From contig JAGBFB010000029.1 in assembly GCA_017936665.1 (NCBI GenBank), positions 124,001 to 188,000 of the forward strand: a stretch of 64,000 nucleotides of DNA. The letters are read 5' to 3'. The translations under genes and the position numbers were made by a program. Shown here one piece after another: positions 1 through 64,000 of the stretch (position 1 is the first letter of the stretch; every line of letters starts with the position of its first letter). Below the pieces are notes generated by a model. It ran no database searches and was not told the DNA's origin. It saw only the letters and a list, made by a program, of their open reading frames with translations. The DNA comes from Spirochaetaceae bacterium (GTDB taxonomy: Bacteria > Spirochaetota > Spirochaetia > Treponematales > Treponemataceae).

Positions 1-290
1 GCAAATTGAGTGAAGGTGTCAGAAAGAATGATTACTTGGCAAAGTTGTCGCAATTTATCTAAAAATTCTTTTGCTCCATCAAGAGGTTTGATTTTTGCGA
101 TTGTATTTTGAATATCCTTTAGAGTAAGATTGTGTTCTTTTAAAATTCCAATTCGTTTGTTCATAAGAACATTGTAATCTGGAATATCACGAGTTGTTAA
201 TTTTAATTCTTCAATTCCAGTTTCTTCAGCAAAGGCAATCCAAATTTCTGGAACTAAAACACCTTCTAAATCTAAACAAGTTACATACAT
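1..290 (-). CDS. thrH: ThrH-type phosphoserine phosphatase / homoserine phosphotransferase (3' end cut by window edge)
   Basis: About 96 N-terminal residues are visible; the rest lies beyond the left edge. The start reads MYVTCLDLEGVLVPEIWIAF, closely matching the conserved beginning of ThrH proteins, which belong to the HAD phosphatase superfamily. The DLEG motif (D7, E9) is the ThrH form of the HAD nucleophile motif, and the residues IILSDTF near the cut match the second HAD motif. ThrH dephosphorylates phosphoserine and can transfer phosphate to homoserine, so a role in serine/threonine metabolism is expected. The ATG at 290 follows an AGGAG five bases upstream. Family assignment is from recognition of the conserved N-terminus; the function of this copy is inferred. 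Confidence 0.9.
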   Translation of the reverse strand, partial: MYVTCLDLEGVLVPEIWIAFAEETGIEELKLTTRDIPDYNVLMNKRIGILKEHNLTLKDIQNTIAKIKPLDGAKEFLDKLRQLCQVIILSDTFTQF

Positions 291-309
291 AAAAACTCCT
301 ATAAGAACA

Positions 310-403
310 TTATCTTCGGCTTCTCAGGTGAAAAATAAAAACTGCTCCGGTTTCGCTTCGCTCAAAAGTCGCTATTTTTTCTTTTTCACCTTACAGCCGA
401 TAA
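310..403. repeat. Imperfect palindrome of about 90 bp between genes
   Basis: The ends pair as TTATC-CGGCT with AGCCGATAA, and the inner arms as GGTGAAAAA with TTTTTCACC. The centre contains TTCGCTTCGCTC, which resembles the GCGAAGCG cores of repeats near 40030 and 40140. It lies upstream of thrH and downstream of the antiporter at 523. It may be a dispersed palindromic element or a large terminator-like structure. Confidence 0.6.
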
Positions 404-522
404 TTAAATTCTTCTATCATGCAAAGAATAAAATATGAATATAAAAAATCTGTTCAATCACGTATTTTTTATATTTTTTTTAATATAATACGGTTTATTC
501 TAGTAGAAAAAAGTAATATTTT

Positions 523-2043
523 CTAGTACATCAAAAATCCTGCGATTGTAAAAAGAATCATAGAAATTCCAGCACCGATAAATCCGTAGGGCATTTGAGA
601 AATTCCGTGTTCAAAGTTATCGCATCCACAGGCAGAAGAACTAATAATTGTTGCGTCAGAATAGAAACAAATGTGGCTTCCAAAAACTCCAGCTGATAAA
701 ACTGCACTTACTGCCAAAACAGGATTTACGCCTACTGCTTGGGCTAGCGGAATTACGATAGGGAGTGCAATAATGTAAAGCCCCCAGTTTGTCCCTGTGA
801 TAAATTCAGTTATTCCCAAAATGACGAAAATTAAAAGAGGCATTAACTGAGGAATTTTTTCCATAACAGGAAGTACGCCTTGAATAATTGTTTGTGTAAA
901 CTGGATTCTGCTACTTGCATAACTGAATAAAAATGCCAAAACCATCAAAATTAATGGAAGAAGCATATTTTTTAAGCCTTCTATACAGTAATCTGCAAAT
1001 TCTTGAGCAGTCATTAATCCTCTTGAAACATACAAAACAAACATAAATCCAAGTGTGATAATTACGCCTTTTTGCATATCAATTCCACTAAAAATTGTTG
1101 CAAGAACTAAACATGCAATTGGTAGAAGAAAATCAATCATCTTTCCGTCTGTGTAAGTTTCGTTGGAATTTCCTCTAATATCAATTTTTTCTGAGCCTGG
1201 AGGGGCAACTGGTCCACCGTTTTTTACTCGATTATCAGCTTTTTTCATTCTTCCGATTGGTGGAATAACTCTTAAAATAAAAAGCAAAACGATAATTAAG
1301 GCTGCCCAAGCATAAAAGTTAAATGGAATTGTTTTTATGAAGTACAATAGAGAATTTTCTTCTGTTGTTAAACCGTTTGCAACAAACAAACGTGATGCAA
1401 AAACAGCCCAAGTTGAAATTGGCAAAATAACGCAAATTGGTGCGGCTGTAGAATCTACGATGTAGGTTAATTCTTCTCGTGAAACTTTGTGTTTATCTGT
1501 AATTGGTGCCATACAAGAACCAACTGTTAAACTATTTAGATAGTCATCAATGAATATGATAATTCCTAATAGGTAAGTCCACAAAAGAGTTCCCACCCTA
1601 GATTTTGAATGTTTTGCAACAAACTTTCCGAAGGCCAAACTTCCGCCTGTTTTTTCAATAAGTTTAATAATACTTCCCATTAAACCACAAACGATAATGA
1701 GCCAGCCTGTATCTTCATCCATCATTACAGATGTTAGACCTGTGTTAAATTCTGATAAAAAATGAGTTCTATCTGCAAAGATAAAACACATTAAGGTTGC
1801 AAGAATTAATGCTTCTAGTATGCGCTTAGTAGTGAAAATATAAACTATAAGAAATAAAGCAGGAATTAGGGCAAAAAATCCGATAGAAATTCCATTTTCA
1901 GTTATTTGTTCAGAAGTTATACCCTCTGGTAAAGGTGGCAAAAATGCAGTTATAAGTAATGTTCCACCAAGTACAAAAAAAGCAGTAAGAAAGAATCTAA
2001 TTATGCTTTGTTTTGTATTAACAGTTTTTAGTTGTGTGTCCAA
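523..2043 (-). CDS. NhaC-family Na+/H+ antiporter-like membrane protein
   Basis: This 506-residue protein is strongly hydrophobic, with about a dozen predicted membrane segments. It carries features of the NhaC ion-transporter family: a GTNWGLY segment in the second half and a late stretch with FGSHICFYSDATI, where polar residues sit in membrane helices. The family usually exchanges Na+ (sometimes with organic anions) for protons across the inner membrane. It begins at ATG 2043. It runs in the same direction as the toxin-antitoxin pair but is separated from it by 81 bp, so it is probably its own transcription unit. The transported substrate cannot be read from the sequence. Confidence 0.8.
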   Translation of the reverse strand: MDTQLKTVNTKQSIIRFFLTAFFVLGGTLLITAFLPPLPEGITSEQITENGISIGFFALIPALFLIVYIFTTKRILEALILATLMCFIFADRTHFLSEFNTGLTSVMMDEDTGWLIIVCGLMGSIIKLIEKTGGSLAFGKFVAKHSKSRVGTLLWTYLLGIIIFIDDYLNSLTVGSCMAPITDKHKVSREELTYIVDSTAAPICVILPISTWAVFASRLFVANGLTTEENSLLYFIKTIPFNFYAWAALIIVLLFILRVIPPIGRMKKADNRVKNGGPVAPPGSEKIDIRGNSNETYTDGKMIDFLLPIACLVLATIFSGIDMQKGVIITLGFMFVLYVSRGLMTAQEFADYCIEGLKNMLLPLILMVLAFLFSYASSRIQFTQTIIQGVLPVMEKIPQLMPLLIFVILGITEFITGTNWGLYIIALPIVIPLAQAVGVNPVLAVSAVLSAGVFGSHICFYSDATIISSSACGCDNFEHGISQMPYGFIGAGISMILFTIAGFLMY

Positions 2044-2124
2044 TAATTATCTCCATTATCTTGATAAAAACTACAAGTATAATGATAAGTCTAGATTATT
2101 TTTTTTGCAAGGCTTATTTTATAT

Positions 2125-2337
2125 CTAATCTTCTTCGCGACTTTCTCTTAATACCTCTAGCAAAATTTCTTTTTTGATATTAGCAAGAGTTTTTATATTT
2201 TCAAATGGAGAAGTATAATTTTCTTCTGGTGTAATTTTAAAACAAGAGCCATCTGAGCGAGTAACTAAAACACCTCCGTCTTTTTTAGATTTTTCTAAGG
2301 CGGTAGCAAAGTTTTGCCGTGCCTCTGAGTATGTCAT
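2125..2337 (-). CDS. Phd/YefM-like antitoxin
   Basis: A 70-residue protein beginning MTYSEARQNFATALEK, the typical DNA-binding N-terminus of Phd/YefM antitoxins, followed by VLVTRSDG and an acidic C-terminal tail that would wrap the toxin. I chose ATG 2337 because it overlaps the toxin's stop codon as TAATG, a classic translational-coupling arrangement; a GTG at 2346 would add three residues. It should neutralise the PIN protein encoded just upstream and repress the operon. The toxin gene comes first, the reverse of the usual order. Family assignment is fairly secure; the partnership is inferred from overlap. Confidence 0.8.
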   Translation of the reverse strand: MTYSEARQNFATALEKSKKDGGVLVTRSDGSCFKITPEENYTSPFENIKTLANIKKEILLEVLRESREED

Positions 2338-2726
2338 TACAAGCACTTTATCCCCCTTTTTAATGCAGTGGACTTCATTTTTTCATCTAAAGTAAAAAGT
2401 GGTTCTGATAATTGGTTTGCAATGTTTAAATAATATGAATCATACGCATATGAATTTGATTCAGCTGCAATAACTATTGAATTTGCAATATCAGGTTCAA
2501 TCAATCTAATTGGAATTTTGTAAAACTCATGTAAAACTAAAATTGCTTCTGAGGTTGTAAGCAAATTACGTTTTATAAGTTTACTTAATGCATTACCAAT
2601 TTCAAATGGTAAACAAGTTGGAGATAATAGAATTTTTTTTTCTGTGGTTTTTGCAACCAAATTATTATCATCTTGATTTAATAAGAATGCCAAAATACAA
2701 GATGCATCAATTACAATACTATTCAT
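2337..2726 (-). CDS. PIN-domain ribonuclease toxin (VapC-like)
   Basis: A 129-residue protein of PIN-domain length. The four acidic residues expected in the metal-binding active site are visible: D7 in VIDAS, E42 in PFEIGN, D96 in YDSYYL and D114 in TLDEK. VapC-type toxins cleave RNA, often initiator tRNA or rRNA, and slow growth when the antitoxin is lost. It is the first gene of a two-gene operon with the Phd-like antitoxin and overlaps its start. All catalytic residues are present, so it is probably active. The RNA target cannot be inferred. Confidence 0.85.
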   Translation of the reverse strand: MNSIVIDASCILAFLLNQDDNNLVAKTTEKKILLSPTCLPFEIGNALSKLIKRNLLTTSEAILVLHEFYKIPIRLIEPDIANSIVIAAESNSYAYDSYYLNIANQLSEPLFTLDEKMKSTALKRGIKCL

Positions 2727-2780
2727 AATTTAATTGTACTATTGTACAAGTTAGTTGTCAAGGATTGTTTACATATTTAA

Positions 2781-2820
2781 AAACAAAAAAGCAAAGTGCA
2801 GAAATTACACTTTGCTTTTG
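2781..2820 (-). terminator. Rho-independent terminator of the lipoprotein gene
   Basis: A perfect stem, AAAAGCAAAGTG pairing with CACTTTGCTTTT around a 9-base loop, is followed on the minus strand by a T-rich run. It lies just beyond the stop of the lipoprotein gene and ahead of the toxin gene, so it separates these transcripts. Confidence 0.8.
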
Positions 2821-2847
2821 AAAAATCTTTTAGAAAATAAAGTTAGT

Positions 2848-3393
2848 TTACTTTTTCTTTAATCGTGTGAATGTTCCTGCATATTCGTTTTCAAGAATTA
2901 GTTCGTCATTTATAATTGAAACAGAAAATGATGTTCCTGTTACTGCATTATCTTCTATCATATAAAGTCTATCATCTTCAAAATACCAAGAACCAGTTAC
3001 GGATTCTGTTTCTGTTTCTGTTTCGGAAACTTCTTCTCCGGGTATTTCAATATAATTTCCTTCTCCATCAATTCCATAGAATCCTCCTGTCCATCCAGAT
3101 TTCTTTTGTGTTATTTCTGATGTAGAACTAAAACTATCACTATTAAATGTATAAGTTACTGTTGTTGTTATTTTTAAAGTTATTTCATCACAATAATTGT
3201 TACTGTTTTCAGGAAGATATCCTGCACCTAAATCAGTTTCAGTTGTTAGAGTTTGATACCAAGTAGGTCCCATAAGTTGTTGTTCAAGAGATTCTTTTAC
3301 AATTTTATCATTATCTCCATTAGGTTTATCACCACAACTTACAAACATAAACACTACTGCGATTGCTAAAGCAATAACAATTCCTTTTTTCAT
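2848..3393 (-). CDS. Putative lipoprotein behind a poly-G promoter
   Basis: A 181-residue protein with a lipoprotein signal peptide: basic MKK start, hydrophobic core and FVSC lipobox with Cys20 as the predicted lipidated residue. The mature part is polar, with an acidic ETETETES stretch encoded by three tandem TTCTGT hexamers (minus-strand view ACAGAA) at 3004-3021. I do not recognise a family; the beta-rich C-terminal half (SWYFEDDRLYMIED and following) suggests a small beta-sandwich or lipocalin-like fold, which is a guess. Translation should be efficient, with AGGAGG before ATG 3393. The promoter holds eight G in its spacer, so expression may be phase variable. It is followed by its own terminator. 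Confidence 0.75.
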   Translation of the reverse strand: MKKGIVIALAIAVVFMFVSCGDKPNGDNDKIVKESLEQQLMGPTWYQTLTTETDLGAGYLPENSNNYCDEITLKITTTVTYTFNSDSFSSTSEITQKKSGWTGGFYGIDGEGNYIEIPGEEVSETETETESVTGSWYFEDDRLYMIEDNAVTGTSFSVSIINDELILENEYAGTFTRLKKK

Positions 3394-3438
3394 TATAAAA
3401 ATCCTCCTGTGTTATTTTTTTTATTTCACACAATTTCT

Positions 3439-3466
3439 ATTTTATCGCAATACCCCCCCCAGTCAA
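3439..3466 (-). promoter_or_regulatory. Sigma-70-type promoter with an 8-G tract in the spacer
   Basis: On the minus strand TTGACT (3466-3461, five of six consensus) is followed by 16 bp and then TAAAAT (3444-3439, five of six). The spacer is eight consecutive G plus TATTGCGA. The predicted start of transcription is about 40 bases before the lipoprotein ATG at 3393. Slippage that adds one G would give the optimal 17-bp spacing. Confidence 0.75.
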
Positions 3467-3756
3467 GTATGGATTTGTTAAATTTAAAGGTTGAAAAACT
3501 CCCTTGAAAAAGTGTTTTTGGGATTCCTATTATCTATATTTTCTAATACTTGTAACTTTCTGTGATATGTTCTATTCTATTGAAGAATTTAAAAATTTGC
3601 GTTGCAAGTTTTTTTTACCTACTTATTTATTTTAGAAATGAGTAACAAAGCCCGTAGACAAAAAATAGACAAACGAAGCATTGCAAGCGTAGCGTAGCAC
3701 TAGCGAGTTTGTGGATTTTTGGCGAGAGGGATTTGTTTTCTCGATTGGAGTTTTTT
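3467..3756. other. Intergenic stretch without a recognised gene
   Basis: The gap between the lipoprotein start and the next gene is over 300 bases and no coding pattern is convincing. Near 3674-3713 there is a GC-richer patch in which ACAAAC pairs with GTTTGT around GCGTAGCGTAGCACTAGCG, similar in style to the GCGAAGCG repeats elsewhere. The remainder is AT-rich and should include the promoter of the gene at 3757. Confidence 0.5.
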
Positions 3757-4533
3757 ATGGCTGAAAAAAAACAAAAACGTATCGTTTCCGCTGATACAGG
3801 AAAGGATGTAACAAAAAAAGCTAGAACAAAAGTATCAGGGAAAGGTGCAACACCTACAGGTAGTACAGGTGGTTTAAGATTTGGAGCAATTTTCCTTTGG
3901 GTTCTTGCTATTGCTTGTGAAGTAATGGCTTTAATGGTTCTTTGGGGAAAAATTTCTATCGGTTCAATTCCAATGTTGTATTCATTGATTGGTTTCCTTG
4001 TTCTTGATTTAATTTTTGTAGTTATTGGTTCACAACTTTGGAAAAAAGCAAATCACATCAAACCAGCTTCAGAAAAAAACAAGTTTACTTTCTGGCTCTG
4101 GAACAATCTTGGATTTATCGTTAGCGTAATTGCTTTTATGCCTATCATCATTCTTATTCTTGTAAACAAAGATGCTGATAAAAAAACAAAAGCAATCGCA
4201 ACAGCAGTTGCAGTAGTAGCTTTGGCAGTTGGTGGTCTTACAGGAATCGATTGGAATCCAGTTTCACAAGAAGATTTTATTGAAGCATCAGAAGATGTTT
4301 TCTGGACATCAGGTGGAACAAAATATCACACAAGTCAAGATTGTTCTTCATTAAACCGTTCAGAAGAATTAGTTTTAGGTTCTGTTGAACAAGCAACTGA
4401 AGCAGGAAAAACAGGACTTTGTTCTTTCTGTGAAAAACGTGATGCAAAAGCTCTTGAAGGAGAAGAAAGCAACACAATCAAACTTGAAGACATCGTTGAT
4501 TCTATCGAAGAAGAACTTCCTATTGCAAACTAA
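3757..4533 (+). CDS. Membrane protein with C-terminal Cys/His (possible zinc-binding) domain
   Basis: A 258-residue protein. A basic cytoplasmic N-terminus is followed by about four membrane segments (roughly residues 37-63, 68-91, 107-131 and 142-159) and a soluble tail. The tail holds KYHTSQDCSSLNRS and, about 20 residues later, GLCSFC, a pattern seen in small Ada-like metal-binding domains that use C and H residues. I chose ATG 3757, preceded by GGAG; an upstream GTG at 3709 has no site. The end is strongly acidic. It sits 22 bp before ychF in the same direction, so the two may be cotranscribed. Function is unknown. Confidence 0.75.
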   Translation: MAEKKQKRIVSADTGKDVTKKARTKVSGKGATPTGSTGGLRFGAIFLWVLAIACEVMALMVLWGKISIGSIPMLYSLIGFLVLDLIFVVIGSQLWKKANHIKPASEKNKFTFWLWNNLGFIVSVIAFMPIIILILVNKDADKKTKAIATAVAVVALAVGGLTGIDWNPVSQEDFIEASEDVFWTSGGTKYHTSQDCSSLNRSEELVLGSVEQATEAGKTGLCSFCEKRDAKALEGEESNTIKLEDIVDSIEEELPIAN

Positions 4534-4555
4534 AGTTTAAGAGGCGTTAAATTTT

Positions 4556-5665
4556 ATGGCTATAAATTGTGGTATCGTCGGTTTACCTAATGTTGGAAAA
4601 TCAACAATTTTCTCAGCGTTAACAGCAGCTCCTGCAGAAGCTGCAAATTATCCTTTCTGTACAATAAATCCTAATGTTGGAATTGTAGATTTACCTGATT
4701 CTAGATTAGATTTTCTTGTAAAAACTTTTGAACCTAAAAAACGCATTCCTGCCAGTGTTGAATTTGTTGATATTGCAGGACTTGTAAAAGGTGCATCAAA
4801 AGGTGAAGGACTTGGAAATCAATTTTTAGGACACATTCGTGAAGTTGGTGTTATTGCACAAGTTGTTAGATGTTTTGATAATGCTGATATCGTTCACGTA
4901 AACAATAAAATTGATCCAGCTGACGATATTGCAACAATCAATATGGAATTGGCTTTTGCAGATTTAGATACTGTTGAAAAACGTATGGAAAAAGCTCAAC
5001 GAAACGCTCGTGTTATGGGAAAAGAAGAGCAAAAAAAATCTGCTGTAATTATGAGTGCTTTAGAAAAAATTAAACCTTTGCTTGAAAATGGTGAAGGTGC
5101 TCGTAAAGCCGATTTAACAGATGATGAAAAACTTGCAATTTACGATTGTCATCTTATCACAATGAAACCACAACTTTATGTTTGTAATGTTGATGAAGAT
5201 GGAATCAAAAACGGAAATCAATATATCGAAACTGTAAAGAAGATTGCCAGCGAAGAAGGTTCAGATGTTGTTGTAATCTGTGGAAAATTTGAAGCAGAAC
5301 TTGCTGACATGGAAAATCCAGAAGACCGCCTTGCTTTCTTAGAAGAATTAGGTTTAGAAGAATCTGGTTTATCTGTTTTAGCTCGGGCAGCATATCATCT
5401 TATGGGATTGAGAACTTTCTTTACCGCAGGAAGCGACGAATGTCGTGCCTGGACAATTCACGCAGGCGACACCGCTCCAAAGGCAGCTGGCGTTATCCAT
5501 ACTGATTTTGAAAAAGGATTTATTAAGGCAGAAACCTATTCTTTTGAAGATTTAGTAAAATACGGAAACGAAGCCGAAATAAAAGCTGCTGGTCGCTACC
5601 GCATCGAAGGCAAAGAATACATTGTAGCCGATGGTGACGTGATGTTCTTTAAATTTAACGTATAG
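4556..5665 (+). CDS. ychF: YchF/OLA1-type ribosome-associated ATPase
   Basis: A 369-residue, full-length YchF. The P-loop GLPNVGKS is at residues 9-16, followed by NYPFCTINPNVG and the DIAGLVKGASKGEGLGNQFL region, all diagnostic of this Obg-like family; the C-terminal TGS domain ends VMFFKFNV. YchF binds ribosomes, prefers ATP over GTP and influences stress responses. The 3' third is visibly richer in GC than the 5' part, and a second copy of the last ten codons lies 49 bp downstream (5715-5744), which suggests that the tail was replaced by recombination. The open reading frame is intact. Confidence 0.97.
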   Translation: MAINCGIVGLPNVGKSTIFSALTAAPAEAANYPFCTINPNVGIVDLPDSRLDFLVKTFEPKKRIPASVEFVDIAGLVKGASKGEGLGNQFLGHIREVGVIAQVVRCFDNADIVHVNNKIDPADDIATINMELAFADLDTVEKRMEKAQRNARVMGKEEQKKSAVIMSALEKIKPLLENGEGARKADLTDDEKLAIYDCHLITMKPQLYVCNVDEDGIKNGNQYIETVKKIASEEGSDVVVICGKFEAELADMENPEDRLAFLEELGLEESGLSVLARAAYHLMGLRTFFTAGSDECRAWTIHAGDTAPKAAGVIHTDFEKGFIKAETYSFEDLVKYGNEAEIKAAGRYRIEGKEYIVADGDVMFFKFNV

Positions 5666-5670
5666 ACTGC

Positions 5671-5709
5671 AAGTTTTCGACAGAAAACTTGATAGTTTCC
5701 GAAGGAAAC
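5671..5709. repeat. Pair of small perfect hairpins after ychF
   Basis: AAGTTTTC-GACA-GAAAACTT (5671-5690) and GTTTCC-GAA-GGAAAC (5695-5709) are two perfect short palindromes in tandem, lying between the true ychF stop and the duplicated tail. A third related palindrome, TTTTCCGAAGAAAA, occurs near 5865. They look like inserted repeat units rather than a normal terminator because no T-run follows. Confidence 0.6.
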
Positions 5710-5714
5710 GCAGA

Positions 5715-5744
5715 GATGTGATGTTCTTTAAGTTCAATGTATAA
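5715..5744 (+). pseudogene. Relic second copy of the ychF 3' end
   Basis: These 30 bases encode D-V-M-F-F-K-F-N-V-stop, identical to the end of ychF (5636-5665). The two copies differ at five bases, all at third codon positions (GAC/GAT, AAA/AAG, TTT/TTC, AAC/AAT, TAG/TAA). No start or upstream gene body accompanies this copy. It is best read as the left-behind tail of another ychF allele. Confidence 0.75.
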
Positions 5745-5764
5745 CAGATGTTTTGTAAGTCTGA

Positions 5765-5835
5765 TGTCATTCCGAACTTGTTTCGGAATCTATCACTTTT
5801 GTTCAGGTGGATGCTGAATCAAGTTCAACATGACA
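5765..5835. repeat. Dispersed palindromic element, copy A
   Basis: The element opens with TGTCATTCCGAACTTG-TTTCGGAATC, itself a hairpin, and closes with GATGCTGAATCAAG-TTCAACATGACA, a second hairpin. The outer TGTCA and TGACA also pair. Related copies occur at 42579, 42694 and, degraded, at 59444. It lies in the gap between ychF and the lipoprotein gene at 5957. Confidence 0.75.
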
Positions 5836-5939
5836 TAATTTTTTAGACATCAATGTTTTCCGAAGAAAATTCAATGTGTAAGAAAAAATTGTAAAAAAAT
5901 TTAATTTTTTTTGCAAAAATTTCTTTAAAATTCAATTTT

Positions 5940-5984
5940 AAACCAATAATAAAGGTATGAGATACTTACTTTTATTATTGGTTT
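5940..5984 (+). promoter_or_regulatory. Long hairpin with a start codon at its inner end
   Basis: AAACCAATAATAAA (5940-5953) is perfectly complementary to TTTATTATTGGTTT (5971-5984). Four further inner pairs (5954-5957 with 5967-5970, one of them G-U) extend the stem to 18 bp and leave a 9-base loop. The ATG at 5957, with its weak AAAGG, is therefore buried in structure. A T-rich run follows the second arm. It could control translation, act as an attenuator, or be an operator. Confidence 0.6.
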
Positions 5985-6916
5985 TATTTTTTTGTACAAG
6001 TTGCAAAGAAGCAGATGTTGAACCTGAAACAGAAACTACAACTGTCACTGTAGAAATTAAAATTGCAAGTTGGAATTTGCAAACATTTTTTGATGCTGTA
6101 AAAGTTGGAACAGAGTATTCGGAATTTACATCAAAAAAATCAACTTGGTCTGAAGAAAAATACAAAGTTCGGCTTAATCGGCTTTGCGAAATTCTGGAAT
6201 TAGCGGATGCTGATATTTTTATCATGCAGGAATTAGAAAATGAAGGAATTTTGTACGATATCATCAATAATTATCGATTGCAGGGTAGGCGAGATAAGGC
6301 ATATCTTTACGGGGCTTTTATTGGCGAGAAAAATCAAGCTTTTGGATGTGGAGTACTTTCAAAAATTCCGTTGTATAATTTAAAAAGTCATCAACTCGAT
6401 ATAAAAACTGAAAATGAAGAACAACCAGATATGCGTCCTTTAATGGAATTTTCACTTGATGAAGAAAATACAAAGCGAATTTTTGTTTGCCATTGGAAAT
6501 CTAAATCTGGTGGCGAACGTGAAACTGAACTTTGGCGAAATTATCAACAAAAACTTTTATCAAAGGTGATTAATTTTTCATCTTGTAATTTTGTAATTTG
6601 TGGTGACTTCAATAAAGACATAAATGATTTTGATATACAAAATGAAAAAGTAGTTCTAAAAAATGAAAATATCGAAATTTTGTTAAAATCTAGTTGGTTA
6701 ACTTTTCCTTTAGAGGAAAGTGGTTCATATTTTTATCAAAATAATTGGGAAAAAATTGATCATTTTTTTGTAAGCGAAAATTCCAAAATTAAAGAATTTT
6801 ATACTATAAAAAATGGTCCAAATATCACTTCTGAAGGCACTCCATTTAGATATAATCTTTGGAATGGGCAAGGATATTCAGACCATCTTCCTATAGTTTG
6901 TACTGTAATTTTTTAA
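5957..6916 (+). CDS. Endonuclease/exonuclease/phosphatase-fold lipoprotein
   Basis: A 319-residue protein with a lipoprotein signal ending in CTSC (Cys16). The mature part has the EEP (DNase I-like) signatures in order: ASWNLQTFFD, IMQELEN with the metal-binding Glu, a HWKSKSGG segment, CGDFNKD, and near the end SDHLPIV with the catalytic Asp-His pair. The fold covers nucleases, sphingomyelinases and inositol-phosphate phosphatases; a membrane-anchored extracytoplasmic nuclease for nucleotide scavenging is plausible but not proven. The start codon lies in a strong hairpin and has only a close-set AAAGG, so translation is probably weak or regulated. It stands alone between ychF and a convergent gene. 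Confidence 0.88.
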   Translation: MRYLLLLLVLFFCTSCKEADVEPETETTTVTVEIKIASWNLQTFFDAVKVGTEYSEFTSKKSTWSEEKYKVRLNRLCEILELADADIFIMQELENEGILYDIINNYRLQGRRDKAYLYGAFIGEKNQAFGCGVLSKIPLYNLKSHQLDIKTENEEQPDMRPLMEFSLDEENTKRIFVCHWKSKSGGERETELWRNYQQKLLSKVINFSSCNFVICGDFNKDINDFDIQNEKVVLKNENIEILLKSSWLTFPLEESGSYFYQNNWEKIDHFFVSENSKIKEFYTIKNGPNITSEGTPFRYNLWNGQGYSDHLPIVCTVIF

Positions 6917-6935
6917 CAATGAATTTTGATAAAAC

Positions 6936-7757
6936 TTAATCTTTTTTGATTTGTTCTATCATTTCGCTCATATTGTCTAGCCAGTTACCTTCAAAGTATT
7001 CAATGCAACCTGCATCAACTTTGGCGGCAAGTTCTGGATTTATAGGCAAACTAGACCAAGTTTTTATGCCGTATTCTTTTGCAATTTTTTCTACTTTGCT
7101 TTGACCAAAAATTTCGATTTTTTTACCACAGTCTGGGCATTCTACATAACTCATGTTTTCTACAATACCCAAAACTGGAATATTCATCATATTTGCCATT
7201 TTTACAGCTTTTTCTACAATCATTCCAACTAATTCTTGAGGAGAAGTTACAATGATAATTCCATCAATTCTGATTGACTGAAAAACTGTAAGAGGAACAT
7301 CACCTGTTCCTGGTGGCATATCAATAAACATTGTGTCTACATCTTGCCAAATTACATCTGTCCAAAACTGTTTTACAGCTCCTGCAATAACAGGTCCTCT
7401 CCAAATAACTGGGTCTGTTTCGTTTGGCAAAAGCATATTTAGTGACATAATCTGAATGCCTTTTTCAGTTTTCCCTGGTAAAAGACCGTTTTCATCACCT
7501 ACAGCTTTTTCGTGAATTCCAAAGGCTTTTGGAATAGAAGGTCCTGTAATATCTGCATCTAAAATAGCTGTTATATGATTTCTTCTAGCAGATAAAACCG
7601 ATAACATTGAAGTTACAATTGATTTTCCAACTCCACCTTTTCCACTAACTACAGCAATAACTTTTTTGATGTTACTTTGTGGATGTGGATTTTCGTGTAA
7701 ATCTCTATCTTTGCAATCCTTGCTACAAGAACTACAATCGTGTGTACAGTCGCTCAT
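6936..7757 (-). CDS. Mrp/NBP35-family iron-sulfur carrier ATPase
   Basis: A 273-residue P-loop ATPase of the Mrp/ApbC/NBP35 family. The deviant Walker A motif GKGGVGKS is at residues 39-46, followed by DADITGPSIPKAFG, MPPGTGD and, near the end, ECPDCGKK with the CxxC that binds a bridging iron-sulfur cluster. The N-terminus adds four cysteines (positions 4, 8, 11 and 15), reminiscent of the N-terminal cluster of NBP35 though with different spacing. Such proteins carry or insert [4Fe-4S] clusters. It is monocistronic and divergent from the chemoreceptor at 7959. Assignment is secure; targets are unknown. Confidence 0.93.
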   Translation of the reverse strand: MSDCTHDCSSCSKDCKDRDLHENPHPQSNIKKVIAVVSGKGGVGKSIVTSMLSVLSARRNHITAILDADITGPSIPKAFGIHEKAVGDENGLLPGKTEKGIQIMSLNMLLPNETDPVIWRGPVIAGAVKQFWTDVIWQDVDTMFIDMPPGTGDVPLTVFQSIRIDGIIIVTSPQELVGMIVEKAVKMANMMNIPVLGIVENMSYVECPDCGKKIEIFGQSKVEKIAKEYGIKTWSSLPINPELAAKVDAGCIEYFEGNWLDNMSEMIEQIKKD

Positions 7758-7896
7758 ACTTGTAATTATAATCTTTTATCTAAATCAATGTCAATTAAGT
7801 TAATATTATGTAATTTATGTAAAATATCTCTAAAAAGTCTAAAATCTTAATTTATGAAAAAAAAATTAAAAAAAAATGCATTTTTTACATTTTCTT

Positions 7897-7926
7897 TTTA
7901 CACAAAAAGTGATAAGGTGATATAAT
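7897..7926 (+). promoter_or_regulatory. Sigma-70-like promoter of the chemoreceptor at 7959
   Basis: TTTACA at 7897-7902 and a perfect TATAAT at 7921-7926 are separated by 18 bp. The gene starts 33 bases later after GAGGAG. Motility genes often use sigma-28, but no sigma-28 pattern is visible here. Confidence 0.65.
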
Positions 7927-7958
7927 GATATGTTGTAACTTTACAGAGGAGTATTTTT

Positions 7959-10031
7959 ATGAAATTTAAAGACAAACTTATATTTAGTATTGTTGTACCA
8001 CTTTTAGCCATTACTGTTGTAGGGATGGTTGCCCTTTATTTTATTATTTCTTGGGGAACTGCAAGTTCTATTGCTAAAGATGAAGAAGTGTCTTTATCAC
8101 ACAAATTTGAAATGATGAATTCAATCGTTGCAGAAGATATGAACGACTTGGTTGAAGATATCGTAAATTTGGGAAACAGTCCTTTCGATATTGATTTATC
8201 TTCCCCTAGTCATTCTAGTGCAACCTTAAAACAACTTGCTTCTGCATATGGAATTGATAATATTGCATTGTTGACAATTGACGGAACTCCCATAGCTTCT
8301 ACTGCAAATTCTGTATTTGAATCTGTTTCAGAAAAAAAAGCCATTGCTAGTGCTGTTGCAAATAAACCGATTGCTGTTACAACAGCAGTTCATGATATGT
8401 TTTTAATTACTGTTGCTGGACGTGCTATAACTGATGATGGTACGCCAATTATTTTAGTATTTCAAGAGATAATTTCATCAGAAGCTTTCTTGTCTGAATA
8501 TGCAAGATTATTAGAGTGTGAATTAACTGTATTTAGTGGTAATAAACGAATTGCCTCAACTATGAAAGATGCTTCTGGTCGTTCTATGACAGGATCACTT
8601 CTTGATAATCAAGAAATTCTTGATGTGGTTTATAAAGATAATAAAGTGTACTCAGGTATTGTAGAATCTGATGGATTAAAATATTTTTCAATGTATGCTC
8701 AATTCCCAACAGATGATCCAGGTTCTCAGATTATGGTATTTGCAGGTGTAAGTTATGATCATGCACAAGCAATTATAAATGTATTGGTTCAATTGGTTAT
8801 TATTGCTGTTTCTGGAATTATTCTATTGATGACTATTGCTTTGTTGTATATTTTATTAACAAAGGTTTTACGTCCTATCAAGAAAACTATTGCTGCTTTT
8901 GAAAATCTTAACTCATCAACTGAAACTGCTGATTTGACACAAAGAATTCAGTTTAAGGTTAAAAACGAACTTGGTGAAATTTGTAAAAACGTCAATACTT
9001 TCATTGAATTTCAGCATGATATTATGAAAGAAGTTGATGAATGTGGAACATCACTACAGTCTGTAGGTGAAACTTTAGCTTCTGCATCTCAGCAATCTGC
9101 GGGGGCAATTCAAGAAGTTATGGCAAATATCAACAGTGTAAAATCTTCAGTTTCAAAACAAACAAATGCTCTTGATTCTGTTCAAAATGTTCTTAATTCA
9201 AATATCAAGGGAATTACTAACCTTGACCAATTGATTGAAAATCAATCTGCAGGAATCGTTGAATCATCTGCTTCTATTGAAGAAATGGTTGGAAATATCT
9301 CTTCTGTTTCAAATTCTGTAAATAAAATGGCAGAAGAATATCAAACTCTTATTAAGATTGTTAAAGACGGAAAACAAAGACAAGATGATGTTGCTGCAAA
9401 TGTTAATACAATGGCTCAGCAATCTGAACATCTTGCAGAAGCAAACAGTGTAATTTCTCAAATTGCAGAACAAACAAACCTTTTGGCTATGAATGCTGCT
9501 ATCGAAGCTGCTCACGCAGGTGAGGCTGGAAAAGGATTTAGTGTTGTTGCTGACGAAATTCGTAAACTTGCAGAAAACTCTGCAGAACAATCTAAAGCAA
9601 TTAAACTTGAACTTGATAATATTTCTAAGAGTATCAATTCTGTTGTAAAAGCTTCAGAAATTTCAGTAGAAGATTTTGTTCAAATTTCTGACAAAGTTGT
9701 AAGTACAGAACGTTTAGTTCGTGAAATTGATAATGCCATGGTTGAACAAAAAGAAGCATCTCATCAAGTTTTACAAGCTTTGCATGAAATTAATGATGCT
9801 ACAACTAATGTACAATCAACTTCAAAACAAATGGCAAATGATGTTAATTCTGCAAAAGAACAAGCAGATAACTTAGAAATTATTTCTAGAACTGTAGAAG
9901 GTGCTATGAACGAAATGAGTTTAGGTATTAATGAAATTACTATTGCTGCTCATCACGTTTCAGATATGGCAAATTCTACAAGAGAAAATATCGATGTTCT
10001 CGATAAATTGTTGTCAAAATTTACTTTGTAG
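7959..10031 (+). CDS. Transmembrane methyl-accepting chemotaxis protein
   Basis: A 690-residue chemoreceptor. Residues about 8-35 form the first membrane helix, about 36-275 a periplasmic sensor of Cache-like size, about 278-301 the second helix, then a HAMP domain (ALLYILLTKVLRPIKK and following) and a long cytoplasmic coiled coil. The hairpin tip that contacts CheA and CheW reads IAEQTNLLAMNAAIEAAHAG followed by EAGKGFSVVADEIRKLAE. The protein ends DKLLSKFTL and lacks the aromatic CheR-binding pentapeptide seen on the other receptor at 56918. It has its own promoter and terminator. The ligand is unknown. Confidence 0.95.
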   Translation: MKFKDKLIFSIVVPLLAITVVGMVALYFIISWGTASSIAKDEEVSLSHKFEMMNSIVAEDMNDLVEDIVNLGNSPFDIDLSSPSHSSATLKQLASAYGIDNIALLTIDGTPIASTANSVFESVSEKKAIASAVANKPIAVTTAVHDMFLITVAGRAITDDGTPIILVFQEIISSEAFLSEYARLLECELTVFSGNKRIASTMKDASGRSMTGSLLDNQEILDVVYKDNKVYSGIVESDGLKYFSMYAQFPTDDPGSQIMVFAGVSYDHAQAIINVLVQLVIIAVSGIILLMTIALLYILLTKVLRPIKKTIAAFENLNSSTETADLTQRIQFKVKNELGEICKNVNTFIEFQHDIMKEVDECGTSLQSVGETLASASQQSAGAIQEVMANINSVKSSVSKQTNALDSVQNVLNSNIKGITNLDQLIENQSAGIVESSASIEEMVGNISSVSNSVNKMAEEYQTLIKIVKDGKQRQDDVAANVNTMAQQSEHLAEANSVISQIAEQTNLLAMNAAIEAAHAGEAGKGFSVVADEIRKLAENSAEQSKAIKLELDNISKSINSVVKASEISVEDFVQISDKVVSTERLVREIDNAMVEQKEASHQVLQALHEINDATTNVQSTSKQMANDVNSAKEQADNLEIISRTVEGAMNEMSLGINEITIAAHHVSDMANSTRENIDVLDKLLSKFTL

Positions 10032-10052
10032 AATTTGATTTTGTAGTTACAG

Positions 10053-10089
10053 AAGGGATTGTCTATTAGTATTAGATAATCCCTTTTTT
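10053..10089 (+). terminator. Rho-independent terminator of the chemoreceptor gene
   Basis: AAGGGATTGTCTA pairs with TAGATAATCCCTT around a short loop and is followed by a run of T. It lies 22 bp after the chemoreceptor stop and before the nitroreductase gene. Confidence 0.85.
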
Positions 10090-10118
10090 GTTTTTTAAAT
10101 TTGTGTTAAACTTATAAT

Positions 10119-10637
10119 ATGAATTCTTTTATACAATTAATTTTAAATAGACGAACTTGTAGAGCCTTTTCAGAAAAGGATGTTTGTGAATCTGATGTAA
10201 AACAAATTTTAGATTGTGCTTTATCTTCACCATCTGGAATGAATTTACAAACTTGGTCTTTCATAGCAATTATGAATCGTGAAAAAATTCAGCAATTGGC
10301 ACAGGCTGTAAGAAAAGCCCTTAACAGAGACGAAAACTACAATATGTATAATCCTTCTGTTTTGATTCTTACAACAAATGATAAAGAAAGCCGTTTTAGA
10401 GAAGTTGATAACGCTTGTGCCATGGAAAATATTTATCTTAGTTGTGAAGCCTTAGGTTTAGGCTGTGTCTGGATAAATCAACTAAAAGATTGCTATGATG
10501 TTCCAGAAGTTAGAAAAATTCTTACTGAACTTGGCGTACCTGAAAATCATGGAGTTTATGGTAGTGCCGCTATAGGATATAAACTTCAAGAAAGTTCCCC
10601 AAAACAGATAAAAGCAACTTATAAAATCGTTAAATAA
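10119..10637 (+). CDS. Nitroreductase-family FMN oxidoreductase
   Basis: A 172-residue, compact member of the nitroreductase family. It opens with FIQLILNRRTCRAFSEKDV, the usual FMN-phosphate-binding RRSxRxF-type motif, followed by SPSGMNLQTWSF, and has the conserved EALGLGCVWINQ stretch in the second half. Members are homodimers that use NAD(P)H to reduce nitro compounds, quinones or flavins. It is short compared with typical 190-220 residue enzymes, matching the minimal subfamily. Its stop is separated from the stop of the convergent gene by a single base, leaving no space for a terminator. Confidence 0.88.
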   Translation: MNSFIQLILNRRTCRAFSEKDVCESDVKQILDCALSSPSGMNLQTWSFIAIMNREKIQQLAQAVRKALNRDENYNMYNPSVLILTTNDKESRFREVDNACAMENIYLSCEALGLGCVWINQLKDCYDVPEVRKILTELGVPENHGVYGSAAIGYKLQESSPKQIKATYKIVK

Positions 10638-10638
10638 A

Positions 10639-11574
10639 TTATGGAATATCCTCTACGATTTTTTCTGGAGGATTTTCCAATAATTCAGGATTTGTAAGGT
10701 ATTTTTTCAATTCTTTTAAGGCTGATGCAAAATAAAATCCATCGCAGATTCTTTCATCGCTAGAAACTGAAAAATCAAAGAATCTTGTGTTTTTTACGTT
10801 GCCATTTCTGTCAACGATATTTTCGTGGCGAGTTCCACTAAAAGCCATAAACATTGGAACATTTCCAAATTCATATAAATGATGATAAACTGGACTAATT
10901 CCCAAAGATGCCATGGAAGTTACAACTAAAGATCCATGAAAAGGACTAAGTTCTGTTAGGGTTGTAGGAAGCCATCCGTGATAATCCAACCAATTTAGGA
11001 ATTTTATTGTCCAACGTAAAGCAAATCTTGGAATTTTTCCTAAAAGACCTGCTAAGGCGTCAAAACTTGTATCTTCTTCAACTGCATCTTTTATAGACAA
11101 AATTTTTTCATTAAACTGATTGTAAACATCAAACACAGTTGATGAGGGTTCAAAGAAAAATTTAACCATTGTTTCTGGTGATTCTAAAGTCATTTCTTTT
11201 TTTACAGCCATGATGATTTCGATGTTATTTCTTGCATAAATTCTCTGTCCACTGATAAATCTGTTTAAAGCAGGACGTTGAGATAGCATTCTTATGTATG
11301 CTGCAATAAAAACATGCATTGTGCCAAAACCAGTAAAACCTTCGGAACGTTTTTTATGAACAAATTTATTTATATTTTCAATGTCAACAAAATCCTTAAA
11401 AAGATTTTGAGAGCCAGTTCTTGTTGACATAATGAAAGGAGCAACTGCGGCTAAAGGGTCCATAGAACGAATGAGTCTGCCGTCTTTTCTGTCACCAAAT
11501 CTACGCTTGTAAGGTGTTTTTTGTAAAGATGGAACTTCTTCTGTTATTTCTTCTTTGTATGCTAAATTATCCAT
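10639..11574 (-). CDS. 2-oxoacid dehydrogenase E2-like acyltransferase, catalytic His replaced
   Basis: A 311-residue protein resembling the catalytic domain of 2-oxoacid dehydrogenase acyltransferases and chloramphenicol acetyltransferase. The segment SLVVTSMASLGISPVYHH matches the E2 core, and FSVSSDERICDGFYFASALK aligns with the active site, where E2 has DHRxxDG. Here the catalytic His is Glu, while Asp and Gly are kept. There is no lipoyl or peripheral-subunit-binding domain and no E1/E3 gene nearby. It may have lost acyl transfer by the usual mechanism or use a different chemistry. It is convergent with the nitroreductase and monocistronic. Confidence 0.8.
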   Translation of the reverse strand: MDNLAYKEEITEEVPSLQKTPYKRRFGDRKDGRLIRSMDPLAAVAPFIMSTRTGSQNLFKDFVDIENINKFVHKKRSEGFTGFGTMHVFIAAYIRMLSQRPALNRFISGQRIYARNNIEIIMAVKKEMTLESPETMVKFFFEPSSTVFDVYNQFNEKILSIKDAVEEDTSFDALAGLLGKIPRFALRWTIKFLNWLDYHGWLPTTLTELSPFHGSLVVTSMASLGISPVYHHLYEFGNVPMFMAFSGTRHENIVDRNGNVKNTRFFDFSVSSDERICDGFYFASALKELKKYLTNPELLENPPEKIVEDIP

Positions 11575-11659
11575 GATATGAATATTTTATAACAAGTTTT
11601 TATTTTTGACAAATTATTTTTTTGTATAAAATAATTCATAGGTGTGATATAATATTTTT

Positions 11660-12175
11660 ATGCTTAGTTACATAATCAAATTTTTGAAGGCTTTAGGTGC
11701 AAATTCAAAGCCTAGTCAGATAGCTAATTCCTTTTGTATCGGTTTTATTCTTGGGGTAATGCCTAAAAATAATCTTTTATGGTGGCTAGTATTTGTTTTT
11801 TTTATGTTTGTTAGAATAAATAAAGCAGGATATTTTATCATGATGCTACTTGGAGCTTTTATTTCGCCTTATTTAGACCCAACCTTTCATAAAATAGGTG
11901 AATTTGTTTTGACTTACGAGCCTTTAGTTCCTGTTTATTCAAAATTATTAGAAATTCCCTTTGTAGGTTTTACCCGATTTAATAATACGATTGTTTGTGG
12001 TTCACTCGTAGCAGGAATTATTGCTTATATTCCTTTATATATTTTTATGTTAGTTTTTATCTGGGTGTGGCGAAAATGGATTGCACCATTTTTTAATCGT
12101 TCTAAAGTTGTTAAGATGTTCTTTCAGTTACCACTTGTTAGAAAACTCACTTCAAAATTAGCAGAAATCAATTAA
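11660..12175 (+). CDS. TIGR03546-type membrane protein
   Basis: A 171-residue membrane protein with about four hydrophobic segments and a basic C-terminus. The opening, with FLKALGANSKPSQIANSFCI and GFILGVMPKNNLLWW, matches my memory of the TIGR03546 family, related to DUF2062 proteins, which is found next to TIGR03545 genes in diderm bacteria. No enzyme motif is visible. The gene is 18 bp before its partner at 12194 in the same direction, so they form a two-gene operon. Function is unknown; a membrane partner for the large coiled-coil protein is the obvious inference. Confidence 0.8.
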   Translation: MLSYIIKFLKALGANSKPSQIANSFCIGFILGVMPKNNLLWWLVFVFFMFVRINKAGYFIMMLLGAFISPYLDPTFHKIGEFVLTYEPLVPVYSKLLEIPFVGFTRFNNTIVCGSLVAGIIAYIPLYIFMLVFIWVWRKWIAPFFNRSKVVKMFFQLPLVRKLTSKLAEIN

Positions 12176-12193
12176 CGGATAAGGAAGAAAAAC

Positions 12194-14545
12194 ATGGCAA
12201 AAGATAAAAAAACTGAATTAGGCGATGATATTGAATCCGTAGAAAAAACTGAACTTGCAGAATCTAAGAAAAAAAAGCTTTCAAAACAAAAAAAAGAACC
12301 TAAATCAATTTCTGCAAAAAAACTTCCAAAACTTTTTAGAAAAAAATATTCTCAAAAATCTTTTAAGAAAAAAATCTTAAAAAAGATTTATGTTCAATCT
12401 GATAAAACTCTTGTTCAAAATCTTTTTGAAGAAAGCAAAGATAAAAAAGATAATCCTATTTTTGTAGTTCCTCTTGAAAAAATGATTGCAACAAAAGATT
12501 TTAAAAGATTAAAACTTGTTGCAAAACAGATAAAAAAGCAAAAAGGTGGAATAAAATTTATTCCTTTAGTAGCTTGTCTTGTATTTGTCAGTGTTTTAGT
12601 TCTTGCCATAACAGTTTTTAAAAATCCTTTGATTGAAAAACTATTAGTTTCAGGTTTACAAGGTGTTTTTAAAGCAAAAACAGACATTGAAAAAGTAGAT
12701 TTCAAAATTTTAGGTGCATCCTTAGAAATTGAGGGAATTCAACAAGCAAACAAAGATGAGCCAATGAAAAATATTTTTGAAATTGAAAAAATCAAAGTAG
12801 ATTATAATTTAACAGAACTTTTAAAAGGAAAATTTTATGCACAAGATTTAACTGTTTCTGGAGTTGCTATTGGAACAGATAGAACAGAATCTGGCGAGTT
12901 ACCGATTATTCCAAAAACTCCTGAGGAACTTCAAGCAGAAAAAGAAATGGAAGCAAAAAAGGCAGCTCTTAAAGAATCTGCAAAAACTCGATTAAAAGAA
13001 ATGTTTTCAGCCTATGACCCAGATAATTTTATTGGAAATATTGAAGAAGAATTGCAAAGTTCTGAAGTTTCAAAACAAGTAACAGAGGATATTCAATCCA
13101 AAATAGATAAATGGAAAGATATTCCAAATAATTTACAAACTTCTATTGATGGTTTTTCTGGTACAATTAATAAAGTTGTAAATACAAATTGGGCAGGGCT
13201 CACAAATTTAAAAGATTTGCAAAGTGCTCTAGAAACAACCAAAAAAGCAATTTCAGAAGGGAAAAAACTAACAAACACTATTGAATCCTCAACAAAAGAT
13301 TTACTTGTGGATGTAAATGATGTTTCAGGGTATGTTTCTTTAATTGGGGATACTGTAAAATCGGATATTGCTCTTGTGGATTCAAAAATTAACAATATAA
13401 AATATTTGTTTTCTGTAGAAGGTTTTAGCCAAATTATGAATGATGGCGTTCAATCTATGTTATATGATATTTTTGGAAAGTATTATACTTATTTTTTAAA
13501 ACTAAAAGATTTAGCGTCTTCTGTAACAGAAAAAAAAGATGAACTTACGGAATCTGTAAAAGAAATTGTACCTAATCAAATAACTGAAGCTGCTGCTAAA
13601 GTAGAAGAGATAACTAGCAAAGAAATAAAACCTAAAAAAGAGCGTCTTAAAGGTAGAGATGTTTACTATAAAAAAGATACAATTCCAACTTTTTTGATTG
13701 AAAATGTTCATGCTTCAGGTTACGAAAAAGGAACAGAAAATTTACTATTTGAAGCTAAAGTGAAAGAACTTTGTTTTGACCATAATGTTAGAGAAAAACC
13801 AACTGAATTATCTGCATTTTTCAAAGTTGAAGACCATTTAAATAATGCTTCTATTGTTATAGATTCTAGAGAAACATCTTCAAAACCATTGATTTATGGT
13901 GATTACTTTGGTACAGGATTTCCAATTGCCTCTGATGCTGAAGTTTTCAAAATTGATACACTTTCAAATATTGATGCAGATATTTCTATGAATAAAAATG
14001 GCGTTTTAGGAATTGGTGGAATTTTGGATATGGATATTTCCAATATCGTAGCTATGGATTTAGAAAATGAAAAAGTTAATGAACTTTATCAAAAAGCTCT
14101 TTCTAGAGTAAAAGAATTATCTTTAGGTTTTTCAATTGATTTAGGATTAAATGGTGTTTTTGATATAAAACTTAAAAATCCAGAAAAAATTGTAACTCAG
14201 TTGTCAGAGCCTGTTGCTTCTGTTTTTGGAGAAGAAATTGAATCTATTACACAACAAGCTAAGGACAAAGCCTCTGAATATATTTCTAAAAATTCGGATT
14301 CTGTTACGCAAAAACTTGAAGAATTTAATAAAATAAAAGATTTAGTTCAAGGAAAAAAATCTGCTTTAGATAGTTTGAATGAAAAATTGGAAGAAAAAAA
14401 GAAAGAACTTTCGGATAGAATTGAAGAACTTACCAAAAAAGCAACTTCTGATGCCTTAAAATCTTTAGGTGTTCCAAGTTCAAATGATAATTCCAAGAAA
14501 AATTCTACGGAATCCTTAAAAAATCTAAAGAATCTTTTTAATTAA
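12194..14545 (+). CDS. TIGR03545-type large membrane-anchored protein
   Basis: A 783-residue protein. About 115 residues of very basic, Lys-rich sequence precede one membrane helix (about 120-142, with FIPLVACLVFVSVLVLAITV). Directly after the helix, a stretch including FKILGASLEIEGIQ and VDYNLTELLKGKFYAQDLTV reads like the N-terminal modules of AsmA-type proteins. Long helical and coiled-coil regions follow, then a beta-rich part (DADISMNKNGVLGIGGILD) and a charged coiled-coil end. TIGR03545 proteins occur only in bacteria with an outer membrane and pair with TIGR03546. The AsmA resemblance is my inference. It is translated after AAGGAAG. Confidence 0.78.
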   Translation: MAKDKKTELGDDIESVEKTELAESKKKKLSKQKKEPKSISAKKLPKLFRKKYSQKSFKKKILKKIYVQSDKTLVQNLFEESKDKKDNPIFVVPLEKMIATKDFKRLKLVAKQIKKQKGGIKFIPLVACLVFVSVLVLAITVFKNPLIEKLLVSGLQGVFKAKTDIEKVDFKILGASLEIEGIQQANKDEPMKNIFEIEKIKVDYNLTELLKGKFYAQDLTVSGVAIGTDRTESGELPIIPKTPEELQAEKEMEAKKAALKESAKTRLKEMFSAYDPDNFIGNIEEELQSSEVSKQVTEDIQSKIDKWKDIPNNLQTSIDGFSGTINKVVNTNWAGLTNLKDLQSALETTKKAISEGKKLTNTIESSTKDLLVDVNDVSGYVSLIGDTVKSDIALVDSKINNIKYLFSVEGFSQIMNDGVQSMLYDIFGKYYTYFLKLKDLASSVTEKKDELTESVKEIVPNQITEAAAKVEEITSKEIKPKKERLKGRDVYYKKDTIPTFLIENVHASGYEKGTENLLFEAKVKELCFDHNVREKPTELSAFFKVEDHLNNASIVIDSRETSSKPLIYGDYFGTGFPIASDAEVFKIDTLSNIDADISMNKNGVLGIGGILDMDISNIVAMDLENEKVNELYQKALSRVKELSLGFSIDLGLNGVFDIKLKNPEKIVTQLSEPVASVFGEEIESITQQAKDKASEYISKNSDSVTQKLEEFNKIKDLVQGKKSALDSLNEKLEEKKKELSDRIEELTKKATSDALKSLGVPSSNDNSKKNSTESLKNLKNLFN

Positions 14546-14563
14546 TATGATAGGATGTGTAAT

Positions 14564-15076
14564 ATGAAAATTTTAATTGTTGTTGATATGCAAAATGATT
14601 TTATTGACGGTGCTTTAGGTACAAAAGAAGCTGAAAAAATAGTTGCAAATGTAAAAGAAAAAATCGATACTTATAGAGGTAACAATGATGAAGTTATTTT
14701 TACCAGAGATACTCATTTTGACGATTATCTTGAAACTCAAGAAGGTAAAAATCTTCCTGTAAAGCATTGTATAAAAGATACTTTTGGTTGGCAAATTTCT
14801 GGTAAACTTGATGTGGCAGATTCAGTTGTAATTGATAAGCCAACATTTGGTTCAACAAAGTTGATGGAATATCTTTTATCAAAACAAAATATTTCAGAAA
14901 TTCAACTTGTGGGGCTTTGTACAGATATTTGTGTAATTTCAAATGCTTTTTTGTTAAAAGCAGCTCTACCAGAAGTATTAATTTCTGTAGATAGCAGATG
15001 CTGTGCAGGTGTTACACCAGAAAGCCATAATAGAGCCTTGGAATCTATGAAAACTTGTCAAATTATGGTAATTTAG
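14564..15076 (+). CDS. Isochorismatase-like cysteine hydrolase (nicotinamidase-type)
   Basis: A 170-residue protein with the fold and motifs of cysteine hydrolases: VVDMQNDFIDGALG with the catalytic Asp near the N-terminus, a Lys in IDKPTFGST, and LVGLCTDICVISNAF with the nucleophilic Cys. The FTRDTHFDDY segment resembles metal-ligand regions of nicotinamidases, so conversion of nicotinamide to nicotinate in NAD salvage is a reasonable guess. I chose ATG 14564, with AGGA at 14552-14555; an ATG at 14555 would add three residues. It follows the TIGR03545 gene and precedes the YhbY gene with short gaps, so cotranscription is likely. Confidence 0.85.
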   Translation: MKILIVVDMQNDFIDGALGTKEAEKIVANVKEKIDTYRGNNDEVIFTRDTHFDDYLETQEGKNLPVKHCIKDTFGWQISGKLDVADSVVIDKPTFGSTKLMEYLLSKQNISEIQLVGLCTDICVISNAFLLKAALPEVLISVDSRCCAGVTPESHNRALESMKTCQIMVI

Positions 15077-15098
15077 TAACGAATAAAAGGATTTTGAT

Positions 15099-15401
15099 GT
15101 GATTGAACTAAATAGCAAACAACGAAAATTTCTTGAAAAAGAAGCTCATGGGTTATCTCCTATTGTAATTATCGGTGGTGGTGGAATTTCAGAAGGTCTT
15201 ATTGAAATGGTAAATAATTCTCTTTTTCACCATGAATTGATAAAGATAAAATTTAATGATTATAAAGATGAAAAAACAGAACTTACAGAAGATATTTGTG
15301 ATAAAACTAATGCAACTTTAGTTAGAATAATTGGAAATGTTGCAATTCTGTATCGTCCTGCAGAAAAAGACGAAGATAGACGTTATCCTAAAGTAATATA
15401 A
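15099..15401 (+). CDS. yhbY: YhbY/CRM-domain RNA-binding protein
   Basis: A 100-residue protein that matches the YhbY (CRM domain) family along its whole length: LNSKQRKFLEKEAHGLSPIV at the start, IIGGGGISEGLIE in place of the usual GKxG loop region, HELIKIKFND, and the closing IGNVAILYRP. YhbY associates with pre-50S ribosomal particles and helps assembly. Translation starts at GTG 15099, after AAAGGA; an overlapping ATG two bases earlier is out of frame. It lies between the cysteine hydrolase and MATE genes in one direction. Confidence 0.93.
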   Translation: MIELNSKQRKFLEKEAHGLSPIVIIGGGGISEGLIEMVNNSLFHHELIKIKFNDYKDEKTELTEDICDKTNATLVRIIGNVAILYRPAEKDEDRRYPKVI

Positions 15402-15411
15402 TTTTTTTAAC

Positions 15412-16767
15412 ATGTCCTCTACTGCTAGTACACAATCTGAAAAAGATTATCAAAAAATGATAGAAACACCTGTTTCTAAGTTGATATTAAAACTTGCAGG
15501 TCCAACTGTTATTTCTATGTTGGTTACTTCTGTCTATAACATGGCAGATACCTTTTTTGTTTCTAAAATTAGCACACAGGCAAGTGCGGCAGTAGGAATA
15601 GTTTTTCCTATTATGACTATAATCCAATCCTTTGGGTTTACACTTGGGATGGGAAGTGCTAGTTTAATTTCAAGAAAACTTGGAGAGCAAAAAAATAAAG
15701 AAGCTTCAATTTTTTCAGCAACTGCATTTTATTCAGCCTTATTTATCGGTTTAATAATTGCAATTTTGGGATTGATTTTTTCTGATTCCTTGATGAAATT
15801 TTTTGGTGCATCTTCTGATGTTTTGCCCTATGCTGAATCTTATGCAAGTTTTATTTTCTATGGTGCGCCTCTTATGTGTGCATCCTTTGTGATGAATAAC
15901 ATTTTGCGTTCAGAAGGCAAGTCATTCTTTTCTATGATTGCTCTAGCAACTGGTGGCGTGCTTAATATCATTTTAGACCCCGTTTTTATTTTTGGATTAA
16001 AACTTGGAATAAAAGGGGCTGCTATTGCAACTTTAGTTAGCCAAAGTATAAGTTTTTTCATATTACTTTCTTGGTTTTTACAAAAGAAAACAATTTGTTC
16101 TCTACTTCCAAGTTATATTACAAAGCACATAAAAGATTTTCTATTGATTTGTTCTACAGGATTACCTTCTTTAACAAGACAAGGTTTAGCTAGCGTTGCA
16201 GCAATTTTGTTAAATCGAGAGGCTTCTTTCTATTCTGATGGTGCTGTTGCTGCCATGTCGATTGTTACAAAAATCGTTATGTTTATCGCTTCCATTATGA
16301 TAGGAATTGGGCAGGGCTTTACTCCTGTAGCTGGATACAATTATGGTGCAAAACGTTTTGAGCGAGTAAAAAAATCATATTGGTTTACTTTAGGACTTGG
16401 CTTTTTTGTAATGTTAATAGTTTCTACAATATGTGGAATTTTTGCAGAAAAACTTATTGCATCTTTTAGAAATGACTCAGAAGTGATAAATATTGGTGTA
16501 AAAACTTTGCGTTTTCAGTTATCTGTAATGCCTTTACATGCCTTTATTGTTGCAACTAATATGCTTTTACAAGCCACTGGGAAAATTTCTTCAGCAACAT
16601 TTTTATCTTGCAACAGACAAGGAATTTACTTTATTCCAGCAATTTTACTTTTACCTAGAATTTTTGGAATAAACGGAATGATAATTTCACAAACTGTTTC
16701 TGATTTTTTAACCTTTTTAACTTCAATTCCTTTTTTGATTATTTTTATGAAAAGACTTAGTAAATAA
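15412..16767 (+). CDS. MATE-family efflux transporter
   Basis: A 451-residue membrane protein with twelve predicted helices in two homologous halves. The N-terminal half begins with TPVSKLILKLAGPTVISMLV and continues with YNMADTFFVSKI, characteristic of the MATE (multidrug and toxic compound extrusion) family, and the GFTLGMGSASLISRKLGEQ stretch follows. The second half has TGLPSLTRQGLASVAAILLN and IGQGFTPVAGYNYGAKRFER, also diagnostic. These proteins expel cationic compounds using Na+ or H+ gradients. It starts ten bases after the yhbY stop, so it is probably in the same operon. The substrate is unknown. Confidence 0.95.
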   Translation: MSSTASTQSEKDYQKMIETPVSKLILKLAGPTVISMLVTSVYNMADTFFVSKISTQASAAVGIVFPIMTIIQSFGFTLGMGSASLISRKLGEQKNKEASIFSATAFYSALFIGLIIAILGLIFSDSLMKFFGASSDVLPYAESYASFIFYGAPLMCASFVMNNILRSEGKSFFSMIALATGGVLNIILDPVFIFGLKLGIKGAAIATLVSQSISFFILLSWFLQKKTICSLLPSYITKHIKDFLLICSTGLPSLTRQGLASVAAILLNREASFYSDGAVAAMSIVTKIVMFIASIMIGIGQGFTPVAGYNYGAKRFERVKKSYWFTLGLGFFVMLIVSTICGIFAEKLIASFRNDSEVINIGVKTLRFQLSVMPLHAFIVATNMLLQATGKISSATFLSCNRQGIYFIPAILLLPRIFGINGMIISQTVSDFLTFLTSIPFLIIFMKRLSK

Positions 16768-16808
16768 TAGAAAATTCCTATCTTGTATCTAATTATTTTC
16801 TATGTTAT
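16763..16808 (+). terminator. Possible hairpin between the MATE and Wzz genes
   Basis: ATAGAAAAT (16767-16775) pairs with ATTTTCTAT (16795-16803), and four more pairs extend the stem past one bulge. There is no clear T-run, so it may be a weak terminator or a processing site. Confidence 0.4.
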
Positions 16809-16833
16809 TATAAGATTGAGGTTAATAAATTTT

Positions 16834-17847
16834 ATGGAAGAAAATAAAATACAAGATGATGAAATTTCATTAATAGATTTATTCGCTGTTTTATGGCGAT
16901 ATAAAGTTATGATAATTGTTGTTACTTTGATAGCAATGATTGGTGTTGTGGTTTACTCAGTAATTTCATTAAAATTACCACCAGAAAAGTCATTTTTGCC
17001 AAATAAATATACTGCTCAAGCGCAGATGTTAATAAATAATGATTCTAGTTCTTCTGGAGGTTTGTCATCTATGCTAAGTTCTTCTGGATTAGGAAGTTTA
17101 GCAAGTATGGCTGGTTTAAATGTTTCAGGTGGAGCATCTTCAAATAGCGCTTTAGCTGGGTATTTAGTTCACAGTAATTCTGTTTTAGATGATATAGCTC
17201 AAAAATTTGATATTATCGATAGATATAAAATAATTGAATATGAAAAATCTTCTGGCCGCGAAGCACTAAAAGGAGTGCTATCTTCTTCCTTTGATGATGA
17301 AACGGGAATTTTTTCTGTTAGTTTTACGGATATAGATCCTGTTTTTGCTAGAGATGTGGTAAATTATGTTGTTAATTTATTAGAAAAAAGATTTTTAGAT
17401 ATGGGAATTGATAAAAATCGATTAACAAAAGAGAATTTAGAAGCAAATATTGATAACACTTATAAAGAAATTCTAAAATTACAAAAAGAAATTCAAGAAA
17501 TTGAAAGTTCTGTTTCAAATGTTTATAATCCTTCTCAGACAAAATCTGTTATTATGGATGCAACATTAAAAAAGATGGAATTATCTGTACAACAAGAAAT
17601 ATACGCTCAACTAAAAGCACAATATGAAATGTTAAAAGTTACAATGTCTAGCGAACAACCAACATTTCAAATTTTGGAATATGCCGAAGTTCCTGATAAA
17701 AAATCTGCTCCTAGTAGAGGAATGTTGTGTATAATTGTAACATTTGCTGCTTTCTTTGTTTCTGTCTTTTTAGCATTTTTGTTAAATGCAATCAAAAATA
17801 TAAAAAATGATCCACAGGTTATGTCAAAGTTGAGAGGTAAAAAGTGA
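16834..17847 (+). CDS. Wzz-type polysaccharide chain-length / co-polymerase protein
   Basis: A 337-residue inner-membrane protein with the Wzz arrangement: a short cytoplasmic N-terminus (DEISLIDLFAVLWRYK), a membrane helix around residues 24-46, a large periplasmic part with a coiled coil (about 190-270), a conserved proline-rich approach (VPDKKSAPSRG) and a second helix near the C-terminus. Wzz proteins regulate polymer length in surface polysaccharide assembly. No tyrosine-kinase domain is attached. I chose ATG 16834 with an upstream GAGG. Its stop overlaps the start of the SLBB export protein, so the two act together. Confidence 0.88.
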   Translation: MEENKIQDDEISLIDLFAVLWRYKVMIIVVTLIAMIGVVVYSVISLKLPPEKSFLPNKYTAQAQMLINNDSSSSGGLSSMLSSSGLGSLASMAGLNVSGGASSNSALAGYLVHSNSVLDDIAQKFDIIDRYKIIEYEKSSGREALKGVLSSSFDDETGIFSVSFTDIDPVFARDVVNYVVNLLEKRFLDMGIDKNRLTKENLEANIDNTYKEILKLQKEIQEIESSVSNVYNPSQTKSVIMDATLKKMELSVQQEIYAQLKAQYEMLKVTMSSEQPTFQILEYAEVPDKKSAPSRGMLCIIVTFAAFFVSVFLAFLLNAIKNIKNDPQVMSKLRGKK

Positions 17848-19394
17848 AAAATAAAATTGTATTTTTTGTTGTAATTTTTGTTTATAGTTTATTAATTAAC
17901 TTAACGGGTGTTTTTGCCTTAGAAAATACTTCTTTGATTTCACAGGATTTATTGAAAAAAGAAATTTCCAAAACAGAAAAAAATGTTGATTCCTCCGATT
18001 TTATTGGAAATGTTCAGATGGCAATGTCTAATCCAAATTATATGGTTACTGCAGGAGATGTTTACAATTTAAGTTTTGCTGCAGGTACAACTCCTATAAC
18101 TTATGCTATTTCTGTAGATTCATCTTATAAAATTCGTGTTGCCAATCTTGCGGTTATTGATGCCAGTGGTAAGACTTTTTTAGAGTTAAAAAAGCAAGTT
18201 GAAGATATTGTTATCAGAAATTATCCTATGAGTGGAGTTCAATTTATTTTAATGTCTCCTGCAATTTTTAAGGTTTTGATTAAAGGTGAAGTCGATAAAA
18301 CTGTAGAAAAACAAGCTTGGGCTTTAACAAGATTATCATCAATCATAACTGATGAATTAACGGATTTTTCTTCAGTACGAAAAATTACTATTACTTCTTC
18401 AAGCGGTAAATCAAAAGATTATGATTTATTTAAAGCTTTACGTTTTGGTGATATGAAAGAAAATCCTTATCTTAGACCAGGTGATATTATTACACTTAAT
18501 AGAGTGGATCGAAAAGTTATACTAGAAGGTGAAGTTGAAAGACCTGAAACTTATGAATTATTACCAAATGAAAACTTAAAAGAGTTAATTGATATTTATG
18601 GTAATGGATTTTCTGTTTTAGCGGATAAAAATCGTATAGAAATTTTACGCGTAAGTGATAATAATACTAGTAAAAGATTTTATCTTACAGAAAAGGAATT
18701 TAATGATAACTATCCTTTAGAAAATAATGATGTGGTTTCAGTTTATTCTATAAATGACTTGTTACCTGTTTTTTTTGTTGAAGGGGCAGTTAAAGAAATT
18801 ATAGATAATGATGTTGCTAAAACAGAGGTAACTTCTTCAAATAAAGTAGGAACAACTTTAGAAACTTCAGATAAATTAATATTTCGTTTTGAGCAAGGTA
18901 AAAAATATTCATACTTTGTACGTCAGTATAGAAATATGTTTAATAATAATAGTGATTTAAATAATGCATATATAATTCGTAAAAATGAAATCATCCCTAT
19001 TGATTTGAATAAAATTTTATATGATAATTCTTATGAAAGTAATTTAACTATCGAACCTTATGATATTTTAAGAATTCCTTTTAAACAATTTTTTGTTTCT
19101 GTAGCAGGTTCTGTAAAAAATCCTGGACGATATCCATATATACCAGATAGAACTTACGAATATTATGTTGGTTTAGCAGGTGGTTTTATAAAAACAGAAA
19201 ATGTGAATAATTCTGTAACAATTACAGATGTTAATGGAAATAAAGTTGATAAATCAGAATATATTACACCAGAAACAATTATCACGGCAAAAGCAAATTC
19301 TTTTACGTATTTCTTTGGAATTTATGCTCCTATAATTACTACTATTTTATCCGCAATTTCAACTACAATATCTGTAATTATGTTAGCAAAATAG
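17844..19394 (+). CDS. SLBB/Poly_export-type polysaccharide export protein (Wza-like)
   Basis: A 516-residue protein with an N-terminal signal peptide (cleavage probably after GVFA). MVTAGDVYNLSFAAG is the Poly_export entry, and several SLBB-like repeats follow, visible as VILEGEVERPETYEL, VFFVEGAVKE and VSVAGSVKNPGRYPYI. A hydrophobic segment at the very end (FGIYAPIITTILSAISTTI) may anchor it. Wza-like proteins form the outer-membrane exit for capsular or exopolysaccharide. It begins at GTG 17844, overlapping the Wzz stop as GTGA. No glycosyltransferase or flippase genes are adjacent, so the rest of the pathway must be elsewhere. Confidence 0.88.
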   Translation: MKNKIVFFVVIFVYSLLINLTGVFALENTSLISQDLLKKEISKTEKNVDSSDFIGNVQMAMSNPNYMVTAGDVYNLSFAAGTTPITYAISVDSSYKIRVANLAVIDASGKTFLELKKQVEDIVIRNYPMSGVQFILMSPAIFKVLIKGEVDKTVEKQAWALTRLSSIITDELTDFSSVRKITITSSSGKSKDYDLFKALRFGDMKENPYLRPGDIITLNRVDRKVILEGEVERPETYELLPNENLKELIDIYGNGFSVLADKNRIEILRVSDNNTSKRFYLTEKEFNDNYPLENNDVVSVYSINDLLPVFFVEGAVKEIIDNDVAKTEVTSSNKVGTTLETSDKLIFRFEQGKKYSYFVRQYRNMFNNNSDLNNAYIIRKNEIIPIDLNKILYDNSYESNLTIEPYDILRIPFKQFFVSVAGSVKNPGRYPYIPDRTYEYYVGLAGGFIKTENVNNSVTITDVNGNKVDKSEYITPETIITAKANSFTYFFGIYAPIITTILSAISTTISVIMLAK

Positions 19395-19474
19395 CAAGTA
19401 TTTTTTATAAAAGATATTTGCTAAAAAGGACTTGTCTTGTTGAAGTAAATTCAGCATGGCAAGTCTTTTTTTTT
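19392..19474 (+). terminator. Tandem hairpins ending the Wzz-SLBB operon
   Basis: TAGCAAGTAT pairs with ATATTTGCTA (19392-19422). Directly afterwards AAGGACTTG pairs with CAAGTCTT around a loop containing a degraded TTCAGCATGGCA, similar to the dispersed palindromic element, and a T-run ends it at about 19474. Confidence 0.75.
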
Positions 19475-19490
19475 ATGAAGCAACTTAAAG

Positions 19491-19537
19491 AAAAAAAATC
19501 CCTTGAAAATTGAAATTCAATTCCAAGGGATTTTTGC
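19491..19537 (-). terminator. Terminator of pckG
   Basis: A long, nearly perfect palindrome with AAATCCCTTG at one end and CCAAGGGATTT at the other; the AT-rich centre also pairs (TTGAA with TTCAA). Read on the minus strand it is followed by a run of T, so it should terminate pckG. Confidence 0.85.
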
Positions 19538-19569
19538 ATCTCTTATACGCTAACTTTGCGTTTTAGAGA

Positions 19570-21414
19570 TTACATATTTTTAAGATTTGCTTCAAGTTTA
19601 TCCAACTCTGCTGTAAGTTCTTTTGGAAGGTGTGTTCCAAATTTTGGATAATGTTTTGTACGAATGTCTTCGATTTCTTTTAGCCAACCTTCTTTATCAA
19701 CACTTGTGATAGCAGGAATGTTTGCTTTGTAAACATCATCAAGACCTTCAAGGTTAAGAGCACCTTCTTTTGGCATATATCCGATAGCTGTTTCAACAAA
19801 GTTGTCTTTTCCGTTACAGCGGTCAAAAATCCAAGCAAGTACGCGTGAGTTATCACCGTATCCTGGCCACATGAATCCACCAGGAAGTTTGTCATTTGAT
19901 TCATCTTTTCTGAACCAGTTAACATAGAAGATTTTTGGCAATTTATCAGCTGTTGATTTTTTACCGATGTTAATCCAGTGTTGGAAGTAATCACCCATGT
20001 TGTATCCACAGAATGGCAACATAGCGAATGGGTCACGACGAACTTGTCCAACTTGGTCTGAGATAACAGCAGCTGTAACTTCTGAACCTACGATTGAACC
20101 CAAGAATACACCGTGGTTCCAGTCACGAGCTTGGTGTACCAATGGAATTGTTGAAGGACGGCGTCCACCAAAGAGGAATGCAGAAATTGGCACACCTTTT
20201 GGATCTTCCCATTCAGGAGCGATACATGGACATTGTCCTGCAGGTGCTGTAAAACGAGCGTTAGGATGAGCCATTTCTTCACCTTTAGGAGCCTTATCTT
20301 TTTCGAATGCAGGGCGTTTGTTTCCTTTCCAGTCAACAAGTTCACCTTTAGCAGGATATCCGATTCCTTCCCACCAAATATCTCCATCTTCTGTTAAAGC
20401 ACAGTTTGTGAAAATTGTATTTTTTGAAGCTGCTTCAAGAGCATTTTTGTTTGATTGAGCTGATGTTCCTGGAGCAACTCCGAAGAAACCTGCTTCTGGG
20501 TTGATAGCGTACAATCTTCCGTCATCGCCGAATTTCATCCATGCAATGTCGTCACCGATTGTTTCAACTTTCCAACCTGGAATTGTAGGAATAAGCATAG
20601 CAAGGTTTGTTTTTCCACAAGCTGATGGGAAAGCACCTGTTACATATTTTACTTCGCCTTCTGGGCTTGTTAATTTTAAGATAAGCATGTGTTCTGCAAG
20701 CCAACCTTCGTCACGAGCAAGAACAGAAGCAATTCTAAGCGCAAAACATTTTTTTCCTAGAAGAGCGTTTCCACCGTATCCAGAACCGTAAGACCAAATT
20801 GTTCTTTCTTCTGGGAACTGTGAAATATATTTGTTATCCATGTCTGCACATGGCCAAATTCCGTTGTCTGATTCACCTTCTGCAAGTGGTTTACCTACAG
20901 AGTGAAGACATGGTACGAATTCTCCGTCTGTTCCAAGAGCTTCAAGAACTTTTGTTCCAACACGAGTCATGATGTGCATGTTACATACAACATAAGCTGA
21001 GTCTGTGATTTCGATACCATTTTTTGAAATTGGAGAACCAACAGGTCCCATACAGAAAGGAATAACGTACATTGTTCTACCTTTCATACATCCTGTGTAA
21101 AGTCCTGTCATTGTTGCTTTTAATTCTTTTGGATCAATCCAGTTGTTTGTAGGACCAGCATCTTCTTCTTTTACAGAAGCGATGTATGTTCTTCCTTCTA
21201 CACGTGCAACATCAGATGGAAGTGAACGGAAAAGGAAACTGTTTGCTTTTTTTGCTAATGGTGTTGCAAGACCTGCATCTACCATTTCTTGCATAAGACG
21301 ATCATATTCTGCTGTTGAACCGTCACATACGTAGATGTCGTCTGGTTGACACATTTTTGCAATTTCTTCAACCCATGCTTTTACTTTTGCATGTTTGATG
21401 TCATTTACTGTCAT
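19570..21414 (-). CDS. pckG: Phosphoenolpyruvate carboxykinase, GTP-dependent
   Basis: A 614-residue protein of the size of GTP-type PEP carboxykinases. The kinase P-loop [15 protein letters not shown], the nearby [20 protein letters not shown] and the [15 protein letters not shown]-type region identify the family, as do [16 protein letters not shown] and FGGRRP's Arg residues. It interconverts oxaloacetate and PEP; in gut fermenters it often runs in the carboxylating direction toward succinate, which is an inference for this organism. Codon use is rich in the more GC-biased codons compared with its neighbours, as expected of a highly expressed gene. A small hairpin lies just before its AGGAG. 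Confidence 0.97.
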
Positions 21415-21430
21415 ATTGTTCTCCTATAAG

Positions 21431-21450
21431 CCCGTATTTAGTTCTACGGG
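21431..21450 (-). promoter_or_regulatory. Small hairpin just upstream of the pckG ribosome binding site
   Basis: CCCGTA and TACGGG form a perfect 6-bp stem around an 8-base loop. In the mRNA it ends five bases before AGGAG of pckG. It could stabilise the transcript or tune translation; no known riboswitch is recognisable. Confidence 0.4.
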
Positions 21451-21642
21451 AAAATTCACAAATTATTAGTTAAAATATATCTTTTTTTATCAAAACATAC
21501 AAGTACACAAATAGTAAATAATTGAATAGATTTAGCATAAAAATATTAACATAAAACAGATGTATCTATTGTAGTTTTTTTGATAAATGAATAGAATATC
21601 ATCACTAAATTTTGTTACTTAAATATAGGAGTGTATCCATTT

Positions 21643-23715
21643 ATGGAAGAAGGTATTGCAAGTGTAATGGCGAATCTAGTTTTACAACTAGGAATCTTGA
21701 TTTTTGCAGTTCGTCTTATCGGAAAATTATTTAAAAAGATAAAAGTACCAACAGTTCTCGGTGAATTATTGATAGGTGTTATAATCGGTCCTTTCGCTTT
21801 AGGTGGAATCCCTTTACCAGGATTTCCTCAAGGAATTTTTCCTTTAAATTCTGCTTCTCTTGCAGTAAGTCCTGAATTATACAGTTTTTCACAGGTTGCT
21901 TCTATCATCTTACTTTTTGCCTCTGGCTTAGAAACAGATTTGAAGCTTTTCTTAAAATATTCTGTGGCAGGTGGTGTTATCGGAATTGGCGGAGTTGTTT
22001 TTTCCTTCGTTTTGGGTGATTTAGTAGGAGTTTTATTACTTCATACAAATTTTATGGATGTTAGATGTTTATTCTTAGGAATTATGTCTACTGCAACTTC
22101 TGTTGGAATTACTGCTAGAATTCTTTCTGATAAAAAGAAAATGGATAGTCCTGAAGGGGTTACAATCTTAGCTTCTGCGGTTTTTGATGATGTTCTTGGA
22201 ATTATTTTATTGGCAGTTATTCTTGGTGTTGTTGCAGTTCTTAATGGAACTGGAGCTTCTATAAGTGGTGTTGAGATTGCAAAAATTGCAGGAAAAGCAT
22301 TTGGTATTTGGTTAGTTTTTACAGCTCTTGGCTTAATTTTTTCAAAACAAATTGCTAAATTTTTGAAATTTTTCAAACATTCTTATGATTTTTCAATTTG
22401 TGCTTTAGGTCTTGGATTATTACTTGCTGGTGTTTTTGAAAAACAAGGACTTGCAATGATTATCGGTGCTTACGTAACAGGTCTTTCACTTTCAAGTACA
22501 GATATTGCTCCTATTATTCAAGAGAGAATTAGAGGTCTTTACGATTTCTTTGTTCCAATTTTCTTTGCTGTTATGGGTATGATGGTAAATGTTGGAGAAA
22601 TGCTAAGTAAAGAAGTTTTAATTTTTGGTGCAATTTATACAGTAGTTGCAATTTTAGCCAAAGTTTTTGGATGTGCATTCCCTGCTATGTTAATGGGATT
22701 CAATTTTAAAGGTGGATTACGAATTGGTTGTGGTATGATTCCTCGTGGAGAAGTTGCTCTTATTATTGCAGGAATTGGACTTACAGCAGGTATTCTTGAT
22801 GAAAAACTTTTTGGTGTTGTAATTCTTATGACATTAGTTACAACTTTGGTTGCAGCCCCATTCTTGAATTTTTCTCTTTCATTGCCAGGTCGTGGAACTC
22901 GAAAAGAAACAACCACAGAAGATGGAATTACTCTTTCTTGGGATTTCGGTTCTGATGAAATTGCAGATTTAGTTGTGGATATGCTTTTGAAAAATCTTAG
23001 AAACGAAGGTTTTTATGTTCAAATGATGAACATAAACGAAGGAATTTCCCAAGCACGAAAAGGTTCTACAGTTTTATCAATCAAAGAAGAAGAAAATATT
23101 GTTACAATAGAAACTTCAGCAGAAGCAGAAGCTTTTGTAAAAACTTCTATGTATGAAATGATTTTAGGTGTAATTGATTTAATTAACAATCTTAAAAAAG
23201 GATTTGATGGAATTGCACTTAAAAAAGATATTTTAGATTCTGATGCAACTGATGCAGATTCAGATAATCAGTTTAAAAAACTTATTAAACCTGAAGTTAT
23301 AATTGCAAATTCAAAAGCTGAAACAAAAGATGACTTACTAAAAGAGATGGTATTGCTTTTAACTAATACAGGAAATGTTCGTGATTGGGAGATGGTTCTT
23401 TCTGATGTTCTTTCAAGAGAAAAAATCATGAGTACTGGTATGGAAAAAGGAATTGCAATTCCTCATGCAAAAAGTGATGGAGTTATTGCTCCTTGTGTGG
23501 CTGTTTGTGTTAAAAAAGATGGAATTGATTTTGGCTCAATTGATAAAGAACCTTCAAAAATCTTCTTTATGATTGTTTCTCCTAAAAAGGCAAATTCACC
23601 ACACTTACAAATGCTTGCATCAATAAGTTCTATTGTAAGAAATAAAGAAACTCTTTCAAAAATTCTCGAAGCTAAAAATTCTGATGAAATTTGTAAAATT
23701 TTGAAAGAAAATTAA
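21643..23715 (+). CDS. Cation/proton antiporter (CPA2) fused to a PTS EIIA domain
   Basis: A 690-residue fusion. Residues about 1-415 form a monovalent cation:proton antiporter with twelve or so helices (KVPTVLGELLIGVIIGPFAL near the start; ASAVFDDVLGIILLAV has the paired Asp typical of CPA2 transporters). A linker follows, with an acidic low-complexity part, and residues about 545-690 are a PTS EIIA-like domain of the fructose/nitrogen type with GIAIPHAKSDGV, whose His would be phosphorylated. The combination suggests that transport is tied to PTS phosphorylation state. I chose ATG 21643, preceded by TAGGAG; a GTG at 21631 overlaps that site. Confidence 0.9.
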   Translation: MEEGIASVMANLVLQLGILIFAVRLIGKLFKKIKVPTVLGELLIGVIIGPFALGGIPLPGFPQGIFPLNSASLAVSPELYSFSQVASIILLFASGLETDLKLFLKYSVAGGVIGIGGVVFSFVLGDLVGVLLLHTNFMDVRCLFLGIMSTATSVGITARILSDKKKMDSPEGVTILASAVFDDVLGIILLAVILGVVAVLNGTGASISGVEIAKIAGKAFGIWLVFTALGLIFSKQIAKFLKFFKHSYDFSICALGLGLLLAGVFEKQGLAMIIGAYVTGLSLSSTDIAPIIQERIRGLYDFFVPIFFAVMGMMVNVGEMLSKEVLIFGAIYTVVAILAKVFGCAFPAMLMGFNFKGGLRIGCGMIPRGEVALIIAGIGLTAGILDEKLFGVVILMTLVTTLVAAPFLNFSLSLPGRGTRKETTTEDGITLSWDFGSDEIADLVVDMLLKNLRNEGFYVQMMNINEGISQARKGSTVLSIKEEENIVTIETSAEAEAFVKTSMYEMILGVIDLINNLKKGFDGIALKKDILDSDATDADSDNQFKKLIKPEVIIANSKAETKDDLLKEMVLLLTNTGNVRDWEMVLSDVLSREKIMSTGMEKGIAIPHAKSDGVIAPCVAVCVKKDGIDFGSIDKEPSKIFFMIVSPKKANSPHLQMLASISSIVRNKETLSKILEAKNSDEICKILKEN

Positions 23716-23720
23716 TTTAA

Positions 23721-24122
23721 TTAAACTAATGTGTTTACAATAAGCCCCTTTCCTAAACTGTTAACTCCAGTTAGTGCAAAGGGGTTTGTTTTTGCTGTAT
23801 TAATAGAAGTTTGAATCTTATCTTGATAATCTTTTATTATTGCATCTACTTGAGAATCAGTTAAATCTGTAGGAAGTTTTGGTTTTGTTGTATCGCTTTG
23901 AAGTTTTACTAATTGGTCGATTAAGGTATTGAGAATATTTATTTTGCTTACAGAAACACCACTATCTGGATTCTTTGATGAAGCATATCCAGAAACGTGT
24001 TCAAACTGAGAATATACAACTTGATTAGGTTTTACTTGTACATAAATTTTTCCAGAACCTACACCACCATTTACCATGGAACCGTAAGGAGTTGGATTTA
24101 AAACATTTATTCCCGATACCAT
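23721..24122 (-). CDS. Conserved-looking protein of unknown function
   Basis: A 133-residue protein that I do not recognise. It has no signal peptide or membrane segment. The first half is rich in Gly, Ser and beta-forming residues (GGVGSGKIYVQVKPNQVVYS), and the second half contains two likely helices around INILNTLIDQLVKLQ and DSQVDAIIKDYQDKIQTSI. The reading frame fills the gap between the convergent antiporter (5 bp away) and the solute-binding lipoprotein, and an RBS-like GAGGAAGG precedes ATG 24122. Coding seems real from codon pattern and spacing, but no role can be stated. Confidence 0.65.
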   Translation of the reverse strand: MVSGINVLNPTPYGSMVNGGVGSGKIYVQVKPNQVVYSQFEHVSGYASSKNPDSGVSVSKINILNTLIDQLVKLQSDTTKPKLPTDLTDSQVDAIIKDYQDKIQTSINTAKTNPFALTGVNSLGKGLIVNTLV

Positions 24123-24168
24123 AAAATTACCTTCCTCTCTTATAGTATCGGAAATTTTTTAGATTATA

Positions 24169-25446
24169 TTAGAAATATTGTTTATTCCAGTCAGAAATTC
24201 TATCTAATAAAGCTTGTTCTGTAACTTGATTTTCTGTATCTGTTGCTTCTAACAAATATGGAATAATTACGCGTTCTTTAATTTGTTCCCAGTGCGGTGG
24301 TAAAATATTTAAAGTTTGCAAATATTCTGATGTTGGTAAGTTTCCTATAAGCATTGGATTAAACTGGGTAAAAACTCGTTCGTTTACGCTTTTTATAGCT
24401 GAAAATCCACCAGCAATTCCAAAGGTTGCGGTATTTAATTTCATCTTTTTATTACGCTCTAAAATTTCTTTTTGAGATTCTTCTTTCATTAGCCAAAGGA
24501 TAAAAAGTTCAGCAGCTTCAATGTTTTTGGATTTTTTGTAAAGTCCAAGTGAAATAATATCATCTTCTACTGGAATTTTATGATTGTTATGAAGCCAACG
24601 AAATTCAATATCGCTTAGTTTTTCTTCTGGAATTGAAAAAAGTTTATCGCTAGTTGTGTAAGCAAACAAACAGTTGTCTGTAGAAACAAGTTTATATTCT
24701 GGCATATAAAGATATTTGAAAGAAAAATCTTCTTCTGCTGTTGTAGATTCATTGTTTGTTTTTGTCCAATCTTTTAAATAAGAGATTGTGTTATCAAGAG
24801 AGGTTTTATCCCAGTTAAAAGTTCTTCCTTGTTCTTGGAAATTTGCCCCTTGCATTTTTGCAACTGTGTATAAAAATTCGCTATTCCATCTAGGTGCAAA
24901 TCCCATTGAAGTAAAAATTTTGGACTTATTTTTTTTATTGTAAGTGACTGAAATTTCTTTAATTTCATCAATTGTAATGTGATGATTATCTTTTACTAGG
25001 TCTTTGTTTCCTTTTGAAAAAATTATTGCAGGAATATTAAAACTTATTGGTAAAAGATATTGTTCACCTTTAATGTTTCCAACTTCTAATAACTGAGGAT
25101 AAAAGCTTTGTTGTTGAAGTTGGCTACTTCCGAATAGATAGTCTAGTGGAATAAAATTTTTGCGGACTTTTTCATTTTTTAGCCAAGGTCCAATTACTAA
25201 ATCTGGTGGAGTTTCATCCTTTGGTACAGGAAATGATTCAGCAGGACTGTTTTTGTAAACTACAATAGCTTTGCAATCATTTTGACTTGCGTTAAAAAGT
25301 TCTACATAGGATGCAAATTCGCTTCTGTTTGTCCAAATTATGACAGGATTTTCATATGCGGAATTACAACTAAAAGAGAAAAAGCCTACAAAGGTAAGTA
25401 AAATTCCTTGTAGACTTTTTGCAAATTTTGATTTATTTTGAAACAC
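24169..25446 (-). CDS. Extracellular solute-binding lipoprotein (ABC family 1 type)
   Basis: A 425-residue lipoprotein with a long signal peptide ending FSFSC (Cys27). The mature part looks like a family 1 (sugar/oligosaccharide) solute-binding protein: VIIWTNRSEFASYVELFNAS at the start is the usual first strand and helix, and AAELFILWLMKEESQKEI near the end matches the typical C-terminal helix. No permease or ATPase gene is next to it, so it is an orphan binding protein. It overlaps the end of the aminotransferase gene by 14 bp, which implies cotranscription and perhaps a shared substrate pathway. Confidence 0.82.
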   Translation of the reverse strand: MFQNKSKFAKSLQGILLTFVGFFSFSCNSAYENPVIIWTNRSEFASYVELFNASQNDCKAIVVYKNSPAESFPVPKDETPPDLVIGPWLKNEKVRKNFIPLDYLFGSSQLQQQSFYPQLLEVGNIKGEQYLLPISFNIPAIIFSKGNKDLVKDNHHITIDEIKEISVTYNKKNKSKIFTSMGFAPRWNSEFLYTVAKMQGANFQEQGRTFNWDKTSLDNTISYLKDWTKTNNESTTAEEDFSFKYLYMPEYKLVSTDNCLFAYTTSDKLFSIPEEKLSDIEFRWLHNNHKIPVEDDIISLGLYKKSKNIEAAELFILWLMKEESQKEILERNKKMKLNTATFGIAGGFSAIKSVNERVFTQFNPMLIGNLPTSEYLQTLNILPPHWEQIKERVIIPYLLEATDTENQVTEQALLDRISDWNKQYF

Positions 25447-26752
25447 TCTTTAATTCCTCAGCGGCTTTGTAAACTGCTTCGTAAGTTTGGTCAATGTCTC
25501 GTTTATCAAGACTAGAGAAGGCAACACGCAATGTTTTATCATCGATAGCGATTGTTCCAACTTCATATTCATGTAAAAGTTTTTGGCGCAATTCTTCTGC
25601 ATTTATTCCGTTACATCTTAAACTCATAAAATATCCTGAGTTAAATGGCATTGGAGATAAAACTGAATGTCCTTTTTTTGTATCGATGTAAGCTCTGGCT
25701 TTTCTGTAACGACCTTCAAGAATTTGTCTAAAATCCTGTTTTTCTTTTTCAAGATTTTCGTCTTCAAAAGCTTTTAACATAATTGATTGAGATGGAGTTG
25801 CACAACAAGAAACTGAAGAACGAATTACTCCCATCAATTTTTTTACAAGAGCATCATATTGTTCGTTTGTAAAACCTTTGCAACCAAAAGTTAAAAATCC
25901 ACAACGAAGTCCCCAAACATAATCTTCTTTTGTAGGTCCATCGATTTTTACTGCCAAAACATTTTCGTGAATGTCGGCAAGATATGCAAATAAAGATTGA
26001 GTTTCGATGTTTTCTTCGTAGTTTAGTCCGAAATATGCATCATCACAACAAATAAGGATTTTTGCACCAGTTTCGGCACAATCTTTAATTACTTTGCAAA
26101 TTTGTTGTGCTTCATCTTTTGTAGGGCTGTATCCAGAAGGATTTTGAGGAAAGTTTAAGATAATTCGCACCTTTCCAGTTGCTTTTGCTTCTGCTTCCAT
26201 TGCTTCTTTTAAAGCATCGATGTTGAATCCACCTTCGTAGCCATCGCCCCAGAACATCTGAAATTGCTTTAAGTTAGCATTTCTTCTAGTTTCAACAACC
26301 AAAGCGTAGTTATCCCAAGATGGATCACAAGCAAGTAAATCGTCTCCTTCTGACAAGAATAAATCAGAAATATAAGAAATTCCTGCTGTAAGACCAGGAA
26401 CTACAACTGGGGTAGATATATTTTTTCCTTTAAGAGTTGGGTTTTTTACAAAAAGTTTTTCTTTCCAAATTTCTCTCAATTTAGGAAGTCCAGCTGTTGG
26501 TGCATAAGCTACAGATTCACTTGTGGAAAGCGTTGGAAGGTGTTTTTGCACTGCTGGTAAACAAACAGGTTTTCCGTCGTTTACTGTAATTCCAATTGTT
26601 GCATTTGCTTTTTTACCGAATTGTTTTGCTTCGGCACTTTGTGCTATAATACCTTTTGGAAAGAACATTCTCTTTCCCATGTCAGACAACAAAAAATCTA
26701 CTGTTGTGTCTTTTAGAATGTCATTTAGTTCTTGTGCTAAAATATGTATCAT
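25433..26752 (-). CDS. PLP-dependent aminotransferase, class I/II
   Basis: A 439-residue fold-type I PLP enzyme. YAPTAGLPKLREIWKEKLF, ILNFPQNPSGYSPTKDEAQQ and CCDDAYFGLNYEE are the conserved substrate- and PLP-binding regions, with the Asp-x-x-Tyr pair that contacts the pyridine ring. AVKIDGPTKEDYVWGLRCGF carries the likely Schiff-base Lys and phosphate-binding Arg. The NPSGYSPT form differs slightly from the common NPTG. The amino-group donor cannot be assigned. It is the first gene of an operon with the solute-binding lipoprotein and is divergent from the Bat operon. Confidence 0.88.
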   Translation of the reverse strand: MIHILAQELNDILKDTTVDFLLSDMGKRMFFPKGIIAQSAEAKQFGKKANATIGITVNDGKPVCLPAVQKHLPTLSTSESVAYAPTAGLPKLREIWKEKLFVKNPTLKGKNISTPVVVPGLTAGISYISDLFLSEGDDLLACDPSWDNYALVVETRRNANLKQFQMFWGDGYEGGFNIDALKEAMEAEAKATGKVRIILNFPQNPSGYSPTKDEAQQICKVIKDCAETGAKILICCDDAYFGLNYEENIETQSLFAYLADIHENVLAVKIDGPTKEDYVWGLRCGFLTFGCKGFTNEQYDALVKKLMGVIRSSVSCCATPSQSIMLKAFEDENLEKEKQDFRQILEGRYRKARAYIDTKKGHSVLSPMPFNSGYFMSLRCNGINAEELRQKLLHEYEVGTIAIDDKTLRVAFSSLDKRDIDQTYEAVYKAAEELKSVSK

Positions 26753-26838
26753 GATAATCTATATTATTATGAAACGTTAATTGACTGTCAATAACAAAGA
26801 GGTTAATATTTTTTATAAATCTAAATTTAGAGGTTTAC

Positions 26839-27831
26839 ATGAGCGATTCAAATCAATTACAACAAGATTGCCTTTGGTGTAGAAATATTATCGAAGATTG
26901 CAAGAAGGAAGTAGGAAAAAGAATTATTGGTCAAACTCAAATTTTTGACGGAATTTTTACAGCAATGATAACTGGCGGAAATATCCTCTTAGAAGGTGTT
27001 CCTGGTCTTGCAAAAACTTTAGCTGTAAAAACTTTTGCAGATATTTCAGGACTAAGTTTTAAGAGAATTCAATTTACTCCAGATTTACTTCCTGCTGATA
27101 TAACAGGAACTATGCTTTACAATCAAAGTGAAAGTAGTTTTTCTGTACGAAAAGGTCCAATTTTTACAAATATTGTTCTTGCTGATGAAATTAACCGTTC
27201 TCCAGCAAAAGTTCAGTCTGCCTTACTTGAAGCCATGGCAGAACATCAAGTTACCATTGGAGAACAAACTTATCAACTTCCAGAACCATTTTTAGTTCTT
27301 GCAACACAAAATCCAATTGAACAAGAAGGAACTTATAATCTTCCTGAAGCTGAATTGGATAGATTTTTGTTAAAAGTAAAAGTTCCATATCCAATGCCAA
27401 ATGAAGAAGTTAAAATTGTAAAAGCAGGTGGAAATCCTGAAAATATTCCTGTGCGACAAATTTTAGATAAGGAAACATTGTATAAGTGTAAAAATTTAGT
27501 TGATTCAATCGTTTGTGATGACAGAATCATTGAATATATTGTTTCTATTATTTCTGTAACTCGTCCAGAAATTGCTGGCGCTCAAAAAGGTAACGATATT
27601 TTACGTTATATCAGTTATGGTGCTTCTCCTAGAGCAAGCATTGCATTGGCAAAATGTGCAAAAGCTCATGCTTTATTCCAAGGTAGAACTTTTGTTTTGC
27701 CAGAAGATGTAAAAGTTACAGCTCCTTCTGTTTTGCGTCATCGCCTTGTACTTTCTTATGAAGCTGGTGCAGACGGAGTTACTGCTGACGAACTTATAGA
27801 CAAAATTATTTCTTTTATTCCAGTTCCTTAA
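26839..27831 (+). CDS. moxR: MoxR-family AAA+ ATPase (first gene of the Bat operon)
   Basis: A 330-residue MoxR ATPase. Walker A is EGVPGLAKT (about residues 52-60) and Walker B LADEINRSP with D116 and E117; ATQNPIEQEGTYNLPEAELD RFL is the sensor region typical of MoxR. These ATPases act as chaperones that activate or assemble VWA-domain partners, here the two VWA proteins downstream. It starts after AGAGG. It leads a tight six-gene operon: moxR, DUF58, a membrane protein, two VWA proteins and a BatD-like protein. Confidence 0.95.
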   Translation: MSDSNQLQQDCLWCRNIIEDCKKEVGKRIIGQTQIFDGIFTAMITGGNILLEGVPGLAKTLAVKTFADISGLSFKRIQFTPDLLPADITGTMLYNQSESSFSVRKGPIFTNIVLADEINRSPAKVQSALLEAMAEHQVTIGEQTYQLPEPFLVLATQNPIEQEGTYNLPEAELDRFLLKVKVPYPMPNEEVKIVKAGGNPENIPVRQILDKETLYKCKNLVDSIVCDDRIIEYIVSIISVTRPEIAGAQKGNDILRYISYGASPRASIALAKCAKAHALFQGRTFVLPEDVKVTAPSVLRHRLVLSYEAGADGVTADELIDKIISFIPVP

Positions 27832-27845
27832 TTTTGAGGTTTTTG

Positions 27846-28745
27846 ATGAAAAAAGAATCTTTGTTGATGTCGGAAAGTAGTACCCTTGCAAAAAGTGCTG
27901 CTTCTTTGCGTCTTAGAGCTAGAACAATTGCAGAAGGTTTAAAACAAGGCAATTTTTCTTCAATGTTTAAAGGACAGGGAATTGATTTTGCTGGTGTTCG
28001 TGAATATCTTCAAGGTGATGATATTCGCTTAATCGATTGGAATGTAACAGCTCGAATGGGAAAAACTTATGTAAAACTTTATGATGAAGAACGAGAGCAA
28101 ATCGTATTTTTTATTGTGGATCGTTCTTTGTCAATGGAAACTGGTTCTTCTAACCTAACTAGATTGAATTTAGCAAGTGAAACTGGAGCTTTGTTATTAC
28201 TTGCTGCAAATTCAAATTCTTGTCCTGTAGGCTGCGTTTTCTTTGACGGAAAAATAAATTTTTCTTGTAAACCTAAAAATTCTCTAGATCAAACAATGTT
28301 GATTCTTTCTAAATTTTCTCGTCGGGAAGAAGTTGTTAATACTGGTTCTGCTTTATCCAGCGCCATAAAAGGTGCTCAGCAAATTCTAAAAAATCGTTCT
28401 TTAATTTTTATTCTTTCAGATTTTAGATGTGGTGATTATGAAGATAATCTTGCTTTGCTTTCACAAAAACATGATGTTGTTGCAATTCGTTTTACGGATG
28501 CAAATGATTTTGAATTACCAAATTTAGGAATGGTAGAAGTGCAAAATCCAGAAAATCAACAAAAAAAGATTTATCCAACATTTTCTTCTGCTTTTAAAAG
28601 AACTTGGCGTGAAAATTCTAATAATCAATTAGAACGTTGGAAATATATGTGTAAAAAAAATGGAGTGGTTCCGTTGGTTATTTCAACAGCGGATAATCCT
28701 GCTTTACGACTTTCTAGATTTTTTGCAGTTAAGGAGCGATTTTAA
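27846..28745 (+). CDS. DUF58 protein of the Bat operon
   Basis: A 299-residue cytoplasmic protein of the DUF58 family, which is almost always found next to MoxR. The family signature GVREYLQGDDIRLIDWNVTA with RMGKTYVKLYDEERE is clear, followed by a VWA-like region where IVDRSLSMETG replaces the MIDAS DxSxS motif and keeps D, S and S. It is thought to work with MoxR on metal-dependent complex assembly. I chose ATG 27846, six bases after GAGG; a TTG at 27834 is possible but poor. It ends three bases before the next gene. Confidence 0.92.
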   Translation: MKKESLLMSESSTLAKSAASLRLRARTIAEGLKQGNFSSMFKGQGIDFAGVREYLQGDDIRLIDWNVTARMGKTYVKLYDEEREQIVFFIVDRSLSMETGSSNLTRLNLASETGALLLLAANSNSCPVGCVFFDGKINFSCKPKNSLDQTMLILSKFSRREEVVNTGSALSSAIKGAQQILKNRSLIFILSDFRCGDYEDNLALLSQKHDVVAIRFTDANDFELPNLGMVEVQNPENQQKKIYPTFSSAFKRTWRENSNNQLERWKYMCKKNGVVPLVISTADNPALRLSRFFAVKERF

Positions 28746-28748
28746 ACT

Positions 28749-29693
28749 ATGTCTAAAACACTCTCTCAAAATCAGAATGTAATGCAACTTTTAAACGGAC
28801 AATTTTTTGTAAATCCCAAAGAAATATTTTGCGGAGATAAAGTTCTTTTACAATATCAAGTTCTTATTCCAGATGAATATGTACTTGTCTTAGGTAATTA
28901 TTTACCGTTAAAAATTACAAATCCTGAAGAACTTAGTAATATCATAAAAACGGATTCTCTAACTTGTACTGTTGAAAGTTTTAGTTTAGAACTTTCTGGA
29001 AATTTGTTAATTTATCAAATTAATTGCGTTGCCTGGCAATTAGGAAAAATTTCTTTTCCGAATATAATCATAGAATTAGATTCTATTTCTTTGGAACTTC
29101 CAGTTTCAGAATTTACGGTTTCATCAATTCTTGAAAAAACAGGAGAAAGTTCTATTCAACCAGTTCTTGCTCCAATACTTTTGCCAGGAACAACCTATAT
29201 AGTTTATGGTTCTATTTTTTTAGGAATAATTTTTCTTTCTTTAATAATTTTTGCTTTTACAAAAAGTTCTAAAATTTATCGTTTTTTTAAAAATATTATC
29301 ATAAATTACAAATACAAAAAGAATCATAAAAAATGTTTAGCCTTATTAAAAAAATTGAACAAAAATTCAGAAAATTTATCAAACGTGGATTTTGCTGAAC
29401 AACTTCAAATCATAATGAGAGGTTATTTTTCATATAGATTTTCAGATAAAGTATACAATCTTGCAACATCAGAAATTGTTTCTTGGTTTTCTTCAATCTA
29501 TAATTTGATTTTGCCAGAACAAGCCGAAGAAGCTATTCATTTATTTTATGAATTGATGCATCGTTGCGATTTTTTGCGTTTTTCTGGCAATTCTGTTAAA
29601 GGAGCAGAACTTCAAGAATCTGAAAGAGATGACTTGATTCAAAAGGGAATTTCAATAATGAATTTAATTGAAAAAGGAAGTGTAAATGTTTAG
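28749..29693 (+). CDS. Bat-operon membrane protein of unknown function
   Basis: A 314-residue protein without an obvious signal peptide. Residues about 1-150 are beta-rich, a single membrane helix lies around 153-175 (TTYIVYGSIFLGIIFLSLII), and the rest is a basic then helical cytoplasmic or periplasmic domain with AEQLQIIMRGYFSYRF. The arrangement recalls DUF4381-type proteins that sit between DUF58 and VWA genes in other Bat operons, but the match is by position and layout rather than motifs. Its last 8 bases overlap the next gene, indicating translational coupling. Confidence 0.65.
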   Translation: MSKTLSQNQNVMQLLNGQFFVNPKEIFCGDKVLLQYQVLIPDEYVLVLGNYLPLKITNPEELSNIIKTDSLTCTVESFSLELSGNLLIYQINCVAWQLGKISFPNIIIELDSISLELPVSEFTVSSILEKTGESSIQPVLAPILLPGTTYIVYGSIFLGIIFLSLIIFAFTKSSKIYRFFKNIIINYKYKKNHKKCLALLKKLNKNSENLSNVDFAEQLQIIMRGYFSYRFSDKVYNLATSEIVSWFSSIYNLILPEQAEEAIHLFYELMHRCDFLRFSGNSVKGAELQESERDDLIQKGISIMNLIEKGSVNV

Positions 29694-30690
29694 TTTTTCT
29701 TCTTACGGTGCTTTATTATTGATTTTACTTTTGCCTCTTTGGATTTTTTTGAAAAAAACAAATATTTTATCAAATTATACTTTCCCATTGTTGTTTACTG
29801 AAGATAATAAAAAAAGTTTTGAGGGGAATACTAAAAAATTTATGTTTTTTTCGATATTGGCAAAAATATTGTTTTCTTTAGCGTTTATTTTTGTTGTAAT
29901 TGCTTTAGCAAATCCCAAAATGTCCTACCAAGAAAAAAGATATATTTCTAGAGGAACTGAAATAATCTTTGTTGTGGATTCTAGTCCTTCCATGTCTGCT
30001 TTGGATATAGGCGATGATACTAGATTACAGGCTGCAAAGGATGCAATTTTATATGTTACTCAAGGAATGCCAGAAACTTCTTTTGGTTTAATTTCTATGG
30101 CGACTGAAGCTGTTTGTCTTGTTCCACCTTCTATGGATTTTGAGATTTTCAAAAAACAGTTAGAAGAGTTAAAAATTGGTATTCTGGGGGATGGAACTGC
30201 CTTGGGTGTTGGAATAAGTAATGCAGTTTATCATCTTTCATCATCTGTGGCTCCTAAAAAGGCAATAGTTTTAATTACCGATGGCGAAAACAATGCAGGA
30301 ACTGTTCATCCTTTTACTTCTGCAAAGTTAGCAACAGAGTTTAATATTCCAATTTATGTTTTAGGAATTGGAACTACAGGAACTGTTCCTGTGGAATACA
30401 CTGATTATAAAACTGGCAAAACCTACTCTGGCTATTTGGAATCAGGATTTAATTCTGAAAGTTTAGAAGAAATTGCAAAAATTACAAAAGCTGATTATTT
30501 TGATATTCAAACTTTACCAGATTTAAAAGAAGTTATATCAAGTATAGTTAGAAACGAATCAGTTGTGCCTCATTTTTATACAGTTTTAGTTGATAAACAA
30601 TATTATTCTTTATTTTTATTTTTATCTATTTGCTGTATTATTTTAGGATATTTGATTAAGAGATTTTATCTTAGAGAAATTCTCTTATAA
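29686..30690 (+). CDS. batA: VWA-domain membrane protein (BatA-like)
   Basis: A 334-residue protein with two N-terminal membrane helices (about 8-22 and 56-75), a von Willebrand factor A domain and a C-terminal helix. The MIDAS metal site is complete: D98-S-S100-P-S102 with a following Thr in DGTALGVG and Asp in ITDGENNAG. By the positive-inside rule the VWA domain should face the periplasm. BatA and BatB proteins were named from Bacteroides aerotolerance work; in spirochetes they have been linked to envelope stress, though roles remain debated. It overlaps the preceding gene and is followed after 70 bp by a second VWA gene. Confidence 0.9.
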   Translation: MFSFSSYGALLLILLLPLWIFLKKTNILSNYTFPLLFTEDNKKSFEGNTKKFMFFSILAKILFSLAFIFVVIALANPKMSYQEKRYISRGTEIIFVVDSSPSMSALDIGDDTRLQAAKDAILYVTQGMPETSFGLISMATEAVCLVPPSMDFEIFKKQLEELKIGILGDGTALGVGISNAVYHLSSSVAPKKAIVLITDGENNAGTVHPFTSAKLATEFNIPIYVLGIGTTGTVPVEYTDYKTGKTYSGYLESGFNSESLEEIAKITKADYFDIQTLPDLKEVISSIVRNESVVPHFYTVLVDKQYYSLFLFLSICCIILGYLIKRFYLREILL

Positions 30691-30760
30691 ATTTTTTTTA
30701 TGTAATTCTAGCGTTTGCGTTGCAAATTTAGGTTAATTTTTACTTTTAGTAGGAGATTTT

Positions 30761-32383
30761 ATGTTTTTTGAGCGACCACAAATGTTGTTACTCCTAATAA
30801 CACTTTTAATTCCTATAGTATATATTTTTCCCAAAATAAAACAAATAGATTCTTCTCCATATTTTTTGTTTAAAAATAAAAAGGTAACTCGAAAATTTGT
30901 AAAAAATATGCAAGGTATGCTTTACGTAAGAAGTATTCTTTTTATGCTTGCTTGGTTTTGTATAATTGTTGCTTTTTCAGGACCTTATTGGGGGAAGGAA
31001 ATTATTCCAATTCAGAAAAATGGAAGTGCAGTTTCTTTTGTTTTTGATATTTCTTGGAGTATGACAGCAGAAGATGTTCTTCAGGAAGATTCTTCTTACA
31101 TATCAAGATTAGATGCATCTAAAAAATATGCAAAATCATTATTACTTCCAAATAAGACTGACGATATGGTAACTGTTTCTGTTGTTTTAGCAAAAGGTGA
31201 TGGATATGTTGCCGTTCCTTCAACAGAAGATCACGAAGCAGTTTTTTCTGTAATAAATGCATTATCTCCAAATTTAATGACATCTAAAGGAAGTAATATT
31301 GGAGCAGGAATTGAAACGGCAATTTCTACTTTTCCAACAAGTCAGGCTCGACAAGGAACAATCATTGTTTTTACTGACGGAGAAGAAACTATTATTTCTT
31401 TAGAAAAAGCCTTAGAAAATGCTATAAATCATGGAATTGGGGTTTATATTGTTGGTTTTGGAAATCCTAAAGGTTCTCAGTTGCAATTAGGAGAAAATAA
31501 AATAACAACTTTTTTGGAAGAAGGCAAAATTCAAAAAATGATTTCAAATTTGAAAAATAAAACTTCTCTATATAATATACCTTTGTATTATTCAAAATTT
31601 GATGACAACAATTATGAGTTATTAAAAATTTTATATCCAAAAGATTTTAATTTGCAAGAATCTTATCAAAACGGATATGAGGTAAAAAAAGTTCCTCGCC
31701 ATAATTTATTTATTTTGATTGCCATAATTTTATTCGTTCTAGGAATGTTTATTTCATACAGAAAAATCAGTTTATCAAAAATAGCTTCAGTTAGTGGATT
31801 TTTATTGATTTTAATGATGTTTTCTTCTTGTTCATACAATGTAAAAGAATCTTTTGATTTATTACAGGGGAATTTTTATTGGCATCAAAAAAAATATCAA
31901 CATGCACAAATGAAGTATTTGCAAATTCTAAATTTAAGTGAAGAATCAGATAATCAAGAATTAAAACAGTATGCAACTTTTGCCTTAGGTTCTTCGTATG
32001 TTATGCAAAATGAAGAAGAAGCTGCTTTTCAGCGGTTAGAAAGTGTTGCTCCAAATGCTCCAGATGAAATTAGATTTGCTTCTGCATATAACATTGGAGT
32101 TTTATCCTATTCAGTAGGAAATTATGAAAAATCAATTCAGTCCTTTAGAAATGCTTTAATGATAAATCCTCAATCTATTGAAGCAAAAATCAATTTAGAA
32201 CTTGCTTTAAGACAAGGTTCAAAAACTGTACAAAATAATAAATCTCAAGTAAAAACTGCTTCTGAGAATAAAGAACATTCAGTGTTAAAAGATGCTGTTT
32301 TTTCAATAATTAGGGAGAACGAACAAAAACAATGGAAGAGTCAAGAAAAACAAGACGAATTTCAAAGTCCTACAGATTACTAA
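30761..32383 (+). CDS. BatB-like VWA protein fused to a BatC-like TPR lipoprotein module
   Basis: A 540-residue protein. Two N-terminal helices and a VWA domain with an intact MIDAS start (D96-I-S98-W-S100) make up the BatB part, closed by a helix near residue 325. A short basic stretch, SYRKISLSK, then leads into a second hydrophobic run that ends MFSSC at Cys357, a good spirochetal lipobox. The remainder contains TPR-like helices (YATFALGSSYVM, AYNIGVLSYSVGNYEKSIQS) like BatC. So two neighbouring genes seem to have fused with the lipoprotein signal retained inside. An ATG near 31759 preceded by AGGA could allow internal initiation. The 3' end overlaps the next gene by 52 bp. Confidence 0.88.
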   Translation: MFFERPQMLLLLITLLIPIVYIFPKIKQIDSSPYFLFKNKKVTRKFVKNMQGMLYVRSILFMLAWFCIIVAFSGPYWGKEIIPIQKNGSAVSFVFDISWSMTAEDVLQEDSSYISRLDASKKYAKSLLLPNKTDDMVTVSVVLAKGDGYVAVPSTEDHEAVFSVINALSPNLMTSKGSNIGAGIETAISTFPTSQARQGTIIVFTDGEETIISLEKALENAINHGIGVYIVGFGNPKGSQLQLGENKITTFLEEGKIQKMISNLKNKTSLYNIPLYYSKFDDNNYELLKILYPKDFNLQESYQNGYEVKKVPRHNLFILIAIILFVLGMFISYRKISLSKIASVSGFLLILMMFSSCSYNVKESFDLLQGNFYWHQKKYQHAQMKYLQILNLSEESDNQELKQYATFALGSSYVMQNEEEAAFQRLESVAPNAPDEIRFASAYNIGVLSYSVGNYEKSIQSFRNALMINPQSIEAKINLELALRQGSKTVQNNKSQVKTASENKEHSVLKDAVFSIIRENEQKQWKSQEKQDEFQSPTDY

Positions 32384-33681
32384 TTTGTTGCATTTTGTTA
32401 TTTTTGTTTAACACACTTAGTTTATTTGCTCACAGATATTCTTATGTTGTATTTAAGCCTGTTGAAGAATATATTTTTGCTGGAGAAGATTCTGCCTTTG
32501 AAGCAACTATTAATAACATTCGTCCTGCGGATGTTTTGGTTACAGTTCAAACCTTGCCAGAAAATGTAACTTTTGTTTCTTCCGAAAAAACAGAAATTCT
32601 TGATGAAAATGGACGAAGTACAAGAATTAGAGTTGTGTTTCGCTTTGATGAAGTTGGAAATTTTAAACTTCCTCCGATAGCATCTAGAATTAGATACGGT
32701 TCTTACAAATTATCTATTACTCCTGTAACTGTTTTATATAATCCTCAAACAATTCAGCCTATTGTACGGTTTTCAGTTTTGGAACCTAGCGATAAACAAT
32801 ATTACGAAGGTCAGCGAATAAAACTACAATTAACAGCAATTTTTGCCTCAAATATTTACAGTTTTACAACATCATTAAAAGAAGATTCTGTTTTTTATCC
32901 TAAAGGAAATTTAGCTATTCTTCCTTTACAAATCGAAAAATTTTCTGATGCAGAATATCCTATAGAAATTTTTGAAATGATTCCTCTCACTAATGGAAAA
33001 ATAGAAGTTCCTCCTGTAAGTGTAAAAGTTAAAACTTGGAATGGAATTGAAAAAAATACAATTTCAGAGCCACTTATATTAAACGTAAAAAAATCTGTTG
33101 TAAAAAATGAAGTAGATGCAGCTAAAACCCAAGAAACTGTAACTTTACAAAATGATTCTTCTTTAGAAAATAATTCAGTTCCTTCAATTTCAAAAAATAA
33201 TCCTGAATTGCAAAATGTAATTCAAGAAATAAAAAATTTACGATTGATTGAACGAAAAAAAATATTTCCAATTTCAATTATCAAAGAACGCAGGCAACTT
33301 GAACTTCAATGTGAATTACAAAATACTGAAAACGAATTTTCTGTTTCGCTTTTTTATGTTCTTTTGGCAATAACAGTAATTTTTATCATTTTGTTTATCA
33401 TTTTTGCTATCTTAAAAAAGAAAACCAAGATGATAATTTTTATGATAATTGCTGTAACTTTACTAATTTTGGTTGGAATTTATAAAATTCAACTTAATAA
33501 GGATTTTGCACTTATTTTACAAGGAGAAGTTTTATCTATTCCAGAAGAAACGTCATCTTTAAATATTTCTCTAAATTCAGGCTTTAGGGTAGAGGTTAAA
33601 GGTGAAACTAAAGATTGGATTTTTATTAAATATGGAAATTCTACTGGATGGATAAAAAGAGAAAATTTATTATTTTTGTAG
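32332..33681 (+). CDS. BatD-like membrane protein with C-terminal SH3-like domain
   Basis: A 449-residue protein with a signal peptide (hydrophobic LLICCILLFLFNTLSLFA), a large beta-sandwich-rich extracytoplasmic region like BatD oxygen-tolerance proteins (YVVFKPVEEYIFAGEDSAFE at its start), two adjacent membrane helices around residues 340-385 and a short final module, VEVKGETKDWIFIKYGNSTG, that resembles a bacterial SH3 domain. Classical BatD has the beta domains and one helix; the SH3-like tail is a variation. It overlaps the preceding gene by 52 bp and closes the Bat operon. Confidence 0.8.
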   Translation: MEESRKTRRISKSYRLLICCILLFLFNTLSLFAHRYSYVVFKPVEEYIFAGEDSAFEATINNIRPADVLVTVQTLPENVTFVSSEKTEILDENGRSTRIRVVFRFDEVGNFKLPPIASRIRYGSYKLSITPVTVLYNPQTIQPIVRFSVLEPSDKQYYEGQRIKLQLTAIFASNIYSFTTSLKEDSVFYPKGNLAILPLQIEKFSDAEYPIEIFEMIPLTNGKIEVPPVSVKVKTWNGIEKNTISEPLILNVKKSVVKNEVDAAKTQETVTLQNDSSLENNSVPSISKNNPELQNVIQEIKNLRLIERKKIFPISIIKERRQLELQCELQNTENEFSVSLFYVLLAITVIFIILFIIFAILKKKTKMIIFMIIAVTLLILVGIYKIQLNKDFALILQGEVLSIPEETSSLNISLNSGFRVEVKGETKDWIFIKYGNSTGWIKRENLLFL

Positions 33682-33733
33682 ATTTTTCTTGTAACTTATT
33701 CAATTATTAACTATTTTAAAACAGAGGATTAAA

Positions 33734-34282
33734 GTGGAAGATTTATATAAGATACTTGGAGTAGACCGAAGTGCAACTGCTGACCAAATAAAAAAGGCTT
33801 ATCGTGAGTTGGCAATGAAATATCACCCTGATAGAAATCCAGGAGATTCTGTTGCTGAGGAAAAATTTAAGAAGATAAGTGCAGCCTATTCTGTCTTAGG
33901 CGATGAAACCAAAAGAAAGCAATATGATATGTATGGTAGTGCTGAAAATACATCATATTCTTCTGGTTCTAGTAATGGACAAGGTTTTGGTGGTTACTAT
34001 CAAGGAAATCCTTTTGAACAGTGGTTTAATGAGGCTCAAAATTATAATTGGAAATCTCAATACGAATACGAAACTTCAGACAAATATTACGAAAAGCCAA
34101 CAAAACGTAAAGCCTTTGGGATGTTGTTATCAAGTCTGTTAAGTTTGTTTGCAGGATTATTTTTATTTAGATTTTCTTTCATTCTGCTACCTATAGGACC
34201 AATCCTTTGCATTATGGTTATTGCAAATGGTGTATCTGGGGCTTTACGAGCCGTCAAATTTATTTTGACTCCTAAAAAGTAG
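33734..34282 (+). CDS. J-domain protein with membrane helices
   Basis: A 182-residue protein. Residues 1-68 are a complete J-domain with [10 protein letters not shown], so the HPD motif that stimulates DnaK is intact, ending [10 protein letters not shown] Gly/Ser/Tyr-rich linker follows, and the C-terminal third has two hydrophobic segments ([18 protein letters not shown] and [20 protein letters not shown]) that probably form a membrane hairpin. The zinc-finger and substrate domains of DnaJ are missing, so this is a specialised co-chaperone tethered to the membrane. It begins with GTG 33734 after AGAGG. It is convergent with infA, 16 bp away. Confidence 0.9.
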
Positions 34283-34298
34283 CAAAGAAGAAGTAAAA

Positions 34299-34517
34299 TT
34301 AGCGTTCCCGGAAGATTATTCTTCCTCTGTTTAGGTCGTATGGAGATAAAGCAACTTTTACGCTATCTCCTGGAACAATTCTGATATAGTGTTTGCGCAT
34401 TTTTCCTGATAAATGTGCAAGGATGATGTGTTTGTTCTGCAATTCTACTCTGAACATGGTGTTTGGCAATGCTTCTCTTACAATGCCTTCAACTTCAATA
34501 GCTTCTTCTTTAGCCAC
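34299..34517 (-). CDS. infA: Translation initiation factor IF-1
   Basis: A 72-residue protein, exactly the usual IF-1 length, with the S1/OB-fold sequence [20 protein letters not shown], then [25 protein letters not shown] and the ending [15 protein letters not shown]-1 binds the ribosomal A site during initiation. It stands alone rather than in a ribosomal-protein operon. GGAGG precedes ATG 34517. It is divergent from the DksA-type gene. Confidence 0.98.
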
Positions 34518-34632
34518 GATTCCTCCAAAAAAATATAGTAAAAAAAATGCAAAATTTGTTTGCTTTTTTTCTATTTCATACTTATAATTTTATGAGTAAC
34601 CGATATCTTTGTCAACATGGGAGATTGTATTT

Positions 34633-34989
34633 ATGGAAAAAGATTTTACATTAAAAATGAAAGAATCATTAATTGAAATGAAAAAAGAGATTGTTGCACA
34701 ACTTATGGCTACAAGTTCTGAATTTAAAAATATCCTTGAGGATATGGATTCTAAGGATAGTGTAGACGTTGCTTCTGATGATATTGATCGTAAAATGCTT
34801 GAAACTGTAGGAACCAAGGAGTTAAATCGATTAAAACTTATAGATTCTGCTATTGCAAGAATTGAGCAAGGTCGATACGGTCTTTGTATGAAATGTGGAA
34901 AAAACATTCCTCAAGCACGCTTAGAAGCAATTCCTTATGCTTTAATGTGTATTGAGTGTAAGTCTGCTGAAGAAAAACGCAACCGTTAA
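34633..34989 (+). CDS. DksA/TraR-type zinc-finger regulator
   Basis: A 118-residue protein. A coiled-coil N-terminal part of about 75 residues leads to a zinc finger with C85, C88, C106 and C109 (C-x2-C-x17-C-x2-C) in GLCMKCGKNI and LMCIECK, the DksA/TraR pattern. DVASDDIDR in the coiled-coil region corresponds to the acidic tip that enters the RNA polymerase secondary channel in DksA. It may modulate transcription during stress with or without ppGpp. I chose ATG 34633 after GGGAGA; a TTG at 34609 would add eight residues. Its stop overlaps that of the convergent phosphatase by four bases. Confidence 0.88.
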   Translation: MEKDFTLKMKESLIEMKKEIVAQLMATSSEFKNILEDMDSKDSVDVASDDIDRKMLETVGTKELNRLKLIDSAIARIEQGRYGLCMKCGKNIPQARLEAIPYALMCIECKSAEEKRNR

Positions 34990-35876
34990 ACTTCAATTTT
35001 TTGAGAATGCCATTTACCCTTGGAAAAATATTGTATCTCTGAAAATCCTGCGGTAATGGCATTTTTTATAGCTAAATCATATCCAGTATCTATATGAGAA
35101 AAATTATGGGCGTCAGAATTTATTGTAACTGGAATATCCAACTTTCTAAGAAGTTTTAAAAATTCCACTGAAGGATATGTATCCATTAGTGAACCTCTTG
35201 CAATTCCCCCATAATTAATTTCTACGATTTTTCCACTTTGTGCAATAGTTTTGGCAGTTGCTTCAATTTCATTTTTGTACCATTGAGAATTTTCGTCAAA
35301 GAATTTTAATTGATTATTTCTTTTACGTAAAATATCCAAGTGTCCAACAATATCAAAATCAAAAGAAGTTACCATTTCTCTAACTAAGGCAAAATATGTT
35401 TGACTTGCTTTTTTGCCATCGCCATCAAAAAGTAAATCGATTCCTTGCTGAACTTCTTCTGTAACGCTGTCTATAGAAAAGCAATTTACTGGGATGTCAG
35501 AATCTTCTTGTGGAAATCCTTTTTTTTCTGGTTCATCAAGATTTACAACAAAATGAACAGAACCAATTATAAAATCTGGCTCAAATTCTAAAAATCTTTG
35601 TTTATCAGGGGAACAAATCAAAGGAAAATAATCTGACTCAAAACCAAGGCAAAGTTCAATGTCGTTTTTGTAAAATTCTTTTAATCGTTGAATTTCTTTT
35701 GAATATTCAAAATGTTTTTCAGGATTTAAATGCCAAGAGGATTTATAAGGATAAGCAGAATGAGAGGAAAACCCAAAAATATCAAATTTTTTTTCTATGG
35801 CAGATTTAACCATTTCTTCTGCAGTGGATTTTCCATCACAGAAATTTGTATGTGTATGATAATTTGATTTTATCAT
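34986..35876 (-). CDS. PHP-family histidinol-phosphatase (HisJ type)
   Basis: A 296-residue PHP-domain metallophosphatase. SNYHTHTNFCDGKST with H7 and H9 is the first metal site, GFSSHSAYP the second, FESDYFP and DFIIGSVHF the next, and TINSDAHNFSH the last, in the order expected of HisJ/HisK-type histidinol-phosphatases. The enzyme would remove phosphate from histidinol phosphate in histidine synthesis, but no other his gene is nearby, so related phosphoesters remain possible. It follows the hybrid kinase by eight bases and may be the last gene of that operon. Confidence 0.85.
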   Translation of the reverse strand: MIKSNYHTHTNFCDGKSTAEEMVKSAIEKKFDIFGFSSHSAYPYKSSWHLNPEKHFEYSKEIQRLKEFYKNDIELCLGFESDYFPLICSPDKQRFLEFEPDFIIGSVHFVVNLDEPEKKGFPQEDSDIPVNCFSIDSVTEEVQQGIDLLFDGDGKKASQTYFALVREMVTSFDFDIVGHLDILRKRNNQLKFFDENSQWYKNEIEATAKTIAQSGKIVEINYGGIARGSLMDTYPSVEFLKLLRKLDIPVTINSDAHNFSHIDTGYDLAIKNAITAGFSEIQYFSKGKWHSQKIEV

Positions 35877-35884
35877 TTTGTTTT

Positions 35885-37855
35885 TTATCCTTCAGGTTTT
35901 ATTTTTGCTTCATTTATGAATATTGAAAACAATGCACTAAATTTAGAAATTGCATTGATAACTTCTTCATTTTTTTCTTCTTTTGAATATTTTTCCATTT
36001 GATAGGCTGTACTGTAAAGACTCTTTGCTGAAATTGTACTTGAGCTTCCTTTTAGAGTATGAGCAATTTTTGCCAATTCTTCAAAATTATTGTGATATAG
36101 ACATTCTTTTGCTTGAATTAACAAGATTCTTGTTTGTGAAATATATTCGTTAATTAATTTTTGTGCAAATTCAATATCATTTGAAACCGTATCAAGAAAA
36201 TCTAATTTATCCCACACACATTCTTTGTCATTAGATAAATCAATTTTTTCTATGAATGCGTATTTTTGTCGTCTTTTATTTTGAGTGGCAGAAATATTAA
36301 TAACTGATTTCCATTTTTCAAGGATGTTGTTTACATCCTGTTTTTTGAAAGGTTTTATCAAAAAATCATTCATACCAGCTTTTTGATATTTGTCAAAATC
36401 TTGTTTGTCAGTATTTGCAGTACAAGCAATAATAATTCCATCATAGGGAATTTTTCTTATGGTTGTAGTTGCTTCAATTCCGTTGATAAAAGGCATTTGA
36501 ATATCCATAAAAATTATATCAACATCGGAATTTTGTTTTATTATATCAATGGCTTCTTTCCCATTTTCTGCTTCTAAAACTTCTGCATTAAAATGTTTCA
36601 AGAAAGTAACTAATAATTTTCGATTAACAGGATGATCTTCTGCCGCTAAAATTTTTATTTTTTTAGTTTCAATTTCTTCTGATTCATCAATAACTTCTAA
36701 TTCGATAATTTCGTCTTCATTTTCAGAAAGAAGGTCATAAAGATTGTTTCTTTTAATTGGTTTATAAAGATACCCATTGAACCAACCTAGAATTTTCGTT
36801 TTTGCTTCTTTGCCCATTTGACCTTCTGGAGCTAAGAGAAAAAGTTTTACATTGTTTATTTTTTTATTATTATTAATCTCAGATGCTAATCGCCATCCGT
36901 CCATAACTGGCATTATCATATCTATAAAAACAATGTCAAAAGGACAATTATCTTCTATTGCGAGGGATAAACTTTCTAGAGCCTTGTAACCAGAATTTAC
37001 AGTATAAATATTAGAATATCCTAGAGAATTTAGTTTATTTTTTATATTGATTAAAGATTCTTCGTAATCGTCAACTATAAGAATTTTTGTTGATTTATCT
37101 GTTTTATTTATAATTATTTTTTGTTGTTCAAAATCTTTTACAGTTGTTTTTTCTGGAATAGTGTAGGGAATTGTAACTGTAAATGTTGTTCCATTGTATT
37201 TATTTGTTTCTATGGAAATATTTCCATTCATTAAATCTGTAAGTTTTTTACATATTGATAGACCAAGACCTGTTCCACCGTAATTTCTTGTGGTAGATTT
37301 ATCAACTTGATAATATTCATCAAAAATGCGTTCTTGTTTATCTTTTGAAATTCCGATTCCTGTATCTTCAACTTTGAAAATCAAATTTTGAATGCTAGAA
37401 TCAAAATTTACAAAAAGTTTTACATGTCCTTCGCTTGTAAATTTTACTGCATTCTTTATTAAATTCACTAAAATTTGCTGAATTCTTGTAGGGTCACTAA
37501 TTACAAGTGATGGTATGTTATAATTTATTTCAGTTAGAATTTCTATATTTTTATTGTGCGCTTCGATACAAATTAAATCTGAAATTTGTTCAAATTTTTT
37601 TATTGTGTCAAAGGGAATATATTCTAAATCAAATTTGCCTGATTGAATTTTTGAAAAATCCAAAACATCATTTGCTAAACCTAGTAGAATGTCAGCACTA
37701 AATTGAAGTTGTCTTATATATTCATGTTGCTCTTTATCAAGGTTTGTCTCTTTTAAAAGCTCCAAAGTTCCAATAATTGTTTGCACTGGAGTTCTAATTT
37801 CATGTACAGCAGTTGCCAAAAATTGCGTCTTAGAATCTTTGTCAGAAATACTCAT
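35885..37855 (-). CDS. Soluble hybrid histidine kinase (HisKA-HATPase-REC-REC-Hpt)
   Basis: A 656-residue protein with no membrane segment and no sensor domain. It begins almost directly with the phospho-acceptor helix, FLATAVHEIRTPVQTI, then an ATPase domain (DTGIGISKDKQERIFDEYYQ, GGTGLGLSICK). Two receiver domains follow, with phospho-Asp in FIDMIMPVMDG and FMDIQMPFING, and a C-terminal Hpt domain with AHTLKGSSSTI. All phosphotransfer residues are present, so it can run a complete His-Asp-His relay. It lies four bases after the REC-STAS-like-REC gene, its probable partner, which may supply the input. Confidence 0.93.
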   Translation of the reverse strand: MSISDKDSKTQFLATAVHEIRTPVQTIIGTLELLKETNLDKEQHEYIRQLQFSADILLGLANDVLDFSKIQSGKFDLEYIPFDTIKKFEQISDLICIEAHNKNIEILTEINYNIPSLVISDPTRIQQILVNLIKNAVKFTSEGHVKLFVNFDSSIQNLIFKVEDTGIGISKDKQERIFDEYYQVDKSTTRNYGGTGLGLSICKKLTDLMNGNISIETNKYNGTTFTVTIPYTIPEKTTVKDFEQQKIIINKTDKSTKILIVDDYEESLINIKNKLNSLGYSNIYTVNSGYKALESLSLAIEDNCPFDIVFIDMIMPVMDGWRLASEINNNKKINNVKLFLLAPEGQMGKEAKTKILGWFNGYLYKPIKRNNLYDLLSENEDEIIELEVIDESEEIETKKIKILAAEDHPVNRKLLVTFLKHFNAEVLEAENGKEAIDIIKQNSDVDIIFMDIQMPFINGIEATTTIRKIPYDGIIIACTANTDKQDFDKYQKAGMNDFLIKPFKKQDVNNILEKWKSVINISATQNKRRQKYAFIEKIDLSNDKECVWDKLDFLDTVSNDIEFAQKLINEYISQTRILLIQAKECLYHNNFEELAKIAHTLKGSSSTISAKSLYSTAYQMEKYSKEEKNEEVINAISKFSALFSIFINEAKIKPEG

Positions 37856-37859
37856 TTTG

Positions 37860-39110
37860 TTACATATTATCCTTTGAACGTAAAACTTCTATAGCCTTTT
37901 GTAGTAAAACTTCTGGTTTTAATGGTTTTACTAGATAAGTTCTAGCACCTAAACTTAAGGCTTGCATAACAGCTTCTCGGCTTTTTTCGCTAGAGTAAAC
38001 TATTGTTGGTGAAAAATATTGTTTGTTTTGTAAAATTTTTAATACATCAAATCCTGAAAGTCCAGGAAGATTTACATCAAGAATTACTAAATCGTATTCT
38101 ACTTTGTTTGTAGAAGTTAAAAATTCAGAGCCTGTAGCAAAAGTTGAAATTTGTGCGTTTAAACTTTCGAATGAATGTTCTAGCATGTTTCGAGAAACAG
38201 CATCATCTTCTATAATTGCAATTGTTGCTGCAAGCCCAGAATCATCTTCTGCATCATCTTGACTTATATCTGAATGAAAACTCAGTTGTACAAGACCTTG
38301 ATTCATATCATCTGTTGAATCTAAAACTTTTTCTGTAATTAAATTTGCAATATCTGTTGTTTCTGTTTTATCTACGATTGAATTTAAAATGAGTGGAAGT
38401 GAAATTGCAACTTGCACTCCTGAATATTGTACATGACCTGCAACTAAATCTTTTGTAAAAGAATCTGTTGTGATAATCTTTAAATTTTTTGCCTGAACTC
38501 TTGAATCTGCCAGAATATTATCCAGAAGAAGTTCCACATTGGCACCATCTACAAAAGAAAGTGTTAAATCTGACATCATTAACACTATTTTTGGTGTTGA
38601 AATGTGTGCCAAATCGATAATTTCTGTTAATCGATATTTTAGAATAGATAATTTTTCGCGATTTAATCCTTTTGCAACTTCAATAAAAATGATGTTATTG
38701 TTTACATGAATTTCCATTGCACCCAAAGTTGGGTCAAAAGCAAAAGTTGACATCAGAGATTTTGCTATAGCTTTGAAGAAAATATCAAATTTGATTGGTT
38801 TGTTAAAATATTTTATTACGTTATATTGAGCAAGTGATGAAACTAAATCTCGCTCCATTGTTGGACCTGAAATTATGATAGGAATTTTACTTGCATTTGG
38901 GTCATCACGCTTTTTGGTGAGAAAGTCGTAAAAATCTTTATGAGCCTCTTCGATGTCAATTATGATTAAATCAGGAAGAACAGAAAGCATTTTTGGAAAT
39001 GCATCTTTTTTAATTTCCGCAAATACAACCTTGATTTTTTCTGTATTTAATTTATCTTTTAGATACCCACTATATAAGGGTGGCGAATCAATAATCAGCA
39101 CCTGTCTCAT
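37860..39110 (-). CDS. Double-receiver response regulator with central STAS-like region
   Basis: A 416-residue protein without a DNA-binding domain. The N-terminal receiver has LPDLIIIDIEEAH with the phospho-Asp but lacks a standard acidic start (LIIDSPP). The C-terminal receiver is canonical (AIIEDDAVSR, LVILDVNLPGLSG, LVKPLKPE). Between them, about residues 130-240 alternate strands and helices (MEIHVNNNIIFIEVAKGLNR, then IVLMMSDLTLSFVDGANVEL) in a way that recalls STAS domains. It is the first gene of an operon with the soluble hybrid kinase. It probably passes signals by protein contact rather than DNA binding. Confidence 0.82.
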   Translation of the reverse strand: MRQVLIIDSPPLYSGYLKDKLNTEKIKVVFAEIKKDAFPKMLSVLPDLIIIDIEEAHKDFYDFLTKKRDDPNASKIPIIISGPTMERDLVSSLAQYNVIKYFNKPIKFDIFFKAIAKSLMSTFAFDPTLGAMEIHVNNNIIFIEVAKGLNREKLSILKYRLTEIIDLAHISTPKIVLMMSDLTLSFVDGANVELLLDNILADSRVQAKNLKIITTDSFTKDLVAGHVQYSGVQVAISLPLILNSIVDKTETTDIANLITEKVLDSTDDMNQGLVQLSFHSDISQDDAEDDSGLAATIAIIEDDAVSRNMLEHSFESLNAQISTFATGSEFLTSTNKVEYDLVILDVNLPGLSGFDVLKILQNKQYFSPTIVYSSEKSREAVMQALSLGARTYLVKPLKPEVLLQKAIEVLRSKDNM

Positions 39111-39208
39111 GCCATATATTGTAATTTAAAATTCCGATATTTACAAGCATAGTTTTAAAATTGACTTTTATTTGACATCCACAAGTTACTGATATAAAAT
39201 ATTGAACT

Positions 39209-39952
39209 ATGCAATGGTTTGAAAATGAAAATTTTTGGTTAAATTATGGTCCTATAATGTTTGAGCCTCAACGTTGGGCAGAAGCTCCAAATGTAGCAGA
39301 GGCAATTTGTAATATCGCAGGCTTATCTAAAGGCAGTTCTGTAATGGATGCAGGATGCGGACCTGGACGAGTTAGTGTTGAACTTGCCTTAAAAGGTTTA
39401 GATGTTACTGGGATTGATATAATTCAGCCTTTTTTGGATGCCGCAGCAGAAACAGCAGAAGATGAAGATGTAAAAATCAATTTTATAAATGCTGATTTAC
39501 GCTACTTTGATTCTGAAAAAAAATTTGATGCCATCGTTAACCTTTATACTTCTTTTGGTTATTGCGATACTATCGAAGAAGACATTCAAATCTTAAAAAA
39601 AATTAGTTCTAATTTAAAAGATGATGGCTGGTTCATCATGGAATCAACTTCTAGAGAAATTGCTGTAAAATATTTTACAGAAGGTGAATGGTTTAAAAGA
39701 GCCGGAAAAACCGTTTTAACAGAATTTAGCGTAGAAGGTGCTTGGGAAGGTTTGCGTTCTAAGTGGATTTTAATCGATGACAAAACCAACGAGCGAATGG
39801 AACACGTTTTTGTTCAACGCCTATATTCTGCTATAGAATTAAAACGAATTCTTCTTGCCACAGGATTTAAAACCTGCGAAATCTACGGCGACTTTGAATT
39901 TTCGCCCTACAACGAAAAAGCCAGAACCATGGTCCTTGTGTGCAGAAAGTAG
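39209..39952 (+). CDS. SAM-dependent methyltransferase, class I
   Basis: A 247-residue class I methyltransferase. SVMDAGCGPGRVSVELALKG is motif I that binds S-adenosylmethionine, followed by VTGIDIIQPFLDAA with the acidic ribose contact, INADLRYFD and FDAIVNLYTSFGY. The substrate is not evident from sequence. The 3' end of the gene uses visibly more GC-rich codons than the start. It is transcribed away from the double-receiver gene and followed by a tandem repeat region. Confidence 0.88.
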   Translation: MQWFENENFWLNYGPIMFEPQRWAEAPNVAEAICNIAGLSKGSSVMDAGCGPGRVSVELALKGLDVTGIDIIQPFLDAAAETAEDEDVKINFINADLRYFDSEKKFDAIVNLYTSFGYCDTIEEDIQILKKISSNLKDDGWFIMESTSREIAVKYFTEGEWFKRAGKTVLTEFSVEGAWEGLRSKWILIDDKTNERMEHVFVQRLYSAIELKRILLATGFKTCEIYGDFEFSPYNEKARTMVLVCRK

Positions 39953-39957
39953 TTCCC

Positions 39958-40154
39958 TCCCCACAAGGAATGTGTGAAATTTAAATTTAAAACAAAAGAG
40001 CCAACCATACACAGATTTTTACGACTAGCGAAGCGTCAAGTTTACTTTCCTTTTCCCCTACAAGGAATGTGCGAAAAAACATAGAGGATTATTTTATAAA
40101 AATAATTTCTAATAAAAACAAAAGACCGAATTTTTGCGACTAGCGAAGCGTCAA
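39958..40154. repeat. Two degenerate tandem units downstream of the methyltransferase
   Basis: Each unit starts with CCCC(T)ACAAGGAATGTGYGAAA (39958 and 40054), continues with ACAAAAGA, and ends with CGACTAGCGAAGCGTCAAG, which is identical at 40021-40039 and 40136-40154. The second unit merges with the groEL terminator. No coding sense is evident. Confidence 0.7.
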
Positions 40155-40176
40155 GCAGAAATTCGGTCTTTTGTTT
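40115..40176 (-). terminator. Large hairpin terminating groEL
   Basis: ACAAAAGACCGAATTT pairs with AAATTCGGTCTTTTGT, and inner bases GC and GAC-GTC extend the stem. The loop holds the repeat core AGCGAAGC. Read on the minus strand a T-rich run follows. It lies just past the groEL stop. Confidence 0.8.
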
Positions 40177-40215
40177 TATTGTTACTATATTTTATTTAAC
40201 TGTGGTAAATGTTTT

Positions 40216-41955
<1,740 letters not shown>

Positions 41956-42007
41956 TTAAAAATACTGATAAAATCAAAAAACGGCAATAGTGGAGAGCAT
42001 TTTTTTT

Positions 42008-42547
42008 ATGGATAATACAAAAAAAACGATAACAATTTATTCCGATGGAGCTTGTTCTGGAAATCCTGGTCCTGGTGGATGGGGCTGTGTTCTTCTCATT
42101 AAAAATGAAAATTCTGAAGTTCTGCAAGAAGTTCAACTTAGTGGTGGCGAAAATCCTACTACAAATAATCGTATGGAATTGATAGGCGCAATAAGTGCTT
42201 TAGAATATATAAAAAAACTAGGTTTTTCTTCACAAAAAAATATACAAGGTGATTTATTCAGTCAAGAAGAATCTTCTTCAGATTGTCAAATTTCAAAGAT
42301 AGATTTTTATACTGATAGTCAATATGTAAAAAATGGAATTACTACTTGGATTTCTTCTTGGAAAAAAAATGGCTGGAAAACTTCTTCAAAACAGCCTGTA
42401 AAAAATCAAGATTTGTGGGTTAGATTAGATAACTTAAACTCTGAACTTGTGATAAATTGGTGTTGGGTAAAAGGCCATGCAGGAAATAAATATAACGAAA
42501 TTTGCGATACTTTAGCTGTGGAAGCTTCTAAAAAAGCAAGTTTGTAA
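42008..42547 (+). CDS. rnhA: Ribonuclease HI with an internal insertion
   Basis: A 179-residue RNase HI. The catalytic acidic residues are D13 in [16 protein letters not shown]57 in [10 protein letters not shown]103 in FYTDSQYV and D167 in EICDTLA, with the helper His157 in VKGHAGN. The enzyme cuts the RNA strand of RNA-DNA hybrids. Between E57 and D103 there are 46 residues instead of the 22 in the E. coli enzyme, an insertion of about 24 polar residues (about 73-95). I chose ATG 42008 after GGAGAG; GTG 41990 would add six residues. It is followed by a repeat-rich terminator region. Confidence 0.95.
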
Positions 42548-42578
42548 AAAAATGGCTGTCTGGTAGGTAGTATTATAA

Positions 42579-42646
42579 TGTCATTCCGAATTTATTTCGG
42601 AATCTTTGTTGTATAGTTTAGATTCTGAATCAAGTTCAGAATGACA
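42579..42646. repeat. Dispersed palindromic element, copy B
   Basis: TGTCATTCCGAATTTATTTCGGAATC forms the first hairpin and GATTCTGAATCAAG-TTCAGAATGACA the second; the element has the same plan as copy A at 5765. It is inside the terminator region of rnhA. Confidence 0.75.
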
Positions 42647-42693
42647 CGCTGGTTTGTAAAAAAATGGCTGTCTAATAGGTATTGAGTTGTGTA

Positions 42694-42719
42694 GATGCTG
42701 AATCAAGTTCAGCATGACA
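42694..42719. repeat. Dispersed palindromic element, half copy C
   Basis: GATGCTGAATCAAG followed by TTCAGCATGACA matches only the right half of copies A and B. It sits in the second unit of the tandem duplication, so the left half was probably deleted. Confidence 0.7.
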
Positions 42720-42751
42720 AACCTTTTTAGACAGCCATTAATTTATAAATA

Positions 42752-45700
42752 TTAAATCATATCTTCTTTAGAAGCGATTTTGTCGTATTCTTCCAACTGA
42801 TTGATAAGTGCCATTGGGTCGTCAAAGCGTTTTTCTCGGCGTTTATTAAAAATTTCGTACATAATTGGAGTTACAAACAAAGTCATAAAGGCACCAGAAC
42901 ACAATCCTCCAACGATTGTGATACAAACAGGTTGCATAGATTCTGCTCCTTCCCCTGGGAAAAATGCCATAGGAACCATTCCTGCAACTGTAGTTAGAGT
43001 TGACATCAAAATTGGTCGTAAACGGTTTCTTCCAGCGTCAAGACAGGCTTTTCTAACAAAAGTTTTTTTATCAACAAGTTGATTTGTGTAATCCACTAAA
43101 ACAATACCGTTATTTACAACAATTCCCACCAGAGCAACAATACCAACGATTGAATACATACTCAACTGTTGATTTGTAACTGAGTAAACAAAAACAACAC
43201 CGATTGCTAAAAGAGGAATACTCAAGAAAATGATAAATGGGTCTACCAAAGATTCAAATTGGGCTGCCATAACTGCAAAAACTAAGAAAACTGCCAATAA
43301 AATAACGATGATAAATGCTCCACCAAAATTTTCTATATCTCTAGCTTCACCTTGATACTGAATTTTTACGCTATCTGGTAAAACTAAGTTTTCAGAAAGT
43401 GTTTTTTCTACAATTTGTTGAATTTCAGTTGTTGTTGCTCCTGGAATTACTTTTGCTCTTACATGGTTTATTCTATCTCCGTTTTCTCTTTGTATTCTTT
43501 GAGGAGCTTTTCCACTTTCTATTGTAATAAAATTATCTAGCGTCATTTTTCCATTTGCTGTATTTATTGAAAGGGAAGTAATATCACTAGTTGATGATAA
43601 ATCCTTATCTTGTATTGTTACTAAAACATCAATTTCATCTCCGTCTTGGTAGAAAGATGTGGCGGTTCTTCCTGAAATAGCAGTTACAATTTCATTTGCT
43701 ATATTACTAACTGTAATTCCTGCGTCAAAGGCGGCTTCTTTGTTTATTGACATAATATAGCGTGGACTTCCGTTTTCAATATCGCTTGTAATATCTGTAA
43801 GTTCTGGAACTTTTTCAGAAAGAATTGCAATAATTTCATCAGAAACTTTACTTGCTGCAACATCGTCATCTGAAAGAATTGTAACATCAATGGCAGTTCC
43901 ACCACCAGGACCTCGTCCAGATGAAAAAGAAACAGTTGTGTCACTCCATTGTTTTAGATAAGGTTGTAATTTTTCTTTAATCTGATTTGGAGTCATAGGT
44001 TGTTTTCCAAGTTCAGGAAGGTTTATTTGAATTGAACCTGAATTTGATGTTCCAGAATTTAAAATGATAGATTTATATGCTCCTTCACATTCTCTTAGGA
44101 TAATATCTTGAAATTCAAATAATTTTTCCAAAACAATATCTTTGTTTGTTCCTATTGGCATTGTAACTGTAACGTTTACTTGGTCATCGGAACTAGAACG
44201 AGGTGCAAGATTAAGTCCCATGCTAGAAAATTTTACAACAGAAAGAATCAACATGCTTACAACTAATGATAAAATCAAAAATTTGTTGTTCAAACAAAAG
44301 TCAAGGGCTTTTGCATATCCATTTTCTAAACCTTGGATACTTTTTTCCATAAAATTATCAACTGATTTTAAAAGTTTATTTTTTAAGGGCTTTTGAATTC
44401 GTGTGTTTATTTGTAAAATACTTCCGCAAAGAGCAGGAACTAAAGTTACCGCAACAAAAAGAGAGGCTACAAGAGAAATTACAACTGTAATTACCATTTC
44501 TTGAAACATTTGTCCTATCATTTCAAGTTCTGCTTTGTAAATCAACATTGGAATAAAAACACATAAAGTTGTTAAAGTTGAAGCAACAATAGCGTTTATC
44601 ATATTTTTACTACCAAGAATTGCAGCAATAGCAGGTTTTTCGCCTTTTTCACGATGCAGATAAATGTTTTCAAGTATAACGATAGACGAGTCTACAACCA
44701 TACCCATTCCCAAAATCAAGCCTGCCATAGTCATCATATTAACTGTTAAGTTCATAAAAGACATACACATCAATGTTATTAAAATTGAAATTGGTAGTGA
44801 AAGTCCAATTATAAACGAACATTTTAAGTTTCGTAAAAAGATGAAAATTACAATAACTGCTAGTAAAGCACCTGTAATTGCAGAAGAGTAAACTTCTTTC
44901 ATTGTTGCATCAATCATTGTGGTGTTATCGCTTACAACTTCTAAGGTAATTCCCTTTGGCAAGGCTTCGTTTACAAGTGGAATCATCTCGTGAATACCTT
45001 TAGAAACGGTGGAAGCATTAGAATCAGTTTCGTTTGAAATTGACATATACAAACCAGGTTCGCCGTTTATATAAACTTTTCTTCTTGATGAATCATATTC
45101 TTCGTAGACATTTGCTAAATCATCAATTCTGATTGGAACTCCGTTTTTGGTTGTTACAACTGTATTTTTAATTTCGTCCAAAGATGAATAATTTTCGCTA
45201 GTGACAATTTCGTAATCCATTCCATCAATTGTGATATTTCCTGCTGAAACTTGAATGTTTCTTGCTGATAAGGCTTGCGAAATTGCTGAAAGTGAAAGCC
45301 CGTAGGCTTCAAGTCGGTTATGAATAACATCAATAACCACATGACGACTTGCACCACCGTTTACGTCAACTTGAGCAACTCCTTTTACACGCTGTAACAT
45401 TGGAGAAATTATACTTTCTGCCAAATTGTTTAATTCATGTAAGTCAAGGTTTCCCCTAACTGAAAGGCGCATAATTGGGGAAGAACTCATATCAAATTGA
45501 CGAACAGTTGGAGTAGAACATCCATCAGGAAGGGCGTTTGTAATTCCGTTTAAGGCTTGTTCAATATCTCCTTTTGCTTCTTCTAAATCTTGGTCATAGC
45601 CAAATTCCATCATTACTCTGGCACTACCAGTGGAAGAAGTTGAAGTAATGTTTTTTAATCCTGCAATTCCTTTTACTCGTTCTACAATAAGTTGTGTTAC

Positions 45701-45886
45701 ATTTTGGTCAACTTCTTCAGGACCAACTCCTGGATAATTTGCAAAAACTGATAGAACTGGCATTTCTGTTTTTGGATAAAGTGCTATTCCTAAACGTGGA
45801 ATAAAAACACAGGCTATAACACAAATTAAAATGTAAACCATTACAATTGTAACTGGTCTACGAACTGATAATTCTGCTATTGTCAT
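42752..45886 (-). CDS. RND-family efflux pump, inner-membrane subunit
   Basis: A 1044-residue RND transporter with twelve predicted helices and two large periplasmic loops. It begins with SVRRPVTIVMVYILICV and shows FANYPGVGPEEVDQNVTQLI, GASRHVVIDVIHNRLEAYGL and ALVGIVVNNGIVLVDYTNQL, all typical of AcrB/MexB-like pumps of the hydrophobe/amphiphile exporter class. The middle MGMVVDSSIVILENIY segment holds the proton-relay Asp position. It would drive drug or lipid export by proton antiport. It is the last gene of a three-gene operon with the adaptor (overlap 4 bp) and the TolC-like channel; a two-component system lies divergently. Confidence 0.97.
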   Translation of the reverse strand: MTIAELSVRRPVTIVMVYILICVIACVFIPRLGIALYPKTEMPVLSVFANYPGVGPEEVDQNVTQLIVERVKGIAGLKNITSTSSTGSARVMMEFGYDQDLEEAKGDIEQALNGITNALPDGCSTPTVRQFDMSSSPIMRLSVRGNLDLHELNNLAESIISPMLQRVKGVAQVDVNGGASRHVVIDVIHNRLEAYGLSLSAISQALSARNIQVSAGNITIDGMDYEIVTSENYSSLDEIKNTVVTTKNGVPIRIDDLANVYEEYDSSRRKVYINGEPGLYMSISNETDSNASTVSKGIHEMIPLVNEALPKGITLEVVSDNTTMIDATMKEVYSSAITGALLAVIVIFIFLRNLKCSFIIGLSLPISILITLMCMSFMNLTVNMMTMAGLILGMGMVVDSSIVILENIYLHREKGEKPAIAAILGSKNMINAIVASTLTTLCVFIPMLIYKAELEMIGQMFQEMVITVVISLVASLFVAVTLVPALCGSILQINTRIQKPLKNKLLKSVDNFMEKSIQGLENGYAKALDFCLNNKFLILSLVVSMLILSVVKFSSMGLNLAPRSSSDDQVNVTVTMPIGTNKDIVLEKLFEFQDIILRECEGAYKSIILNSGTSNSGSIQINLPELGKQPMTPNQIKEKLQPYLKQWSDTTVSFSSGRGPGGGTAIDVTILSDDDVAASKVSDEIIAILSEKVPELTDITSDIENGSPRYIMSINKEAAFDAGITVSNIANEIVTAISGRTATSFYQDGDEIDVLVTIQDKDLSSTSDITSLSINTANGKMTLDNFITIESGKAPQRIQRENGDRINHVRAKVIPGATTTEIQQIVEKTLSENLVLPDSVKIQYQGEARDIENFGGAFIIVILLAVFLVFAVMAAQFESLVDPFIIFLSIPLLAIGVVFVYSVTNQQLSMYSIVGIVALVGIVVNNGIVLVDYTNQLVDKKTFVRKACLDAGRNRLRPILMSTLTTVAGMVPMAFFPGEGAESMQPVCITIVGGLCSGAFMTLFVTPIMYEIFNKRREKRFDDPMALINQLEEYDKIASKEDMI

Positions 45887-46884
45887 TTTGAACCTACTAT
45901 TTTTACAAAAGAGCCTTCAGTTACAGAACCTGCTGTAATAACTTGCATTCCTTTTTCTAAACCAGAAGTAACAGCAATATCTGAATCGTTTGAAATTCCT
46001 GTGGTAATCTCAACTCGTTTTGCTTGGTTATTTTCATCAACAATAAAAACTGTAGATTTATTGTTAAAGTTTTTTATTGCTTTTTTAGGAATTACAAAAG
46101 TATTTTTTTCTTCTTGAATAACTAAATCAACTGTGGCAAACATTCCAGGTTTAAAAATTTTATTGTATTTATCAAATTTTAATTCAACTAAAATTGTTCT
46201 GTTGGTTTTATTTACAACAGGGCTAATTTTAAAAGTTGTTGCTTCAAATTTTTCTGGATTTGATGAAATTGAAACATAGGCTGGAAGGTTTGGCTTTAAA
46301 AAAGCTGAATATTTTTCTGCAACATGGGTTGTAATTTTTAAATCAGTTAAAGAACCGATAGTTGCAATTGTTGTGGAATTATTTACTGTATCTCCGATGT
46401 TTTTAGGTAAATCAATTATTGTTCCTGAGATTGTTGCAATTACTGGATTTGCTGCGTAGGCAGAACCTGGTTTTGATGGGTCTATATAAGCGATAATTTC
46501 GCCTTTAGAAACATTCTCTCCAATATTTTTTAGAATACGAGTAATTTTTCCTGAAGTATCTGGATAAATATTTATTTCGGAAGTAGAAGAAATATCTCCT
46601 GTAACTTTTATTGTACTCTGGATTGTTTCTCTTTCCATTTTTTTTACAGAAACTGAAATTGAATTTGCCTGAATTTTTGCATTTTCAGAAGAAATCTGGG
46701 CGGAATTACCTTGAGGTGGCAATCCTTGTGCTTGTGGAGGCATAGCTCCTTGTCCTGTACCACGTTGTGCCATTGCAAGAGTTTTTTTGTTTGTTGACTG
46801 AATAGTTAAGAATGACAATCCTAAAAAAACTGCTATCAAAATAACAATGATTACTTTGATGACTGTATCAAATTTACTTTTCAT
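45883..46884 (-). CDS. Periplasmic adaptor of the RND pump
   Basis: A 333-residue membrane fusion protein. One N-terminal helix (VIIVILIAVFLGLSFLTI) is followed by a Gln/Pro/Gly-rich linker, a barrel-sandwich (lipoyl-like) half ITRILKNIGENVSKGEIIAY, its second half GTIIDLPKNIGDTVNNS, and a beta-barrel region with FKPGMFATVDLVI. The helical hairpin between the lipoyl halves is very short. Adaptors join the RND subunit to the outer-membrane channel. Its start shares one base with the TolC-like gene's stop and its end overlaps the pump gene as ATGA. Confidence 0.93.
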   Translation of the reverse strand: MKSKFDTVIKVIIVILIAVFLGLSFLTIQSTNKKTLAMAQRGTGQGAMPPQAQGLPPQGNSAQISSENAKIQANSISVSVKKMERETIQSTIKVTGDISSTSEINIYPDTSGKITRILKNIGENVSKGEIIAYIDPSKPGSAYAANPVIATISGTIIDLPKNIGDTVNNSTTIATIGSLTDLKITTHVAEKYSAFLKPNLPAYVSISSNPEKFEATTFKISPVVNKTNRTILVELKFDKYNKIFKPGMFATVDLVIQEEKNTFVIPKKAIKNFNNKSTVFIVDENNQAKRVEITTGISNDSDIAVTSGLEKGMQVITAGSVTEGSFVKIVGSK

Positions 46885-48221
46885 TATTTTTTCTCCTGAT
46901 TTCCGAAAGTTTTATAAAATTCTTCGATAGGCATATTTATTGCGTATGCTGTATCGTAAGCTGCTGATAAATATTTTATTTGGCTTTGCAAGTGGGATAG
47001 TTGTGCATTTACCATTTGTTGACGAGTTGTTTCTAAATCTGTTTGTGAAACCAAACCTGCTCTGTAACCATCTTGGGCCAATTCGTAGGAACGAGATGCA
47101 ATAGAAACATTCAATTTTGAAACATCAATAATGTTCCATAATCGATTTAATTCTAGTACCTTATTTTCTATATCATTTTTAGCTGTTTTTTTTGTTTCAG
47201 CCGATGTAATTTCTGCCTTCGTTATGGCATTTTGATTAGATTTTTCTTTTAGATTATCCTGTGAAACTGGAATCCAAGATGAAATTGGAATTGAAATTCC
47301 AACAGAAAAATTTCCATTTATTGAAATAGGATTTATTCCTTCTTGTTGAACTTCGCTGTTATATAGAGGATTTTGTCCTAAAGATAGATTTTCGCTTAAA
47401 TTTAAGGAAGGTAACTTACTTCCTGCTTTTTGAATTTTACTTGCTAATTCCTGTTGCTTTATTGATAATTCACTTAAAATAACATCATGGCGTTTTTCCA
47501 AATAATTAGTTATCAATTCTTCAGTAGATGGGAGATTTACTTTTTCAAGTTGTAATTCGCCTTTTAATGTAAGATTTGAAGTATCTTCAATTCCAAGTTT
47601 TAAACCAAAGTTTGCAAGATTATTTTGATAGGAAGTTTGGGCTTGTTGAATTTGTGGTTCGATAGAAAGATAAGAATATTGTGATTTTAACATATCTAAT
47701 TCTGAAGCAAGCCCGTTATTGTAATTTCTTAAAGTTTGTTCATAGACATTTTTTGCAAGTTTTTGGCTTTCTTTCAAAATTTGAATATTTTGTTGTTCTG
47801 CAATTAGAGAATAAAATTTTGTAGAAACTTCTGAAATTGTCTGACTTTCTAATTTTTCGTAATTAGTTTGTTCTATAAGATAATTTAATTTTGCTTGTTG
47901 AATTGTAGCAGGTAATCCAAAGGAAAAAGATAAAGATGCTCCAGCTCCAGCTTTCCAATTCCAGTTTGATGATTGTGCAAAATCGTGTCCATTTGATACA
48001 CTGGCATTGGCAGATAAATTTGGTAAAAATTTATTCCATCGGTTTTCGCTTGTGCGTTTTGCATCTTCTAAATTAAGCTTTTGCTTTTTTAATTCAGGAT
48101 TATTTGCTTTTACTAATTCTATTGCATCTTCAATTGTGATTTCAGTTTTTTGTTCTTGAGAAAAAATTGAAAATATAGCAAATTCAAAAAGAAATAAAAA
48201 AAGAAGTGATTTTTTTATCAT
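46884..48221 (-). CDS. TolC-like outer-membrane efflux channel
   Basis: A 445-residue protein with a signal peptide ending near SIFSQE. The start ITIEDAIELVKANNPELKKQ and the repeat-like second half (LTNYL-type beta strands and long helices such as AKNVYEQTLRNYNNGLASEL and YELAQDGYRAGLVSQTDLE) are the hallmarks of the outer membrane efflux protein family. A trimer would span the outer membrane and a coiled-coil tunnel in the periplasm. It is the first gene of the RND operon. Its promoter lies in the 199-bp gap facing the two-component system. Confidence 0.93.
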   Translation of the reverse strand: MIKKSLLFLFLFEFAIFSIFSQEQKTEITIEDAIELVKANNPELKKQKLNLEDAKRTSENRWNKFLPNLSANASVSNGHDFAQSSNWNWKAGAGASLSFSFGLPATIQQAKLNYLIEQTNYEKLESQTISEVSTKFYSLIAEQQNIQILKESQKLAKNVYEQTLRNYNNGLASELDMLKSQYSYLSIEPQIQQAQTSYQNNLANFGLKLGIEDTSNLTLKGELQLEKVNLPSTEELITNYLEKRHDVILSELSIKQQELASKIQKAGSKLPSLNLSENLSLGQNPLYNSEVQQEGINPISINGNFSVGISIPISSWIPVSQDNLKEKSNQNAITKAEITSAETKKTAKNDIENKVLELNRLWNIIDVSKLNVSIASRSYELAQDGYRAGLVSQTDLETTRQQMVNAQLSHLQSQIKYLSAAYDTAYAINMPIEEFYKTFGNQEKK

Positions 48222-48280
48222 TTAAGATTTCCTTAACTGTAAAATGATTATGTTTTATATAATATTAACAATTTATTATT

Positions 48281-48375
48281 TTTTTTGTTACTAAACCTAT
48301 TTTAATCTATATAAAAAACAAAAATTACTCTATAAATATAGTATAAATTAAAACTAATTTTTTGTTATAAACTAT
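48281..48375. promoter_or_regulatory. Two near-identical direct sites in the efflux/two-component divergent region
   Basis: TTTTTTGTTACTAAACCTAT (48281-48300) and TTTTTTGTTATAAACTAT (48358-48375) differ mainly by a two-base gap. Placed between an OmpR-type regulator and its neighbouring efflux operon, they are candidate regulator-binding sites. Confidence 0.4.
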
Positions 48376-48420
48376 TTATTATTGTTTACAAGTTTTGTTA
48401 TGTGTGGGATTATGTAAATA

Positions 48421-49122
48421 ATGAACGTTAAGGTTTTAATCATTGAAGATGTAAAAGAAATGTCCGACCTTGTTGCTATGTATCTTGGTAAAGAAGGTAT
48501 GACGGTTTTTCAAGTAGAAAGTGGCGAACAGGCTTTTGAACTTCTAAAAGAAGTTAGTCCTGATATTTTAATTTTAGATTTGAATCTTCCTGGAATGGAC
48601 GGATTTGAATTTTTACATCAGTTTAGAAAAACAAACAATACTCCTGTAATAATTGTTTCTGCTAGAGATGCAGATGAAGATATTATTACTGGCTTAGGTT
48701 ACGGGGCAGATGAATTTGTAACAAAGCCATTTTCACCAAGAGTTTTAACTGCAAGAGTTAGAGCCTTGATTCGTAGGGTGAATGAATCATCTGAAAAAGA
48801 TAATAGCGAAGAAATTCTAAAATTTGAAAATTACACTCTAAATTGTGATAGTTGCATTTTGAAAAAAACTAATCAAGATGGAAGTATAGAAAGAATTCCT
48901 CTTTCTGTAAAAGAATTTAATGTTTTAGAATATTTGATAAAAAATCCCAAAAAGCCTTTAACTCCAGAAGTTATTTATAAAGAAGTTTGGGGAAATGCCT
49001 ACGGAGATTTATCTGCTGTTGCTGTTTACATTCAGCGATTGCGAAAAAAATTAGAAAAAGAACCTGCAAATCCAACTTTAATAGAAACTGTTTTTGGAAT
49101 GGGATATCGATTTAACGGATAA
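48421..49122 (+). CDS. OmpR-family response regulator
   Basis: A 233-residue response regulator. The receiver domain has the acidic pair in IIEDVKEM, phospho-Asp in LILDLNLPGMDG, and VTKPFSPRVL; the C-terminal winged helix ends with YIQRLRKKLEKEP and FGMGYRF, the OmpR/PhoB DNA-binding signature. It is three bases before its kinase and transcribed away from the RND efflux operon, so control of that operon, and perhaps of itself, is the simplest reading. A GGGA eleven bases upstream of ATG 48421 is a poor ribosome binding site. Confidence 0.96.
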   Translation: MNVKVLIIEDVKEMSDLVAMYLGKEGMTVFQVESGEQAFELLKEVSPDILILDLNLPGMDGFEFLHQFRKTNNTPVIIVSARDADEDIITGLGYGADEFVTKPFSPRVLTARVRALIRRVNESSEKDNSEEILKFENYTLNCDSCILKKTNQDGSIERIPLSVKEFNVLEYLIKNPKKPLTPEVIYKEVWGNAYGDLSAVAVYIQRLRKKLEKEPANPTLIETVFGMGYRFNG

Positions 49123-49125
49123 AAT

Positions 49126-50463
49126 ATGAAAATAAAATCTCAATTTCATCTTTTACTTGCTGGAATTATTATAATTCCACTAATTTTGGTGATTAGCATA
49201 TTATCTCAACATTATGCAAACAGTTCTGAACGTTTAATTCTGCCAGGCTATGATGAACTTGTAAGAAATTTAGATAAAGAACTTCATCTTGATGCAAAAT
49301 CTTGGCAGTTTATTCAAGAAAAATTAAGTCGTCGTTCTGCTGATTTAGAATATCTTATTTTTGATAATAATAAAAACTTAGTTTTAACAAACATTCAAAA
49401 TTTTTCAAATCAGGATATTTTTGAATTTATTTATTCAACAGGGAAAAATTATTTTTATCAAATTGACACTGTTTATATCAATGAAAAAGATTCTTTTTTT
49501 GTAATTACTCGACTTCCAAAAGCAAGAAGATTGTCTTTTGATAAGTTCAAAAATCCTTTTTTTATTTTAGCAATAATTTTAATTACTTTGTTGATTTTCT
49601 GTTCTATAATGGTTTTCTTAATTACAAGGTCAATTACAAAATCGGTTACACTGCTTGACGACTGTACAAAAAGAATGGCTTCTGGTGATTTAGATGTAGA
49701 AATTGAGGCAAAGGGAAGTAACGAAATTGTTTCTTTAACAGATTCTCTAAATAAAATGCGTCTTGCTTTACGTGAAGAAGAAATTAGGCGAAGTAGATTT
49801 ATTATGGGGCTAAGTCATGATTTAAGAACTCCTATTGCTTTGATAAAAGGATATGCAGAAGCAATTTCTGATGGAATGGTTGACGATTCAACGATGCGAG
49901 AAAAATCCGTAGAAATAATTATTAACAAAGCAGATCAGCTAAATGAACGAATTGATGAATTAATAGATTTTGTTAAGTTAAACACAAATGAATGGCGACA
50001 AAGTTTGCAACAAAAAAATTTGAAGAAAGTTCTAAATGAATTTTGTAAACGTTTACCTATGGACGCACAGTTGTTAAATAGAACTGTTGAAATAGATATA
50101 AATTTACCAGATGATTTTACAGTCCACATGGATGAAAGTCTTTTTTTACGTACCTTAGAAAATCTTACAAACAATGCTTTTAGATACACAAACGATAATG
50201 GATGTGTAAAAATAAAATCCTTTATTGATGAAAAAACTAAATTTGCTGTTATCATCATAAAAGATGATGGACAAGGAATAAATAAAAAAGACCTTCCTTT
50301 TATTTTTGATACACTTTACAGAGGAACAAATTCCAGAAGGGAAGATGGAAAAGGGTTAGGACTTTCTATTGTGAAAACAGTTGTAGATTCACATGGATGG
50401 AAATTAGATGTAAATACTCAAGTTGGAAAAGGTAGTGAGTTTGTGCTTCAACTAGGAATGTAG
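49126..50463 (+). CDS. Membrane sensor histidine kinase, partner of the OmpR-type regulator
   Basis: A 445-residue kinase with membrane helices at about residues 9-28 and 146-170, a periplasmic sensor of about 115 residues between them, a HAMP domain (ITRSITKSVTLLDDCTKRMA), a HisKA helix with GLSHDLRTPIALIKG and an ATPase domain with DDGQGINKKDLPFIFDTLYR and GKGLGLSIVK. The sensor has no recognised ligand motif. It is cotranscribed with the regulator and probably senses envelope stress or efflux substrates. Its last 16 bases overlap the end of the convergent gene. Confidence 0.95.
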   Translation: MKIKSQFHLLLAGIIIIPLILVISILSQHYANSSERLILPGYDELVRNLDKELHLDAKSWQFIQEKLSRRSADLEYLIFDNNKNLVLTNIQNFSNQDIFEFIYSTGKNYFYQIDTVYINEKDSFFVITRLPKARRLSFDKFKNPFFILAIILITLLIFCSIMVFLITRSITKSVTLLDDCTKRMASGDLDVEIEAKGSNEIVSLTDSLNKMRLALREEEIRRSRFIMGLSHDLRTPIALIKGYAEAISDGMVDDSTMREKSVEIIINKADQLNERIDELIDFVKLNTNEWRQSLQQKNLKKVLNEFCKRLPMDAQLLNRTVEIDINLPDDFTVHMDESLFLRTLENLTNNAFRYTNDNGCVKIKSFIDEKTKFAVIIIKDDGQGINKKDLPFIFDTLYRGTNSRREDGKGLGLSIVKTVVDSHGWKLDVNTQVGKGSEFVLQLGM

Positions 50464-51344
50464 TTTACAATCCAGTTTTTTACAGGTTCGGTCCAATCCT
50501 TATCGCCTTTTTCTTGTAACAAATTTTCGTACATATTTTTGATGTGATTGTGAATGTTAATTTTATCTTCAGGTTGAATATCAGTACAATCTTTGAATAA
50601 ATCATTTATAAAAATTCTTGCATCTTCAGCCTTAAAATATTCAGGAATAAGATTTGTCATCATAAAAAGGGCAGCTGGAATACAGTTTACACTATGTTGT
50701 TTTACGTATAAAACTGTTTCTGCAATATCTAAAGCACCTCGATAAAGTTCAGCATTGTAAAAATCTTGTTCTTTATTATCCATCTCAAGTTCTTTAAAAG
50801 TTTGTCTAAAAAAAGTATATGCTAGAACAACAATGGCAATGTGCAAACTTGGAACACATAAATAATGTGGGTCTACAGTTCTAATTGTATTAAAATGTCT
50901 TTGTACAGATTTGTCTACTTTACACATAGGTCTATCAGTTGTAGACATTCTAAAACTATAAATTCTTGCAGCTTCTTGATAACTTTTGTCAATTATTGCA
51001 AAAAATTTTGCACAGTAAGGAACTGCTTTTTTTGTTCCAAATTTATTGATAATAAAAACCATAGGTCTTACCCAAAAGTGAATAAAATCTAGGTAAATAG
51101 GAACTTTTAATGGATTAAATGGAACTTTTTTATCCAAAGCATTATCTACAGGCAAAACTGGAATTTTTCTAAGCCCTAATTTTACTGAAAATTGTAGCCA
51201 AAAGAACTTTGTAACAACTGTATATAAATATCCACAAAGAGATTTTAGAGAACTCCATCTAAAAGGCAAAACTAAAAAAGCCTTTGCAACACTTAGTTCT
51301 TTTATAGGTTTAAAATTTTCATCTGTAATTTCTTTTTTTTTCAT
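50448..51344 (-). CDS. Putative membrane protein with a PAP2-like PSLH motif
   Basis: A 298-residue protein I do not recognise with certainty. It has several moderately hydrophobic stretches rather than clean helices. TTDRPMCK, CVPSLHIAIVVLAY and KQHSVNCIPAA come in the order of the RP, PSxH and H-x-D motifs of PAP2/inositol-phosphoceramide-synthase-like phosphatases, but the final Asp seems to be Cys and the first motif is loose. I chose ATG 51344 rather than TTG 51356. It follows the cheW gene closely and may be cotranscribed. The HK gene converges with a 16-bp overlap. Confidence 0.6.
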   Translation of the reverse strand: MKKKEITDENFKPIKELSVAKAFLVLPFRWSSLKSLCGYLYTVVTKFFWLQFSVKLGLRKIPVLPVDNALDKKVPFNPLKVPIYLDFIHFWVRPMVFIINKFGTKKAVPYCAKFFAIIDKSYQEAARIYSFRMSTTDRPMCKVDKSVQRHFNTIRTVDPHYLCVPSLHIAIVVLAYTFFRQTFKELEMDNKEQDFYNAELYRGALDIAETVLYVKQHSVNCIPAALFMMTNLIPEYFKAEDARIFINDLFKDCTDIQPEDKINIHNHIKNMYENLLQEKGDKDWTEPVKNWIVNYIPS

Positions 51345-51357
51345 TAAAATATCCAAA

Positions 51358-51837
51358 TTAATTTTTCTTTTCTTCTATTTCTTTTTCTATAGAATCATAT
51401 ATGTGTTTAATGTCTAAAACTAAAACAAAGTTATCACCATTACTTCCAACGGCTTTTATAAATTCTTTTCTTTCTGAAAGTGTGCCATAAGTATTTACAT
51501 TTGATGGAACGTTTTTTAGTTGAACAACACCTTCCACATCATCAGCAATTATACCGAAACTGATATTTTCTTTTGTTTCAGTTTGTAAATCAGTAACGAT
51601 TATTCTTGTTTTTTCTAAATTTTTTGATGGACGGAATCCAAAAAGTAGTCTAAAATCTATTATGGTGATGATGCTTCCTCTGATGTTCATAACTCCCGAC
51701 ATATAAGACAACGATTTTGGAACTTTTGTGCAAGGCTCATAGTTTAATACTTCTTTCACATCAGTTACAGGAATTGCAAAAGTTCCTTCTTCAAGTCTAA
51801 ATGTAAAATACAATGCATCTGGATTAATTTTTTCCAT
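51358..51837 (-). CDS. cheW: CheW-like chemotaxis scaffold protein (first copy)
   Basis: A 159-residue single CheW domain. FRLEEGTFAIPVTDVKEVLN, the SYMSGVMNIRGSIITIIDFR stretch with the conserved NxRG, and LVLDIKHIYD near the end identify it. CheW links chemoreceptors to CheA. This copy differs a good deal from the one at 58906. It is divergent from the STAS-cheA operon and cotranscribed with the PAP2-like gene. It may serve a different receptor set or an alternative array. Confidence 0.93.
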   Translation of the reverse strand: MEKINPDALYFTFRLEEGTFAIPVTDVKEVLNYEPCTKVPKSLSYMSGVMNIRGSIITIIDFRLLFGFRPSKNLEKTRIIVTDLQTETKENISFGIIADDVEGVVQLKNVPSNVNTYGTLSERKEFIKAVGSNGDNFVLVLDIKHIYDSIEKEIEEKKN

Positions 51838-51940
51838 GATAAACCTCTCTAAAAGTAGTGAGTTTTTTATGTAAATATTATATAATATTATACCGAAAGT
51901 TTAAAGGATATAAATATTTTTTTGGGGGAGTTTATAAAAA

Positions 51941-52285
51941 ATGCCTAGGGCAAAAATTAAAGAAATTGCTTTTGAAGGTGATGTTTACATCGATAGAGTT
52001 TCATCATTAAGAGATGAGCTTTTAAAAGCCTTTGATAAGTACGATGAGATTCGTTTAGATATTGAAAAAGTAACAGATTTTGATGTTGCAGGTTTTCAGT
52101 TGATTTATGCTTCTCATAAAGAGGCTTTGTTACGACAGAAAAAGTTTGAAGTTGTAGGATCTATATATCCCCCTTTAGAGAGAGAATTAAGACGGCATGG
52201 TCTTTCTGTAGAAACTTTTAAAACTGGAATTGCATTTAATAATCACATGGTAAAAATTACAAATTTTTCAGATGATGAGGATTAA
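51941..52285 (+). CDS. Small STAS-domain protein at the head of the chemotaxis operon
   Basis: A 114-residue protein with the STAS (anti-sigma-antagonist-like) fold pattern: FEGDVYIDRVSSLRDELLKA, EIRLDIEKVTDFDVAGFQLI with the helix after the strand, and FEVVGSIYPPLERELRRHG. The usual phosphorylated Ser appears to be Asp/Val (DFDVAG), so regulation by kinase is doubtful. STAS proteins are commonly found ahead of cheA in multi-gene chemotaxis loci. It starts after GGGGGAG, and its stop is one base from the cheA start. Confidence 0.82.
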   Translation: MPRAKIKEIAFEGDVYIDRVSSLRDELLKAFDKYDEIRLDIEKVTDFDVAGFQLIYASHKEALLRQKKFEVVGSIYPPLERELRRHGLSVETFKTGIAFNNHMVKITNFSDDED

Positions 52286-52286
52286 G

Positions 52287-54425
52287 ATGCTAGATAAAAT
52301 AAATTCTGTTTTTTTTGAAGAAGCTGCTGAACTTTTAGAACAATTAGAGGGACATTTGTTATCCCTTGATGAAAATCCAAACGATAAAGATATAATTGCT
52401 GCTGTTTTTAGAGCTATGCATACTATAAAAGGTTCTTCTGGTATGTTTGGCTTTGATGAAATTTCTAAGTTTACCCATGAAGTTGAAAACACTTTTGATA
52501 TGGTAAGAAATGGAGACGCTCCTGTAACAAAGGAACTTATAAGTCTTACATTAAAAGCTAGAGATCATATAAAACTTTTATTAGATTCCAAAACTCAAGG
52601 TGAATATAATTCTCAATCACAAACTTTAATTCAAGAATTTAAAAATTTTATGGCTCAATATTCAGAAGGAAATACTGCTCCTTCTAATACAAAAAATGTA
52701 GATTTTGTTATAATGAACGATGATATCCCTGAACTTGAAAGTGTTTCTGATGATGTAGAAGCCGAAGAAGTTTTGCTTTCTTATAAAATTACATTTGCTC
52801 CAAGTAGAGATATTCTTAAAAATGGAACCCGTCCAAAAATGTTAGTAAGAGAATTAGCAGATTTAGGTGATGCTTCAATTCTGATGTTTTTAGATGATAT
52901 TCCTCCTCTTAGCCAACTTGATACAGAACTTTGTTATGTTTCTTGGACTGTATTTTTAACAACAAAGGCAACAAAAAATGATATTCAAGATGTTTTTATT
53001 TTTGTAAATGATGATTCAAAAATAGATATACGGTCTTTTGAAATTGATAGAGACTTTTCACCAAAAATTGGTGAAATTCTTATTCATAATAAAATTATCA
53101 CAAAGCAAAATCTTGATGAAGTTATTTCAAAACGAATAAAAGTTGAACAAATGCTTGTTGAAGAAAATCTTGTAACTCCAGAACAGTTGCAAGTTGCAAT
53201 TTTAGAACAAGAACATTACAAAAATATTGTAAAAAAACAAAATGAATCAACTGCCTCTCAGGCTTCGCAAAGTATTAGGGTTAGCTCTGATAAATTAGAT
53301 ATGTTGATTGATATTGTTGGAGAATTAGTTACATTTACAGCAAGATTAAATCAAATTTCTCAAGATTACGGAATATCTTCATTACTTTCTCTTTCTGAAC
53401 AAGGTGAAAAACTTATTTTAAATTTGCGTGATACTGCAATGGATATGAGAATGTTGCCAATCGGAACCATTTTTTCAAGGTTTAGACGTTTGGTAAGAGA
53501 TTTATCTTCTGAATTAGGTAAGGATATTGAATTAGAAACAGAAGGTGCAGAAACTGAACTTGATAAAACTGTTATCGAGAAATTAAACGATCCATTGGTT
53601 CATCTTATCAGGAATTCTATTGACCATGGAATTGAAATGCCTGAAGTTCGTAAACAAAAAGGTAAAAATCCTGTAGGAACTGTAAAATTAATTGCAAAGC
53701 ATGCAGGTGCTTTTGTTTTGATTACAATTCAAGACGATGGAGCTGGTCTTAATACTAACAAAATTCATCAAAAGGCACTTGAAAAAGGAATTATCGGACC
53801 AAATGCAGAGTTGTCTACACAGGAAATAAACGAACTTATTTTTGCTCCTGGTTTTTCTACTGCTGATAAGGTTTCTTCAATTTCTGGTCGTGGTGTCGGA
53901 ATGGATGTTGTAAAAAAGGACATCACTGCTTTAAACGGAACTGTTTCTGTTGAATCTAAAGAAGACGAAGGCTCTAGTTTTATTTTGAAACTTCCGTTAA
54001 CTTTAGCAATAATTGAAGGTATGCTTGTTCAAATTGGAAATGAAAAATTCATCATTCCATTGAGCAATATAGAAGAATGTTTAATTTTTAACCCACCTAC
54101 AGAAGATGATGGTTCTATGTGTTCTTATATTGATTCAAGGGGAACATATCTTCCTTATGTGAACTTAAGAACCTATTTTGAAATTGAAGGTAATGTTCCA
54201 AAAAATAGACAAGTTGTGGTGGTTAATGATTCTGATTCTAGAATTGGACTTGTTGTTGATTCTGTTATCGGAAATCATCAAACTGTAATTAAACCTTTAG
54301 GAAAATTATATTCACACATAGATGGACTTTCTGGTGCTACAATTCTAGGAGACGGTTCTGTAGCATTAATTTTGGATGTCTTCAAATTAGTATCCTTATT
54401 AAAGAGAGATGAGTCAATATTATGA
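52287..54425 (+). CDS. cheA: Chemotaxis histidine kinase CheA
   Basis: A 712-residue CheA. The P1 Hpt domain has H45 in MHTIKGSSGMFGF. A variable region follows, and around residues 250-310 lies a helical pair, IGEILIHNKIITKQNLDEVI and MLVEENLVTPEQLQVAILEQ, like the N-terminal helices of GspE-type ATPases. Then come the dimerisation domain, the ATPase (LVHLIRNSIDHGIEMPEVRK, SGRGVGMDVVKKDI) and the CheW-like P5 domain. I chose ATG 52287, seven bases after GAGG. It leads cheR by a 4-bp ATGA overlap. It phosphorylates CheY and CheB. Confidence 0.97.
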   Translation: MLDKINSVFFEEAAELLEQLEGHLLSLDENPNDKDIIAAVFRAMHTIKGSSGMFGFDEISKFTHEVENTFDMVRNGDAPVTKELISLTLKARDHIKLLLDSKTQGEYNSQSQTLIQEFKNFMAQYSEGNTAPSNTKNVDFVIMNDDIPELESVSDDVEAEEVLLSYKITFAPSRDILKNGTRPKMLVRELADLGDASILMFLDDIPPLSQLDTELCYVSWTVFLTTKATKNDIQDVFIFVNDDSKIDIRSFEIDRDFSPKIGEILIHNKIITKQNLDEVISKRIKVEQMLVEENLVTPEQLQVAILEQEHYKNIVKKQNESTASQASQSIRVSSDKLDMLIDIVGELVTFTARLNQISQDYGISSLLSLSEQGEKLILNLRDTAMDMRMLPIGTIFSRFRRLVRDLSSELGKDIELETEGAETELDKTVIEKLNDPLVHLIRNSIDHGIEMPEVRKQKGKNPVGTVKLIAKHAGAFVLITIQDDGAGLNTNKIHQKALEKGIIGPNAELSTQEINELIFAPGFSTADKVSSISGRGVGMDVVKKDITALNGTVSVESKEDEGSSFILKLPLTLAIIEGMLVQIGNEKFIIPLSNIEECLIFNPPTEDDGSMCSYIDSRGTYLPYVNLRTYFEIEGNVPKNRQVVVVNDSDSRIGLVVDSVIGNHQTVIKPLGKLYSHIDGLSGATILGDGSVALILDVFKLVSLLKRDESIL

Positions 54426-55279
54426 GAGAATCAACAAGTTCAGGATTAAAAATCCTAGAAGATAGAGAATTTAGAAAGATTGCAGCTTTTGTAGAAAATA
54501 AAGTTGGAATTAAGATGCCAGAGTCTAAAAAACTTATGATGCAATCTCGTTTGCAATCAAGATTAAAAGCTTTAGGAATTCCAACCTTTCCTGCCTATGT
54601 AGAATATGTTTTTTCTTCTGAGCAAGCAGGAAATGAGGAGGCAATTCTTTTAATTGATGCAATTACAACAAATTTAACTCATTTTTACAGAGAGCCAAAC
54701 CATTTTAATTATATGACGACGGAAGCAATTCCAGCGTTGTTAAAAACTGGAATTACCCGATTGAATATTTGGTCTGCAGGTTGTTCTTCAGGAGAAGAGC
54801 CTTATACTTTAGCAATGGTTACAGAAGAATACAAAAAAGCAAATCCTGATGCTTGGTTTGATTATTCAGTTTTAGCAACTGATGTTTCTACAAAGGTTTT
54901 ACAAAAAGCACGGAATGCAATTTATCCTATGGATTCTGTAAAAAGCATTCCTCTAGACATAAAGAAAAAATATTTCTTGAAAGGTAAAAATCGAGAAAAA
55001 CCAGAAGTGCGAATAAAACCTGAAATTAGACAAAAGATTCAGTTTCAGCGTTTAAATTTTATGGATGATGATTTTGGTTTAGCAAATGTGATGAACATAA
55101 TTTTCTGTAGAAATGTACTCATTTATTTTGATAAACCAACTCAGGAAGCTGTTATTAGGAAGTTTATGAAATATTTGACAAAAGGTGGATATTTATTCCT
55201 TGGTCATTCAGAAACTATTTTTAATATGGATTTGCCTTTAAAAACGGTAGCTCCAACTGTATTTCAAAAGATATATTAA
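54422..55279 (+). CDS. cheR: Chemoreceptor methyltransferase CheR
   Basis: A 285-residue CheR. The N-terminal helical domain (VENKVGIKMPESKKLMMQSR and RLQSRLKALGI) is followed by the SAM-binding domain with TTNLTHFYREPNHF, NIWSAGCSSGEEPYTLAMV and IFCRNVLIYFDKPTQ. It methylates glutamates on chemoreceptors for adaptation. There is no tail extension. It overlaps cheA as ATGA and is followed by cheB after 26 bp. Confidence 0.97.
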   Translation: MRESTSSGLKILEDREFRKIAAFVENKVGIKMPESKKLMMQSRLQSRLKALGIPTFPAYVEYVFSSEQAGNEEAILLIDAITTNLTHFYREPNHFNYMTTEAIPALLKTGITRLNIWSAGCSSGEEPYTLAMVTEEYKKANPDAWFDYSVLATDVSTKVLQKARNAIYPMDSVKSIPLDIKKKYFLKGKNREKPEVRIKPEIRQKIQFQRLNFMDDDFGLANVMNIIFCRNVLIYFDKPTQEAVIRKFMKYLTKGGYLFLGHSETIFNMDLPLKTVAPTVFQKIY

Positions 55280-55305
55280 TAAATTTTTTATAGGAGAGAT
55301 GTTAC

Positions 55306-56415
55306 ATGAAAATCAAAGTTTTAGTTATTGATGATTCGGCAGTTGTTCGTCAAACAATGACAGATATTTTATCATCTGATCCAGAAATTGAAGTTGTAGG
55401 AACTGCCTCTGACCCGATTTTTGCAATTAGAAAAATCGAAAGTGACAAACCTGATGTTCTTACTTTGGATATTGAAATGCCTCGTATGGACGGATTAACT
55501 TTCTTGAGAAGAATGAATTTAACAGCTAATCCAATTCCTGTTGTAATTTGTTCTTCAAAAGTTGAAGCAGGAAGCGATAACGCTTTTAAAGCACTTGAAT
55601 ATGGTGCTGCAGAACTTATCTTAAAGCCTCAAATTGGTACAAAACAGTTTTTAATGGAATCACAAATTAGAATTTGTGATGCTGTAAAAGCTGCTTATTG
55701 TGCAAGAAATAAAATCAATGTTAGAAAAACAATTTTAAGAGAAGACTCTGTAAAAGATGCTCTTAAATTTGCAAGTTCTGTTGCTCCAAAATTAGATGCT
55801 GATGTTATCCTCGAAAAAGGTCCAGCTCCACTTACACTAGACACAACAGAAAAAGTTGTAGTTGTTGGAGCAAGTACTGGTGGAACAGAAGCTTTAAAAG
55901 ACTTTTTGGAAATGTTACCTGTTGATGCTCCTGGAATGGTAATTGTTCAGCATATGCCAGAGCATTTTACAGCTTCTTTTGCAAAACGCTTAGACGGTTT
56001 GTGTAAAGTTACTGTAAAAGAAGCCGAAAACGACGATTCTGTTGTTCGTGGGCGAGTTTTAATTGCACCTGGTAATAAACATACATTGATAAAACGAAGT
56101 GGTGCTAGATACTATGTTGAAGTAAAAGACGGCCCTCTTGTTTCTAGACATAGACCTTCTGTAGATGTTTTGTTCCGTTCAGCTTCTCGCTATGTTGGGA
56201 AAAACGCAGTTGGTGTTATCATGACAGGAATGGGAGATGACGGTGCAAAAGGAATGAAAGAAATGCATGATGCTGGGGCTCATACTATTGCTCAAGATGA
56301 AGCAAGTTGTATTGTTTTTGGTATGCCATGTGAGGCAATAAAAGCAGGCGGAGTTGACGAAGTTGTAAGTTTACAAAATATTGCAAAAGCAGTTATGGAC
56401 TTTGTATCAAAATAA
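55306..56415 (+). CDS. cheB: Chemoreceptor methylesterase CheB
   Basis: A 369-residue CheB. The receiver domain has [11 protein letters not shown] and [13 protein letters not shown]; after a linker the esterase domain shows the catalytic triad regions [16 protein letters not shown] (Ser), [11 protein letters not shown] (His) and [15 protein letters not shown] (Asp). It removes methyl groups from, and deamidates, receptors after phosphorylation by CheA. It lies between cheR and cheY in the operon with GGAGAG before its start. Confidence 0.97.
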
Positions 56416-56448
56416 ATGTAATATTTAACAAATAATTTGGAGGAAAAA

Positions 56449-56823
56449 ATGCCATCAAGAAAGATTTTAATTGTTGACGATTCTATCTCTATAAGAAAAA
56501 GTGTAAGTTTTATTCTTTCCCAAGCAGGATATACTGTTGTTGAAGCTGAAGATGGACTTGTTGGTTTGAATAAGGCAAAAGCAGAAGTAGAAAAATTTGG
56601 ACTTGTTATTACTGATATAAATATGCCAAATATGGACGGAATTCAACTTATTCAAGAATTACGTAAAACTGAAGGGTATAAATTTACTGCTATTATTGCA
56701 TTAACAACTGAAAACCAAGAATCAAAGATGCAAGAAGGAAAATCTGCGGGAGCAACTGGTTGGATTGTAAAACCATTTTCTGCAGATAAATTACTTGCTG
56801 TTGTAAAAAAGATTATTGGGTAA
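56449..56823 (+). CDS. cheY: Chemotaxis response regulator CheY
   Basis: A 124-residue single receiver domain: ILIVDDSISIRKSVSF, the phospho-Asp in LVITDINMPNMDG, the Thr in IALTTENQ and the Lys in WIVKPFSADKLLAVV. Phosphorylated CheY binds the flagellar switch. Start ATG 56449 follows a perfect GGAGG; the frame is open from TTG 56437. Its place between cheB and the receptor gene supports CheY rather than a generic regulator. Confidence 0.93.
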   Translation: MPSRKILIVDDSISIRKSVSFILSQAGYTVVEAEDGLVGLNKAKAEVEKFGLVITDINMPNMDGIQLIQELRKTEGYKFTAIIALTTENQESKMQEGKSAGATGWIVKPFSADKLLAVVKKIIG

Positions 56824-56839
56824 TTTAATTTTTAATTAT

Positions 56840-56860
56840 TGAAAAGATTTTTTTCTTTTC
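56840..56860 (+). terminator. Weak hairpin after cheY
   Basis: GAAAAGA pairs with TCTTTTC around a T-rich loop, so a partial terminator may separate cheY from the receptor gene. The stem is AT-rich and not followed by a long T-run. Confidence 0.35.
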
Positions 56861-56917
56861 TAGATTATATTCCCTAAAAAAAGCTAGGGGAGAGTTTATA
56901 TCATATTAGGAGAAAAT

Positions 56918-58897
56918 ATGAAGAGCTTAAAAACATTATTAACAACAATTACTTCTATAATCGTTATTGTTGTAGCACTTGGATCCACATTACTTGCTTA
57001 TGCTTTTGCTCGTGATGCGGCATTAAAACTTGTTGAAGCAGAACTTGATGCAACAACAGTTTTTTCTGCAAAGTACATTGCTTCAGAAATTGATACAGAT
57101 ATGGGAGTTCTAAAAGCACTTGCATTGCGTGATACATTAAAAGATTCTTCAATCCCTTGGAATGAAAAAATTTCAGACTTGAATAATGTCCTTGACTTAG
57201 ATGATTCAAGACTTTTGTACGGAATTGCAGATACAAAGGGAAATGCTCATCTTACAAATGGTGAAATTTTGGATATTTCAGATGAAGATTATTTCAGAAA
57301 AGCATTGAAAAAACAGTCTTTTGTTACAGACCCAATTGAAAGTAGTGTATTCAAAGGGGAAATGATTATTGTTTATTCAACTCCTGTTTTATCTGATAAC
57401 GGTAATGTTGTAGCTGTTCTTTTCTTAGAAAAAAATGCAAAATTCTTATCAGAAAGAATGAATGATGTTCATGTTAGTGACGGTGCAAATCTCTTTATGA
57501 TTTCTACACTTACAGGTAACACAGTTGCTGATGGTGCAAACTATCAAAATGTAAAATCATATCAGAATATCATTAATCAAACATCATCAAATAAAGAATA
57601 TAAAGGTTTGAGTGAACAAGTTACCAAAATGAAAAATAAAGAAAATGGAGTTGGAACTTTCAAACTTGAAGGTGAAACACAAATTATTGGATACGAAATG
57701 GTTCCAAATGTTGTTCCTGGTCTTGATTGGTCTATTGCTTGTGTTGCACCACTTTCAGACTTTACTCATGAAATTACACTTATGTTAATTACAATGTTAG
57801 TTGTTGCTGCTATCTTTATCGCACTTGGTATTTTTGTTGCATTATTTCTTGCAAATGCAATTGTATCACCTGTAAATGTTGTTAAAGAAATGCTTGAATC
57901 AATGGAAAAAGGTGATCTTGTAATTGATAATGTTTCAATGGAAAGAAGACAGAATGTTATTGACAGAAAAGATGAACTTGGAGTTATGGGTAGGGCAATG
58001 GCAAATACACTTGCTCAACTTGTAAAAATGGTTCGTTCAATTCTTTCTACAGCAAGACAAGTTCAAGATGGAAGTGAACAAATCAGTTCTTCTTCTCAAT
58101 CATTGTCATCAGGTGCTTCTGAACAAGCTGCATCTACTGAAGAAATGTCAGCAACAATGGAAGAAATGGCATCAAATGTTCGCCAAAATGCTGATAATGC
58201 AATTAAAACACAAAGTATCGCTAACAAAGCTGCTGAAGATGGAAAAACAGGAGCTGCTGCTGTAAATCAAGCAGTTGATGCTGTAAAAGATATTGCAAAT
58301 AAAATTGCTATTGTTGAAGATATTGCTTCTCAAACAAATATGCTTGCTCTTAACGCTGCTATCGAAGCTGCTCGTGCAGGAGAAGCAGGAAAAGGATTTG
58401 CAGTTGTTGCTAGTGAAATTCGAAAACTTGCAGAACGCTCACAAGTTGCTGCTGGTGAAATTTCACAACTTTCTACAACAACACTTAATGTTGCAGAAGA
58501 AGCTGGAACTCTTATCAACGCAGTTGTTCCTGGAATTAATGAAACAAGTCAACTTGTTGAAGAAATTGCTGTTGCTAGCCGTGAACAAGACAATGGTGTT
58601 CAACAAGTTAGTCAAGCTATTGTACAACTTGATACAGTTGTTCAACAAAACGCATCTGCTTCTGAACAAATGGCTGCAATGGCAGAAGAACTTGCAAGTT
58701 CTGCAGAAAATCTTGTAGAAACACTTAAATTCTTCAAAATAGATGGTTCTGAAGATATGCCAGCTCCTGTTAAAGCAGCTAAACCAAAATCAAAGGCAAA
58801 ATCAGATTCAGTTCCATTTGTAAAAGAAATTGAGCATAAAACATCTTCTATTCCAAGTTTGTCTTCTATAACAGATGATGATTTTGAAGAATTTTAG
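56918..58897 (+). CDS. Transmembrane chemoreceptor with C-terminal CheR/CheB-binding-like pentapeptide
   Basis: A 659-residue chemoreceptor. Helix one spans about residues 7-28, a Cache-like periplasmic sensor about 30-285, helix two about 288-314, then HAMP and the signalling coiled coil with the tip [20 protein letters not shown]. The protein continues with a Pro/Lys/Ser-rich linker and ends with DFEEF, which fits the x-aromatic-x-x-aromatic pentapeptide that tethers CheR and CheB in other bacteria. The codon pattern suggests high expression. It sits between cheY and cheW, so it is probably the main receptor of this locus. Its ligand is unknown. Confidence 0.95.
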
Positions 58898-58905
58898 GAT
58901 AAAAT

Positions 58906-59400
58906 ATGGCAAAACAATATTTAACTTTTGTAGTAAATGATGTTTTGTATGCAGTGGAAGTTTTTCAGGTTCAAGAGGTTTTAGGCTATACTAAACCTGT
59001 AAAACTTCCTTGTGCTCAACATTACATTGAAGGATTGATAAATTCTCGAGATCATGGAATTTCAATTATTAATCTTAGAGCAAAATTCAATATGGAATTA
59101 AAAGAACCAGACAAGTATACGCGAATTGTGGTTCTTGAAATTCATATTGATGATGGAATCGTAACTGTTGGTGCAGTTGCAGATGCTGTTGAAGAAGTTA
59201 TAGAAATTGATGAAAAAACAATTGAAAATGCCCCAAAATTTGGAAACGCGATTTCTTCTGAATTTATTAAGGGTATTACAAAAAAAGAAGATAGATTTAT
59301 CATAATACTAGATGTTGATAAGATTTTTTCTTTTGAAGAAGTAAAATTGTTAGATTCTATGTCTAACGAAATAGATGATTCCTTACAAGAGGAAGAATAG
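58906..59400 (+). CDS. cheW: CheW chemotaxis coupling protein (second copy)
   Basis: A 164-residue CheW domain with FVVNDVLYAVEVFQVQEVLG at the start, HYIEGLINSRDHGISIINLR in the middle (NSRD in place of the usual NxRG) and FIIILDVDKIFSFEE at the end, followed by an acidic tail. It couples CheA to the receptor encoded eight bases upstream. It is the last gene of the operon and faces cheD across a hairpin-bearing gap. Confidence 0.93.
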   Translation: MAKQYLTFVVNDVLYAVEVFQVQEVLGYTKPVKLPCAQHYIEGLINSRDHGISIINLRAKFNMELKEPDKYTRIVVLEIHIDDGIVTVGAVADAVEEVIEIDEKTIENAPKFGNAISSEFIKGITKKEDRFIIILDVDKIFSFEEVKLLDSMSNEIDDSLQEEE

Positions 59401-59404
59401 TGCA

Positions 59405-59552
59405 AAAGACTGTCTAAACAGTTATCTTACAGAACTTGATTTTTGTCATGCTGAAATCTGGTTGCCTACGGGCATGTTTGTTTTAAGCATTTTTTTTACA
59501 AGTATTTTTCATACCTAAGTTCTGGATGACACGCTGTTTGACAGTCTTTTTA
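59405..59552. repeat. Terminator-like stem enclosing a degraded palindromic element (copy D)
   Basis: AAAAGACTGTC (59405) pairs with GACAGTCTTTT (59540-59550). Between the arms are TGTCATGCTGAA (59444) and AAGTTCTGGATGACACGCT (59518-59536), which match the two ends of the dispersed palindromic element, separated by unrelated sequence. The gap lies between convergent cheW and cheD genes. Confidence 0.65.
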
Positions 59553-59555
59553 TTT

Positions 59556-60167
59556 TTAGAACCAAACAATATCGTCGTTTGCTTCTTTTGTTTTTTCTTT
59601 TTCTTTGTCCACCAAAGTTTTGATATAAGATTTTTCTTTTGTTTCCAACTCTTGAGTTTCACGCATAGAATTTTTGATTCGTTTTAAATAAACTTTGTTT
59701 GTAAGAGGTTCGAATAAAACTTTTCTTGCTTGAACTCCACCTGTATCAGATTTTAATATAGGAATTCCTTCTGTTTCTAAGTAATTAAATGCAAAGAAAA
59801 TATTCGCCGCACCAACTCTCGGACCTGTTGCAGAAAGATTTTCTTTAAAAATATTTGCACCTCCAAAAACCTTTGCTTGAAAGTATTTTTTTTGTGCTCC
59901 CGCTTTTATCATATCATTGATTAAAAGTTCCATAGAATATTCGCCAAAACGACCTGCTGTTTCATCTGAAATACTACAATCTCTAGATGTTGACGCCAAC
60001 ATAAAATGATTCATTCCACCTATTTTGTTCTTTCCATCCCAAAGAGTAATTGCAATACAAGAACCTAAAACTGTAGATATGAAACAATCTTGCTTTGAAC
60101 AGTAAAATTCACCAGGTGAAATCGTGACAATTTGTTTTTGATATTTTTTATCGAAATATGCTTTCAT
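59556..60167 (-). CDS. cheD: Chemoreceptor glutamine deamidase CheD
   Basis: A 203-residue CheD. The catalytic Cys37 is in STVLGSCIAITLWD, His54 in GGMNHFML, and the FGGANIF and GGVQARKVLF segments follow, all typical. CheD deamidates receptor glutamines and can interact with CheC-type phosphatases. The C-terminus is extended by about 45 charged residues and ends DDIVWF, similar in style to the EITFF end of the next gene's product. The gene starts one base after the stop of the receptor-like gene at 60169, so the two are coupled. Confidence 0.95.
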   Translation of the reverse strand: MKAYFDKKYQKQIVTISPGEFYCSKQDCFISTVLGSCIAITLWDGKNKIGGMNHFMLASTSRDCSISDETAGRFGEYSMELLINDMIKAGAQKKYFQAKVFGGANIFKENLSATGPRVGAANIFFAFNYLETEGIPILKSDTGGVQARKVLFEPLTNKVYLKRIKNSMRETQELETKEKSYIKTLVDKEKEKTKEANDDIVWF

Positions 60168-60168
60168 A

Positions 60169-61902
60169 TTAAAAAAAGGTTATCTCTCCTGCATCATGAC
60201 CAGCTTCAACTTGAAAACCTGCAATCTTTCCAGCCGTTTCCTTGTGTGAAGTAATTGTAAATTGCTTAATAATTTCTTTTAATTTATTATTTTTAATTTC
60301 CCAAGAATTGATATTTAAATTATCAAAAAGTTTTTGCCTTTCTGATGTTTTAATGTAAACCAAATCTTTGTACTTTTCTATTATCATGTTAAAGATCTTA
60401 CTGATTTGTTCAATATTTTCAAGTTTATTGGAAACATTTTCGCAAGTTTCTGTAAAATCTTCTGGAAAAACAGCAAATCCGTGCATGGTATATGAAATTT
60501 CAAGTCTTGAATTTGCTAAATTATCAAAAAATGAATTTTTTTGCTTTTTAAGCATATCCATTTGTTCAGTATTGTCATTAATTGTATTTGTAAAATTTTT
60601 TAGCAAATTATGAATTTTATCGATAAAATCATCTACATTACTGTCCATTTGTTCCAAGGAATCTTGTGCTGAAACTATTAATTTATCCATATCATTTACG
60701 AAATTTTTTACAGTACTAATTGCAAGATTTTTAGAAACTTCAATTTCTTGTAAAATTCTAACGTGATGTAATTGAGCAAGTATAGGTTCTAATTCCTCAA
60801 AAATATCGTGAATTGTAAGAACTTTTTTTGTAATTGTTTTACAGTTTACACACATTGTTTTTTGCGATTGCTGATAGGTTGCAAATTCTTCTATCATATT
60901 GGAATATTTATTTTCAGCAATTGTAAGTTTGTGGATAAGATTTTTTTCATTGTTTTCTGAAGAACTATCAATAAACATTGAAATGTATTTTTTTCTACTT
61001 TCTTCAACTTCTGAAAGAATTTGAGAAACAACAGACCAATTACTTTTAAAAATATTTGAACTTTCAAGTAATTTTTGATTTATATCATTTAGAATTTGGC
61101 TTGATAACTCAAACACTGAAATTTCAAATGATAAATTATCTAATTGTTCTTCCGTATCTACGGTTGATTGTCTGCCAGTTGCTTCAGTTTGTGCACTTTG
61201 ACTTAAAATCAAATGTATTTGGTCTAAAGATTGCTTTATAATATCCTGAAGTTGTAAGCCTTCCATTGCATTTATGATAGGTTGATAAATCTCTTGTGAT
61301 TTATTAACAATTTCTTGCAAAGATGTTGAGGAACTTATTAACATATCTTTTATAGTTTCAGAAACTGAATTACTTATATTTTCAATGTTATTTTCGGCAG
61401 TAGAAATTTTTTCGTATAAATTTTTTAATTCTGTAATATTAGATAACAATTCCTGTTCACTAAAAATCAATTTTTGTGCATAATTATTCATCATTGTAGA
61501 AAGACGTTTTAGATTTTCAGTAATCTTAGAAAAGGCTCTTCCTTGTTCTCCTGATTTTATAGAAATCACCATTGCATTTAATGCGATAAGTTCCATTTCT
61601 TCACTGATGTCTTTTAACTCTGATACTTGGGAACTGATATTATTCAATTCTGAAATTGAATTATTTAAGGAATCATAGAAATCAGAATATTTTGAATTAA
61701 AATCTACAAAAAAGTTTGTTTCTTTTTCTATTTGTATCTTATTTAATTGATCAAGCTGAGAAAATACATCATTTAATTTATCAAGTGATTTACTATTTTG
61801 TTTTTTCATTAATTTTGTAAAACATTCACCAAGATAAAGAAAAATATTTTCTAGTTCTGTACTTGATTCAGTTAAATTTTTTAAAGATTCTTGAATTTCC
61901 AT
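60169..61902 (-). CDS. Soluble chemoreceptor-like coiled-coil protein
   Basis: A 577-residue protein with no membrane segment or signal peptide. It is almost all helix. Residues around 97-125 (ISEEMELIALNAMVISIKSG followed by EQGRAFSKITENLKRLS) correspond to the MCP hairpin tip but are degenerate, with IALNAMVISIKSGEQG in place of [17 protein letters not shown] second coiled-coil part carries CVNCKT around residue 350. The end reads GHDAGEITFF, with an aromatic tail. It lies directly upstream of cheD in the same operon and could scaffold CheD, CheA or a CheY phosphatase. The exact role is unknown. Confidence 0.8.
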   Translation of the reverse strand: MEIQESLKNLTESSTELENIFLYLGECFTKLMKKQNSKSLDKLNDVFSQLDQLNKIQIEKETNFFVDFNSKYSDFYDSLNNSISELNNISSQVSELKDISEEMELIALNAMVISIKSGEQGRAFSKITENLKRLSTMMNNYAQKLIFSEQELLSNITELKNLYEKISTAENNIENISNSVSETIKDMLISSSTSLQEIVNKSQEIYQPIINAMEGLQLQDIIKQSLDQIHLILSQSAQTEATGRQSTVDTEEQLDNLSFEISVFELSSQILNDINQKLLESSNIFKSNWSVVSQILSEVEESRKKYISMFIDSSSENNEKNLIHKLTIAENKYSNMIEEFATYQQSQKTMCVNCKTITKKVLTIHDIFEELEPILAQLHHVRILQEIEVSKNLAISTVKNFVNDMDKLIVSAQDSLEQMDSNVDDFIDKIHNLLKNFTNTINDNTEQMDMLKKQKNSFFDNLANSRLEISYTMHGFAVFPEDFTETCENVSNKLENIEQISKIFNMIIEKYKDLVYIKTSERQKLFDNLNINSWEIKNNKLKEIIKQFTITSHKETAGKIAGFQVEAGHDAGEITFF

Positions 61903-61938
61903 TAAAATATTTCCTAATTCCTAAATAGTTATTTTGAT

Positions 61939-62919
61939 TTATTCTTCATTCGTAAACTCTTTTACAAGTTGCTCCAAAACTTCATCTTCTTTTTCTTCAT
62001 CAAAAATTGATTCATTGAAAGTAAAATTGCTATTGATAACTCGATTTGCAGTTGGATAAATACGTTTTGCAAATTCGCTTTCAGGATTTGAAAGAATAAG
62101 TGGAGTTCTTCTTGCTATTGAAATTGAAATTTCATCATCATGTGGAATAAATCCAATAAATTCCATATTCATATTCAACTTATTTTTTACCAAGGATTTT
62201 AACCTTTGAGCCATTTCGATGTCACTAGAAGTTCTTCCTTTATTCAAAATAACTTGAGGTCTAAACATATCCAGTTTGTTTATAGCTTTTGCTCCAGTTT
62301 CTGGATATTTATTGTAAATTTCTTCTATAAGGTTTGTAAAAGAAAGTTCAGAACCTTCTAATCTAGTATGTGTGTAATCTTGAATTAATTTTCGTTCTTC
62401 GCTACGAGCAGGAAATTGTTGTGCAAAAAATCTAAAAACACTAGATTTTAAAAAAGAATAAGCATTTAAAATAGAAGTAATTTCTGGAGTTGTAACAAGA
62501 ATAGATTTGTAATTTACAAGAAAAAAATCTAATGTATTGTAGGCACTTCCAGCTCCTAAATCTAAAATTACATAGTCAGCATCAAGTTGATTTATTTCTT
62601 TTAGAATTTTACGTTTGGAAAAATAATCCATATTTGCAGTTCCTGGAAATAAACAATCTCCTGCAATGAATCCTAAATTTTCTACTGCTGTTTTTTGGAT
62701 GAGAGGTTCTAAATGTTCTTCTAGTTTGTTGATAAAATGTCCCAACCCAGGTTTGTTGTTTTTGTGCCCCAACATTGTATGAAGGTTTGCCCCTCCAAAG
62801 TCAAAATCACAAAGAACAATCTTTTTCCCTAGTTGAGCTAATGCTACAGAAAGATTAAGAGAAATTGCACTTTTACCAACACCACCTTTACCACTAGCTA
62901 TAGGAAGTATTTGTGCCAT
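61939..62919 (-). CDS. MinD/FlhG-like P-loop ATPase
   Basis: A 326-residue ATPase of the MinD/ParA class. The deviant Walker A motif SGKGGVGKS is at residues 9-17 with the signature Lys, followed by VLCDFDFGGANLHTMLG and YVILDLGAGS. No C-terminal amphipathic membrane-targeting helix is obvious; the end is very acidic. FlhG-type members regulate flagellar number, and the adjacency to chemotaxis genes supports that kind of role. It is 36 bp upstream of the soluble receptor-like gene in the same direction. Confidence 0.85.
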   Translation of the reverse strand: MAQILPIASGKGGVGKSAISLNLSVALAQLGKKIVLCDFDFGGANLHTMLGHKNNKPGLGHFINKLEEHLEPLIQKTAVENLGFIAGDCLFPGTANMDYFSKRKILKEINQLDADYVILDLGAGSAYNTLDFFLVNYKSILVTTPEITSILNAYSFLKSSVFRFFAQQFPARSEERKLIQDYTHTRLEGSELSFTNLIEEIYNKYPETGAKAINKLDMFRPQVILNKGRTSSDIEMAQRLKSLVKNKLNMNMEFIGFIPHDDEISISIARRTPLILSNPESEFAKRIYPTANRVINSNFTFNESIFDEEKEDEVLEQLVKEFTNEE

Positions 62920-62973
62920 ATTCCAATATTATAAGTCAAAAATCCCTTTTTTTCAAGATTTTTTTCTTCTTTG

Positions 62974-64000
62974 TTATTCTTGCAAAGCTTCTTCCATAAT
63001 TTTTAATCTGGAATTTTCTAGCTTTATAGAAAGATTTTTTTCGTTAGTTGGTAAAACAGTGCCTTTGGGGGCATTTTTTGCACGACGTAGATGTTTTACC
63101 TGTGTGTAATATAAATCGGCACTTCCGTTTTTACGAGCCTTAGAATGATAAACAGCTAAATTTCCTGCATTTAGTAAAATATCTAGTGGAATAGTTTTTC
63201 CGTTACGATTTTTTATAAAAACATATCCACCACTATAATCTCTTGTGTGCATCCACATATCTTGTCCCTTTACATGATGGCGCAAAAGTTCATCGTTTTC
63301 ACTGGCTGTGCGACCAAGTAAAATTGTCCAGCCGTTAAGTAAATATGTTAAACCTGGATGTTTTTTTGCAATTTGCTGTTTTGGCTTTGTTTGTTTATGT
63401 AAAAGTTGCTGAATTTTTATAGGATTGGGTTCTTTTAGTAAAGATTCGTATGCTGCATCTAAATCTAGAATATCTCGTTTTGCCTTTGAAATATCATATT
63501 CAAGTTCGGTAATTCCAGAAGTAGCTTTTTTGTATTTATCGTAATAAATTTTTGCATTTTCTTGGGCATTTTTTTTAGGGTCGATAGAAATTTGTACAGT
63601 TGCACCAGATTCATAATCAGTACATTCTAAAAATTTAGATTCCCCATCAATTAGATGACCATAGGATAAAATTAAATCTCCTTGATGTTTCCATTGTTCG
63701 CAAGTTAAAAAACTTTCACGCTTTTCTTCAAGTTTTTTTAGAGCATTCTCCATTTTTGATTTTCTTGAAGTATAAATTTTTTCTGCTTGTTCAAGTAAGG
63801 CTTCTCTTGAAAGACTTTGAGAATGTTCAGAGTACCATAAATCAACTTTTTGGTTAAAAGAAAGATTTTCATTTTCAGGTAAATCTTCAAAACTTCTTGC
63901 TTCAAAAACTTTTTCTTGCTCTCTAATTTGCGGAATTTCAAAAATTTTTCCTGTAATTTCATTTCTTTTTGGGCGACGATAAAAAACATCAAGAATTACA
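62974..64000 (-). CDS. NFACT family protein (RqcH / fibronectin-binding type), 5' end beyond window
   Basis: About 342 C-terminal residues are visible. The frame stays open from the ATG-like position 63753 to the right edge, where it reads VILDVFYRRPKRNEITGKIF, so the gene is cut by the window and does not start at 63753. A coiled-coil middle is followed by the NFACT-R domain with GWTILLGRTASENDELLRHH, DMWMHTRDYSGGYVFIKNR and VKHLRRAKNAPKGTV. NFACT proteins (RqcH in bacteria) add alanine tails to stalled nascent chains on large ribosomal subunits; older names reflect fibronectin binding. Family is certain, role inferred. Confidence 0.92.
   Translation of the reverse strand, partial: VILDVFYRRPKRNEITGKIFEIPQIREQEKVFEARSFEDLPENENLSFNQKVDLWYSEHSQSLSREALLEQAEKIYTSRKSKMENALKKLEEKRESFLTCEQWKHQGDLILSYGHLIDGESKFLECTDYESGATVQISIDPKKNAQENAKIYYDKYKKATSGITELEYDISKAKRDILDLDAAYESLLKEPNPIKIQQLLHKQTKPKQQIAKKHPGLTYLLNGWTILLGRTASENDELLRHHVKGQDMWMHTRDYSGGYVFIKNRNGKTIPLDILLNAGNLAVYHSKARKNGSADLYYTQVKHLRRAKNAPKGTVLPTNEKNLSIKLENSRLKIMEEALQE

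Follow-up and report, generated by a model that had tools for sequence, protein, structure and literature searches.

The poly-G tract upstream of a predicted lipoprotein gene is probably the variable part of a slippage-switched promoter of the sigma-70 type, and this promoter is one of a dispersed set of lipoprotein promoters that would vary in phase independently of one another. Slippage of a poly-G run between the -35 and -10 elements had been proposed by the first-pass annotation as the cause of phase variation here, and this is the best-supported reading of the locus, backed by a module present in 20 copies, its link to lipoprotein genes, a constraint on spacing, and a pair of sister promoters with G8 and G9. 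That annotation had, however, described a single phase-variable locus; the tract is real, but it belongs to one of 20 copies, and the shared class of lipoprotein promoters had been missed.

In the window, by which we mean the whole 64 kb stretch of DNA that was analysed, the reported arrangement of a TTGACT hexamer on the minus strand, eight G directly after it, a 16-nt spacer and a TAAAAT hexamer is exact in both sequence and coordinates (Table 1). The run was also rightly called conspicuous: apart from G8, the window has no G or C homopolymer of at least 6, and first-order base composition predicts about 0.04 G8 runs in it. The focal hexamer match by itself is unremarkable; AT-rich DNA yields promoter-like hexamers at chance level (9 such sites in 2 kb around the focal locus vs. 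8.3 in shuffles). The focal promoter stands above chance because TTGACN-G5+ sites number 20 in the genome and 0 for the reversed-pattern control, and all 20 are followed by a TANNNT -10 at a spacer of 15–17 nt and by a gene with a lipobox at 48–133 nt.

Table 1. Features of the focal promoter and of its transcription unit, in window positions.
Feature	Position	Strand	Remarks
-35 hexamer TTGACT	3461..3466	-	directly upstream of the G tract
Poly-G tract G8, GGGGGGGG	3453..3460	-	inside the promoter spacer
Spacer remainder TATTGCGA	between G8 and -10	-	
-10 hexamer TAAAAT	3439..3444	-	spacer to -35 of 16 nt
Pentamer CATAC upstream of -35	3467..3471	-	class consensus CCTA[C/G], conserved across the 20 promoters
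Weak hairpin TGTGT...ACACA at predicted mRNA 5' end	3408..3432	-	z -1.5; several sister copies have stronger ones
Ribosome binding site AGGAGG	3403-3408	-	beside the weak leader hairpin
Predicted lipoprotein, 181 aa	2848..3393	-	signal peptide with lipobox FVSC; no Pfam family; predicted all-beta
Intrinsic terminator 3' of the lipoprotein gene	2787..2819	-	

The focal promoter lies 73 nt from the start codon of the lipoprotein gene (ATG at 3393), and transcription would start near 3432. The unit is probably monocistronic, because an intrinsic terminator stands after the gene. The product, earlier designated a surface lipoprotein, has a predicted signal peptide and lipobox; for 'surface', the lipobox is the only visible indication, and the protein may be exposed there. 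A single-sequence structure model (pLDDT 69) is all beta and had no significant match in the PDB (best E 0.01, with lipocalin-like structures among the weak matches), and neither relatives of the protein nor an orthologous focal locus were found among 38 related genomes. Inverted repeats occupy the predicted 5' end of many of the 20 leaders, ahead of the ribosome binding site (L047, L049, L052, L053, L054, L057, L060, L064, and 3408-3432 in the window; for example TGAAGTGAA...TTCACTTCA and TCAAGGTG...CACCTTGA, with z down to -4), and these repeats are perhaps mRNA-stabilising hairpins. Just downstream of the focal gene, at 2125-2726 on the minus strand of the window, lies a pair of short overlapping genes similar to a Phd-type antitoxin and a PIN-domain toxin.

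Across the 2.58 Mb genome, which was covered by searches and by the regions flanking the tracts, we identified 35 distinct runs of at least eight G, against 1.6–1.9 expected from base composition. The 20 TTGACN-G5+ sites are scattered over 14 contigs; the -35 element reads TTGACG in the other copies (TTGACC in one), and the T that follows TTGAC in the focal copy shortens its pure G run. When the copies are aligned on TTGAC, the pentamer upstream of it is conserved (C in most, then C or A, T, A in 20/20, and C or G in 20/20), although its bases played no part in selecting the 20 promoters. Conversely, 13 of the 14 CCTA[C/G]TTGAC sites in the genome carry a G run, and the exception resembles coding sequence. 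Most of the 20 copies have TG one base upstream of the -10, which constitutes an extended -10 element, so that the consensus of the module is CCTA[C/G]-TTGAC-G7..10-N7..9 with TG-TANNNT. Conservation fades beyond this block, and the copies are therefore not long duplications. On the coding strand the homopolymer is specifically G: poly-C at the same promoter position gave 1 match vs. 3 in the control and was thus not above control.

By the same crude lipobox rule that identified a lipobox gene downstream of every site, at most 4 of the 56 ORFs of at least 100 aa in the window qualify, two of which look genuine. Among the 20 products, six small proteins form one paralogous group, with two matching Lipocalin_4, and three proteins joined by Listeria-Bacteroides repeats form another. 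Eleven products have no detectable relative in the set and include CotH, OmpA, TRL and DUF6567 domains; the focal protein, which belongs to no family, is one of the eleven. Since the products are mostly unrelated to one another, common gene ancestry does not explain the shared promoter.

Searches for the longer pattern TTGACNGGGGGG...TANNNT gave 0–2 sites per genome in 273 further genomes from the family. The nearest genomes in the genus, two drafts with a completeness of 74% and 87%, lack the module and have G tracts in other contexts, so that an orthologous tract for comparison is lacking. A contig scan with a degenerate motif, from which the window's own record was possibly left out, returned one treponeme match (a T. 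brennaborense MAG, where one copy stands ahead of an exported protein) and two further, unrelated matches. Within the genome, intergenic G9 tracts at L021 position 1500 and L035 position 8010 (minus strand) resemble decayed copies of the module (CCTAGT-G9 and TAGAT-G9-TACTCGTTA, the second upstream of a long lipoprotein gene).

The spacing between -35 and -10 is narrowly distributed: 16 nt in 14 of the 20 copies, 15 nt in 4 and 17 nt in 2. The number of G ranges from 7 to 10 (8 to 9 in 18/20), and 7–9 non-G bases separate the tract from the -10 in all 20. The remainder of the spacer shrinks as the number of G rises (G10+7, G9+8, G8+9; r = -0.61, permutation p = 0.007), as expected if selection acts on total spacing. 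That a change of tract length would alter the spacing, as originally argued, follows from geometry: G7, G8, G9 and G10 at the focal promoter correspond to spacers of 15, 16, 17 and 18 nt, and spacers of 15–17 nt are found across the copies. Ordinary TTGAC..TATAAT pairs of the genome have a weak spacing peak at 17, and the focal G8, at 16 nt, would therefore be one step under a presumed optimum of 17.

Differences in tract length are seen both within the genome and between other genomes; together with the coding-sequence tracts described below they are the marks of contingency loci, although assembly tract lengths can be off by one and homopolymer assembly errors could imitate some of them. Two tandem promoters (C18:102897 and C18:103424) match at every base for 31 nt ahead of the tract and 91 nt behind it, and their sole difference is G8 vs. 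G9. An orthologous poly-G promoter in the genomes G237 and G265 likewise has G8 vs. G9, and its flanks agree over 21 bases in either direction. Long reading frames of the focal genome contain seven further G tracts. Three of these frames, in lipoprotein genes, read through, whereas in the other four genes the frame closes 4–14 codons past the tract and an alternative frame is open for at least 270 codons. These seven tracts, of G8 to G10, lie outside the window at L002, L004, L016, L019, L025, L027 and L039, several of them in frames with lipoprotein starts, and are likely translational contingency loci. At L036 position 2453 (C22:83923), a signalling-like gene has a G8 tract at its stop codon, and a gene resembling a DNA cytosine methyltransferase follows after about 110 nt; tract and methyltransferase-like gene are possibly a phase-variable methylation unit. 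MutS was found in the genome, and loss of mismatch repair was therefore rejected as a cause.

An origin of the focal arrangement by chance or assembly artefact, with a homopolymer merely near promoter-like hexamers, is extremely improbable. It could appeal to the chance frequency of such hexamers in AT-rich DNA and to a spacer of 16 nt that is one short of the 17-nt optimum of T. pallidum TP0126, but it is incompatible with a -10 and a lipoprotein gene at 20/20 sites and a control of zero, by which it is refuted for the class as a whole. It is also unlikely, though compatible with slippage switching in that both could hold, that CCTA[C/G]TTGAC-Gn-TGATA is chiefly the promoter of a regulon, read by a dedicated sigma factor or activator, with the G run as a fixed recognition or stiffness element. 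The conservation of bases beyond the core promoter that had not been selected for, the near-perfect association of the upstream element with a G run and a spacing held near 16 all speak for such a regulon. A fixed element, however, would not require a pure homopolymer, and the variation from 7 to 10 G, the tandem sisters that differ in G number only, and the coincidence of coding-sequence G tracts with frame loss in the same genome speak against it.

The tight clustering of tract lengths and the compensation of spacing to 16 would equally suit a G run acting as a rheostat of promoter strength, tuned for each gene over evolution and stable over infection or colonisation. We consider this very unlikely, given that G8 to G9 tracts of T. 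pallidum vary in length within isolates (PMC7864442). Counted against a slippage switch are a length of G8 that is low for a hypervariable tract, the T that cuts into the pure run of the focal copy, the presence of MutS, the lack of the module in the nearest genomes of the genus and the possible off-by-one error of assembled tract lengths.

For every step beyond the anatomy of the slippage-switched promoter, we infer from T. pallidum and Neisseria how it would work; in T. pallidum, 76% of 17 tested poly-G tracts are length-variable (PMC7864442). In living populations, slipped-strand mispairing would gain or lose one G in the tract, each such change would shift the distance between -35 and -10 by one base, and transcription of the one downstream lipoprotein gene would go up or down. 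With 20 independent copies, a population would hold many combinations of active lipoprotein genes; because the module precedes 20 scattered, mostly unrelated genes, each cell could have its own active set. By this analogy, independent on-off switching of many envelope proteins through gain or loss of single G is probable in this bacterium, presumably to its benefit.

A looser pattern applied to 298 genomes of the order identified several other treponemes with many poly-G spacer promoters. TTGAC...Gn...-10 promoters are multi-copy in G054 (Treponema medium), G059, G062, G211, G237 and G265 (L114-L160). Treponema medium has at least 8 sites, most of them TTGACTTTTGA-Gn-TATTAT with about 12–16 G, where the tract touches the -10; G237, G265 and G211 have TTGACAAATCCC-G8..10-TACAAT before closely related lipoproteins; and G062 has TTGACAAAAC-G12..17-TATAAT. 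Many, but not all, of the downstream genes in these treponemes encode lipoproteins or exported proteins. Compared to the focal genome, these families differ in sequence, have fewer copies and are less strictly tied to lipoproteins, and the tract occupies different places in the spacer from one lineage to another, pointing to repeated invention or to strong divergence. Treponeme genomes have been surveyed for their numbers of G/C tracts of 7 or more (PMC8049484), and a term search of that source found no promoter analysis of these tracts.

The mechanism, phase variation through a promoter spacer, is already known. The organisation, with one conserved class of slippage-tract promoter before 20 mostly unrelated lipoprotein genes, was not found described in the literature searched, and no account of a multi-copy family of poly-G lipoprotein promoters was found there for organisms other than T. 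pallidum. Among spirochetes, work on poly-G promoter switching has centred on T. pallidum, an organism difficult to grow and to manipulate. The 20 sequence-matched copies of the switch, each with its own lipoprotein gene, are a natural experiment on spacing, tract length and output, and combinations of switch states could be followed in one population. A broader proposition, which we hold to be evenly poised between right and wrong, is that a dedicated promoter class with its own element upstream of the -35 has spread to 20 or more lipoprotein genes, most of them unrelated, and has turned each into a separate slippage switch; a treponeme other than T. pallidum would thereby have a lipoprotein coat that varies combinatorially, and within the family this solution would have arisen, or diverged, more than once, with promoters of differing sequence. 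If the switching is confirmed, treponemes other than T. pallidum would also run a combinatorial, stochastic lipoprotein programme, of which Treponema medium and several others would have their own versions.

Among known systems, Vpma, an example of the phase-variable lipoprotein families of Mycoplasma, switches by DNA inversion at one locus, whereas here homopolymer length at scattered loci would be responsible. Common to such families (PMC2268961) and, as we would expect, to the present system is a lipoprotein repertoire switched at the DNA level. Neisseria meningitidis porA has a poly-G spacer between -35 and -10 and spacing-dependent transcription, according to its citation in PMC7864442, but it is a single porin gene in an unrelated organism. 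For tprE, tprG, tprJ and tprL, to which the focal locus had also been compared, the likeness holds in that a poly-G tract lies upstream of envelope protein genes, with length-dependent promoter activity there; the comparison is looser because the tpr tract adjoins the transcription start. In these genes, the tract either borders the transcription start or covers the -10, leaving the -35/-10 spacing unchanged, a placement not seen in any of the 20 copies, where non-G bases always intervene. The comparison to T. pallidum TP0126, in contrast, is apt: its poly-G tract sits between -35 and -10, with an optimum of 17 nt (PMC7864442). Both cases belong to treponemes, with an envelope protein (an OmpW homologue) in TP0126 and a putative envelope protein here, and tract length sets spacing and hence transcription in TP0126, as it would by analogy here. 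Unlike TP0126, which is one outer membrane protein gene, the present system comprises 20 dispersed lipoprotein promoters with one common sequence, in which the G run directly adjoins the -35.

Follow-up and report, generated by a model that had tools for sequence, protein, structure and literature searches.

The window analysed here, a stretch of 64,000 nucleotides from a Spirochaetaceae genome assembled into 43 contigs (G000; 2.58 Mb), contains a bat-type gene cluster whose features are listed in Table 1. A VWA protein gene that continues into TPR repeats lies on the same strand as neighbouring genes for a MoxR-type ATPase, a DUF58 protein and a BatA-type protein, which is the gene neighbourhood typical of bat loci. 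A PHROGs search of the neighbouring proteins returned nothing useful. The downstream gene encoding a predicted exported protein overlaps the 3′ end of the VWA–TPR gene by 52 nt; no Shine-Dalgarno match precedes the ATG listed for it, and its true start may lie further in.

Table 1. Features of the bat-type cluster, with positions in the window, and loci of related triple fusions
Feature	Position	Strand	Remarks
MoxR-type AAA+ ATPase	26839..27831	+	same cluster
DUF58 protein	27834..28745	+	same cluster; start uncertain, possibly 27849
Uncharacterised membrane protein	28749..29693	+	same cluster; without Pfam match
BatA-type VWA membrane protein	29686..30690	+	Pfam and NCBIfam matches
batB–batC fused gene	30761..32383	+	540 aa, 540 open codons; VWA and TPR matches
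BatB half	30761..31762	+	spans at residues ~8-26 and ~52-72, VWA 93-208, span ~313-334
AGGA and in-frame ATG (Met329)	31741..31747	+	judged not to be a translation start
Basic loop after third span	31760..31789	+	residues 334-343; predicted cytoplasmic
Internal signal-peptide-like hydrophobic segment with lipobox MFSSC	31790..31831	+	residues 344-357
Cys357 codon	31829-31831	+	last residue of MFSSC (353-357)
BatC half	31829..32383	+	predicted mature TPR lipoprotein from Cys357
Predicted exported protein	32332..33681	+	C-terminal SH3-like domain; at batD/batE position
BatA–BatB–BatC triple-fusion loci (other genomes)			L041, L048, L107, L110, L112-L114, L117-L123, L144, L154, L159, L160

A first-pass annotation, made from the letters of the window, had described this gene as encoding a VWA membrane protein that continues, in frame, into a hydrophobic run, the motif MFSSC and TPR repeats, that is, as a BatB–BatC fusion with an intact lipobox at Cys357. 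This description is borne out by the uninterrupted frame, by the domain matches and, as shown below, by the conservation of the homologues. Pfam VWA_2 matched residues 93-208 (E=3.9e-13) and TPR_1 matched residues 443-471 (E=2.4e-6, slightly below the gathering score), so that the two halves have the make-up expected of BatB (a VWA domain between membrane segments) and of BatC (TPR repeats). No Bat family model scored above its curated cut-off. The sole Bat-named matches were to Leptospira-specific NCBIfam models with high cut-offs, namely BatA/BatB_Lepto for the BatB half (BatB_Lepto, 43 bits versus a cut-off of 350) and TPR_BatC_Lepto for the BatC half (BatC_Lepto, 36 bits versus 175), and we therefore refer to the halves as BatB-like and BatC-like. 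Hydrophobic segments were found at residues ~8-26, 52-72, 313-334 and 339-357. The fourth ends in LLILMMFSSC at Cys357, is preceded by a loop containing one Arg and two Lys, and is followed by the TPR helices. Cys357 thus stands at the end of a positive n-region, a hydrophobic h-region and a lipobox, as in a lipoprotein signal; it departs from the N-terminal position of such signals, since three predicted membrane segments come before it in the chain. With two proteins in one chain and a signal-like joint between them, the product has the layout of a polyprotein matured by a signal peptidase. In the AlphaFold2 model a low-confidence stretch, one of several, covers residues 353-360 at the predicted cut.

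Whether Cys357 is conserved among fused homologues had been put forward as a point on which the internal lipobox would stand or fall. Matches were found in 268 of the 274 genomes of the window's family that were searched, and part of these were fetched for inspection. In a first set, the Cys357 column held Cys in all 98 fused ORFs and in all 17 BatC proteins with a frame of their own. One of the latter (L139, G246) proved to be a fused gene, its apparent split being a frameshift where the linker has eight A in a row, and was dropped as a separate-gene case, leaving 16. Extra cases from the family kept the Cys as well (5/5 fused, 4/4 separate), as did 60 of 60 additional fused ORFs, among which weak-scoring matches had deliberately been taken, giving 163/163 fused and 20/20 separate for the family. 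Two fetched loci (L140, G012; L142, G257) were without BatC; the BatC of G012 lies on another contig (L141) and was counted as separate, and G257 was left uncounted. A class-wide search of 388 genomes matched 301 and added fused ORFs from two other families of the order, with Cys in the 12 fetched (ten from f3, two from f2), and separate BatC proteins from other families of the class, with Cys in 19/19 plus 2/2 (L200, L201). Ser, Gly or Ala precedes the Cys in each of these 21. Across the class, the Cys was therefore present in 175 of 175 fused ORFs examined, and the lipobox of the fusion stands, on firmer ground than the first-pass annotation had claimed. The suggested comparison of gene order with relatives in which batB and batC are separate likewise came out as anticipated: the order is the same, and the motif lies at the start of BatC, with Cys in 41/41. 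G031, a 1.1 Mb genome of the window's family, yielded no match of any kind, and neither did most of the listed genomes of another family, f11, which suggests loss of the bat cluster.

The residues around the Cys were also those of a lipobox. All but one of the 175 fused ORFs have Ser, Gly or Ala at position −1 (174/175; Ser or Gly in 98/98 of the first set and 60/60 of the later set; Ser, Gly or Ala in 11/12 from f2 and f3), and 96/98 have F, L, V, M, A or I at position −3. A PROSITE-like lipobox pattern fits the Cys357 column in 82 of the 98 fused homologues, versus 13 of the 605 other Cys residues of the same proteins, indicating that the match is not due to chance; in the 16 that do not fit, Cys, Asn or Pro occupies position −2 or −4. 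Cys357 is the sole invariant column among residues 334-378 of these 98 ORFs, and the stretch corresponding to residues 330-356 ranges from 22 to 60 residues in length, showing that the linker varies freely. As judged from these comparisons, the internal lipobox of the fused proteins is under clear long-term constraint. Atypical lipoboxes were seen at L149 (G545), with Asn at −1, and at L157 (G008), with Glu at −3, and these two proteins would be natural candidates for altered processing.

To be used as a lipoprotein signal, the fourth segment would have to run in the proper direction through the membrane. Positively charged loops stay cytoplasmic (the positive-inside rule). The first and second membrane segments are joined by a loop with a net charge of +7, and the C-terminal tails of separate BatB proteins are net positive in 15/15 cases; by this rule both are predicted to be cytoplasmic and the VWA domain to be outside. 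Of the 98 fused ORFs, 90 have a net positive loop ahead of the internal signal, 6 a loop of zero net charge and 2 a negative one, which would place the signal in the in-to-out direction, as Lgt and LspA require. The third membrane segment is likewise preceded, on the side assigned to the periplasm, by a basic stretch, VKKVPRH, which counts against this topology. Simple hydropathy gave four segments in 44 of 84 double fusions and 2, 3, 5, 6 or 7 in the other 40, such segment counts being crude.

BatA–BatB–BatC triple fusions were found in 18 genomes, belonging to g16 of f1 and to two genera of f3. In those of g16, the last segment of BatA is followed by a basic loop and the second segment of BatB, so that the first BatB span is missing at the A–B junction, and the third segment and the signal both remain at the B–C junction. 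Loss of the first BatB span at the A–B junction would preserve the membrane direction of what follows, and the triple fusions thereby give independent support for the proposed topology. By hydropathy, 19 long ORFs had six segments in 14 cases, seven in three, five in one and three in the last (G515), which was dropped as a triple fusion because no BatA match falls within its long frame, BatA being encoded in a different one.

Taken together, we consider it likely that Cys357 is lipidated and that signal peptidase II cuts there, yielding a membrane-bound BatB and a lipoprotein BatC. The BatB part would be inserted with its VWA domain in the periplasm, the third span returning the chain inward, and the basic loop would stay in the cytoplasm. 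The fourth hydrophobic segment would then direct the export of the TPR part, in the manner of a lipoprotein signal peptide lying within the chain, Cys357 would be lipidated by Lgt, and LspA would cut just before it. BatB would remain in the membrane with the spent signal still on its C-terminus, and the TPR protein BatC would be freed as a lipid-anchored protein in an amount equal to that of BatB, as in the two-gene relatives. Both enzymes are encoded in the genome (LspA, 87.6 bits, cut-off 25; Lgt, 207.7 bits, cut-off 24.9). Cleavage into two products had already been proposed in the first-pass annotation, and conservation, topology and the separate-gene relatives now strongly suggest it. Because the lipobox is intact and conserved in all fusions of the class examined, the chain is probably cut after synthesis, and processing by signal peptidase II is the simplest cause of the constraint on the lipobox. 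Known substrates of this enzyme, as described in the available text of PMC8689077, have their signal at the N-terminus, which speaks against the proposal, as does the need for LspA to act behind three membrane spans.

The chain might instead stay uncut, the fourth segment serving as an anchor, Cys357 being free or lipidated without cleavage, and BatB and BatC working as one protein. The best case for this alternative comes from outside the class, where 11 fused BatB–BatC proteins from eight families keep the hydrophobic segment and none of them (0/11) has the lipobox or its Cys, so that such fusions could work uncut. A hydrophobic stretch without lipobox was also found in five separate BatC proteins from outside the class, and the lipobox was absent from six further ones. 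These fusions show that neither fusion nor the TPR domain needs the Cys, and a structural role for the Cys was rejected on the same grounds. An uncut chain, however, would have no obvious use for an invariant Cys with Ser, Gly or Ala before it, in a motif that is rare at the other Cys residues of the same proteins and that forms the start of BatC wherever the gene is separate. We therefore regard an uncut chain as unlikely. BatC appears to be a lipoprotein in this class only, and the signal of the fused copies is of the type found in their separate relatives. Several internal segments of the out-of-class fusions (L183-L193) end in signal-peptidase-I-like motifs, e.g. AFA, FYA or GYA, and these proteins are possibly a parallel case of a polyprotein.

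Translation could also begin a second time within the gene, an in-frame start in the third span or the following loop making BatC with an N-terminal signal of its own. The first-pass annotation had pointed to such a route to two products, by way of an ATG with AGGA near 31759. The ATG actually lies at 31745, and at 28 residues before the Cys it would give a signal peptide of plausible length, but the AGGA (31741-31744) abuts it with zero spacing and no Shine-Dalgarno sequence is present at a usable distance. Among the 98 fused genes, 40 have an ATG in frame after the third segment and before the signal, and in 5 of the 98 it is combined with a Shine-Dalgarno match of at least 4 nt. When any start codon with a 5-nt match was accepted, 6/98 fused genes qualified versus 9/16 separate batC genes, the stretches searched not being identical in the two groups. 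On this survey the internal start was rejected, and the second route did not hold up; we consider internal initiation very improbable.

The reading frames of several separate batB/batC pairs overlap or abut, and loss of the batB stop codon would automatically enclose the batC signal, so that the lipobox could in principle be a functionless relic of the fusion. We built a quick tree of 112 rows from the BatB and TPR parts, excluding the junction; it has long branches, and G396 fell outside it, below the score cut-off. The tree requires four changes between the fused and separate states within the class (101 rows, G246 excluded) and seven overall, and the lipobox is kept on both sides of each in-class change. 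Fusion and fission are not separable by these counts, two to four fusions being compatible with the tree. The main fused clade comprises 49 fused rows plus G246; over its total branch length of 23.8 substitutions per column the Cys was never lost, while neighbouring columns varied freely. This conservation largely refutes the relic explanation, to which we give very little credence. An error of assembly or sequencing as the source of the fusion, as the eight-A frameshift of G246 might hint, is refuted by the recurrence of the fused ORF in 163 family genomes and 12 outside, several of them single-contig assemblies, and the probability of such an error is negligible.

Fusion of batB and batC in spirochetes is already known, which the first-pass annotation does not mention. 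According to the available text of PMC3557215, the two genes are fused in Leptospira biflexa but seem to be unfused in pathogenic leptospires; other spirochetes also have bat fusions, and no Bat homologues were found in T. pallidum. As in the window, the L. biflexa gene lies in a bat cluster and joins a VWA membrane protein to TPR motifs; it is treated there as one protein, and the word "lipoprotein" does not occur in the main text, whereas the gene described here has a conserved internal lipobox. BatC proteins from outside the class, fused or separate, lack the lipobox, in a comparison that contains no identified L. biflexa sequence. BatA, BatB, BatC and BatE are named among the proteins detected by proteomics in Brachyspira in the available text of PMC4955376. 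An open-licence literature search found no paper on an internal lipobox or on a polyprotein cut by signal peptidase II, and against the available text of PMC3557215 it is the conserved internal lipobox that looks new.

The closest counterparts are the BatB and BatC that treponemes and other Spirochaetia (e.g. G037) encode in two genes, with the same proteins in the same order and the lipobox at the start of BatC. They differ in that BatC has a gene of its own, with a separate start codon that a Shine-Dalgarno site usually accompanies. Another parallel is FbcH of Bradyrhizobium japonicum, in which cytochromes b and c1 are made as one precursor that a signal peptidase cuts at an internal signal sequence, and in which no lipid is known to be involved. 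Both systems place a membrane protein and an exported protein in one chain, with an internal signal between them; unlike that of FbcH, the joint proposed here is a lipobox, on which Lgt and signal peptidase II would act.

If BatB and BatC are indeed separated in this manner, it would be an unusual bacterial way of making two proteins from one gene, and the lipoprotein pathway would act beyond N-terminal signal processing, also separating proteins made together in equal supply. Lipoprotein signals are normally sought at N-termini, so that current counts would miss internal cases and surveys should be widened. The protein would also be a simple test case for how Lgt and LspA deal with a substrate that is anchored behind membrane spans, and would offer a way into the study of the Bat complex. 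It seems fairly probable, if slightly less so than cleavage in the window's protein, that signal peptidase II matures a conserved polyprotein throughout the greater part of the Treponema family and in two or more further families of spirochetes; BatB and BatC would then stay joined under globomycin, and in some species a BatA–BatB–BatC chain would fail to release BatC.
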